A stretch of DNA of 64,000 bases from Lobosporangium transversale (Eukaryota; Mortierellomycota; Mortierellomycetes; Mortierellales; Mortierellaceae). Shown here in pieces: positions 1 to 64,000 of this stretch (position 1 is its first letter; each line of letters opens with the position of its first letter). The translations under genes and the position numbers were made by a program. The notes below the pieces were generated by a model. It was not told the DNA's origin and did no database searches. It was given only the letters and a program-made list of their open reading frames with translations. The DNA lies in contig NW_019029009.1 of NCBI RefSeq assembly GCF_002105155.1, positions 310,001 through 374,000 on the forward strand. The letters run 5' to 3'.

Positions 1-113
1 GATTCTGTAAGATTTTTTGACGCTAGCGTAAATGACGCGCAATGTTATTGAAATGAGCTGGAAAACAAAGCCAAGGTAATCGGTTCTATTTGGTCTATAA
101 TAGTATGATCAAT

Positions 114-148
<35 letters not shown>

Positions 149-957
149 GATTCGTGTCTGTATATTCTCCGTGTCAAATAAACAAAAAAGAAAAAATAAT
201 CATAAAAAGACTATCAACATTGATATCTCTGTATATCTGTATAATGATTGATAACAAAGAACTAGAAGCTTGAATGTAGAAAGAACTTCCATATTCTGCG
301 ACGTTAAAGTTTCTTTCGGACGACAGATATTCCTTTTGCTCTCTTTGAAAAGGAAATAAAAAAACGTCGCTTATAGAAACTGAAGGGAAAAAAAAAAAGT
401 TATATGTACTATTGCATGCAGCCATACGCCATGAATAATATTATTCATTAAAAATAAAATAACAAAGGTTTTTTGTACGCAACTAAATATTAAACATTAA
501 ATCCTCTCCTCTCTAATGGTGTGTATAAATTTAAACCGTGGGCTCAGTCATCAGCGAATATCCACAATGTCGCACAACATTCTGCTTCATCCCTTCTGGT
601 AGGTTTATCACAGCAGGGAGGAATTCGCTGAGTTGGGGATTGCTCTAGAAGCTTAGAAAAAAAAAAAAAAAAAAAAAAGGATGACACATTTTATAATCTG
701 CTTTTGACTTTCTGTCTTTGTTCCATTGAGATTATCTTGTGAATGCTCGTGTTGTATATGTGCTCTACCAAAAATAAAAGGCAAGACGCTCGTCAAAAAC
801 TTAACCAAAGCAGATTCAAAGATTGTGTGTATCCTTCTTGTGCATGTTTTAAGAATAGCATCCAGTGAGAAGAACGCGATGGAATGTAGAGGAAGATGGC
901 GCTGACCAAGCAATGCGTCTATGAACGCCCAATTTTAAAAAGGATATGCGAGCCGGG

Positions 958-989
<32 letters not shown>

Positions 990-2367
990 AACGACGACAA
1001 GGGAAGATCTAATGGGCTAAAGTGCTTTCGGAGGATGAGCCCTGTTTGATGTGGTAAGGATATCTTTACTTGGCTGTAGCCATAGAAGAGAAATGAAATA
1101 TAATCAGATAGATCTTTGATGAGTACTGGAAGAAAGATCACAAAGAGTTCTTAAAAGGGCAATTGACCTCTCTCTCTCTCTTTTTTTTGAGGCATTACGT
1201 TGTGCAAGTTCAACAATTGTTGTGGTTGTGTCGAGTTGTAATTAGCAAAGGGCACAGAACAAAGGAACGAAAGGCGCTAGTAAACTAGTAAAGCCCCTCC
1301 TTTTGTGCTGGCTGGCTCACTGTTTTTTTTTTTTTTTTTTTTTACTGTTGCTGCCAATCTCATCTGTCTCAAAGTCTTCTAATGTTTACATTGTAGTTCA
1401 GTCAGGATGACAACAGCAAGGAAGGAAGCAGATGGCGATGGTCTAAAAGTAGGTCAGCATTTGTACTTTGTTGTTGCACCAAAAGTCATTTGAGAGAAAG
1501 TAATTACTGAACAATGAACACAAGGACACATGGGCGTGGAGCGCATTAAAGGAAGACATTTTGGCATTTGTCTGTGTGAAAAATATCTGTTTGGCAATGA
1601 ATCCATTGCATCTTCATCTCATCGTTTTTTATTATCCCTTACCTCTTCATCACCACATCTCATTAGGCAATGAATGATGTTCTGTAAGAAATAATGTGCA
1701 ATGGTGTGTCAAGTAACAAAAAAAAAAGGGTTCATTAGGTTCTCGCTCCTCTTTCTTTCTTTTTCCAATCTTTTTCTCTTTTTCTTTGTCTTTTATTTTT
1801 TTGATGCTCCTCTGTTTCTGCTCTGATTCTGGCTTTTTGCTCTTTCTCTTTCTGGCTGATTCTGTTCGTCTGTCTCTCCACGGCTCTCTTGCACGAGCAC
1901 CACATCCGCACTATCTCTTTCTCTATCTCCATCTCATACACCCCATACACACCCTCTTTTACTTTTTTGTCTTTTTTATTCTTTTTATTCTTTTTTATTT
2001 TTTTATTTTTTAATCCTTTTTCTCTCATCCCGACATCTTCTTCTTCTTCTGCCGCCATCTTCTTTTCCTCCATCCTGTCTTGCCAGTCTCTCGACATCTC
2101 ACGCCTCTCACGCTCCATTCCCTTCGCGTTCCAATCGCTCCTGTTGTTGTTCCATTCCACGACTTTACCACACCACTCTTTCTCTCGACATTAACTTTTA
2201 TTCTTGTTTCTTTCATCGTCCCGCCTTTTCTCCTTGTGCTCTTATTATTGTTTTTTATTTTTTATTTTTTATTTTCTTTATTTTAATACTCCGAGCCACC
2301 TCTCACACATTACTTGTCATCCAGTCATCCAGCACCCTGCACTCATTTCAACAAAGCTCATCATCTC
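1..2367. other. gene-free upstream region with homopolymer tracts
   Basis: I see no convincing coding sequence here. The open frames are short, low-complexity and built on A/T runs. Long T or A runs occur at about 118-145, 657-678, 958-988 and 1322-1343. From about 1740 to 2290 the plus strand is strongly pyrimidine-rich (TTTTTATT and CTCT-type blocks), which suits a promoter or 5' leader for the gene starting at 2368. No rRNA, tRNA or repeat array was recognised. Confidence 0.55.
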
Positions 2368-5300
2368 ATGGAGGACCAAGATCCCGTATGTTTGGGTTGC
2401 CATCGCTCCATTGAAGAAGGCAGTGTTGTAGCCTTTGGAGAAGGTTTGTGGCATGTGCAATGGCAAGTAATTATATTTATACTATTTTTCTTTATATCAT
2501 AAGCTTGAACAAAGAGAAAGAGAAACACACCATTGGAGCACACCATCTCTTCTAATTCTGTACCTGAACTAGGGAGGCACAAGCCAGTTGGTCCGAGTGG
2601 TGCTTCTTTTTTTATATTTTTTGTGTGCCTAACTAAGAAACACATTGATGTTATATACACCATGCATTGGGATGCAATTGTCTAATGTACCAATATCAAT
2701 ATCCGCGTGGATAAATGTACCCTTTTTTTATGTTGTTATTGTTTTTGGTGGAATAAGCAACATATGCATCGTACATGTTCATTCTTCCACAACTCCTTAA
2801 TTGCTACTCACCTTGGAACATCAACTGAAGAAGAAAGAGAAGAGTCATATCAGACAATGAGTTTCTTGTCCTGCGGTCAGGATAGAATGAATTGCCAGCC
2901 AGGATCTGGGGTTCCATGCACAGACACTAATTGTTGATCGTTTCATTTTATTTTTATTTTTATTTTTTTTATTTTTTTATTATTATTATTATTATTATCA
3001 TATTATTATACTTCTTGGTACCTCTGCGCCTGTACCTGGATGTATATCTTCTATCCGACAACTTTGCCATTTGCTGTCCTTCAAACCTTCCATCTGCCTG
3101 TTTGTCTGCCCCGCCAAATCATGCCTATGTCTGTTGCTTGATCTCCATCTGGATTCGGACCTACTCCATAACTTCATCCAATCTTTCTCTTCCCCTTTCT
3201 CTTTTTTGTCCTCCTATCCATTGCTTGAATACTTGTTTGTTGTCTCCACTTTAATAGCTTCCGATGTGCAAAGTGCAAGAATAGGGTCGAGTGCGACAGT
3301 AATTTACTGCTACTCTCGGATGGTTCTCCTATCTGTGAGCAATGCTCCTATAGCTGCAGTGCTTGTCGGAGACCTATCCTAGATGAGGCTATCATGACAG
3401 GTAAGGTTAATATTCACTTTTCTTTTGATCAAGTCTACAAAGAGCAAAGGAGAAGCCTAAATCGCTCTTGTAACTCTGGAGTAAGAGGAGAGATGGTAGC
3501 CATCATGACATTTGAGAGTCAGATACTCCTACTTTAAGGGGAAGAAGCATACGAGACGAGAACCTCATTCTTCCATACTCACTTACCTTTTTTTTTCTTC
3601 CCTCCTCTCTTTACTATGAAATACAGGTGATGAGGCATACCATGCTGATTGTTTTCGATGCTCTCAATGTGATGCCAAGATTGAGGATCTGGTGTTCGCA
3701 AAGACATCTCAGGGTATCTACTGTATGAAATGTCATCAGGAACGGAAAGAAGCCAAACGTCAGCGGGAAGAACGTGAACGCATGGAAAGAGCGGAGCGAG
3801 CCTTAGAAAAGTCGCTGCCAACGATCCCAGAATCAGAAGTATGTTCGCAAAGAAAGGATCTATGGATATTAAAAACGGCTTTTTTATTTTCATCCGAACA
3901 ATCCTTTCTCCTTTTTCTCCATATTGCTCGTGCATCACGCATTTCTCTCTCCTTTTTCTTTTTTTTTTTTTTTTTCACAAGCTCTTTGCTCTTTCCATTC
4001 GGTTGGACTAACACACCATTTCTATCATCTCTTGTTTCCTAGATGCAACAGCAAAAGCATCCTTCAACTATCAATCCCTCTAGACCCACTAATCTCCTTC
4101 CAGAGAGACATCATCACCAAGAGACTCCACGCACATATCATGACTTGCCAAGGATTCCTCAACCTACTCCATCCAACTATCATGGCACTCATTCAAACAA
4201 TAATACCCCACCAGTACCATCACCTCGGCTTGAATCCACTTCAAAACCTGTTCCTAACCTCCCTACCACTGGAAGCGCACTTCCTTCAGTCGATATTGGA
4301 CCACCATTCTTACCACCACTTGCGTTTGGCCTAGATGACATTGTACCAAGTGGATTTGACCTAGGAGATATGTTGAGTGGCTCTGAAAAGGATAGCAAGG
4401 AAGCCTCTCCATCAATGCCCTCCACTCCTTCATCTAAGGATATCCAACTCGTTAATGGACAAGATGCCAGCTCCTATAGACTCAGTATCGCTCGAGCTGA
4501 CGCACAACTGAGCTCAACATCTCTGAACAATAGCGACAAGTCTAGTTTGAATGGGGGCAGCAAGACACCTTTAGAAAGTCCCAACTCCAGTACCTCCTCC
4601 GGTAGCAAGCGCATCTCGGATCGCTTTATGAACAGCTCAATATCCGCATCTCCTACTGTTGAGAACATGGAGGTAAACCCAAGACATTTGCGTATAGAAT
4701 TTCAAACAAATTCGTTCCTCAGGCTCACCATAAATAGGATCTGTAGATTACAGCGCCTCCTTCCCTGCCTCCTGATGATTTTAATGTTCTAGATGACTAA
4801 CAATTTTTGTTATAAATACGATCCTATTTTAGGATATGATGAATCCGGCTGAGGCTGCTGTGCTGATCCGTGAGCTGCGCCTCGAACTGGCCAAGTATAA
4901 CCCGATGAGTCCTTTAATTCATGGAACCCCTCAACAGGAGTATGGTCTTTTGGCTGAGAAGACTGAGAAGTTGAACCAAAAACATGCGCAGTTGGAGAAA
5001 GCTATTCGCGACCTGTATATCGAAAAGGATCTTCTTGGAATGGATCTTGAGGCTATGAACGAAGAATTAAAGTAAGTTTTTTTGTTGTTGTTGTGCCTAA
5101 ACAATGTGAATCAAAGTAAATAAATGCGAGACATGATTTGGATTGACAGCTGACTATTTTTTTTTAACGCTATAATAGAGCCAAGAGTGAGGCGCTTGCA
5201 AGCAACAGTGCCGATAAACTTCAGCCTACAGCGTCATCCAATCCTCGTATGAGTACAAGCCACGACCTGATGAAGCAAGCATACCAAGTGGAGGTCAAGG

Positions 5301-7319
5301 CTCTTCAGGAGCAAAAAGAGCGTCTCCAGCGTGAGATTCAAACCTATGTCGAGCAACGTGATGGCGTCCTAGACGAGATGCAGATTCTGAGCGTACGAAA
5401 TGCTGAACTATCTGCTATGAATAATGACATGATGAGAGAACTGCAAGAACGCAGGCCTGGACCTCCAGTTGCACCATCTTCAGCTGCAAATAGCGGTGGC
5501 GGAAGTATGTTCTCCCTAGGCAAGATGAGGAGACAACGGCAAGCGAGTGGAGGAAACCAGCAAGAGCTTAAGGCATCACAGTTAACTGTCGCCCGTAGCA
5601 GCGATTCTACCTACTCATTCAACTCGACCCACTCTGATGAACAAGGTCGCCCGTCATCGAAAGGCAAAAAGTCTGACGAAATCCAAGAAGATATTTTTGG
5701 AGAGGAGATTGTCGCTCCCAAGAAGTTCAACTGGAAGAAGGGTACCATGAACACGCTTTACACAGGCGTTGGCACGGTCCGATCTGTTGGAGCCATGTTT
5801 GGAAAGCTTATTGTAGAAGGACCCAGTACAGGATTGGACGTCCCCAATAATAAGGCCAATACAGGAATGTTGACAGATAATGGAAGCTCCAACAGTCAGG
5901 TTCTCCCACCAACAAGATCATTCTCTGTGAACAGCGAGACTGGCTCTCTTAACGGACGCATCCCAGAGCTGCATCACTTTATTCAGCACAATTACTCCAA
6001 GCCAACACGCTGCGAGTATTGCGATGAGAAGCTTCGAGGCCGTGAATACAAATGTCGTAGTAAGTTCCTTATTTTAAATGTAATATGCTAGATAATGATG
6101 TGAAAGAATCTAATTTTTTTTTCTCCTTCTAACTCTTCTTCTTCTTTACCATTAGCCTGTGGGTTCCAGATCCATGGACGCTGCACGCACGAGTCTGTGC
6201 CTTCATGTCCAGGCAAGCCCAAGGATTCAGATTCCTCGAGCATTCGTGGTGTCAATTCTAGCGCAGGAAGCGGTCACGGACTCCCACCTACGCCCCCTAC
6301 ACCGCCTGCTAAGCAGATCATGTTTGGTAACGGTCTTGTTGACCAACTGGAGATTGAGCAACGAACCATCCCACTTGTTGTTGAAAAATGCATTGAGGCT
6401 GTTGATGAGCGTGGCTTGGACGTCGAGGGTATTTACCGTCGTTCTGGTATGGCTGCAGAGGCAAGGCAGCTGGTACAGGCATACGATATTGGAGTTTATC
6501 CTGACCTTATGGATGAGTCGCTCTATCAAGATATCTGTTCGATTACGTCTGTCCTGAAACAGTATCTCCGCAGTTTGCCTGAGCCTCTTGTTCCTTTTGA
6601 TCTTTATGATGAGTTTATGGAGGCCATTGCGCTGCCGCACGGGGAGTCCAAGTATCAAGTCTTCCGGGATTTGTTGGCACGTATGCATGTCGCTCATTAT
6701 GAGACTCTTAGGACTTTGCTCCATCATCTCAATAGGGTCACAGAGCATGAGAGTATCAACTTGATGACACCCAAGAACTTGTCTGTGGTCTTTGGTCCCA
6801 CTTTGATGCGAAATCCTGATCCTAGTCGCGAGATCATGGATATGGTTTACAAGAATATGACCATTGAATTTTTGATCGTCAATACGTCTGAACTTTTCGG
6901 TCCACCTGAGAAGCCAGCGATGAATGGCAACAAGAGCGAGATCAATGGTGGCGTCAGCGGACAGGCTTCACCAGGTGCTTCTACTGATGTGCCTGCAACA
7001 ACCCTATCTCCAATGACTCCACTTGCGTCTTCGCTTACGCCTCCATCAACGCAGGGACAAGGAGCAGTGACGATTGCGGCCGTCAATGGATTCCCTCACA
7101 ATTTTACGCGTCAGCGTCAAGGCTCCTTCAGTAGTTTGGGGCCACACAGTAACGTGCCGCCACCACAACCTCCTACCAGACGAATCGCTGGACATGCACC
7201 ATCGCCCGTGATGTCTCAGGAGAATGGCACTTTTATGCCTACATTGCCACCTAGGTCAAGTTCCGGTGAGGCTGTGCCAACATTGAGCCAATCACAGCCA
7301 CAGCAGCAGAACTATTACC

Positions 7320-7359
<40 letters not shown>

Positions 7360-7564
7360 GCAGCAGCAACAACTCTATCGGCCTCAACAGTTCATATCGC
7401 CTCAACCTCAGCAGCATCAAACCATTCAGCAGCTGAAGCAGCAACAACAACAAAGAGAGCAACAGCAGCGAGAACAACAGCAACAGCATGCAACATCGAA
7501 TATTGTGATTGAACAGCAGCAGCAGATGGCCAATCCTGAGGTTGACATGAGCAACTTCCCATAA
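2368..7564 (+). CDS. LIM-C1-RhoGAP protein (fungal Rga-type Rho GTPase-activating protein)
   Basis: Predicted to stimulate GTP hydrolysis by Rho/Cdc42-family GTPases and so influence cell polarity and wall growth (family knowledge). Exons: 2368-2462, 3258-3400, 3627-3838, 4043-4672, 4833-5071, 5179-6059, 6156-7564. They sum to 3609 nt, a 1202-residue protein that closes in frame. Two adjacent LIM zinc-finger domains occupy about residues 8-115, with all Cys/His ligands visible. A Ser/Pro-rich linker and a coiled coil (about 440-550) follow. A complete C1 domain (H, CxxC, CxxC, HxxC, C pattern) lies at about 704-750 and crosses the last intron. RhoGAP is at about 790-980, with the arginine finger in GIYRRSG and the KNLSVVFGP motif. 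The C-terminus is Gln-rich, with a CAA/CAG run at 7316-7380. Intron 1 needs a GC donor at 2463, because only that joins the LIM WHxxCFxC motif in frame. The intron 4673-4832 is the least certain. Confidence 0.9.
2463..3257 (+). other. long GC-AG intron inside the first LIM domain
   Basis: The donor reads TG|GCAAGT and the acceptor TAATAG|CT. Joining at GC restores Cys-Phe-Arg-Cys right after WHVQ, the LIM1 consensus. The nearby GT at 2467 would leave exon 1 in phase 0 and throw exon 2 out of frame. At 795 nt it is the longest intron I modelled in this window, and it contains a TTA/TAT-rich tract at about 2945-3010. Confidence 0.8.
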
Positions 7565-7898
7565 GAAAGGGATTGAGGGAAAAAGCTGGATACTCTCTTT
7601 TTATTTTTTTTATTTTTTTTTTTATTTTTTTTTTTATTTTTTTTTTTTTTTTACATAGTCTCATACTCATTTCGCTTTCAATCTCTATTTTCTTTTTTCT
7701 TTTTTCTTTTTTTTTTCTTTTTTTTCTCACTTTTGTCATTCATCTTATACCAAGAAGAAAAAAAAAAAAACTTGTACACATAATAAAATATATTCACAAC
7801 GTGTAAAAAATGGAAAAGCAAGAAAGACCTATTTTTTTTTTTATAGTTTTATTATTTTATTTTGCTCATGAAGGAGGTCATTAATGTTTTTTATTTTT

Positions 7899-10419
7899 CT
7901 AACGTAGTTGAGTGGACCTTTGCTGAGGACTACTAAGACCTGTGGCTCCAACAGAAGGAGGAGGGTTGTAACCTGGGGGCAAAGGAGCATTAGGAAGAGA
8001 AGGAGAAGCGAAAGGATCATGGGTTGGCTGAGGATAAGTGACCTGAGACTTTTGTTGGGGCGGCGGAGCAAAATAACCAGCGGAGGAAGCAGGACCGACA
8101 GTGCTGCCAGTGACAAGAGGGCTGGCATATCCGTTTCCAGGATGAAGAGGTCCAGAGGTGAGGTCAGCAAGATTAGGAGACATCTGAAGAGCAGTCTGAT
8201 GATCCAAATACACGGGTTGAACAGCGATGGTGCCATCAGGCAAGTGTTGCATCAGATATTGGACGTTACCCTGAGCTTGACCACCCATGGCGGGGGAAGC
8301 GGCAGCGTTGCTCAACAAGAGTTCATCCATTCCATTATATGCACCAGCGTGAGTCATTCCAGGAGTTGAGATGATGGAACCATTGATGCTGGAGCTGCCA
8401 GCGGCCAAACGAGCCGATCTAGGGGAAGTAGGGGACTGACCGCCGTTGCCTGGTTTACTATTGCTTCCTTCGGGCCTCAACGAGGCCAAATAGGCTTCCT
8501 TCTCCATTTCAGCTTCCCTGATCTCAATCTGTTTCTGTCGACGCTTGTAAATAAAGAATGCAGCGATACAAGCAATGACGGAGGCCACGCCAATGACGAT
8601 CCCAATGATGGGGCCTATGCCTAATCCAGAATTGGAGCCGCCGGTCCCGGGGAGGGGTTGTGAAGTCGTGGTGGTGTCCTGTTTAGGAGCATAAGATTTC
8701 ATCCAAGTGGAGAGCATGACATCATAGACCTGAACATCCTTTCCGTACGCGATCTGGGGGGAGTTGAGGGCGACAGCGGCCATGCCTCCATAGACTACCA
8801 TGTTGGCGCCTGCAATATCACATGTATGTCCATGACGAGGTTGGTTTGAGTTTGTGGTCACGATCTGAGACCATGTCCAGGTGATGAGGTCCAGAGACCA
8901 GACATCGGAAAGAGAGAGTTTAGAGTTTCCATCATAGCCTCCAAAGATGATGACTTTATGGCTGGCAGTGATAACACTACAATGATCTTGGCGAGGTGGT
9001 GGAACCTGACCCAGAGTGAATTGAACGCCATGCGTGAGAGTATCTGGATTAGAGACGTCAATGTAGGGTAAACTCTGGAAAGATTGGTAACCTCGTCGAC
9101 CAGCTGTTGAACTGAAGCCTCCAAAGATATAGATCCTGTTATTAAAGATATGCGCTGTGCCAGAATTGAAATTGTTCAGTGCACCGCCATTGTTATTGTT
9201 GCTATTACTAGAAGGGATCAAGTTGGCAGTCCAGGTATTGTCCTGAAATCGATCAATCTCATTTGTGCTGCTACCATCAGGGAATGCTCCACCTAATAAC
9301 CAGGAGATACCCGAAGCAGGATCTGTTACAAAATTGGCTGCCTTTCTGCTCGCCCACTTTGAAGCTTGACTATTAAGGGAAAATAAAATATTTAAAAAAA
9401 AAAAAAAAAAAAAAAAAGCATATGTATAAATATACTTGTTATTAGAACCCAGGTACCAAGATTCAAAAACAAAAGAGCGGAAAAACATTTGTACAACCGT
9501 GAGCAACACACACACATAAGAGTTGAGTTGTGTGGTATTGTCATGAGAGCGATTTTCTTTCCTCTCTTTCTCTCTAATTGCAAATACTGTAGCAAATTCT
9601 AATTGTATTCTTCTGACCAATCACAAAAAGAAGATACGCAAGGACCTTCTCCTATTCATCCATCCAAGCCAAGGTCACCGCCACATGGAGGGGAGGAAAT
9701 GTCAAATTGGGTTCTTTTTTTCTTTGTTCCTGGGGGATGCGCAGTACAATACAATTGCCAACATTCCTTTGCTCACCCCTTCTTCTTTTTTTTTTTTTTT
9801 TTTTTTTTTCCTCTCTCCGCCTGCCTTTTTTTTTTTTTTTTGTTCATATATGACATGCATAAAATAAATAAAAAAAAGTAATAAACGGAAATTAAAAAAC
9901 TTACGCAGAAGGTGCTTCGATAGTAGACCAAGAACCTGCAGCAATGTTGTACTGGTACAAAAAGGGTGTTCCCTGTGATTCTGTGGGTGCGGTGACTAAG
10001 AGAGTGGTTCCATCCTTAGACATGGTCGCATCATGTCCCGAGACTGTGGGACCAGTCAAGGTACCACTGGAAGGAAGAGTCAAGTTGGTCCAAGCAGGAG
10101 AATGAACAGGCCAGGTCTTTGTGAGATCCAGGGAAAAGAGGTCGTTTGTGAATCTGACCGATCCTGTGTTGACTTGACCCCCTTGATAGAAGATAAAGTT
10201 TTTGTTGGCAGCAGAGGCAACGCCGACAAAGCCACTAGGAGCATTGATGGAGGATGCGGGTTGTGAAGGTGAAGGTGAAGATGAAGATGTTGTTGTTGGT
10301 CTAGTAGAAGGCGGTGTTGCTGTTGAACCTTGAGCATTAGAGGTGAGGAACATGTGAGAGGAGAGTGAGAGGGATAGAACGAGTCCTCGCAAGAGGCTCT
10401 GAGAGGAAAGGTTGACCAT
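7899..10419 (-). CDS. kelch-repeat single-pass membrane protein (paralog 1)
   Basis: Two exons on the minus strand, 10419-9905 and 9369-7899, give 661 residues. The 535-nt intron carries long homopolymer runs. A signal peptide precedes a Ser/Thr/Pro-rich stretch. Kelch-type beta-propeller blades then follow, with the motifs IYIFGGF, VIIFGGYDG, MVVYGG and W-W/R-H-G-H spacing. One transmembrane helix (about residues 423-447, GPIIGIVIGVASVIACIAAF) is followed by a basic stop-transfer segment. The cytoplasmic tail is rich in Ser, Pro and Gln and ends at 7899. The layout suggests a cell-surface protein with an extracellular propeller; the ligand is unknown. It is a paralog of the gene at 58011-60460. 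The C-terminus converges on the RhoGAP gene with a 334-nt T-rich gap. Confidence in architecture is high; the biological role is not known. Confidence 0.85.
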
Positions 10420-11156
10420 GATGATCGGGAGGGGGGGGGGGTTTTTTTTTTTTTCCTTTTCTTTTCTTTTTAATTCCCTTTTTGTTGTGCTGGTCTGGTA
10501 GTTTGTTACGAGAAAGAGAATAATAAAAGGAGAGAAGAATCTTTGTTTGCCTTTTTGTTCTTAGCGTGTCTTCTCGCAAGTTTTTTTTTCTATTCGAATT
10601 AGCCGTTAAAGGAAATAGGGCTGCACAGGATTGAACTAGCAGAAGCGTGAAATTAAGAAAATTATGCAGTGAAAAAGTTTTTTTTTTTTTAGTGAGTCGT
10701 AGAGAAAATCCAAAAAAAAAAAAAAAAAAAGGGAAAGAAGGAAAGAAAGGGAAGACAGAAAGGAAAGGAAGGGAAAGGAAGAATAGAAATGGATGATGGA
10801 GAGCAGAAAGGAGATGTTTGGGCTGTGGAGGAGAGAGAAAGTGGATTGTGACACAGAAAGGGAAGAGTAGAAAGAGGGCGTAGAAAGGAAAAAGATGGCA
10901 ATGATGTAAACAGAAGACTGGATGAAAGAAGATGAGTCGATTAGGAGGAATGAATGGAGAGAATGATCGTGCAGAGTGTGATGGAGGGGGGAGGGAAGAG
11001 AGTAAACCTTCAAAATGGAAAAACCTTTCTCTCACACATACCTTTTACTCCTTCTTTTAGGCGCCTGCCCAAGCCCTCGCTTTTTTTTTAAAAAAATGAG
11101 CATGGGCTGGACCGTTGAGGTAACTAGCCTGTTGTCCGCCTCCAGGAAAAAAAATA
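10420..11156. other. intergenic, upstream of kelch gene 1
   Basis: This is purine-rich on the plus strand (GGAAAGAAGG-type) with an A-tract at about 10712-10729. It probably holds the promoter and leader of the kelch gene reading leftwards from 10419. The Ser/Phe/Leu-rich open frames on the minus strand follow the base composition and are not supported as genes. Confidence 0.5.
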
Positions 11157-11252
11157 ATAATAAAAGAGCAAGGAGAGAAAGAGCATCAAAAAAAAAGATA
11201 TACAAATGGATATATTTCAGTTACAGTTAATGTCAATCGATCTCTTCCGATT
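11157..11252 (+). repeat. flank repeat A, left copy
   Basis: This 96-nt segment recurs inverted at 15447-15542, directly against the right end of the palindrome. I noticed two substitutions between copies (GAGCATC versus GAGCGTC, and TTACAG versus TTATAG), so the duplication is recent. On the left, 675 nt of unrelated sequence separates it from the palindrome. Confidence 0.9.
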
Positions 11253-11365
11253 CTGTAAACTCGTGCTTTTTCAATCTCTCTTGCTCATTCTTTGCTCTCA
11301 TCCTCACCCTCACCCTCATTTTTACTCTGACTCTCATTCTCACATCAGGTCTTTTTCCTTGCACG

Positions 11366-11384
11366 AGACAGAGACAGAGACAGA

Positions 11385-11449
<65 letters not shown>

Positions 11450-11452
11450 AGA
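11366..11452 (+). repeat. GACAGG/GACAGA tandem hexamer array
   Basis: Three GAGACA-type units lead into about a dozen GGGACA units. The array is preceded by a pyrimidine-rich CTCACCCTCACCCT stretch. It lies in the 675-nt spacer between flank repeat A and the palindrome. It forces long Thr/Gly or Ser/Leu/Val/Pro open frames that are not genes. Confidence 0.9.
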
Positions 11453-11928
11453 GACAGAAAAAGAAAATAAAGAGATCGGTGTGATGTGGTGTTGGAGGAT
11501 GTGTGCAGAGATGCCTGAAAATTGATCCATTTCCACTCGTGAAGGAGGCTATAACTTTATTGGTCTCATTCTCATTAGTCAGTCTATTCGCACTACATCG
11601 ACAGAAAGTAGACAGTAGAAAGTAAACTTTTGGTGATAGACCGATACACCACACAATACACATACACTTTCTCTTTCCCTCGAGCCACCAAAAAAAAATT
11701 TATTAAATGCAAATGGTTTTTAATTCAACTCCAGCACTTTCAACATGATATGATAACAATAACAACGAATAACAATAACAAACAAAAAAAAAAAGAACGA
11801 ATGAAATGAAGGGAAAAGAGCCCTTTTTTGTCTGCCTTCCAACTTTTTTGCCTGTGCTTATGCTGACGCAGGAAATGTGATAATAGAATTTTATTCACAA
11901 AACTCGATCTCAAATCAAGTAAAATCAC

Positions 11929-12246
11929 TAAGCATATTAATAAGCGGGGGAAAAGAAAACTAGTCTAACAAGGATCCCCTCAGTAACAGCGAGCGAAGCA
12001 GATGTGAGCTCAAATTTAAAATGTAACCGGTTTACTGGCTCGAGTCGTAGTTTAAAGAGACGTTTTTGGTGGCAACCTGGATATAGATCCTTTGGAATAG
12101 GGTGTCATAGAGGGTGAGAATCACGTCGTTGACTCAGTGGATGCTACATACGTTTTCAAAGAGTCGGGTTGTTTGGGAATGTGGCTCAAAATGGGTGGTA
12201 AACTTCATCTAAAACTAAATATCGGCGAGAGACCGATACCGAACAG
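11929..12246 (+). pseudogene. degenerate 5' fragment of LSU (25/28S) rRNA, left arm
   Basis: Conserved LSU blocks appear in the correct order: AAGCATATTAATAAGCGG, a GAAAAGAAAAC block, AGTAACAGCGAGCGAAGC, GAGCTCAAATTTAAAAT, TCATAGAGGGTGAGAATC, GAGTCGGGTTGTTTGGGAAT, CTCAAAATGGGTGGTAAA and GGCGAGAGACCGATACCGAA. This corresponds to roughly the first 40-360 nt of fungal LSU. Several normally invariant positions are changed, and a TAGT insertion interrupts the start. Homology stops abruptly after GAACAG at 12246 and begins within a base or two of the palindrome edge. It is not a functional rRNA. Confidence 0.88.
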
Positions 12247-12726
12247 CCATTGCTCACAGACAAGGTAAATAGCAACGTATAACCGGAGTCATCGAGCAAT
12301 ATCAGAGAAGACACTGCTAACGACTCCCCCATGTTATTTTAGATGCGACAATGGGAACCAAGGCCGTGTTTACAAGACAATTAAGGCAAATGCACACAAC
12401 CCTTGTATAAATGTCACATGCAGCACCAAACTTGGTTACCTCATGTGGGTCCGCTATTCATACGCGTTAGACTCGCCCCAGGTGATCATTTTTCAGTGGT
12501 GAAGGACTTTAGGTTTGGCACACAACGTCAAAACCCGCCCATGGACAGGGTACAGGTATGCTGAGCCATCCCGGGTAGCCATCCTGATGTTCCTGTCACG
12601 TGCATGATGCCTTCACGCAGAGCGAACGCACGCGTTCCGCAAATAGCTTGCTTTTTCACTCTCGCTGAGCGCACCCTGCATCATTTGTACGTTCTTTGAT
12701 CAGTGTGTGAATTTTCAGATACTATG

Positions 12727-12802
12727 GCATTCATACCCGGACAAACCGTCTGCACAGCTTGCATGCATTCATACCCAGACAAACAGTCCGCACAGTTTGC
12801 AT
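12727..12802 (+). repeat. two 38-nt tandem copies in the left arm
   Basis: Two adjacent units (12727-12764 and 12765-12802) both start GCATTCATACCC and end TTGCAT, with a few substitutions between them. The mirrored pair lies at 14571-14646 in the right arm. The function is unknown; they could be binding sites or a slippage duplication. Confidence 0.8.
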
Positions 12803-13606
12803 TAGTGACTTACAAAGCTCGTCAAGGAGCCGAATAACATATTGGTTTTCGCCTACATTATGCCCCAGAGGCCGTGATTGGCGGGCTGTTTTGCCTGCAT
12901 CTTTAGATATCACTTTATTCTGCGGATGTTGTGTTCGAGTTGCTAACTGTACTATTGTTTTTTTTATCGCTTTTCTGTGCAAGGCGGGGCTCCCTCCTAG
13001 ACACATTATAGGTCAGACGAGGCATGCTCTGAGTCTATGTGCTTCTGGCTCAGTTCTACCTATGACGCTCTGTGAGAGGGGCTCCGCCTTTGTATTGCAC
13101 CAAAGGGAGTGTTTTAGTGGTCATCACACTGTCTGTCGTGAGATTGGTGCCTATCCACTAGCTCTATTGTACAACAGTGTTTAGTCTTCGCGAGATTGTG
13201 GAGAGCAGAAAGCCTGGTTAGGGTATAATGCTGGACCTGGTTTCACTTCCTAGGCTTTGTCCAAAGCATTATCAAAGATTCCAGCCGCTGATCTTTCTTT
13301 CAAGATGCAAGTAATACTAACACAAAAACTGACTCGCACAAAACCCATAGAAAGTGATATTAAATCTTCTTTCATGATACCATTTTTGTTATTTTAGTAC
13401 GCAGTACTAGTATACCATACTGGACACTTGGTACTAAAATCAATACGATCTTTTTATATCTGTATGGATTCGGCAACATACCTCTAGGAAAAAGGACCGG
13501 AAAGGTCTTTTGTTTTTCTTTAGGCAGGGAATAAAAAATGAAAATGGTAAATGGTACTAGATGCACTAAAAGAGTGGAGGAGGCAAGTAAATGGTGGACA
13601 TGGTGC

Positions 13607-13766
13607 ATCGTGATGACATAGCTTGATATATGGTGTCTGCTGATTTTTTTCTACTGATTTTTTTCCTTCCTTTGTATGTAATAGGCGGCTGATTTCTGCT
13701 TGTAGGGAGCACAGAAACTGGATCTGATCTGCCTATGAGTTTGTGAGAATCAACAAAAAAATATCA
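13607..13766. other. unpaired centre of the palindrome
   Basis: This 160-nt spacer separates the arms. It has two short CTGATTTTTTT-type runs on the left and their weak mirror (AATCAACAAAAAAATATCA) on the right. It may therefore be a decayed extension of the arms. No coding potential is seen. Confidence 0.7.
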
Positions 13767-15126
13767 GCACCATGTCCACCATTTACTTGCCTCCTCCACT
13801 CTTTTAGTGCATCTAGCACCATTTACCATTTTCATTTTTTATTCCCTGCCTAAAGAAAAACAAAAGACCTTTCCGGTCCTTTTTCCTAGAGGTATGTTGC
13901 CGAATCCATACAGATATAAAAAGATCGTATTGATTTTAGTACCAAGTGTCCAGTATGGTATACTAGTACTGCGTACTAAAATAACAAAAATGGTATCATG
14001 AAAGAAGATTTAATATCACTTTCTATGGGTTTTGTGCGAGTCAGTTTTTGTGTTAGTATTACTTGCATCTTGAAAGAAAGATCAGCGGCTGGAATCTTTG
14101 ATAATGCTTTGGACAAAGCCTAGGAAGTGAAACCAGGTCCAGCATTATACCCTAACCAGGCTTTCTGCTCTCCACAATCTCGCGAAGACTAAACACTGTT
14201 GTACAATAGAGCTAGTGGATAGGCACCAATCTCACGACAGACAGTGTGATGACCACTAAAACACTCCCTTTGGTGCAATACAAAGGCGGAGCCCCTCTCA
14301 CAGAGCGTCATAGGTAGAACTGAGCCAGAAGCACATAGACTCAGAGCATGCCTCGTCTGACCTATAATGTGTCTAGGAGGGAGCCCCGCCTTGCACAGAA
14401 AAGCGATAAAAAAAACAATAGTACAGTTAGCAACTCGAACACAACATCCGCAGAATAAAGTGATATCTAAAGATGCAGGCAAAACAGCCCGCCAATCACG
14501 GCCTCTGGGGCATAATGTAGGCGAAAACCAATATGTTATTCGGCTCCTTGACGAGCTTTGTAAGTCACTAATGCAAACTGTGCGGACTGTTTGTCTGGGT
14601 ATGAATGCATGCAAGCTGTGCAGACGGTTTGTCCGGGTATGAATGCCATAGTATCTGAAAATTCACACACTGATCAAAGAACGTACAAATGATGCAGGGT
14701 GCGCTCAGCGAGAGTGAAAAAGCAAGCTATTTGCGGAACGCGTGCGTTCGCTCTGCGTGAAGGCATCATGCACGTGACAGGAACATCAGGATGGCTACCC
14801 GGGATGGCTCAGCATACCTGTACCCTGTCCATGGGCGGGTTTTGACGTTGTGTGCCAAACCTAAAGTCCTTCACCACTGAAAAATGATCACCTGGGGCGA
14901 GTCTAACGCGTATGAATAGCGGACCCACATGAGGTAACCAAGTTTGGTGCTGCATGTGACATTTATACAAGGGTTGTGTGCATTTGCCTTAATTGTCTTG
15001 TAAACACGGCCTTGGTTCCCATTGTCGCATCTAAAATAACATGGGGGAGTCGTTAGCAGTGTCTTCTCTGATATTGCTCGATGACTCCGGTTATACGTTG
15101 CTATTTACCTTGTCTGTGAGCAATGG

Positions 15127-15444
15127 CTGTTCGGTATCGGTCTCTCGCCGATATTTAGTTTTAGATGAAGTTTACCACCCATTTTGAGCCACATTCCCAA
15201 ACAACCCGACTCTTTGAAAACGTATGTAGCATCCACTGAGTCAACGACGTGATTCTCACCCTCTATGACACCCTATTCCAAAGGATCTATATCCAGGTTG
15301 CCACCAAAAACGTCTCTTTAAACTACGACTCGAGCCAGTAAACCGGTTACATTTTAAATTTGAGCTCACATCTGCTTCGCTCGCTGTTACTGAGGGGATC
15401 CTTGTTAGACTAGTTTTCTTTTCTCCCGCTTATTAATATGCTTA
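15127..15444 (-). pseudogene. degenerate 5' fragment of LSU rRNA, right arm
   Basis: This is the mirror image of the left-arm fragment, reading leftwards on the minus strand from CTAAGCATATTAATAAGC at 15445. It carries the same substitutions as the left copy. The two were therefore homogenised or duplicated after the rRNA sequence had already degenerated. Confidence 0.88.
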
Positions 15445-15446
15445 GG

Positions 15447-15542
15447 AATCGGAAGAGATCGATTGACATTAACTATAACTGAAATATATCCATTTGTATA
15501 TCTTTTTTTTTGACGCTCTTTCTCTCCTTGCTCTTTTATTAT
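15447..15542 (-). repeat. flank repeat A, inverted right copy
   Basis: This is the inverted copy of 11157-11252. It abuts the palindrome's right end and runs directly into the duplicated block that starts at about 15541, so three different sources meet within about 100 nt. Confidence 0.9.
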
Positions 15543-15757
15543 GAAATGGGAATTGGAAAAAAAAAAAAAAAAAAAAAGACAATGGGTAATGGAGTGATTC
15601 TTTTTTCTTTTGTCCCCTCTCATTTTCCCCTTGGACAATGTTATAACGGGTCGAAAAGAAGTTTAGAAAAGAAAGCGCATTGATTACAAAAAAGGGTTAT
15701 TCCCATAAACAAAGATTTGCATTATGATGGGGTCGAAGGGGGTTTGTGCTACTTTTT
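15541..15757 (+). repeat. direct copy of the window-end sequence (repeat B)
   Basis: This stretch recurs at 63784-64000. Apart from the A-tract length, I saw one substitution (TCTCATTT here, TCTCCTTT there). At the second site the sequence lies upstream of the alpha/beta hydrolase gene and continues past the window end, so its full length is unknown. Confidence 0.9.
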
Positions 15758-17128
15758 CTATTTAAGTGAACATCTCTTTCTCTCTCTACACTCTTTTTAA
15801 AAGAGAAAATGCAATGGGGGAAGAAAAAGTGTTTTTTCTCCTCCCCACATCCTTACATCCTCTCCCCCACATCTCACTACACACATCCCACAGCCCAGTC
15901 TCTGGAACTTGGATTGAACAAGGACTGTTGTCACGTTGAAAACAATGGTTACACTACTTTTTTTATTTATTTAAACACGCCATTCATTGTTTGGACAAAG
16001 CAAAAAACAGCTTTGTTGGCCTTGTTCTATCCCAGTGCTTTCTATACGTCCTGCAATGCCATCCTTTGCCTTTGTTGGTTCGTTAGATGATCAAACTGTC
16101 CAATACGACGAACCTTTTTTTTTTTTTTTTTTCTTTTTTTTTGTTGGGTTAACAACTCTTGATACTCTTTGTCGCTGATTGAACCCCGTTCAACGCTCTC
16201 ACTCTTTCTCTCTCTCTCGCATACAACATCCACACACTCTCTTTCTTTTCTTTACCTTATTTTCTTTCCTTCCTTCCTTCTTCTTTCTTTCTTTCTTTCT
16301 ATCCTTCCCCCTCCTTATTCTTTTTTTTTTGTTTTGTTTTTTTTTTGTTTTTTTTTTGTGTAAATGTTTTTTTTTTTTTTTTTTTTTGCTTGTGTTCACG
16401 ACTGACATAAAAAAAAGATGCAGTATCATGTAATAAGGAGATGAACGTGGAAAAAAATAAAAATAATAACGCCATGATGCTGTTCAGCACTGTGCTGGAT
16501 GCTCACAAGAACAGAGAACAGGAAGAAGGGAAGAATGAAATGAATAAAGAGAACATTCAGGAAGAGCGTCTTTGCTATTGAGCCATGAAGATCATGTACA
16601 TGCACATGTTATATAAAGTTATTTTTATAAGCAAAGAAAAAAAAAATGGTTCCACAAGTCTCTTTTCTGAGGAGATGAGTAAAAGGATCGATTCCGTTCA
16701 TGCTAGAGAGTATATCTGATGGAATCAAAAGTAAATATATGTCTATACATATTAACAATAAACACTTGTGGTTCACAACAAATAAGTGCAACCGAAGTGT
16801 GGCGTTCGTGGAGGAGGATCGTTTTTTCTTTTTCTTTTTAACGCATCTTCACGTTGAAAACATTCTAGGCAAGCAATTGGCGATCCTATCCTTTTCCCCG
16901 ATTCATGACAAAACGCACAAGCCAGCCTGAAGTACAGGATTCGCACAAGACATCATTGAAAAAATCATGGGCTTTGAATAAATCCGTTTCACACCCTTCC
17001 AAAAATAATTAGATCTCAATGGCGTCATTCCCCCAAACATCGTCCATGGCTCCCCATGCTATAACCAGAGTTCAATGATGGATTTCTTCAGTGATCGATA
17101 CGCGTGCATGATTAAATTGATTGGACAC

Positions 17129-17290
17129 TTAAAAATGTAAAATATCTCCATGTCCTATTAAATTATTGAGACATGGTCTGTGCCATCCGAAACGCTTGAA
17201 ATAAGCGTTGCAGTTGGGGCGAGGACATTTAGCACAAGTGTAATACTCTTGAACGTCTACAACTTCGTATCCAAGGGACCTCGCCTGTTT
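17129..17290 (-). pseudogene. possible relic of a mobile-element protein with a zinc-ribbon-like motif
   Basis: The minus strand reads through a stretch containing GYEVVDVQEYYTCAKCP, then CNAYFKRF, ending in a stop near 17129. A YTxxKCPxxxC pattern after a hydrophobic strand looks like the C-terminal zinc-ribbon segment of proteins carried by repeated elements. The second Cys pair is not evident, and there is no continuation upstream beyond the splice-like junction at about 17290. This is a family impression only. Confidence 0.3.
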
Positions 17291-17622
17291 GAGGAAAAAG
17301 TAAATAAATAAATATGAAAAATAGATCAGAGAATTTTTTTTTTCGATACTTACTCTACTGACGCATCAAAATCCCCCTTTTTCAATATTAATTACGCTAA
17401 TTGAATACATGAATTCTGGAGGAGATTAGCCCAGACTCCTCATTATCAGGTGTGTTTACCTGTTGGAGGATGTCTAGGTGGCAGGAAGGGTGCTACTCGA
17501 CTTTTTCGTTGGACTAGATATTGATTGTTAAATACTAAGTACCCAAGTATTCAATAATAATAATAATAATAATCATAACAGCCATCATACCACCAAACAA
17601 TTCCTCTGTCTGTGACGAGACG

Positions 17623-17775
17623 ATGGATATCCTGCCCTTCCGAGCCAGGTTATTTGCCACATATCCACTTTCAGTTACTAACTCACCAGCAGTATGTGTT
17701 GCTGCTAACACTGCTTTCTGGGACGCCCAGAATGCTGGCCCCTCATTGCGCTTCCAAACCTCGTAGTTGTTCTGC
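17623..17775 (+). pseudogene. protein-like fragment, unrecognised
   Basis: An open stretch starting ATGGATATCCTGCCC encodes about 50 residues of mixed composition (MDILPFRARLFATYP, then AVCVAANTAFWDAQ). That is unlike the low-complexity frames around it. It is probably a decayed fragment of a repeated-element gene. The opposite strand at 17793-17984 has a further 63-codon fragment (WLKDKVKKGE, CDFAENSKYLYE). Confidence 0.25.
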
Positions 17776-17792
17776 AGAGCTATTCGTGTTGC

Positions 17793-17984
17793 TTAAGAGA
17801 TAACGGTGGAATTTTTCAAAAGGGCCACATAAGCCTTTTCGGCATCTTTTTCATACAAGTACTTGGAATTTTCTGCAAAGTCGCACATGGAGACAACTTC
17901 TCCCTTTTTGACTTTATCCTTTAGCCATTGTACTTGCTCAGGAGCGATTCCTTGAAAACTCATTGCTAGAAGTCCAATACTCAT
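17793..17984 (-). CDS. short hypothetical protein or exon fragment
   Basis: A 63-residue frame with an ATG start. It has balanced, helical-looking composition and charged repeats (KDKVKKGEVV, DAEKAYVALLKN). No family was recognised and no splice partner was found upstream or downstream. It may be a remnant exon. Confidence 0.25.
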   Translation of the reverse strand: MSIGLLAMSFQGIAPEQVQWLKDKVKKGEVVSMCDFAENSKYLYEKDAEKAYVALLKNSTVIS

Positions 17985-19234
17985 TAAATATCAGTTAGGA
18001 TCTTGCAAAGTGTGACATAAAAAATTAAAAATAAAAATAAAGTAGTAAAGAGCAGTTGACCACTCTGCCGTGCTCCACTTTCCGTCTACTTCCTACCGCG
18101 AACTAAATAAGGAACGTGCTAAAAAAGTACCAGTGTATATTGGACAGATGTCTTTTCTGGGCCTGCGCTCATTCAAACAGGAAATAAACATGCTAACAAA
18201 CCTAAAGATTGATCTAATATGGGTAATGAGGAAGGATAGAGCTAATTAATGCAAGAGCATTGATGCTGGATAGATTGAAAAGGCTGAAAAAAAGTAGTGC
18301 CACAAAATAAAAAAATGGTGATGACGCGTAAAAAGTAAAAAAAAATAAAAAAATAAAAAAATAAAAAATATCGAAATAAAGGGCAGTAATAATGAGAACA
18401 GCAGAGATGATGAAAGGGTAAAAGTAAAGGAGATTGCTAATGAAGAGAGAGGAGCTGATGGCTGTAAAATTAAGTGGTGGCGATGAGGCGCAGAAAATGC
18501 AGTGCAGTCCACGACACGTAGGCTCGTCATAGGCTCGTCACCAGTCTGGAGGACGAAGTTCATGTGCACATGCACGTACTGAAAGGCAAATCTGGCTTGC
18601 TCTTGCAGACACTTCTCTCTCAGGCTGGGACCAAACTTGACATTTGGGCTGGAGGTCTCTTTTTTAAATTTGAAAAAATTCCCAAGTCGGACACACCACG
18701 GGAAAGGCTCTCTTTTTTCTGCCATTCTCGCCGCAGAACATTGATTTGATTGAGAACGAACGAGGAATGAGAAAAAAGGATGGTATATTTCGCGTAAAAA
18801 GAGTCATCATGCTCTAATTAATCAATTAATTACCTTTAATTAAGATAGTGTGCTTAATAAGGTCAGAGAGATGGAAACGAGAATTGTGGAGTAGATCAAA
18901 TGTTAGAATAATAAAATGTTAGAATAATAGATGGCAATGCAGATGATGGAAACAAGAGATGATTGGTAAAAATGAGGCTAGTGATTTAGGTGTGTGTGTA
19001 GGACCGATTAAAAAGCGCCATCCCGTTTGTCAAAAGGGCAAGTGGATAGTGATGGCTTCGTTCATAAAGGATGAACGATTGTAAAGGATACTCAATAGAT
19101 ATGGTATTTTCATTACAAGGCAAAATTCCTTTCACTTGATTGACATTCGACTCTTTTCTTCATGCTTGAACCTCGGCGATCCTCCTGCATATGCGGTATT
19201 GATGCGAGTTTTTATGACACACTGTCCGCATGTT

Positions 19235-19525
19235 TTAAATATCTAGGTGTTGCCTTAACGCTCTGATCGTTGTTGATAACGAGCTCCTAAACTTTAAGCT
19301 TGACGTGTATGTCGCCTGGGACCATGGAACGGAGAAATGTGATATTGTCACTTTTCTCCGAGGTTTGATCGGTTTCTCTGCAAGCATGATCCAGTAAATA
19401 TTATCAATCATCTCCTTGAATGATGCTTGCTTGATCGGATGCTCCTCTGATGTGACCTGGACTGGCTTGTCGGGCCCCAACACAAAACTTATGGGTGGAA
19501 AGATAGGAATAAACAATAGAAACAA
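19235..19525 (-). pseudogene. protein-like fragment, unrecognised
   Basis: A minus-strand frame includes GPDKPVQVTSEEHPIKQASF and KEMIDNIYWIMLAEK. The composition is protein-like for about 60 codons and then loses coherence. It sits in a gene-poor region with other fragments. I did not recognise the source family. Confidence 0.25.
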
Positions 19526-21183
19526 CTTGCCACTTGCTTGAGAAAATTCTGATGATGCAGCTGCGGCAATCCGCTTGGTGTGCTCACTTCTCCTTGCTCA
19601 GGTTTATTGAATAGCGATATTTTAATTTATCTATTAGTGCTATATTACAAAATTGTGTCTGTGCCATTATCGTAAACAATGGCGAGTAAAAAGAAGTAAA
19701 AGAAACGATCGCTACTTTTTCCTTGGTCCCTTATCCCTGCTTGGCCTATTGGACTTGTCGTCCTCCGCTTGAGTCGACTCACCTTTTCTTTTATTTGATC
19801 CGCTGGGTTTGCGCAGTTCTTCCCTATTTTCATCTGCAAATACCACAACTACCGTCTAATGCGATCCTGGTATTGTTAATGCCCTTACGTTTTCTTCGCT
19901 AGACCGTCACAACCCTGACCTGCGTCAAACGGTGAAGGTGAGAAGTAGGCTCGTCAACAGCCTGTGTGCCTTATATGCGTTGCACCAATGCTCACTGACA
20001 GGTTGAGTCCAAACTCGAGATATCAAAATAGCCTTCGTTGAATCCATGGGGAGGAAAGACACCAATCCGGCAACAACAATAGGATATGATCAGTTGCATA
20101 TTCCACAGTACACGTGTTACATGAAGATTTATAATACAGACATACTAACGGCTCTATGCCCCATGGTGTGGTGCCCGAGACAAACTTGCAGTTTTATTTT
20201 GATACAAATTTGGATAAATGCCCCATGGATGTGATGTGTGAACCCACATCCTATTCTCACTTCTGCTCCCTGGTTACTATTTGTCTGTCTAAAATTTTTC
20301 ATGAGCTACTACAAACATGACTAGGTCGGGAAAGACCTTCGTCTTGAAAAAGTTGTAAGTATTAGCTTGACAGTGCTTTCTTGACTAATCTCTTTATTTC
20401 TATGCTTGGTCTAGATGGTGTTTTTTTATGGGGAGGACTATTTAGACAACATATAGACCCCACATATCTTAATCCTAATAAATTGGCTTGGTGGCATTGT
20501 TGTAAAAAATATCTTTGCTTAAGGGACAGAAAGATAGACACAATCAGGAAAAGGCAGGACAAAGAGTGTCAACAAGATTGACAAGAGAAAATAGAGTCAA
20601 ATAACCTTGACTACAAACAGCGCCATAGAATGTCAAAAGAAAAGATGGGAGCTTTATAGGTGAGCTCACAAACTGAGTTACCGGAAGACAAATGCTTGTT
20701 GTGAAAAGGGGAAAAAGATAAATGGCAAGATGAACTGCAGGTGAAGAATAAGACATATGGGGAAAACTGAAGACTTTATTAAGAAGGAAGTTTCTTTGGC
20801 TTTTATACTCGGTAGTTTCTAGGTGAGGCGGACCCGCCTATGACTACAAAGGCTTTGCGCAAAGATTCCTTTAAGCTGGCTCGACAGATTAGTGACCAGT
20901 CACACCACTTGCAATAACAAGCGAGTCAATTGGCTGCCAATACATTTAAGAGTATTCAAAAAATATAAGGGATCGCGACCAAATGGAACGGGCTGTACTT
21001 TAATATGCCATGCGGACAGCTTTGATTGATCATTCATACTGTTTGCATTTACAAGGTTTTAACATTTTTCCAAATTCGATGATTTATTATTAAAAAGATT
21101 CAGCAAAGTAAAAGAAAAAAGTCCGAGTTGCAGGGACGATGTGGGTACGGTGGAGAGCCAACAATCATTCTGGCGTCCTTTTA

Positions 21184-22032
21184 TTATCTTGACAACAAGG
21201 GCTTGTCCAGTCCCAAGAGGTGAGTTACACTCGATCTACGACGTTGCCCTTGATCCTGCTGAGGTATTGGCAATCCATCAACATTGTGTGTAATACCCAA
21301 TCTCTCTTGTTCAGCCCTGATTTTTGCCATATACTCTTGTTGTGCCAACTTGGCAGCTTTATATGGCCCTGCTGCCGCCGCATGCTCTTCTTCGTCCTCA
21401 TCATGAGCATGACGAGAGAATGTGAGCGATAGACGGCGACCAAAAGATGAATTCGAACGTGAACGAGGAAGAGGTTGTGTGAATTCATCTTTTTCTCCAC
21501 TTTTGTCTCTACCGCGCGAATGTGATCGAGACCAGGGCTTATCACGAAACTTATCCGCCAATACGGCTAAGGACGATCGACGACGACCTCGTCTTGATTG
21601 AGCAGCGGCATCCGCAGCATCTACGGCTTTTGCGGATCGTGCCGCAGCAACAGCTTCCTCTGATGCAACATGGACTATAGGGCTATTATTCTGTTGTTCT
21701 GTTTGTGTTCCCATGGACTGCTTGTTGATATCATTTTGTGGAGTAGAGCCGTGCTGGGCCTGAATAGGAGGATGAGAAAGATGTGCAGGAGGAGACGCAT
21801 TCGCCATATCATCACTGGGTAGGTCCAACGGTCCTACAGGTGGACGAGATGAGGATATGTATTCGACACTGTCCAACTGACCACCGAGTTGTGCATCTGC
21901 CCCAGGCTGCACCTGCGATGGCGCAGGCAATGGGACACCATTAATCAAGGCTGTTATAGGTAGTTGGTCGCTTTGGTCCTGCTGTTGTATATTCTCATTA
22001 GCTGCTGTGTTATTATTTGGATATCCAGACAT
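21184..22032 (-). CDS. hypothetical Ser/Ala-rich phosphoprotein-like protein
   Basis: A single exon of 282 residues. The N-terminal half is disordered (Asn, Gln, Pro, Ser). An Ala-rich helix-prone block (about 115-150) leads into several basophilic kinase-like sites (RRGRRRSSL, RSRSNSSFGRR, QRRRSSVT). A compact segment near the C-terminus, PYKAAKLAQQEYMAKIRAEQ followed by RLGITHNVDGLPIP, looks like the conserved part and is probably the best search query. No signal peptide or membrane helix is seen. It lies 357 nt downstream of the CHD gene on the same strand. Function is unknown. Confidence 0.75.
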   Translation of the reverse strand: MSGYPNNNTAANENIQQQDQSDQLPITALINGVPLPAPSQVQPGADAQLGGQLDSVEYISSSRPPVGPLDLPSDDMANASPPAHLSHPPIQAQHGSTPQNDINKQSMGTQTEQQNNSPIVHVASEEAVAAARSAKAVDAADAAAQSRRGRRRSSLAVLADKFRDKPWSRSHSRGRDKSGEKDEFTQPLPRSRSNSSFGRRLSLTFSRHAHDEDEEEHAAAAGPYKAAKLAQQEYMAKIRAEQERLGITHNVDGLPIPQQDQGQRRRSSVTHLLGLDKPLLSR

Positions 22033-22389
22033 TTTGTTGTGGTGCGTTGATTGTGAGGGTATGAAAGGTTATAAATGTTCTTTAATGGGTTTTGTGGGGA
22101 AATAAGAAAAAGAAAAGGCAAAAAAGCACAATAGCCATTTAGACTTTACTAAAGAGTGTTCCGTTGTGTTTACTTGAAGTCAAAGCCAACAAAAACAATA
22201 GATCACATTTTTTGTCTTAACCTAAAATAAAATAAACACTTAGTTCATAAACGCATACGCATGCTTCGTAACAATGACAATGCAAGACATTTTAGTTGTT
22301 TGAAAAGTGCTAAAATCAAGGGCTAAGAGCACGATCATAATGCTGTTTATTTGTCTTCAAGTTTATGTCACGATATGCCAATTCCTTGT

Positions 22390-30914
<8,525 letters not shown>

Positions 30915-31333
30915 GTTCTGCTTAAGATTCTTAGTCGAATAACGAGCTCATGCACCTTTAAGTCCAAGACAAGAATTAAGATTTTCTAAAATGAGTTCAC
31001 TAAATGTCTAAGGAGTTGTGGCCGTGTAAATTTAAGTCTCTGACGAGGAGTGGAATGGATTGTGACCTCAATCAACACAGGTGTTTGGATGGGATGCGAG
31101 TGTCTGAAAGTAGAGTATAAAATTGCTGTCAAAAAGGGGTCTGACAGTGGACAATGTGAACTGGGGCAGTAATTATATCAAGCACTTGATACAGGATAGA
31201 ATGACGCGCAAAAAAAAAAAAAAAAGAGCCAGTAGGACATTACTCTTTGCAATGGTTGCCATTTCACCCAAGAGCAGGAAAAAAAAAAAAAAAAAAAAAA
31301 AGTTCAGAGCTGCCATGCCAGCTAGAAAACCAG

Positions 31334-31364
<31 letters not shown>

Positions 31365-32266
31365 CCTGCTAAACACAATAGCTACTCCATGATAAGCTAC
31401 TCTTTTATGCTTCAACGTGGAGACGGTGTTCCACCTCAAAAACAGAAGCGAGCCAGGAACCAGCTCTGCATCTCTTATTTTCTTTAGAACTTCTCTTTTT
31501 TTCCTATTATTTATTCTTCCTCCTCTCTCTTCCTTTCTTTACACTACGTTCTCATACTGTCCCCATTATCAGGCTGCGCCCTCCATTCTACAAGAGTTTG
31601 TCCTAGCCTCCTTTTAACTCTTCCTCTCAATGCTCTAGTCCTCTCAATCTCATTCTGTCCATGCATACCTACTGTTGTGGGTCCACTTGATGTCTGGATG
31701 ATGATTGCTGGAAATGAATGAAAGAGAGGGGGTGGAGGGAGTAAGGCCATTTATAAATCATCATCGGTAGTTCCAAAAGAAAAAAATATAAAATTATCCT
31801 TCTAAATAGTATTGGCTCGGATAGAGCGCAGCACCTGCGATAATAAATTTTCCGGGATCTTTTCACTGTCGATGGAGATTTTGTCATTTGCTTCATTAAA
31901 TGAGCACATGGAATGAATGAATGAATGAAGTCTAATAATAAATTGCGTTTTTTTTTTTTTTTTTCTTCTTTTCTTTTTTCTTTTATTGACATTTTTAAAG
32001 AACTAGAACAAAGATTAATAAACTTGATGGCGACAATGAAAAAATGCTTGTGAAAAAAAAAAAAAAAAAAAAAAAAAGTTTTAAGATTGGTCAAGGTGAC
32101 AGATATGCATGTGTCTATCTATCTCTGTGTTGAATCTCTCTGATCAGTTGGGGGGTAAAACATATTCAATTGACATCTAAAAATATAAATATAAAAACAA
32201 CGGCGGCTAGTCTCGTGCTTCTCACGCGCACATCCTTCTTAACACATCTCTTCATTTTTAAACGAC
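30915..32266. other. divergent intergenic region
   Basis: Lies between the CHD start (leftward) and the dynein light-chain start (rightward). It contains A and T runs at 31211-31225, 31279-31301, 31336-31364, 31949-31964 and 32054-32077, and one inverted repeat described separately. No gene was recognised. Confidence 0.5.
31273..31370. repeat. homopolymer-armed inverted repeat
   Basis: AGCAGG followed by about 23 A is mirrored by a long T run followed by CCTGCT. The 34-nt loop begins GTTCAGAGC. Transcribed, it would form a long A:U hairpin with GC-rich clamps at the base. It lies in the divergent promoter between the CHD and dynein genes. Confidence 0.75.
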
Positions 32267-33018
32267 ATGGCACAAGACGAAGTATGCAAACACATCACAA
32301 CCGTTGTCTTTAATCAATGTCAAAAGGTCGTTTTAATGCTCCTCCACATCTTTCAGTTGCTCATTCAGTGCATTATGTCTAAATAGAAGAACAAATTCGA
32401 TATCAAAGCAGCAACGGTGATCCTTGAGGATGTAAGCTTTATAAATAAAATAGCCGCCAGACGGTGCCATGAGCGCATGCTCTATTGACTATGTATGTTT
32501 ATTCCAAGTTTTAAACTAATATATATAAACTTGGATTCAATGTGTTTGTAGGTCGTTAAAAAAACTCTCAAGGATGCAGAATACCGTCCCGACTTAGTTC
32601 CCGAATGGCAAGCTACCATTTATCGAGAGGCCATTTCCCGATTGACACAACTCAAAGGCACCTTCAAGTACATCGGTAAAATCTTCAACTTTTTAATTTA
32701 ATTTTTAATTTTGCTTTATTTTGCTGCGACTACTCTCTAATTATTATTACCATTATTATAATGGATGAAAAAGTAACAAGTACCATACTCGAGTCTGTTG
32801 GAGCAGGTGTTCATATTTCTTCAACGAGTCTATGGGATGCAGAGTGTGACGGTAACAATTCAGAACATTGTATTTCTATGTCCTTATAAACAAAGATTTT
32901 ACAGGTTTTTCTTTCTTTAATGAGTTAACTCCTGTTTTCAATATTAGGTTCCGCTGTTTATCGCTTTGAGAACAAGACATTGATTGCCTTTGTGTACGCG
33001 TTCGGGTTGTCAGTGTAG
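32267..33018 (+). CDS. Tctex-type dynein light chain (DYNLT family)
   Basis: A small dimeric light chain that binds the dynein intermediate chain and cargo (family knowledge). Five exons: 32267-32281, about 32387-32431, 32552-32675, 32774-32851, 32948-33018. They encode about 110 residues, the usual family length. Family landmarks are visible: an N-terminal helix ending TVILEDVVKKTLKDA, then WQATIYREAI, the beta strand KYIVTSTILESVGAGVHIS, SLWDAECDGSAVYRFENKT, and the closing FVYAFGLSV. Exon 1 is only 15 nt. The exon 2 left edge may be off by one base. The acceptor of exon 4 (GAAAAAG) is weak but is the only one that preserves KYIV. Confidence 0.88.
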
Positions 33019-33249
33019 ATAAAGGCATCGTCAAGTATATATTTTACAATTATTAACGTCAAAACTGATGGGCTCAAAATAATAATAATAATAATAATAA
33101 TTAAGCAATGAAGATACAAGGAATAAAACCAATCGCGCAAAAAAAAAAAAAAAAAAAAAAAACAGAAAGATAATCAGAGATCAGAAAACAAATTCCTTTG
33201 GCTAAATAAATAAATATATAAAAAAAAAAATAAAAAAAAAGTCGGCAGC

Positions 33250-34917
33250 TTAGACTACGACTTGGCGTTGAGCCTGTTCCAACGCTCTAATCTTCTCCAA
33301 AAATGATCTGACATTGCCCTCGTTCACTCCTTTAAGATTATGTAGCTGCTGCCTTTGAATGGCATGCTGGCCTTGTTGGTTGGTATTTTCATGACTATGC
33401 TGCTGTTCGCCACCACTCTCAAATTCATTATCGCCGTCCAAATCCATATGATCGCCATCTAAATGACTCGCTATTGTTTTGTACGATGAAGCATAACCCC
33501 CTGGGCCACTTTCATTTCCAGAACCAGCTCCAGAGGACGGTAATGACGGAAGCGATTGTCTCCTTAGTAGTTCCTGCGGCTCTGGTCGTGGCAACGACAG
33601 TTTCTTTACAATATCGACGGCTAGGATACTCATGTCTCGTAGCTGACTTTTTCGGAATTGTATCTCGTCCAGGCTTGTCTTTAAATCTTGGCGACTCATT
33701 TGGAGTTGATGATCTAATTCCTGTAAACGCCATGTGGCTCGACCGTTTGCATCTGTTAGTTCTTGGAGAGCCCGATGAATATCACTCGCCATTTTATCGC
33801 GTGCTTGATGTTGTGTCTTGAACTCTGCTGTGAAAGGTGAATAGGGCCATTTGAATGTTTCTAGCGGGTGGTCTTTAGTGTTGGATTAAAAAATAAAAAT
33901 AAAAAAATAAAAAAAAATAGTAGAAAATCATCGTTTTGTTAATATGTTGACTGACGGAAAAAATCTAAAAAAAATAAAATAAAAATAAAAAAAATACCTA
34001 AATCAATCGGATTGTTTTGGAAGCCAAATCGTCCGACTATCGGACGTGGTACCTGTGCGGCTGCTACGGCTGCTGCCTTCTTGGTTACTTTAGGAACCTT
34101 GGGTGTTTTTGTTGCTGATTTGGTTCCAGCTTCCTTTCCCGTAGCAGGAGTCCTTTTTTTGTATTTAGTTCCTTTCTTGGGACCCTTCTTCTTTTTCACG
34201 ACCTCTTCCGATGCAACAATAGCAGGCTGGAGAGAGAGATATATATTTAAACATTAATATTATCAAAATACGTTAATACGTAGAATTTGCCCACATGTTT
34301 CACAAAAAAAGTGAATTGTTTTTCGTAAACATACAGTGGCCCCTGTCGCTGCTGCGAGCTGTGCTGTCGACATCTCAGTAACATCTTCTGTTGCTGTAGT
34401 AGCAATCGATTGCGATGGCTCCTTTGTTTGTGTCAATGGTCCCTTTCCTTTTACTTCTCTTCCTCTTCCACCCTCTGTCGCAGCACTCTTTTTGCGTCCC
34501 TTTTTTGAGGGTCTTGAACACGCTTCCGTCGATGTTAGCTTCGAAGTACTACTGCCTTGCTTTTGACCGTCATCATCACCACTCTCCTCCATTGCTTCAT
34601 CCGTTTCAGATCCATTATTATCATCTACAGGCGAGAGTAATAGTTTTGTGTGTGTGTTGTATGTTAGTTCCTGTATCGTATATTTGACCAACTCTAAAGC
34701 CAAAGCTTTAACCCAAAACAAGGGAAAGCTCAGTCAAGTACCGACTGATAAAGGTATAACCGGAATCGCCGAATAATACAAAAATAAAAGGAACGAATAA
34801 TAATATGAACTAATTGTGGCACCTCCTACCAGAGCTTGGTTCACTCGTTGGCTCAAAGTCGAGGTCTTCTGCAGAGTCTGAGTCTGAATCATACTGCATC
34901 GACATGAAGGACGCCAT
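33250..34917 (-). CDS. unrecognised nuclear-like protein (acidic, Lys-rich and coiled-coil segments)
   Basis: Four minus-strand exons: 34917-34830, 34624-34335, 34226-33998, 33872-33250. They join in phase to give 409 residues. The N-terminus is acidic (YDSDSDSAEDLDFEP, NGSETDEAMEESGDDD). Ser/Lys-rich blocks follow, then a basic stretch resembling nuclear proteins (KKKKGPKKGTKYKKR, KTPKVPKVTKK). A compact conserved-looking segment, NPIDLDHPLETFKWPYSPFT, leads into a long coiled coil (KMASDIHRALQELTDANGRA, then RLQELDHQLQMSRQDLK). The C-terminus is helical after a Gln/His-rich linker. The fused exons matter: the last exon has its own ATG at 33792 and would look like a separate 180-residue gene if the splice were missed. 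No family was recognised; it could be a subunit of a chromatin complex. Confidence 0.72.
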
Positions 34918-35413
34918 GACAAGATGTTAACTGTTCTCTGGAGAAAGCTGTTTCGCTGATGTTGTTATGAAGATGATATTTAAACGATGGATGGGGAGGG
35001 AAGGGAGGGAGAAGCGAGGCAGGATGTATGATGAAAAATTGAATATGCTTTTGAATGCAAGCACGCGTAGATGCAAAAAGGGCGTTTGTTGGGTAGATTC
35101 AAGTGAAAAGTCGTAGGTTGGTCCACTCCCTTATTGCTTGCAAATCGAATAATTGACCCCGCGTTTGGGTATACCATAAACAAGCCACGCAGTGTTCATT
35201 AGAAACTAATTTAAGCTCAAAGAAAAAAAGCATAGAAACTCTATTCATACAATCATATCTCATTGACTATACTTGAGGCATTTATTGTCATCATTATTAT
35301 TACTGTAATTAGTACCAGTACATATGCCTTTAATGGGAAGCAGAAAAGAGAAAAATGTATTCTATGCAGTGTTACATCTAAACGTAATATATCATCTAAA
35401 TTCCGCAGGCTAA

Positions 35414-37588
35414 TTAAGGCTTCGTAACAGCCGTAGACAATTTTTCAGAAACAGGATAAGCAGAGGATAGAGGAGAAGTTGCAGCTGAGACAGCAAATGA
35501 TGTAAGATTCGATGTGGGTGGTGCTTTTAATGAGTCGGCATCAACTGTGTTAGGCGTGGGCATGGTCTGCTCCGATGAGAGATGCTGGTGATCAAATGCT
35601 GGTGTGATAAAGTCTAGGTCGTCTTGGTTCGAATGGATTAACTCATTCATGATACCATTTTCATTTCCTATTGGGACTTGATGTGGGATACCGCTTTCAC
35701 TAATATTACTCAGGTCTCCGTACGCAGCGGAGACTATGTAAATTATTAATATGAATAATGATAGCCACCTCTATAAGTTTCAGTCCTTCTTAGCTATCTC
35801 AAAAGGATAAATGCATTTATGTTGTGTGAGAGGATGGCTTACCGAATTCAGGGTTATTCAGGTAATCACTGTCAAAGTTAAAATCATTCATATCCAATCC
35901 GTGGGCTTCGAGAGCCTCGATACTGCGCTGCAACTGTTCCATTTCCTTTGCAATCCTTTCAATATCTCTTACAACATTAGCTCCTGCGGGTGTTTGAGTA
36001 AAGGATTGGGGTAAAGGAGTCATGGTTGCTTCCCTTGCATTTGCCATTGATATTGATCGAAGTAAGTCTTGCTGTGCAGGATTGATCTCATTTGGAAGAG
36101 GTCCAGCTGGGATCTTCAGACTTGAGGGATCGAACTTAAAAGGTTGACTAGTAGGGTAATCTGGCAGACTTACAGTGGTATCAGGCGTTACCGGCTCTGT
36201 TTTATTTAAAGATTTAGGTTTTGAAGTGGTAGTCTCCGGACTAGAGGTCGATATGGACGCCAAAGTCGAACTGGAAATGGATGACACAGGAGGAGTTTGG
36301 CTCATATCGGCAAGTAAAGCTAATGTTGCTAGTTACCAGTAAAAAAATATGAATAAGACGGCAGAAAAGGGTTTGAAGTAGAGGCAGAGACAGAGATATT
36401 CAACTTACCAGGAGTTACTTCATTTAAACTGGGGGCCGAACTCATACTGGTTGATGATGGAGCAGGGCTTGTGTCTTGCTCCGTCGTTGATGCACGCTTG
36501 CGTTTGACACCTAATGTCTTTGCTATCTCATCATATTCTCCATGGTCTTCGCTATTTTCACTACTAACATCGCCGCCGAAAGTGTCGTCCTGGTCTCCTT
36601 CAATAATCGCCAATCTAGGTTTCTTATTAGGAACAATTGATCTCTTGTTATCTCCTGAAAACACACTGGCCAAAAATCGTAGGATTTTGTCAATCGTCTC
36701 CTGTTGACACCGATGTCTTTCTCTTGCAGATATAGACTCTTGCCAAAGCGATAGATGGTCCCTCTCGATTTTCTTAAGATCTGCTGAGATGGCTTGCTGG
36801 TGTTTTTTGATGGCTGAAACTTCTTGTAGTATATGTGAAAGATCCAATGTAAGAGCATCCTTATCTTCGTTCCCGTTTGAAGCTTTTTTACGCGAGACTA
36901 AGCAAAGCAGATCGGGCTGATTCTTCTGAAAATGAGGGTTGCTAAACTCCAATTGCTCTGAGCTTGAGTCCGGAAGAAGAACACCTTGCTGTAGATGGGG
37001 TACTTTATGAAACCCATACATGTTAAGCTGCCGGACAAACGATGGAAGCTTATTATGTTTGAAGAATTTTGGTAACAATTCGTTCGCAAAATCCACATGC
37101 TTGAGTACTATTCAGGGGCATTTCAATACCAGCGGATACGTGTTAAGATTGAGAATATCCAACGGGATGAAATTGATTCTATGTATGATGTCGCTCAGAG
37201 GTATTTATGTTAACATACCAATAAAAGACTGTCCGTCATCAGACCACTTGATCAAGTCGTTTGATGCCTCATCGCTAACCATTCTATAGAATTTACAAAG
37301 CTTGATATTAGCTGCTGCGGCTTATGCAGCGAGCAAATGTATACTCATTTGTGCTTACTTGTAAAGTTTCGTTAAAAAGGCTGCAACATTCCCTCGAGCT
37401 GTGCTGGAAGGTCTAGGGAGCTGTTTCATTGTTGGGGCAGATGTAGATTCTCCAGTATCTGATGTTACTGAGGGTAAGTCAGCTTTAGGCACTTTACCAC
37501 TCAAACCTTGGCCTTGGGTTGTATTAGCCCCACGTGCGTTGGAAGACGAGGCTTGTAGCAACTCCAAGTTTTGGTCAATATTATTCAT
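35414..37588 (-). CDS. heat-shock-factor family transcription factor
   Basis: Five minus-strand exons: 37588-37359, 37283-37219, 37107-36409, 36319-35843, 35733-35414. They make 596 residues in frame. The HSF winged-helix DNA-binding domain spans three exons (about residues 68-165): FLTKLYKMVSDEA, LIKWSDDGQSFIV, FANELLPKFFKHNKLPSFVR and QLNMYGFHKVP. A heptad-like segment (HILQEVSAIKKHQQAISADL) corresponds to the trimerisation region. The C-terminal half is Ser/Thr/Pro-rich with a second short coiled coil (VRDIERIAKEMEQLQRSIEA), consistent with an activation region. No response-regulator receiver domain is seen, which argues against an Skn7-type protein. It lies directly downstream of Hsp70 on the same strand. 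Confidence 0.88.
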
Positions 37589-38170
37589 TGAAGCTTTATT
37601 ATTGCTCACAGCCAGAGAATTGAGGAAAGATATTTTTTTACTCAAATTTACACAGGAGAGCGTCAATACCGGTGATTAAGTTAAGAATAATGCAACTGTC
37701 AATGAAATAAGAATGTGTAATTGAGGAAATGAAAGGCGAAGTAAATTACAGAGTAGTTTGGGGCCTTATAATGAGGCAAGATTCAGCAGGAAAGAAAGAA
37801 AAAGCGAAATATATAAGTCTGCAGTTTCTACAAGGAATCAATAGGATCAAGTTGAATGAATCTGGGGTAATGCAAGACACAGGGATACAAAAGAAACCGA
37901 CCCCAATCCCCAACCTCAAAACTATGACCATGTTATGCACCAGAGTTTTATGTGGCTGTCATTTTATTTAGTGGCAAATATTACAAGAACACAGTTTTTT
38001 ATTATTATGTACAAACGTCAATTGCTCGCAATAACTGGTTTTTTTTTTTTTTTGCTTTCGAAAATTGATTTGCAGTGTCTCTTGTTGCTATGGCAAATGA
38101 TGAAGGGGGAAAAATATACAGGCGAATGAATATGAATTATTGTATCTCGTGGAGAATAGGGTTGTCTCTT

Positions 38171-40379
38171 TTAATCAACCTCCTCGATCGTTGGCTCAGA
38201 GCCGCCCTCACCAGGGAAGCCACCAGGAGCACCGCCAGCAGCACCTGGAGCTGGTCCACCAGCAGCGCCATAGATCTTCATCATGATGGGGTTAGAGATC
38301 TCCTCAAGATGCTTCTGCTTGGCCTCAAACTCTTCCTTTTCTGCTTCCTGGTTACCATCCAGCCAGCTAATAACCTCTTGGCAAGCATCCTCGAGTTTCT
38401 TCTTGTCAGCGGCATCGAGCTTACCGCCGACCTTCTCGTCATTCAATGAGTTCTTGATATTGAATGCAAAAGACTCGAGTCCATTCTTAGCCTGAATACG
38501 TGAAGCAGCGGCCTCATCCTCGGCCTTGTACTTCTCGGCCTCTGCAACCATGCGCTCAATATCCTCCTTGGACAAGCGACCCTTATCGTTGGTAATGGTG
38601 ATCTTGTTTGCACGTCCAGTGGATTTCTCAGCAGCAGAGACGTTCAAAATACCGTTGGCATCAATATCGAAAACGACCTCGATCTGAGGAACACCACGAG
38701 GTGCGGGAGGAATACCTGTGAGCTCGAACTTGCCGAGCAAGTTATTATCTTTGGTGCGAGCACGCTCACCTTCATAGACTTGAATCAAAACGCCAGGCTG
38801 GTTATCAGCATAGGTAGAGAATGTCTCTGATTTCTTAGTGGGAACAGTGGTATTACGTTTGATAAGGGCAGTCATGACACCTCCTGCGGTCTCAATACCA
38901 AGAGACAGAGGAGCGACATCGAGCAGGAGAAGGTCCTGGGTCTTCTCGGAAGTATCGCCGGTCAAAATCGCAGCCTGGACAGCGGCACCATAGGCAACGG
39001 CTTCATCTGGGTTGATAGACTTGTTGGGCTCCTTACCGTTGAAGAAGTCAGAGACCATCTTTTGGATCTTGGGGATACGGGTGGAACCACCGACAAGGAC
39101 AATCTCGTCAACAGCGCCTTTATCGATCTTAGAATCGCGAAGAACCTTCTCAACGGGCTCCATGGTGTTGCGGAAGAGATCCTGGTTGAGCTCCTCGAAA
39201 CGAGCACGGGTCAAGGAAGTATAGAAATCAATACCCTCAAAGAGGGAGTCAATCTCAATGGAAGTTTGAGCAGAGGATGACAGGGAACGCTTAGCACGTT
39301 CACAGGCAGTACGAAGACGACGGAGAGCACGAGGGTTGGAAGAGAGGTCCTTCTTGTGCTTGCGCTTGAATTCCTGGACGAAGTGGTTGACAAGACGGTT
39401 ATCGAAATCTTCTCCTCCCAAATGGGTGTCACCGGCAGTGGCCTTGACCTCGAAGATACCGTCCTCAATAGTAAGAAGGGACACATCGAACGTACCACCA
39501 CCGAGATCAAAGATGAGAACGTTCTTCTCGCCTGCTGTCTTCTTGTCCAAACCATAGGCGATGGCAGCTGCGGTGGGTTCGTTGATGATACGGAGAATGT
39601 TCATTCCAGCAATCATACCAGCGTCTTTTGTGGCCTGACGCTGAGAGTCATTAAAGTATGCAGGGACGGTGACGACAGCATTGGTGACGGTAGTACCAAG
39701 GTAAGCCTCTGCAGTCTCACGCATCTTGGTCAAGACCATGGATGAAATCTCCTCTGGGGTAAATTCCTTCTTCTCTCCTTTGTATTCAACTTGAATATAA
39801 GGCTTGGTAGCCTTTTCGATGACCTTAAAAGGCCAATGTTTCATATCAGATTGGACATCTTTATCGTCGAAGCGGCGACCGATCAAGCGCTTGGCGTCGA
39901 ACACAGTGTTGGTCGGGTTCATTGCTACTTGATTCTTGGCAGCATCTCCGATGAGACGCTCAGTGTCAGTGAAGGCAACATAGGAGGGGGTTGTGCGGTT
40001 ACCCTGGTCATTGGCGATGATCTCAACACGGTCGTTCTGCCAAACAGCTACACAAGAGTAAGTAGTTCCGAGATCGATACCGACGGCTATTAAATAAAAG
40101 GTAAAACGATAAAGGTGGTTAGAAGCTATCCCCAAAGTATAAATGATATAAACGTGATAAGGGAAGGATCGAAGTACAGTCCCATTTGGAATTGGTTCAG
40201 AATGCCTGCATAGAGTTTTCTGAGCCCAGTGTTTCCACATTTATGAAGAGCGGAGGTGCAAAATGAAAAAGGGAACACAACCGGTATCCAAAAGAGCAGG
40301 TCTTCATTGGAGAGGTAGGGAGGAAAGGAATGGAGGATGTCAGGATAGAGGGTTTATACATACCTTTTCCTTCTGGCAT
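38171..40379 (-). CDS. HSP70: cytosolic Hsp70 (Ssa-type)
   Basis: An ATP-dependent protein-folding chaperone. The first exon is only 16 nt (40379-40364, MPEGK); the second is 40086-38171. Total 643 residues, typical for the family. Signatures: [11 protein letters not shown] near the N-terminus, [28 protein letters not shown], the substrate-binding domain, a helical lid, a Gly/Ala/Pro-rich linker, and the terminal EEVD that binds TPR co-chaperones. The EEVD and the lack of a signal peptide mean cytosolic/nuclear, not ER or mitochondrial. The 277-nt intron sits right after the start, and a TATA box lies upstream. The HSF-family gene follows 582 nt downstream. Confidence 0.97.
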
Positions 40380-40551
40380 TGTTATTATTTCTTTGGTTCT
40401 GTTATAGGTGTATGAATGGACTTGATGTTTGTTATGAGAAAAGTAGAGAGCGAGATAGTCTTTTGTACAGAAAAGTCGAGTGCTTATGCGTGTGGATGCG
40501 AATGGAGTGTGAGAAACGATAAAGAAAAAGAAACGATGTGCGTTTGGGCCA

Positions 40552-40560
40552 TTTTTATAC
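40552..40560 (-). promoter_or_regulatory. TATA box of the Hsp70 gene
   Basis: The minus strand reads GTATAAAAAT about 175 nt upstream of the Hsp70 ATG. I could not find a clear run of alternating GAA/TTC pentamers (a heat-shock element) further upstream, only isolated TTCC blocks around 40582-40670. Confidence 0.65.
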
Positions 40561-41902
40561 GCACAAGACGGGGCATATTTTTCCATCACCTTCCATGTGC
40601 AAATATGCAGAGAATGACATCAAACTATCACCAACATTTCCAGCAAAATCTCGCGTCTTCCACAATTGCACGATCAAAACAGACTGGTCTGCCAGACATT
40701 TGCCTTTTTTAGACAGCATAATCTTATTCAAATATATAGAATAAATTGAATAAATGACGCTCTTTCATTTTACGATAAATGAAGAACCCAAATTAGCAAA
40801 ATCGAGACGTTTCTGGCAATTACTCTCCCGTTTGCTTTTTATTTTATTTTTACATTAAATGTCTCGTTTACAAAATTATCTGGTGAGTTCTTGAAGGATC
40901 GGATTTTTTTTGGTTCTACACTTTTTATACACAGACACACAGACACAAAACAGCACGAAACGGGGTTGCTTGAAAAGTGAACCCTCTCTTCCATTTATGC
41001 AAGACCAAAAAAAAAAAAAAAAAAGATTAGCGTTTTCCTTTCTTAAAACATTACATGAACCTTACCCTTCATCACTCATGATTCTTCAAGATTGGCATCC
41101 TTCTTCAGTGGCAATGTTTTTTTTTTTTTATTAAAACGATCTATGGAATCGTATAAAATTTATTCACGTATGGTATACTACAAATAGATAGTCTTAATCA
41201 CTAGAGTTTAATAAAGTGTTTGTTTTAAACGCGCCGTTATGATTAGTAATCAGTATGCAATATCCTAGCAAAGAGCCTATTGTTATCGCGGTTACAAAGG
41301 ATCAAGTAAGATGCCAAAACCTCACCATCTCGGCATAAGGATCATGATAGCAACCCCTGTTAATCATTTCTACAATTATTCTCGACCCTTATACCAAAGC
41401 AGTTGGTGATATGGTCGTAAAGCCAAATTCTCTTTCATATCCACAGTAAAGCATCAACCCTTTTATTATCTTCTGCCCTTTTATCATGAGAGCCTATTCA
41501 AACTGTGTTACTTTGCTCCAGATAAAGATTTGCAACCAAGAGCAGAAACAATACAAAATATACAGAGGGTCAAGCTTATCGCTCTTTTTGGTTAGTCTTT
41601 TCAATTATAAGAATTCTGTTAAGTAAACCATTTATATTTGAAAAGGTCTAATCAAAAAGAGCGACCCTCTGATAATGTATAGTTTGATTTTTAGTCTCGT
41701 GAACTTCGTACAAAATTATACGTACATACCATCTTTTCTTGGCGAGAGATGAACCCCTTATTATGAGAATTCGCCGCAGGCATATAGACACTGTTCGCCC
41801 TGTGAGCGACTCTCTGTTCATTCCCATTCCAACTTTTGTTTCAACCACTTTTCTTTTCTCCTCATTTTTCTTTATCTCCTAACGTGCTGTTGTAATCTCT
41901 TC
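40561..41902. other. intergenic, Hsp70 to membrane-protein gene
   Basis: No gene was seen. It includes the Hsp70 promoter side, A/T runs at about 41007-41024 and 41119-41131, and a small inverted repeat at 41563-41671. Confidence 0.5.
41563..41671. repeat. short MITE-like inverted repeat
   Basis: CAGAGGGTC plus CGCTCTTTTTGGTTAG on the left is mirrored by CTAATCAAAAAGAGCGACCCTCTG on the right. An 8-nt insertion (AAGCTTAT) interrupts the left arm. The arms run on imperfectly into CTTTTCAA/TTGAAAAG. The total is about 109 nt with a short AT-rich loop. Confidence 0.65.
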
Positions 41903-43178
41903 ATGAAGTTCCTTACCGTCGCAACGGCCCTCTTGGCCTTGACTGGTAAGTTAAGAATCCATTACACATCCACACCCACATAGACAAATGTCTGTAGTTT
42001 TTCCCCTCTCTGTTTCCAACATCAAATTTATGGTCATGACCATAGCATTCGGTTACAGAGACATCTGTTAAAACAATGAGAAAAAGAACAATAATAATAA
42101 TAATAATGTTGTGCTTCGCCATGGCTTTTATTCGATGTGTGCATAACAACTATAACTCCGCTTCTGCGCTTCCTATCACTGAATAGCCTTTGTCACCGCA
42201 CAAGAGGTCGACAAGAGATTGGTCGATATCTCTGAAACTGAATTAGAGGTCAAGGAGATCCATGACAAATCTGGTGTGGACACTTTTGTTGTCACTGTCC
42301 AGCGAACCGACGATCTTTTGGCCGACGACGGCACTTTCCTTGCCGAGCGTATCATGGCCGTTGCTTTCAACTTCGATGTTCAAAACCATGAGGTATGTCT
42401 ATCAAATTATACCCTGTCCAAATGAGCACAGCCCAACCTTTGCTCTTTTATTTTCATTACGAGATGAAACACAGCAACGTCCTGCATTTTACCTTCATCG
42501 ACTCATACAATTCTATTTCTACTCTTTTATTTTTTACCATTTAACCAGGTTCTACTCAACAATGTCCCTGTATGCATGGAGTCTCAGTATAAACCTGAAG
42601 AACCCATTACGGTTACTGTAGAGGTTGAGGCTGGTGTCATCGTTGGCCCAGCCTTGGATCCCGAGACCAAGGCTGAGGATCTGATGAATGCCTTCGATCG
42701 CGGTCTGGTGACCGTTCAAGTGACTGCCTCGACCGAATATGTTACTGCTGATGATGGATCCATTATCCGTCGTGTTACTCTCCAGGAGAGAATTGTTGAG
42801 GTGAACGGCCACGAGATTACTCAGACTGACCTTGCTCAGCAGATCATTGAGATCATGCCTGATGGTACTCTCGGCAACTACACTCCTATTACCTTCGGCC
42901 GGAAACCCGCTGAAGGAAGCTTCGAGGATGCCATGGAGTCCATCGATGACTGGTTCCGCACGCTCGACTGGCTCGCATTGACCTGCATCGGTATTATTGC
43001 CATGTCCTTTTTTGTTGTTTCAGCTACTACCCTTCGTCTGTTCCTTCGTCTGTTGAGTCTGAAGCGTCGTGCAGCACGTTATGCCAAGATCCAGCAAGAG
43101 GAGACTTCCGAAGACTATGTCCAGGTTGCAATTGTCGATGACAAGGTGGATGACGAAAAGAAGGCTTTAGCTAACTAA
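41903..43178 (+). CDS. unrecognised type I membrane protein
   Basis: Three exons, 41903-41945, 42187-42392 and 42549-43178, give 292 residues. An N-terminal signal peptide (MKFLTVATALLALTAFVTA) is split by the first intron and is followed soon after by a KR dibasic site. The luminal domain (about 20-225) is beta-rich and acidic (TVTVEVEAGVIVGPALDP, RRVTLQERIVEVNGHEITQT). One transmembrane helix lies at about 232-256 (ALTCIGIIAMSFFVVSATTL). The cytosolic tail is short, first basic and then acidic. The upstream region ends in a pyrimidine-rich leader. I do not recognise the family. A role in the secretory pathway or plasma membrane is inferred from topology only. Confidence 0.82.
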
Positions 43179-43509
43179 GCATGTCTCGTCTGCTAAAAAA
43201 GAAAGCAATGATTTCTTCGTCTTTGTGCCACATAGTTTTCTATCACCCTCATGTCCCTCCCGACCTTGCTTGGTCTGTGTGTAAAAAAAAAAAATGAAAT
43301 AAAAATATTTATATCTGTACAAATACATATTTTCACTTTCAGTGCAATCTGCAAACAAGGAAGATGGAGATTTCAGGTCATGTGGGACAAAGGATCCTTG
43401 GAATAAAAAATAACATAAAAATATATATAAATACATATTTATAGGTGTTTCTGTGGGGCTGGGCTAAGTATGAGCTTCGTCTTTCCCCTCATTCACCATC
43501 ACCCCCATC

Positions 43510-44069
43510 ATGTCCACTTCTAAAATGATCGCTGCCACCATTAGACAAGTTGCGTTTAAACAAATTACACCTACATTCACACGGATCACTCAAAACACCC
43601 TCTGGTCAAAGTCGTCTTTGTGTAACAGCCATTTACTAATCAACTCGAATCGATTCCTCCATGGAAGAACCAGCGTTACTCGAAAAGCCTTGCTCGCCAG
43701 TTCAACAGCGAACCCTCTTCGGCAATATACTACCAACTCACCAATTGTCAACAAGGAGAAAACGAACGTTAATCAGGGTAAGTGCTATTCTAATATATGG
43801 AGTAACCTCGCTTTGTTCGATTTTGTCCTTGTTTTCCCTCTACTCTTCCCCCATCCTTCATCTTTCTCTACTTTTAATTAAACAAGTTTCTATGCTCAAT
43901 CAACCGTTACTCTATGATCCTTAGCTCCAGCCTTGGCTACCGCTACTGTTCAAGAGGAGAATATGAATGAAACTGCTCAAAAAGACAAACATGAAAAGAG
44001 GTGCGTATATGTACAAAGCTTGATCTTTTGTATCCTCCAGGCTTGCAGCTTTCATCCATTTTGTTCCTG

Positions 44070-44105
<36 letters not shown>

Positions 44106-46072
44106 CACGACCCTGATCTGTGCCCACCAACCGTTCTTGATCGTCATTTTCCTTTGTCTTTGAAAATTATCTCTTCATCGGTCAACTGACTATAATGAAC
44201 AAACGACAAGGGATCCTTATGATGATCACGAATGGCCATTAACAAAGCACACCTTGGTCATCGGCACACCAGGGGTTTGATATCCCTTGATCTGCTATGA
44301 CATCATTTATGTCAAGTCTCATTCCATGGACAAGTCTGTCGTTGTTTGAGTGTTTTTCCTATCATTACCCACCACTAACAAGATCGGAAGGGGGGCTTTA
44401 TAATCTATTAATGATAATAGAGTCTCTGAAATTAAGGATGCCAAACTAATTTTTAATCAAGCATTCAAGAATGTGCAGGACGTAGTCGGCCGTGAAAACA
44501 TGCGATTCCCCAAGGAAATCATTTGGTTGATGGGTGCTCCAGGATCAGGAAAAGGCACCCATACACCCGCCATTTTACGTGCTAGAGGCATCACAAACCC
44601 ACCTATTTCCATGTCATCACTTCTGTCAACACCTGAATGTAAAGAGCTGATAAACAAAGGCCTCATGATCAGTGACGGGAAGGTAGTCGAGAATTTGTTG
44701 AATGCCCTGCTGGATTGTGAGCCAGAAGTGGGTGTACTGGTCGACGGGTTCCCAAGAAGCGAGGTCCAGGTTGAATGCTTGAAGTTGTTTCATGAGAGAA
44801 TGCATGAGTTACGAAAAGAGTTTAAACATACACCTTTGAAAGACTTCTTCCCCAGACCTACCTTCCGTATCTGCGTGTTATATGTGGACGAAGAAATCTC
44901 GGTTAACCGACAATTAATGCGCGGAAAGTTGGTGAAAGAGCACAACGCACAAGTTCTTCGATCTGGCAAGGGTGAAATTAAGGAAGAGCGCGTTACTGAC
45001 TATGATGAGATGGTAAAATAGTACATTGCCTTTTCATGAAATAATAGCTGCTTTTAAGGTGAAGGGGGGAGGTTTTTTTTTTGTCTAACTCGGTCTTGAT
45101 TCGTTATTTTCTTGCGCCTATAGCTCATCCGCGCCAGATATCAGATTTTCAAGGACCACTACTCGTGTTTATTGAAGCTCAGCAAAATTTTCCCATTCCG
45201 TAAGTGTTGGCATCAAAGCTGAGTGTGTGCGAAAGACGGTTACAAGTTTAATTGTCTAACACCTTTCATTAATATCTATAGACTTGATCAACGCTGTTGG
45301 AAGTATTGACAGTGTGATGCGCATTATCCTCAAGGAGTTTGAATATCAATCTTCGTTAGAGCTAGAGCATGACACCTATGAAGCCATTTCACATATCCCT
45401 CTTGCCACCAAGATTGGTGTTCATGCGTAAGTAATTTATATATTCAGGGTGTTTTATGGTATCATATTACATTTATTATCAGCTAGCTGATGCTTTATAT
45501 ATATCTCTACCTCCGAACAATAGACGCCAGGATCTAATTAGACGACTGGAGCATTATTGCGAGGCAGAGCCTGAGATCTTTGCTAAAGCTGTCGGCTTTA
45601 TTGACCAGGAAGTGACTCCTATGGTCGCTCGCCATGCCATCAGTGGGCAGGCACTTGTGAGATCGTAAGGATATATGACTACCTAAGAGGAAATGAATCC
45701 AGAGTATGCACACATAAATTAATCTTCTGCAATTTCGTTTTTGCTCTGATCAGTCAAAATCCAATCTTGTCAGACCCCAAGATTGTCGAAATTGTCATTA
45801 GCATTCTGTCAGAACGTGGATATGCTGTCACCATGGATGAACGTGTTCATGAGACACCCAAACGAGTGGACCCTGAGACATGGCAGATTATTCTCGATCG
45901 GTAAGTAGCGGCAGTAGCACATGTCTCTCTTTTTTTTTTTTTTTTTTTTCCCATTGTCATGTGTATTAACTTTTTTTTTTTTTTTTTTTTTTTGATCTTT
46001 AGAACACATGTCTATGCCTTGAACGTTCGCTTCCCTCAACATCACATTCAACCTCTGGAACAAAAGTTTTAG
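43510..46072 (+). CDS. adenylate-kinase-like protein, probably mitochondrial
   Basis: Nine exons: 43510-43777, 43925-44000, 44211-44274, 44437-45012, 45124-45199, 45282-45426, 45524-45664, 45754-45900, 46003-46072. They encode 520 residues. The N-terminus is basic and Ser/Thr-rich without acids, like a mitochondrial presequence. The nucleotide-kinase core begins FPKEIIWLMGAPGSGKGTHT (P-loop about residue 169) and has the adenylate-kinase VDGFPRSEVQVECL motif and a lid-like segment (ICVLYVDEEISVNRQLMRGK). A C-terminal domain of about 170 residues follows (VHARQDLIRRLEHY, FIDQEVTPMVARHAISGQAL, ILSERGYAVTMDERVHETPK). That domain is known from fungal and plant adenylate-kinase-related proteins. 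The exon 3 to 4 junction is the weakest; ATTAAG at 44436 is the acceptor that keeps phase. Confidence 0.82.
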
Positions 46073-46351
46073 TCGTCTGGAGCGTCTTTTTCTTTTTCTC
46101 GGGGCATCATTTGCATTATTTCAATTTCTATTTTAAAGTCTTAGATTTCCAGACAAGAACGTTTATGCCCTATACCTCGAAAGCTAGCCTTTCACTCCTC
46201 CTCTCCACTTCATTCTCCTTTTAATGGATACCAACGTGTTCATTTGTAAAACGCGTTAGCCTTTCATATGCCTTCCATTTTTCTTTTTTTTTTTTTTCTG
46301 TTTGATGAATATGTATACTATTTGATGAATAGATAATAAAAAAAACACATG

Positions 46352-46386
<35 letters not shown>

Positions 46387-46391
46387 TTTAT

Positions 46392-47198
46392 TTAATCATC
46401 GTCTGATCCTTTCGATTTCTTTGCTGTTGTCAGTTGTGACGCATTATCAATGGGCATGTCATTCCTCTTTTTGTTTGTCTGCTGTTGTTCCTTGGGCAGC
46501 TCTAAGCAGGCACCATCCACTTCACCAGGATCAGCTTCCATAACCAAATCAACTTCATCCTTCTCGCGCTGTTCCGCCTCCTCGTCATCATCGCCATAGA
46601 TACCCCCTTTAGGCCTGTATGGATTATCATCTTTCATTTCTACATCCTCTGATGGTGTCGCTACAGGAATAGTTGCGGATGAAATGGATGCACCTTCAAG
46701 AGTAGGTGTTACTGTGGTTGAAGCATCGGATGATGATGGATTTGAGTTCTGCTCTTTGCCCTTTGTAATTTCCTTCGTGCTCTGCTCCTGTTCCTGCCCC
46801 TGTTCTTGTTCCTGCTCTTGTCCTTGTTGCTGCCGTTGTTGTTGCTTTTTAGTTTGACCCTTCTTGCTGTTATTAGGTTGACCAGGGACTTTTGTCCTCA
46901 GCTTGGTATTGACACTTGGGTCTTTGTCCGTCGTCTCTGAGAGGACACCCTGCTGGACTAGACGTTCTGTTAATTTCGTATTGATGGATTCTTGGATAGT
47001 GGACAGCGCCTTTGCGAGTGCTTCTAAGTATAGCTCCTTCTTGGTCTGTGCGGAATCGTCAGCAGCACCACTGCCGTCATTGGAGAGAAGAATGGGCGTC
47101 TCGAAGGTCAAGGACCCTGAGGTATTTTCAGCCGAATTAGCAGTCCCTGTTGTGGTTTCGGCGCTATAAGTTGCTGTGATACTTGGTACTGAACTCAT
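46392..47198 (-). CDS. Gon7-like protein (possible EKC/KEOPS subunit)
   Basis: A single exon of 268 residues, mostly disordered. The N-terminal 85 residues contain the only ordered-looking part: ITATYSAETT, then a helix YLEALAKALSTIQESINTKL followed by TERLVQQG. The spacing resembles fungal Gon7 (a short sheet, then L-x-L-x-x-x-Q-x-x-I/V-N-x-x-L-T). Gon7 caps the KEOPS complex that makes the t6A modification on tRNA (family knowledge). The rest is Lys/Gln-rich (including a GQEQEQEQGQEQEQ run) and acidic, with a basic tail. The long tail is not typical of the short yeast protein. The identification is tentative. Confidence 0.6.
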   Translation of the reverse strand: MSSVPSITATYSAETTTGTANSAENTSGSLTFETPILLSNDGSGAADDSAQTKKELYLEALAKALSTIQESINTKLTERLVQQGVLSETTDKDPSVNTKLRTKVPGQPNNSKKGQTKKQQQRQQQGQEQEQEQGQEQEQSTKEITKGKEQNSNPSSSDASTTVTPTLEGASISSATIPVATPSEDVEMKDDNPYRPKGGIYGDDDEEAEQREKDEVDLVMEADPGEVDGACLELPKEQQQTNKKRNDMPIDNASQLTTAKKSKGSDDD

Positions 47199-48625
47199 TG
47201 TGAGAGGAGGCTAATGGAGGTGTAGCGATTTTTTTTTTAAACCAATGGCAAAACCTCCATGCTAGTGAGTGTCCTTCTGTGCGGCTTGGACTTCTGTTTG
47301 AGAGCTAAACTTTTCTATTTCCCAGAAAAATTCACTCCAATAAAGGATCATGTTATTATTTCCATTCAATATACTCCGAAAAAAACTAGAGAATTCGTTC
47401 AGTATTGCTCTAAAACGCTTGAAACCTTCAGGGATGATGCAAAATATGATATTATATGCCTCTAGATGCCTCTAACTATTTAATATCAAGATATAGTGAG
47501 CTTCAATGGTGGAGTAACAAAATGCACACGCGTCTTGATAAAGATTTGGAGTATCACTCGATATTTGTCGGGTGCCAAGATCAGTAAGGCTGCCTAACGT
47601 ATGGTCATGGCAGTATTGGTACTCGACATAAGCTGGCATTTCCGCGCCATTGGGCATTATCATCGGCTTTCTAGTAGCAGCAATTTTCTTGCTGTGCAGC
47701 CTTGCTTGATCCTGGGCCATCAGCTCTTTGATTGACCTGAAGTACCTCCTTTTGAAGTATTTCTGAAACGACGACTCAACGAGATCAAAAAACTTGTTTT
47801 TATTATTGTTGCCAGGTGGGAACCTTTTATTAAGGTCCCACCATGACCGTCACACAAGGTTCTGACCTTATGAATAAAAATGGAAATGCCAGCTAACAAT
47901 GGATCCTTCGAACAACTACTGTTGGCATATGCAATATCTGATAAGAGCTGGCGAACAGCAAGGACCCTCTCTCCTTGAAAACTTCACTAACAAACTCGAG
48001 CTCGAGTCCTTCGATCTTTTCCTGTGGGATGCCGCTCGCTGGAAAATGCAAGACTTTATCCTGAGAGGCTCGTTCCGGCTCGTCTTTGATATGTTTGAGG
48101 GCAAAATTGGCAGCGGCATGAGTGGCATGCTCTCTCGGTGATCAGGACGAATCATTTGTTGTTGTCAGGAATCGATAGCTTCAGCAGACCCATTGTCTCT
48201 GTAGTAGCACTGAACAATTTCCTGAACATTCTGGCTTTATGATAGGAAACAAGCATTCAAATAGGCCCTGGGTGACAGTCAATATTTTTTCATGACTTTA
48301 AAGACGAAGACTGAAGAAAGAGAGGACTTTCGACGGTAATAATTGGAGTGAAGGAAATGAGGAAACGGCGATCATTGAAGTAGGAGACTCTTTCCTTGGT
48401 CCCAGCCTGTCAGTGAGTGCTAGTATTGCACAAAAGCTACACAGGCTGGTGACGACTGACGAGTCATACCAGTTACCAGGAGCACATTCCATTCCTGGAC
48501 CAAAAAAAAAAAAAAAAAAAAAAAGGTATCTACAAGAGCAAGCCACATTTGCCGTTGCACATGTTTTTTATCCTAGGTAACAAGCTTATGTTTGTCAACA
48601 TCCACCTCTTCATTGGTCATTCACC
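47199..48625. other. intergenic with unrecognised ORF fragments
   Basis: No gene was established. A minus-strand frame running through 47472-47780 has protein-like composition (FDLVESSFQKYFKRRYFRS, MAQDQARLHSKKIA, AYVEYQYCHDHTLG), and a plus-strand frame at 47899-48141 likewise (SFDLFLWDAARWKMQDF). Neither has clear splice partners or a recognised family, so they may be decayed repeated-element genes. Confidence 0.4.
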
Positions 48626-50051
48626 ATGGATTCAAAAGAAGCACTTCCCGATACGACACAAGCAGCGGTCTTTATGGCATCAGCCGAGATGCCCAAGGGC
48701 TCTGTTGTGATCAAAGGCCCCGACTTTAACCAGACTGTTACACTGGACTCGCTCCTCTCAACATTCATTACTTCAGGCTTTCAGGCTTCAGCCATGGGTC
48801 GTGCAATTGAGATCATCAACGAAATGCGTCTGTGGCGTCTCTCAGACGAACCTTTGCCTGAACCCACATCCGACAGCGCTGTTGATCCCCAGTTACTGGA
48901 TCCGGAATATCGTCAATCAGTCAAATGCAAGATCTTTTTGGGCTATACTTCTAATCTGGTCTCGTCCGGTGTTCGTGAGGTGATCTGCTTCTTGGTTCAA
49001 CATAAACTAGTCGATTGTCTGGTCTCATCCGCAGGAGGGGTCGAAGAGGATTTCATCAAGTGTTTAGCACCAACTTACTTGGGTGATTTCAGTTTGGAGG
49101 GCACTAAACTGAGGAAGCAAGGTCTGAACAGGATCGGTAACCTGTTGGTCCCGAATGACAACTATTGTAAATTTGAAGATTGGGTGGTCCCTATTCTGGA
49201 TAAGATGTTGGAGGAACAGAACGATGAGAAGATCAAGGCTCATTGGACCCCTAGCAGTGTGATCAGGAGGTTAGGCAAAGAAATTGCACATGAAGAATCG
49301 ATCTACTACTGGGCATATAAGGTAATAATACCCTTAAAAAAATATATCGAACGATATGAGAGAAAAATGTAGGAACTGGAATATATTTGAATCAACTCCT
49401 TTACTAATTAAGATGGCTTATATGTATACTGTTGGAACACCCTATAGAACGACATTCCAGTCTTTTGCCCGGCACTGACGGACGGATCGCTTGGTGATAT
49501 GATCTACTTTCACTCGTACAAGAGCCCTGGGTTGATCATTGATATTGTTTCTGACATTCGAGCCATGAACAACCAGGCAGTATTTGCAAAGAAGACTGGA
49601 GTCATCATCCTTGGCGGAGGTGTTGTCAAGCATCATATTTGCAATGCAAACCTTATGGTAAGAGCAACTGAAATCAATATAATTTTAAATGTGAGAATGT
49701 TGTTATTGTGCCATTGTAGCACTTACCTAAAACTTTAAAAAAAGAAAAAGGAAACAAAGAGTGAGACTTAAAGCTAGTCCAAACTCATATCGAAATCAAT
49801 GCTTAACACTGCTCTGACATCTATCAAAATAGCGTAATGGAGCAGACTATGCAGTCTTTATCAACACGGGGCAAGAGTTCGATGGCAGTGATGCGGGCGC
49901 CAGACCTGATGAGGCTGTTTCATGGGGGAAGATCAGGATGGATGGCAAGTCAATCAAGGTCCATACGGATGCAACAATTGCGTTTCCTCTGATTGTTTCA
50001 CAAACGTTTGCAAAAGATTTCCCTAGAAAGAAGGCTGAAGGACCTCAATAG
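48626..50051 (+). CDS. DYS1: deoxyhypusine synthase
   Basis: Transfers the aminobutyl group of spermidine to one lysine of eIF5A, the first step of hypusine formation, in the cytosol. Three exons: 48626-49321, 49448-49657, 49833-50051. All junctions are in phase 0, giving 374 residues (family about 370). Diagnostic motifs are present: [45 protein letters not shown], the NAD/spermidine-site [19 protein letters not shown] (which carries the catalytic-lysine region), and [20 protein letters not shown] before VSWGKI. No key residue appears to be missing. Neighbours are unrelated. Confidence 0.96.
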
Positions 50052-50727
50052 ACAATAGAAGCTGAAAAAAAAAAAAAAAAAAAAAAACCCCCTATAGAGA
50101 TTCATTAGACCCAATAAACTTGTACAATATTATGCTGCTAGCCCTTAGCTGCCATTTTTTTCACGAAAAAAGAATAATAAAAAAAATAAAAAGTAAAAAA
50201 AAAAAAGATGTTGGCTGGGTGTGTGGTAACTCTTCGCTACTGTCATTTTATCTTGGATAACATATGCACAAGAAACCACTCTTTCCTGGAAAGAGCTTTG
50301 TGAAATTAATTCGCAACTAATTCGTATTGAATGGTTTCTCTGAGAGGGGAGGAGGCTTGAGTGGCATATGAGGCCAATTATGACAAGCATGAACATTAAA
50401 CCCATCACTAACGGACCCATTCTAGCCTCAATCCTTTGCCTTGGCTATAAACGCGTACTCTGCAGATAGAGGCTATACAGAGGGCCATCCTAAAACCAGT
50501 CTATGGAACGCCTCTAACTGCTCTACAGCTCCTTTTATCTCCCACGGATTTAAATTGAGGGAAGGGCAAGAGGAGAGGAGGCTGACCGGTGGACTGCTTG
50601 GCTGGCTGGCGATCTTTGGTCTGACAGTACCATGACTCGTGCGCTTCAAGCTCAAACCCATGAAGGAAAAAGAGTAAAGGAAGGAAGAAGGAAAAAAAAA
50701 GAAGTGATAACTCTCGTTCAAAACGGG

Positions 50728-50735
50728 TATAAAAA
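50728..50735 (+). promoter_or_regulatory. TATA box of the secreted poly-Glu gene
   Basis: TATAAAAA in a GC-richer surround (CGGGTATAAAAAGCCC), about 150 nt upstream of the ATG at 50883. This spacing is common for highly expressed fungal genes. Confidence 0.7.
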
Positions 50736-50882
50736 GCCCTCGCTATCGCACCGTCATTTACGGTACCAACACTAGCATTTTCAAATCTTACTCTCACAAA
50801 AGCACTACCTTTTACCAGCACTTAACCACTACTACCATTACTTCTGCCAGTATTTCCAAAGTCTTTCCCCTACTCCATCACC

Positions 50883-51794
50883 ATGTTTTTTATTAAACAC
50901 TGTACTCTGACCTTTGCTATCTTCTTGGCAACCTCTTTCGTGGCCCAAGCAGCGCCGGTGCCAACAACTGAAGCGCCTGTTCCCGTTGTCACAAGCATTG
51001 TTCAGGAAGGTGCTCTCTGGATCGATAACAATACAGAGCACATCCCTGTGATTAATGCAGCTGAAGCTAGTGAAGGCAGTCATGGCTACCGTCGTGCTGT
51101 GAATAGCCAGCCATACTATCCACCGGGGTACCCAGTCTCTCAAGCTGCTGAGAATGCTCTTCCACGCATTTATCCAGGGCACCCGGTCACCGCGGCTCCT
51201 AAGTCGGTCGTTGCTCTTGTGTCGAAGCCGCAGGAAGGCTCCAAGGATTTAGTTAAACGAAGGATGCCTGTCTACAAGGACTACAATGAGGGAGATGAGG
51301 ATGAAGACAAGGTTAAGAAGGACGAAGAAGAGCAAGAGGAGGACCAAGAAGAGGAACAAGAAGAGGAAGAAGAAGAGGAGGAGGAAGAGGAGGAGGAAGA
51401 GGAGGAGGAAGAGGAGGAAGAGGAGGAAGAGGAGGAAGAGGAGGAAGAGGAGGAAGAGGAGGAAGAGGAGGAGGAAGAGGAGGAGGAAGAGGAGGAGGAA
51501 CAGGAGGAGGAAGAGGAGGAGGAACAGGAGGAGGAAGAGGAAGAGCTCTATCCACTTTCCGTTGACGAACTCGATACACTGTCTGAAAACGAGCCCTATA
51601 AGCCGTCCAATGAACAAGGTCATCCCAAGAAAGGACAGTCTGGAGGAAAGAGAGAGAAGAGGGCGGAAGAGAAGGTAGGAAAGAAGGGAAAGGTGCATGA
51701 AGATACTAAAGCCGGAAAGAAGGAAAAGAAGTACGAGAGCTTCCTTGATAAGATCCGGATGAACTGGTGCTATGTCATGTTCTGCAAGTACTAA
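50883..51794 (+). CDS. secreted protein with an extended poly-glutamate tract
   Basis: A single exon of 303 residues. A signal peptide (FAIFLATSFVAQAAPVP) precedes a Pro/Ala-rich region with KR/KRR dibasic sites (YRRAV, LVKRRMPVYKDY) that could be processed by a Kex2-type protease. Residues about 140-222 are almost all Glu, encoded by GAG/GAA repeats at 51303-51545 with occasional Gln. A Lys-rich basic segment (KKGQSGGKREKRAEEKVGKK) follows, and the protein ends in a short aromatic/Cys motif (RMNWCYVMFCKY). The acidic block next to a basic block could bind cations or fold back on itself; that is inference. A strong TATA box lies upstream. The family is unrecognised. Repeat length may vary between strains. 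Confidence 0.82.
   Translation: MFFIKHCTLTFAIFLATSFVAQAAPVPTTEAPVPVVTSIVQEGALWIDNNTEHIPVINAAEASEGSHGYRRAVNSQPYYPPGYPVSQAAENALPRIYPGHPVTAAPKSVVALVSKPQEGSKDLVKRRMPVYKDYNEGDEDEDKVKKDEEEQEEDQEEEQEEEEEEEEEEEEEEEEEEEEEEEEEEEEEEEEEEEEEEEEEEEEEEEQEEEEEEEQEEEEEELYPLSVDELDTLSENEPYKPSNEQGHPKKGQSGGKREKRAEEKVGKKGKVHEDTKAGKKEKKYESFLDKIRMNWCYVMFCKY
51303..51545 (+). repeat. GAG/GAA-rich tandem repeat encoding poly-Glu
   Basis: Imperfect units of GAGGAGGAA and GAGGAA over about 240 nt, uninterrupted by stops on this frame. Mirror frames on both strands give Leu-rich, Pro-rich and Arg/Lys-rich open frames that are artefacts of the repeat. Confidence 0.92.
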
Positions 51795-52298
51795 AGGGAA
51801 AAAAAAAACTCCCTCCCACCACTTTGAAACGAGTCTGACGCGTTTTGTTAAGCAAAGGAAGAGGACTGTCTCTTCATCACTCCCTTCCATAACCATAGAA
51901 AATCTATAGACATATTAAAACGCGTTCATATGACATTTTTTAATAAAAAAAAAAAAAGCATTGAGCTCAATCTGCTTTTTAGTCGTGTACTTCAATACAC
52001 TCGCCATTTCTTTATATTTCCTTAATTCAAGCTATTCCAACATTCTAGCCTCAAGCTCCTTTTATAACCATACATTGAGCATCTATTATGTTTGAAATTT
52101 GCTTCATTTGTTATTTTATCTTTTTTTTTTTTTTTTTTTTTTTTTTTGCTTCTATTCACTTTATCATCATTTGTTGATGTTTTTATGTAATTTAATCAAG
52201 AGGGGGAGAAAGAGTGGGGGAGTGAAGGAGTAAGGAAAGTAGAAAGGCGTTCAATTTTTTTTTTCTTTTCTTTTCTTTTTCTTTTTTATTACTTTGTT

Positions 52299-53458
52299 TT
52301 ATTCTGCACGGGCACCACGCTTGGCAACCATGACTTCATCCGAAGCATCAATACCAAGGGCGTCCAGAAGGCCATCATGAGGATAGGTACGGCGTTCGAA
52401 ATGAGGCTCGGGCAAAGTCTCCTTGAGAAGGTATCCAAAGCCTATGAAAGCAGCGGCAGCAGTCAAAAGGCGCTTCACACCCAATGAGGCAGGGAAGATC
52501 CAGACATCAGGAGAAAAGATGTTGAGCATCTCATCTTCCTCAGGGACCTATAAGGAATAAATAATTAAAATAAAACAAATTAAAATAAAATAAAAAGACA
52601 AAAAATATATACGGTTTTCATAGAAGCAAAAATAAAGAAAAAGAACAAAAAAAATAAAATAAAATAAAATAAAGAGGTGAAGTCCTTTATGGCAACAAGA
52701 CAAGGATATATTGATAGATCTGTCCTTATCCGTGTCAAGATGAATAGGGTTATTGTGCAGACACAACTAATAAGACACTCTTTGTCGTTTTCAATCGCGT
52801 CTTTTCTTTTTTTTATGGGTTCCTGATATTGTTTATGCAATTGCTCGTATAGAGAAAGATATTTCATCCTGCATTGATGCTAACGCACCTAACTCATCCG
52901 TATCGCTTCATTTCTGCGATATTCTTCTGTTCATAATCCAATTGCCATGTCCAATAGCCTCCTTGATCATATTATCAATTAGCCCTCATTATCACTTTTT
53001 TTTTTTTTTTTTTTTTGTTTGTTTCCTTCGGATCAGAATTGAGTTCCCCTTTCATCCTGGATTTCCGCTCTGAAATGAGGTAAAATATGAAAAAATAAAA
53101 ATATAAAAAAATATAATATAATATATATATCCGGATATCTGATTGTATGTGACATTACAGTTTCACCAAAGTTGCGACGATCCTGACGATCCGAGTATCC
53201 GGAAGCGATGCTTCCATCACGCCATTGCTGGTTGTACATTGGCAAGTTGGGATAGGATCCAATCTGAGTGTCGCCAGTGATCTTGTCACCAGGCAAAAAG
53301 CCGGTTTCATCACCAGGAATAGCAGGGTCGGCTCTGGTACCAGCATGACCATTCGAATGGGCAGTATGAGCAGCCCGAACCTGGGTCAAAGGGGAAGCAG
53401 TAGCTCTGCTGATAGCAGCAGAGACAGTGCGAGCCACTGGACGTGATGCACGCAGCAT
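52299..53458 (-). CDS. NDUFB8: mitochondrial complex I subunit, NDUFB8/ASHI-like
   Basis: Exons 53458-53159 and 52547-52299 join in phase 0 to give 182 residues; the intron of 611 nt is unusually AT-rich. The N-terminus is a mitochondrial presequence (MLRASRPVARTVSAAISRA). The middle has GSYPNLPMYNQQWRDGS and RRNFGETVPEEDEMLNIFSP, which match the fungal ASHI (NDUFB8) pattern of a tyrosine-rich stretch followed by NFGE-x-V and a D/EML-x-x-FSP motif. One membrane helix (VKRLLTAAAAFIGFGYLL) is followed by a short matrix or intermembrane tail. It is an accessory subunit of the membrane arm of NADH dehydrogenase. The subunit identity is from motif memory. Confidence 0.68.
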
Positions 53459-53707
53459 GATGAATAATGTGATTGTTGAAGTAGGTATTTATAAAAAAGA
53501 TGAACTGAATCAATCAAGATCACCGCATGTCTTTACTTAATTTGCCATGTCCGGACCAGAGGGGCCTACCTCACCAAAAATCCCGAAGAGACAAGCCACT
53601 ATAATCAGGTGATTTCAAAAGCAAACCTTTGCCACTAATTTGTCGTCGCGGTCTTTTTTTTTTTTTTACACTTTTTTTTTCCACTTTTTTTTTTTTTTTT
53701 TTCCGCC

Positions 53708-55319
53708 ATGAATTCAGAAGACAATGGCTCTGCGAAAACTGTAAAAGGTTTCAAGATGCCTTCGCGCGAGGAATTAGAGGAGCGACGGAGGCAGCTTGAC
53801 GCGGACAAACCACCATTACTCTTCAAACCTAAAGGCATTATTAGTCTAGAGGACCCTTCTAATTCCAGTGGTCAGTCGTCTGGGAGTGCCACCAAACTCA
53901 ATACTCAGGATAGTACTCAAAAAACCCCTGGGATAGTAAGCTCTCGTCAACACTATCATCAACAACAAAAGCAGAAGCAGCAACAAGCCATCTCACCACC
54001 TATAGACGATGACTTTGGTTTTGAGGACGACCTAGGAGATGTCATACTGGATGATGATATCTTCGATATAGACAATGATACCCCTGCCATGACTAATGAT
54101 ACTAGCGCTAATAGTACAGGTGTCATTACCTCAGCGATACAGCCATCATCGTCATCATCATCCGCCGCTGCAACATCAGCAACAGCAGCAACAGCAGGAA
54201 CTACTACTGAGCAAGCAAATACCACTCCTGTATTTGTTCCAAAATCAAAATCAACTGTTGTTGTCAAACCTTCACAACGCGGGAATCCCTTGCTTCAATT
54301 CATCAAAAATGTACCTTACGAATATGGTGAGATCGTGCCTGATTTCATTGTTGGACTGACATCCTGTATCTTGTATTTAAGGTAAGGAATGCTTTGTGAC
54401 GATATATATTACCAATATTAGAAAAAATAATAAAATATTTAAAAGCTTCTTTTCTTTTTTTTTTCTTTTTTCTTTTTTTTTTTCGTTGGTGATTATTATC
54501 CCATTATTCTCATTATTGGCTTGTTTTCGTTCATGTAAGTATCCGGTATCATCGACTGCATCCGGAGTATATATATAATCGAATTTCTACGTTAGGAAAA
54601 ACATTCGTGCTTCGCGTCCTTTTGGTTCTTGTCGACGTGGTAAGTAGTCTCTAATTGCCCTTTCTCTCGTCGCTCCGATCTTTTTATTTATTTATTTCAT
54701 TTATTTATTGTGATTAATGGCGATTAATTGTAAAATATATACAATCCTTATTCTTTTTTTTTTTTTTTTTTTTTTTTATTATTAAATATATTTAAAGGAA
54801 ATGCATCAGCAAGCCATCCGCGAATTGACACGGGTGGCAATGCTAAATAACCTTACATTGGTCTGTGCATGGAGCAATGAAGAGGCTGCTCGTTACATTG
54901 AAACGTACAAAGCTTACGAAAATAAGGCCCCTGATGCTATCAAAGAGAGGATTAGCAACGACTATATTTCCAAATTGACAGACTGTTTGACTCAGATCCA
55001 GTCTATCAACAAGACTGATGTGGTAACACTTGCGTCGACATTTGGTGTAAGTAACGGGAAAATATGGACAAATAGCTATGCCTTTTTTTTTTTTTCTTCT
55101 TCTGATACTTATCCTCTCTGCTACAGCTTAAGATTCTCACACATTTTTTTTTTTTTGAAAAAAAAAAAAAAATAGTCGTTCAAGAATATCATGAATGCAC
55201 CTGCTGACGAATTGGGCGTATTACCAGGGTTCGGCGAACGTAAAGTGAAGAGACTGTTAGAAGCATTTGATCAACCTTTTGCAATAGACCCTAAAAAGAG
55301 ACGGCAACGTCGTCGATGA
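53708..55319 (+). CDS. RAD10: ERCC1/Rad10 nucleotide-excision-repair endonuclease subunit
   Basis: The non-catalytic partner of XPF/Rad1 in the 5' structure-specific nuclease for excision repair and crosslink or recombination repair. Four exons: 53708-54381, 54540-54639, 54798-55046, 55176-55319. They make 388 residues in frame. About 195 N-terminal residues are disordered, with an acidic patch ([12 protein letters not shown]). The conserved central domain begins [20 protein letters not shown] and runs through [39 protein letters not shown] and [22 protein letters not shown]-terminal helix-hairpin-helix ([19 protein letters not shown]) and a basic end (KKRRQRRR) follow. The intron before exon 2 ends GTAAG|T, which gives the family's LSxRYH motif. 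It converges with phosphoglycerate mutase, leaving 166 nt. Confidence 0.94.
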
Positions 55320-55485
55320 TTATGTTGTAGAAAAGTATAGATGTAATTTATTTCAGTTTATTAAAGACTGTTCCATCATCTACAAGCTGGCTCTAGCTTT
55401 TTTGTTTTTTCTGGATGCTGATGTAATAATAGGACCTCTATGTGTCAAGCTGTATACTGTTTTCCCTGTACATTTGTTTTTCCCT

Positions 55486-57383
55486 CTATTCCTGGAGCAA
55501 GCTGTGGCCAGTCATCTCAGATGGGATATCCAAGCCCATAACACGGAGGATGGTGGGGGCAACATCGCACAGAGCGCCCTTGGTATCATTGAACTTGTGA
55601 GTGTTGCTGGTCATGACGAAGGGAACACGAGCACAGGTGTGAGCAGTGTGAGGGGTCGAGAAGTCATCGGACAACATCTTTTCAGCATTTCCGTGGTCAG
55701 CTGTGATAAAGAGGATGTAGTTGTGCTTCTTGCAAGCTTCATAGATGGCACCAATAGCAGCATCTGTGGCCTCGACACCCTTGATAGCAGCCTCATACAC
55801 ACCAGTGTGTCCAACCATGTCGGGGGGAGCAAAGTTGCACATGATGAAGGGGAACTTGCCTGTAGCAATCTCCTCAGCGACCTTCTCACCCACCTCAGCA
55901 GCTGACATCTCAGGCTTCAAGTCATAGGTAGCAACCTTGGGTGAAGCAATCAAGTCACGATGCTCAGCCTCGAACTGAGCCTCCGTTCCACCGTTGAAGA
56001 AGAATGTGACGTGAGCGTACTTTTCAGTCTCTGCAACGTGGCACTGAGGCACTTTCTTCTTGGCAAGCCATTCTGCCAAGACATTGGTCATGGACTGAGC
56101 AGGGAAGGCAACAGGGAAAGGGAAATCACTCTTGTATTGAGTCATGGTAGTGATGTGCAAGTTCTTTGGGACCTTGACCTCCATGGGTGTAGGACTGATT
56201 CCCAAGACTGAAGAGATCTCACGCATACGATCAGAACGGTAGTTGAAGCAGAAGATCGTATCATCATCACGGATCATTCCTTCCTCATTAACAATAATGG
56301 GCTTTAAGAATTCATCCGTGACATCTTTCTTGTAGTTGTCCTCAATAGCCTATTTGACAAAAATACAAAATAGATTAAAAACTAAAAGATAAAAAAAAAA
56401 AAAGCAAGTCATGAAATCAATCCTTCCTGATCAATGTAATCTTTAGTTTCCTTTTTTACCTGGACAGGGTCATTGGTCTTCTCACCCTCGCCACTGACAA
56501 GACCATCAACAGCGATCTTGATACGCTCCCAGCGCTTATCACGATCCATGGCATAGTAACGACCTGTAATCGTGGCCAACTTTCCATAGTTGATCTGCTC
56601 AATCTTTTCCAAGAGCTGTTTCAAGTATCCAGAAGCGGAGCGAGGAGAAGTATCACGACCATCGCCAAAGAAATGAATGTAGACCTCAGGAACACCAGCT
56701 TCCTTGGCAGCATCCAAAAGAGAGTAAAGGTGATTCTGGTGACTGTGAACTCCTCCATCCGAGATCTATATTTTGTATAAAAAAAAAAAAAGAGCATTTG
56801 GGGTTGGGAAGAAGGAACAGATTAGTTCTTTTTTTTTTTTTGTGGGAAATATTTTCTTTATCTCTGAATAACATAATACACACGAAACATTGATAAGGAA
56901 AAAAAGTAAAACAATTCATTAAAAAAAAAGAACTGTGCCCCAAACTTGAGCACAGACAAGAATTGAGATAAGCTTGATCGGTATTTAGTATTTCTTCCAA
57001 CCAATTTTGTTCACAAGTAAAGTTATAGAATACTTACCAAGCCCATAAAATGAAGACGACCGTTTCCATTCTTAGCATGCTCAAAGGAGGCCTTGATATT
57101 CTCCAATTGACCAAACTGCTTCTTGGAAGCTGCGAGATCAATGCGTACAATATCCTATTTAATTGAATAAAAAAAAAAAATAAAAAAAAAAAATAAAATA
57201 AAAAAGAATAAAGTATGAACAAAAATTAATCATTCATCAATTGGAACCTTTTTTTTTTTTTTTTTTTTTTTTTTTTCCGAGTAAACTGTGAAGGCAAAAA
57301 AAAAGAAAGAAAGAAAGAAAGAAAGAAAAAAAAAGGAAATCGAACAATGACCTCATCTGGCGTAACGTTTTCAATTGAGGAAA

Positions 57384-57417
<34 letters not shown>

Positions 57418-57674
57418 CGTACCTGATAGACAATACGACCAGCACCAATGTTCAAGTGGCCTACTTCAGAGTTACCCATGAGGCCATCAGGAAGACCAAC
57501 ATCAAGACCATGAGCACCCAAGGTCGTGAAGGGATACTCCTTCTCAAACTTGTTCATATATTGTGTCTTTGCGTTACGGATAGCATCACCACGGTCGTCC
57601 TTCTCAGGTGAGATGCCCCAGCCGTCAATGACGACGCAAACTACATTGTGCTTAACATCAGCGTTCTGAGCCAT
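55486..57674 (-). CDS. gpmI: 2,3-bisphosphoglycerate-independent phosphoglycerate mutase
   Basis: Interconverts 3- and 2-phosphoglycerate in glycolysis by a metal-dependent mechanism. Four minus-strand exons: 57674-57423, 57154-57038, 56765-56460, 56349-55486. All join in phase 0, giving 512 residues (family about 510). Motifs: CVVIDGWGISPEKDD (metal site), LMGNSEVGHLNIGAGRIVYQ with the phosphorylated Ser at about residue 69, GLISDGGVHSHQNHL, FFGDGRDTSPRS, FNYRSDRMREIS, and the second metal site FITADHGNAEKM with STPHTAHT. No key residue is missing. This is the alkaline-phosphatase-type enzyme, unrelated to the cofactor-dependent enzyme of yeast. Introns contain long A/T runs. Confidence 0.96.
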
Positions 57675-58010
57675 ATTTTCTTTTTTTATCTTTTTTACTG
57701 AAGCTTAGGGAGAGGAAGGAGTGAAGCTAAAAAAAAATAAAAAAAAAAAAAAAAAAAAGAATGGAAATGAAAGTTTAATGGGAATCCGGAAAGGAAGAAT
57801 AGAAAAGAAAAAAGATCTCACATTCTTTTTTTTTTTTTTTTTTTTTTGGTGTTCATTCTACACGTGACTATTGGGTAATTGAAGATCAATTGAAACACTG
57901 AATTAAAACCTTTTGAATTTCCATTGTTGGTCTGAGCGACTTTACGAATAAGGCTCCGCATTTCCAATATAACAAATTACAACTATTTTATTTTATTATT
58001 TAATTATCTA
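57675..58010. other. short intergenic region
   Basis: Lies between the starts and ends of two minus-strand genes. It holds A and T runs at about 57728-57758 and 57823-57847. No gene was seen. Confidence 0.5.
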
Positions 58011-59125
58011 CTAACGATATGATGGTCCAGGTGGTAGACGCGTTCCTCCTTCTGATTCCAGTGACATCTTATAATTAGCTGTTTGATGATGACCTGGATA
58101 TCCTCCAACGTAGTTTGCATCCATGGCCGATGATCTTGAACCCATCTCCTCTGGGATAAACGCAGATGAAGGCCCTGATGAGGATGGATGGTTAAATTGA
58201 GCCCTATCATAAACATCTCCTGTCTGTGGATAGTACGAATTGCTTGTCAGTGGTGGCTGTATTTGCTGTTGCTGCTGGTATTGAGGCTGATAGTGCTGAT
58301 AAGTTGTGTTCTGGAAGGGATCTTGTGCTTGATAATAGTTTGTGGAGGGAGCGCCAGACATCTGGGGCGGCGGTGGTGATTGATAGTACGCTCCACCGTT
58401 TTTATTAGTATGCATATTGGTATTATAGTCATAACCTTGTCCCTGTCCTTGGTAATTTGAATTATTATTATTGTTATTGTTGTCATTATTATATACATGA
58501 GCCATCATAGGCGGTGTTGGTGGTAAGGGAGCGTCCCTCATTTTCTCCAACCTTTCCTTCTCAAGTCTGACCTCCTCTTTCTTTTGTTCCTCTAGCTCGA
58601 TCAACTTCAATCTCTCTGCTTTCCGTCTCTGTTTGCGCTTGTGTGAAAATATCATGTATCCAATTACACCCAGAAATGCCAGACCAAAGATCACACCAAA
58701 CGCAATTCCCACACCGTTGATCTTGCTCTTTTTGTCATCCGTCGGAACATCAGGAGGTGTAGGTGGCGCTGGTGTCCCTGGTAGGGGTGTATACTGAGCA
58801 GACCATTCCCATTGTGAAGTGGAGAGCACATAAATAGGAGGTGTAGCTCTGGCACTACTACCTGAATCCGGTACCCCGTTGGTATTGAATCCGAATAAAG
58901 ACAAAAATTGGTTACCAATAATGACACATTGATGATCTCTCACAGGTGGTGGTGAAGCTAACGACGTTTTGACCGTTGGTTGAAGCCATGTCCATGTCCT
59001 GATATCGAGCGCAAAAAAGTTGTTTGTAAGCATATCATTCGAGACGAGCGAACCCCCAAACACATAGATTGTGTTTCCATCAGCAGCTGAAATGGTTTCG
59101 AGTATCAAAAATGAAACCACATTCG

Positions 59126-59156
<31 letters not shown>

Positions 59157-60460
59157 AGTCAGTCAACACTATCAATTTCATAATACAATCTTTCTCAGAA
59201 AAATAATAAAAGATTAAAAAAAAAACACTTACAGAGCGCAACACAGTGACCATAGCGCTCTTGGGGTGTCGCGTTTGGTGTGCTTGATTGAGTTCTCTAT
59301 GACCGATAATAAATAAATAAAAAAAAAAAATAGAATAGAATAGAATAGAATAAAATAAGCATCATATTATATGACACAGTTCCCGTATGCTTTTTTTTTT
59401 TTTTTTTTTCTAATCAAGAAATAAGTTGGAATTATACCTGAAGAATGACAACCCCTGTTGCCATGTCAATGATTGGTATAGTAGAAAAGGATAACCCATT
59501 AGATCGTCCACCGGTCACCCCGCCCAATACCACAGCCTTGCCTGATGAGGGCAAGATCACCACCTTGGCGCCTGCTAGTGACCCCAAATTACGATTAACG
59601 TTGTAGCCACCATTCCCTGCTTTGGGAACAACCGACCAAGTGAGCGACTCTACGGAGCCATCGCTTCCGATGGTTACCAAATCTGCCTCTGTAACCAAGT
59701 TTGTCAACTCTGTCGCCAATGCAGAATGAGTAGAACCCTTTTGAGAGATCCAGCCACCACCGATGACCACACCTTGTCCAGTGATAGCTTTGTTATTCGT
59801 CGTTGTTGCAAGAGCGAAGCCAGGCATAGTCCGTCCTGCACCGACGATCCCCGCACCTGCTCCGGTTTGATCATACCGCCTCCCAGAGCCGTTGTTATTG
59901 GAGCCAGTTGCTTCACTCACAGCCTGGGTGACCGCAATCCATGTGCCCTTGGTAACACTGTAGGCCATCATGAATCCACCTCCTGAGGCCCCGGTGTTGA
60001 CAGAGTCTGCGTTTCCGACAGTGAGAAACGTAGCCGAGTCTGGTGTACAGGCACCGGCATGGAATCTCTGAAAAGGAGAGTAATGAGTGGTCATATTAAC
60101 CCAAACGGGTGGGTTTGAGGCTCCGGATAAAGAAAATCCTTTAGAGAGATCCAATCGAAAGTGTTGATTCGTAGTGGTGAGATAGGTTCCATCATCAGAA
60201 TAGGTCACTCCACCCTGGATATGTAGTGAGGAAGTGGTCTGACAGATAGCAAAACCACCAACGGGGCGTGGAGCGACTGCCATTGTCAGCTGTACAAAGA
60301 ATGAAGGCCATCCTACAAAGGCAAGAACTACCAAAGTAGAAATGATAGGAGAAGTAAATGAAGTGGGACGTCGTGAGAACTTTTGTGGTATGAGGAAAGA
60401 GTTCTTGTCAAGAGAAGCAGTGCTTCTGTAGTGAGAGTGCTGTGGTATGGGGAGAGACAT
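58011..60460 (-). CDS. kelch-repeat single-pass membrane protein (paralog 2)
   Basis: Three minus-strand exons, 60460-59438, 59296-59233 and 59086-58011, give 720 residues. The 64-nt middle exon supplies QERYGHCVAL, the blade motif that completes the propeller, followed in exon 3 by TIYVFGGSL. A hydrophobic signal-anchor-like segment (IISTLVVLAFVGWPSFF) starts at about residue 38 after an unusually long polar N-region. A second membrane helix (about 486-508, GVGIAFGVIFGLAFLGVIGY) precedes a charged coiled coil (ERLKLIELEEQKKEEVRLEK). The cytoplasmic tail is Pro/Gln/Asn/Tyr-rich. It has the same architecture as the gene at 7899-10419, so the two are probably paralogs. The extracellular side carries many N-glycosylation-type sites (NMT, NNGS). 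Confidence 0.85.
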
Positions 60461-61083
60461 TTTTTTTAGAGATTAAAAGACTTTATTATTACGGTGAGGA
60501 AGGGGGAAGTGAAGTCTGGCGAAGCCAAAGGAACGTAGCAGTTTGTGTTTGCTCTTTAAGAGCAACTGTCAAAATAAAGAAATTAAGCAAATCTAATGGA
60601 TGTAAAGAGTCATGCAATGGAGACAAAGAGAGGTAGAGATGAAATGAGGAATGATGAAAAAGTGGGCAAGGTGTGATCAAGCAAAGGTGTAAAAACTAAC
60701 AAGCTTTTTTATTTTGTACATGGATGAATAGAAGAGTAGAAAAGTGAGCATTCGTGAGAGCCACGAAATGATAATTAGACGGACCGAATAGCCTAAAGTT
60801 GAGGACAGTAGACAGATATTTATTATCTTATGATCCATGTCCATGAACAAGTGCATACAGGTATCGATATGCTTTTAAGGTTGTTTTTTGTTTCGTCACG
60901 GACTCCTGGGGGGCGTGAGACAATGTGAAGCTGAAACAAATTGCAAAAAAGTAAATAACAAACACAGCAGTCAGCCAGAGCAGGCAGGGCAAAGCAAAGT
61001 AGCAGCGCACAAAGCGATCGAAAAACCAAGCTAAAATATTAATCAACTTTTAGTATTTTCAATTTACACGCCAGACAGACACT

Positions 61084-61114
<31 letters not shown>

Positions 61115-61189
61115 ATCATCGCAAATGTGTGTGTGTGTGGGTATCAAAATGCCTTGAAAGCATGCCATGAAAACTAGGAATCTCTTTTT
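60461..61189. other. intergenic region
   Basis: No gene was seen. It contains the promoter side of kelch gene 2 and a T-run at 61087-61114 followed by a GTGTGTGTG microsatellite at about 61128-61138. It also holds the 3' end region of the hydrolase gene. Confidence 0.5.
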
Positions 61190-63541
61190 TTAAGTAGACC
61201 AGCCCCATTCAACAAGCTCCTCAGCTCTTGGTTGCTTGCCGTCTTTCTTGATATCAATGTTGTTGATGCCATCAAAGTGGTAACTGAGCCATTGACCTGC
61301 AGTGATCGCAATGTACCAGGACCGTGGCGAAGATATCAGGTGGAAGCAATGGTGGCCTCCTGGGACTTCTAGATATACAATAGGCGCCGTGCATGCTTTT
61401 TTTTAAAAACAATAAATAATAATAATATTAGTAAAAGTTAAATCTAGACTTCCAATGAACTATATAAAACTCAATAAGAGAAGAAAAAAAAAAAAAAAAA
61501 AAAAAAAAACTTACTTTTACGGAAATGCTGTACAAAATCTCGCGTATGCTGCACAGGTACCAATGTATCGATATCACCACTGACAAAGAAGATGATTGAA
61601 AAGACAAGCAGTTTGTCAATAAGGGATTCACGATTTGTGATAGCGCTCCAAATAAATCAACCAACCAATAAAAGGGTCTCAACTTACTGAACCACCATAC
61701 AAGGAAAGCCTGCTCCTCGAAGTGTAAATCTGGGTGAGTGATCTTTTAAGAAATTGACATCTAAATGGGGTGGTGCATGGTATAAAAGACCAGATGATCA
61801 ATGCACTATCCGTTTTTCGTTTATCTGACTTGCTTTTTTTTTTTTATTTTTTCCTGAAATAAATTCATACTTTCTTCAGATTCAGGAGATCCTTCCCGAA
61901 GTGCAACTTCCTTGATGAATCTGGTCCTGGATCTATGGTTGCAATGATCTCCTTCATCCACTAGGTTGACCACAGGGCTTAGTCCGAGGACTCCTCTGAC
62001 TGAGGTATCCACATCCTCAAATCCGGGTTGATACTCTGGCCTGTTGGCTGTGGTTGCTAACATCAGAGCTATCTGTCCTCCTGCTGAATCACCTGCAACG
62101 ACGATGTTTTGAGGATTTCCACCAAAGATTCGGATCTCATCCTTGACCCATCGTAGAGCACGTTTGCAGTCGATCAGTTGAGTTGGGTATCCTGCCTTGC
62201 TCTTTAACCGATAGTCTACCGAAACCACAATCCAGTCATATGTAATCATCTCTGTCAAAAGTGGACCCACCAACTTTTTACTGCCCATAGTCCATCCACC
62301 TCCATGCATGTAAAACTATGTAACCCCCCCAAAAAAAAAAAAAAAAAGTAAAAAAATAAAAAAAAGTTTCAGTTTTCTTTTTTTTTTTTTTTTTTTTTTT
62401 TTACTCCGCATCCGATCAGCATATGATATGGTTTCGGTCAAAACTTACAAGAACAGGTCTATCGTCTCCTGCCACGACGGAGTGAGGCTGATAAACATCC
62501 AACTCCATGTCAACAGCTGATTTCCACCCATCTGTTCTCTCTGCATCCAACCGTTCTGCTGCTGTCCAGTATGGAACTATGTTGAATAGAGATATTAAAA
62601 AATAAATAAATATGACAGCCACGATTGATTGTTCAAGTCCTTTCCCACGATAACAAGCAAAGGAATATTTACTGTTTTCATAAATGGTGCAGTCCTTTGG
62701 CCAGATGAAAGGGTTAAGGAGTTGCTGCCAGAATCTTCGTCTATATGTATATATTTGTCAAGTTATATAAAAAGAAAAAAAAAAAAAAGATATCTGATTA
62801 GTTTGTGTTGGTCTTTTTTTTTTTTTTTTTTTTTTTTTTGTCACATCATCTGCTTGCTTTTTGCTTTTTGCTTTTTGCTTTTTGCTTTTTGCTTTTTGCT
62901 TTTTGCTTTTGCTTTACGATGTAATCCCTGGGAGCTCTATCCTATCGTCACTCTTCTTAGATAGCTGATCCAAGTACTGTTGTCCTAGATCCTGAACCTC
63001 GAAGGATCGCTTGAAGAGATGTAATAGACCAACGGCTGTGATGATGTTTGTATAATAGAAGAACCGTACCAGCGAAGACTCCTCTAATTCCCAAGAGGGT
63101 TTGATTTTTGTTATTTTTTTATGTTTCATGCGATAAATGAGTAAAACATGGTTAGATGTTCATATTCTGTATAAAAAGCTTTTTTTTTTCTTTTTAATCC
63201 CTCCGGCAAAATTAATGAAATGCAACGCAACACAACACAACGCAACGCAACGCAACGCAATGCAACTTACGAAATGTACCGGTGAGAGTCAACCACGTGT
63301 AAAAACAGGCGTCCATGCACATGACGGACAATGGTAATTCGGATAGCTGGTTACTTAGTATACAGAGGACCCAATTAACTTTACGGTATCGAGTAGCGGC
63401 TCCTGTGATAGCGACCCAGGTCAGAGCCATGGTGACAAAGGATGCTATTGCATAGGACAAAGCCCAAGATGACTTTGCCAAGTACATATTCAAGCTGATC
63501 AGGGTCATGATAACTCCAGTCTGTCCTGCAGCCATTGCCAT
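61190..63541 (-). CDS. membrane-anchored alpha/beta hydrolase (HSL-type esterase/lipase)
   Basis: Eight minus-strand exons: 63541-63271, 63083-62918, 62740-62673, 62576-62449, 62315-61871, 61760-61688, 61645-61515, 61395-61190. The sum is 1488 nt, 495 residues, in frame at every junction. The N-terminal 90 residues hold several hydrophobic segments (GVIMTLISLNMYLA, IASFVTMALTWVAITGA), so the enzyme is membrane-bound. The catalytic fold shows the oxyanion motif YMHGGGW, a nucleophile elbow VAGDSAGGQ, an acidic residue in FVSGDIDTLVP, and the histidine in VPGGHHCFHLI. The whole triad is therefore present. The substrate is not predictable; sterol or lipid esters and methyl esters are all possible in this family. 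The intron 61646-61687 is only 42 nt. Two other introns hold short tandem repeats. Confidence 0.88.
62856..62915 (+). repeat. GCTTTTT heptamer array in a hydrolase intron
   Basis: About eight copies of GCTTTTT follow a 25-nt T run, ending just before the splice donor of exon 2 (minus strand). It is likely variable in length between strains. Confidence 0.9.
63221..63265 (+). repeat. CAACG/CAACA pentamer array in a hydrolase intron
   Basis: Repeated TGCAA, CGCAA and CACAA units adjoin the donor of the first exon (minus strand). Confidence 0.85.
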
Positions 63542-63783
63542 TTGCGATAGCTCCTTTGTAATAAATAATTGCTGAAAAGTTTTTGTAGTTTAGGAGAGAG
63601 AAAGGGGAAAAGGTCGTTATGATGTTGATAATAATGCAATTGAGGATGAGATGAAAGATAAAAAGCAAAAAAAAAAAAAAAAAATGTTTTTGTGGGGTAA
63701 GAAAAATGTTTTATAAAGAATTTCTTTGAGTATCAAAGCAAGGTGTCTCCTTTAGTTCGTTGTCACTACAGAAGTGAAAAAGA
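63542..63783. other. upstream region of the hydrolase gene
   Basis: Purine-rich on the plus strand with an A-run at about 63666-63683. No gene was seen. Confidence 0.5.
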
Positions 63784-63799
63784 ATGAAATGGGAATTGG

Positions 63800-63832
<33 letters not shown>

Positions 63833-64000
63833 CAATGGGTAATGGAGTGATTCTTTTTTCTTTTGTCCCCTCTCCTTTTCCCCTTGGACAATGTTATAAC
63901 GGGTCGAAAAGAAGTTTAGAAAAGAAAGCGCATTGATTACAAAAAAGGGTTATTCCCATAAACAAAGATTTGCATTATGATGGGGTCGAAGGGGGTTTGT
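63784..64000 (+). repeat. second copy of repeat B, truncated by the window end
   Basis: Near-identical to 15541-15757. Here it carries a longer A run (about 31 nt). It begins after GTGAAAAAGA and is still matching at the last base, so its true length is greater than 217 nt. Confidence 0.9.

Follow-up and report, generated by a model that had tools for sequence, protein, structure and literature searches.

Fold-back inversions in Saccharomyces cerevisiae, as described in PMC7467729, are followed by secondary rearrangements, most of which use homologies, repeats among them; some products are complex, with skips and microhomology joins, and that report found no role for POL32-dependent break-induced replication among its cases. 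Replication template switching of the ODIRA type is presented in PMC11790251 as another source of inverted junctions. Gap filling at TIR elements is, according to PMC8277862, a related route by which transposons can collect other DNA.

We analysed a window of 64,000 nt, positions 310001-374000 of contig C53 (NW_019029009.1; 490 kb) in an assembly of 42.7 Mb and 127 contigs. It holds a 3.5-kb palindrome that resembles the yeast fold-back inversions in PMC7467729 in its inverted copy, an apparently hairpin-derived turning point and a subsequent second rearrangement. Unlike those selected chromosome-arm rearrangements, the C53 product is interstitial, with both ends on one contig and arms of 1.7 kb. 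Like the human fold-back inverted duplications described in PMC3907307, it has a single-copy, apparently loop-derived spacer between the copies and inverted sequence bordering the spacer; the human cases reported there are large and patient-derived, whereas the border sequence here comes from a dispersed foldback-type repeat. Fold-back, inverted duplication and healing near repetitive elements are also reported for inverted-repeat rearrangement in single-stranded DNA (PMC10164571), although the system set out there relies on engineered Alu repeats and involves dicentric breakage, the duplicated segments measuring ~24 or ~100 kb.

We compared the two halves of the palindrome as assembled. The inverted repeat 11928-13606 / 13767-15445 was found to have arms of 1679 nt around a centre of 160 nt, and alignment of one arm with the other gave two mismatches and no indels. 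The mismatches are G at 11949 against A at 15424 and A at 13556 against G at 13817 (all read in left sense). This agrees with the sequence-only reading, which had reported a near-perfect palindrome with these arm and centre lengths and no net indels. The inverted copy and the single-copy spacer thus lie next to the probable template, as in a fold-back inversion (1679-nt arms, 160-nt centre). No target duplication was seen by eye at the palindrome edges, and the flanks of 11928 and 15445 differ. An open reading frame within the arm (12711-13181) had no Pfam match at E 0.1. The parts of the palindrome are as follows.

11928..13606, plus strand: left palindrome arm, 1679 nt, probable template (inverted-repeat comparison)
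13767..15445, minus strand: right palindrome arm, 1679 nt, probable copy (inverted-repeat comparison)
13607..13766, plus strand: unpaired centre (loop), 160 nt; also seen joined to one arm on contig C87
12240..13301, plus strand: outer arm sequence, present in the genome as the two arms alone (genome search, 2 matches)
13302..14071, plus strand: central element, a member of a dispersed foldback-type repeat family, with arms 13302/13384-13606 and 13767-13989/14071 (arm search of the genome)
11924..12257, plus strand: left-arm copy of the decayed LSU fragment, from the 5' part of nuclear LSU rRNA, with similarity perhaps starting near 11906 (Rfam, model 24-358)
15116..15453, minus strand: mirrored copy of the decayed LSU fragment (Rfam)

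Elsewhere in the same window a Kelch protein is encoded at 7899-9620, with 63% identity to its best database match (97 matches, 7993 candidates scored). The named genera in these matches, bar one Circinella, are ones that we take to be Mortierellaceae or close kin. The locus is named in no publication title among the matches listed.

Both outer ends of the palindrome matched LSU_rRNA_eukarya in Rfam, the left at 11924-12257 (plus strand, 151.7 bits, E 6.9e-37) and the right at 15116-15453 (minus strand, 161.5 bits, E 1.4e-39). Both matches cover model positions 24-358 of 3401 and their significance is far beyond chance, which bears out the LSU rRNA origin that had been proposed for the two ends, 11929-12246 included. 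Since the left copy equals the Rfam consensus at 216 of 324 aligned positions (126 of 147 at upper-case consensus positions), we count the piece as decayed, and the earlier description of it as degenerate stands. Within 11000-16000, Rfam listed LSU as the sole rRNA family up to E 5, members of its clan with overlapping matches having been omitted by the tool. A palindromic rDNA molecule was considered as a source and is disfavoured: LSU makes up about 320 of the 1679 nt of each arm, at the outer ends and in decayed form, and the arms are not arms of rDNA. The C53 palindrome is not a free-standing rDNA element. When the genome was searched with two conserved LSU patterns at up to 3 mismatches, only both palindrome copies and one site on C40 were found, the latter having no Rfam match; canonical rDNA seems to be missing from the assembly, or the patterns missed it.

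We then looked at the edges of the LSU similarity. On the left, 11906-11921, which lies 7 nt outside the mirrored part, agrees at 14 of 16 positions with a fungal LSU 5' end. A score at least as high was reached by 5 of 5000 shuffles of that stretch. When the window was cut into 4264 overlapping sixty-base pieces from both strands, 5 of them scored as high, the site itself included. The stretch outside the right edge scores against the LSU 5' end like its own shuffles (4604 of 5000 as high). The LSU similarity seems to continue past the palindrome edge on the left and not on the right, which makes the left look like the older arrangement and the probable template, although a 10-nt LSU gap in the left alignment, exactly at the palindrome edge, leaves room for doubt. 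On the left, then, the earlier claim that the rRNA similarity and the palindrome share their edge almost to the base would probably fail. The right LSU copy scores ~10 bits above the left in Rfam, partly via bases outside the palindrome. The LSU piece seems to be an older passenger and not the cause of the palindrome.

Searching the genome with the whole arm gave at least 56 matches, namely the two arms and 54 others (57 candidates, 40 scored). Among the matches listed, all 54 others fell inside arm positions 1374-1679, while the outer arm, 12240-13301, matched the genome twice, at both arms of the C53 palindrome. The repeated part of the 3.5-kb palindrome is its central ~770 nt alone. The sequence-only reading had suggested that an arm found once would favour repair, and several copies with shared ends and short target duplications a mobile element; the outer arm behaved in the first way, and positions 1374-1679 are repeated elsewhere.

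Foldback transposons (FB, Galileo and the like) carry long, variable inverted arms and a middle segment. Copies of the C53 central family are built in a similar way, but unlike in those transposons the repeated unit here is the central ~770 nt and not the whole palindrome. It is very improbable that the palindrome as a whole is a foldback transposon, bounded by very long terminal inverted repeats, that had picked up rDNA before it moved to this site. Its centre does belong to a foldback-type family whose other elements reach about 1.4 kb; the outer 1374 nt of the arm, however, have no further copy among the matches listed, the flanks at the two edges are unlike with no target duplication seen, and the right edge leads into an inverted piece of the left flank. 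A mobile element corresponding to the whole palindrome was rejected, as the outer arm was found in the two arms only and neither copies with shared ends nor a target duplication was found.

To characterise the central family, 20 of 30 loci taken from the arm search were examined. Long inverted arms over the element, 74-90% alike, were found in 8 of the 20 (L003, L005, L008, L009, L010, L011, L015, L017), L009 and L010 being mirror copies of each other. In the remaining 12 such arms were absent: L004 and L024-L028 had no inverted pair, L007 had one pair only, outside the element, and L006, L019, L022, L023 and L030 had short inverted pairs only (39-96 nt). Judging from the eight loci with long inverted arms, the central family is foldback-like. 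The closest sibling of the central element among the matches listed, on C87, consists of the loop and one arm; over 370 aligned columns it shows 5 substitutions and 1 indel, all of them after the first 216 columns. Of a second arm it retains a weak 52-column trace (relaxed score 20.5, against 16.0 for the best of 300 shuffles). From the family it is likely that a good inverted repeat was present at the centre before the palindrome formed.

The palindrome had been taken to end at 15445. We found that the symmetry resumes there: the 97 nt at 15446-15542 repeat 11157-11253 in inverted orientation (2 mismatches, 97.9%), so that the right side, read outward, follows the left but lacks 11254-11927, 674 nt that are present on the left side only.

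11157..11253, plus strand: source copy of the 97-nt inverted piece (inverted match to 15446-15542)
11254..11927, plus strand: 674-nt left-only stretch, skipped on the right or, in a rival account, a later insertion into the left side; includes the LSU-like 11906-11921 (LSU 5' end)
15446..15542, minus strand: 97-nt inverted copy, in which the mirror continues after the 674-nt skip (match to 11157-11253)

No microhomology was seen by eye at the skip junction, 15445/15446. A fold-back origin without any skip can be envisaged, in which the original arms were of 1776 nt, 11157-11253 being joined to 11928-13606, and the 674 nt were inserted on the left afterwards. A template skip is then unnecessary, and the edges offer some support: the right LSU edge is the one that scores ~10 bits better, with CCG at the expected helix position, and it is at the left edge that the 10-nt LSU gap is located. 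We nevertheless consider such a later insertion unlikely, because no target duplication was seen by eye at 11253/11928, no further copy of 11254-11927 was found in a genome search that passes over simple repeats, and the LSU 5'-end likeness of 11906-11921 (5/5000 shuffles) would have to be chance. The 97-nt piece has diverged more than the arms (2/97 against 2/1679, p = 0.016), which could mean that synthesis was error-prone, that the arms have since undergone conversion, or that there were two events.

Beyond the 97-nt piece, the right flank consists of DNA that is also found farther along the contig. The stretch 15541-18529 matches C53 373784-376783 (from window position 63784 onward, 48 kb downstream) with 9 substitutions and 5 indels.

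15541..18529, plus strand: copied tract, 3.0 kb (9 substitutions and 5 indels against C53 373784-376783)
18530..18689, plus strand: terminal ~160 nt of a dispersed repeat family, at both loci, in which the copied tract ends on the right (the loci differ here by 6 substitutions and one 2-nt indel)
63784..64000, plus strand: start of the probable donor copy; similarity runs beyond the window to C53 376945

The copied tract starts no more than 2 nt from the end of the 97-nt piece, as expected from a template switch, and the two overlap in a 2-nt microhomology (shared AT, 15541-15542). At the distant locus the sequence runs unbroken from the local left flank into 63784, whereas 15541 abuts the 97-nt inverted piece. 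By parsimony, the simpler direction of copying has the distant locus as the probable donor and the palindrome locus as the recipient. At its other end the tract runs into the dispersed repeat, for which at least 54 matches to the query 16480-19600 were found in the genome (205 candidates, 40 scored). Past 18689 the two loci carry repeats that are just ~70% alike (18993-19542 against 67336-67914), and the repeat on the palindrome side is 89-93% similar to ten other genome copies. The outer end is thus joined as in fold-back inversions, by microhomology at 15541-15542 and by homology at 18530-18689. Pfam gave no match at E 0.1 for either of two open reading frames here, 17793-17981 and 18246-18722. 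An old tandem duplication was rejected as the source of the right flank. Comparison of 7000-21000 with 57000-72000 gave the tract at 99%, two matches of 30-31 nt and three matches that all lie from 18621 on; since these three sit in the dispersed repeat, the similarity amounts to a recent copy and a shared repeat.

The arms are almost identical and their centre is a dispersed repeat, so an assembly artefact has to be weighed, in which the assembler, or a chimeric read, doubled back at the central repeat into the left flank and the remainder was connected during gap closing; a fault of method would also account for a second palindrome in the assembly, described below. We regard this as rather improbable given the differences that are present (2 sites in the arms, 2 in the 97-nt piece, 9 and 5 indels in the tract), a mirror that stops, skips 674 nt and resumes, and unlike flanks deep within a 490-kb contig.

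We favour another explanation: the palindrome is probably an inverted duplication, that is a fold-back inversion, which arose from DNA repair with template switches. Sequence comparison directly shows the arms, the element family, the 97-nt inverted piece, and the copied tract with both its ends; from these we infer the following order of steps. A resected broken end of the left part of the locus would have folded back at the central foldback-type element and primed synthesis, copying its own left flank outward for ~1.7 kb. The already decayed LSU would have been included and mirrored because it happened to lie in the copied left flank. Synthesis would then have passed over 674 nt of template and copied 97 nt more, before a template switch via the 2-nt microhomology to DNA 48 kb downstream, of which ~3.0 kb would have been copied. 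The return to the chromosome may have taken place inside the terminal ~160 nt of the dispersed repeat common to both places. One event of this kind can account for every junction: fold-back, self-primed copying, skip, microhomology switch and return by homology. The inverted copy carries 4 substitutions in 1776 nt and the copied tract 9 in 2987 nt (Fisher p = 0.78), divergences that are compatible with one event. The final sequence does not separate ODIRA-type switching from break repair.

Three origins had been offered before for the palindrome; an inverted duplication made in repair is the one best supported here, and a foldback or long-TIR element and integration of a palindromic rDNA molecule are disfavoured. 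Taken together, the earlier observation of the palindrome is partly confirmed and its interpretation partly supported. A reading made without tools could not have revealed that the centre is a repeated foldback-type element, or that the right side holds an inverted piece of 97 nt and a copied tract of 3.0 kb.

As to which side served as the template, the LSU edges point to the left as the probable one, but the evidence is not all of one kind. The C87 loop joins its arm as on the right side of the C53 palindrome, and the loop must have flipped once between the arms if the left was the template. The left base of the mismatch 13556/13817 occurs in C87 and L006, the right base in 12 of 14 family loci; with the bases split in this way, the site does not decide the template side. 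A reversed order, with the left arm synthesised on the right side as template, could draw on both observations, the loop meeting the right arm as it meets the single good arm in C87 and 12/14 family loci having the right base. We find it quite unlikely nonetheless: were the right side older, the symmetry limit lying no more than 2 nt from the tract start would be a coincidence, LSU seems to run on at the left only, and C87, the closest sibling among the matches listed, has the left base at 13556. The weight that we give to this order and to the later insertion overlaps with that given to the fold-back inversion as a whole, because both are variants of a fold-back origin.

A second palindrome was found on contig C60 (287755-290993 / 291793-295030). 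It is 7.3 kb long, with 3239 aligned columns, 3 mismatches, 1 gap and a 799-nt centre; the mismatches (290962, 290963, 290971) all lie within 32 nt of the inner edge. An element of the foldback family is situated at the inner edge of each arm (289557-290984 and 291802-293229). The outermost 31 nt (287755-287785 / 295000-295030) correspond to inverted ends common to a repeat of which copies in like orientation flank the palindrome on either side, so that this mirror also stops at a repeat. Farther out, none of 3 pairs of 201-base samples was mirrored. Outside the element, 1085 nt of the C60 arm have a further match at a single place on C54, at 87% over 54-945 and at 100% over another 62 nt. No rRNA reached the Rfam gathering score in 10 scanned loci, four of which cover the C60 palindrome. 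When 84 loci over 2 kb, mostly of 3-4 kb and many overlapping, hence not a genome census, were screened for inverted repeats of at least 300 nt and 97% identity, the loci with such near-perfect repeats all came from the C53 and C60 palindromes.

We tentatively raise the possibility, which we hold to be the less probable side of the question, that the foldback family repeatedly seeds long palindromes, its inverted arms acting as a turning point in repair, so that adjacent host DNA, which on C53 even includes an old rRNA fragment, is mirrored and then joined to distant DNA. If this is true, the two young palindromes on C53 and C60 would represent a natural, recurrent source of palindromes. The class of rearrangement is a known one; of moderate interest is that the example is natural, is centred on a repeat and is accompanied by a second palindrome elsewhere in the genome. 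To our knowledge, fold-back inversions are known mainly from yeast genetics, tumours and patients. The C53 palindrome would be a natural example in an early-diverging fungus, in which turning point, skip, switch and rejoining site are all legible. It also indicates that rRNA-like sequence at the ends of a palindrome need not signal an rDNA-derived element. With two palindromes in one genome, this fungus may offer a system in which the role of repeated inverted elements in the birth of palindromes becomes countable.

No canonical LSU rDNA was found in the whole assembly (G000) when two conserved patterns were searched with up to 3 mismatches; the rDNA array may have been left out of this assembly. 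The 674-nt stretch present only on the left side of the main palindrome contains a hexanucleotide array, made up of GACAGG and its variants (window positions 11366-11456, roughly).

Contig C53 carries two copies of a 3.0-kb tract, separated by 48 kb: one to the right of the palindrome (window 15541-18689), the other starting at window 63784 and running through 64000 to C53 376945. The two copies differ by about 0.3% substitutions, and their right ends are formed by one dispersed repeat, represented by unlike members at the two sites. Elsewhere in the window, an ORF at 50826-51794 contains a very long glutamate-rich tract.

Among the loci found, the nearest sibling of the central element is on contig C87 (locus L007, 1335-1704 and onward). 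Its arm ends abruptly at TA, followed by CAGTGTTCCCTC, which by its motif looks like a possible pogo-type transposon insertion. Another near-perfect palindrome, with 3.24-kb arms and a 799-nt centre, was observed on contig C60 of G000 (287755-295030; loci L091, L010, L009 and L092). Foldback-type elements of the same kind as in the main palindrome are also present within it, and it is flanked on either side by a repeat with 31-nt inverted ends, both copies being in direct orientation.
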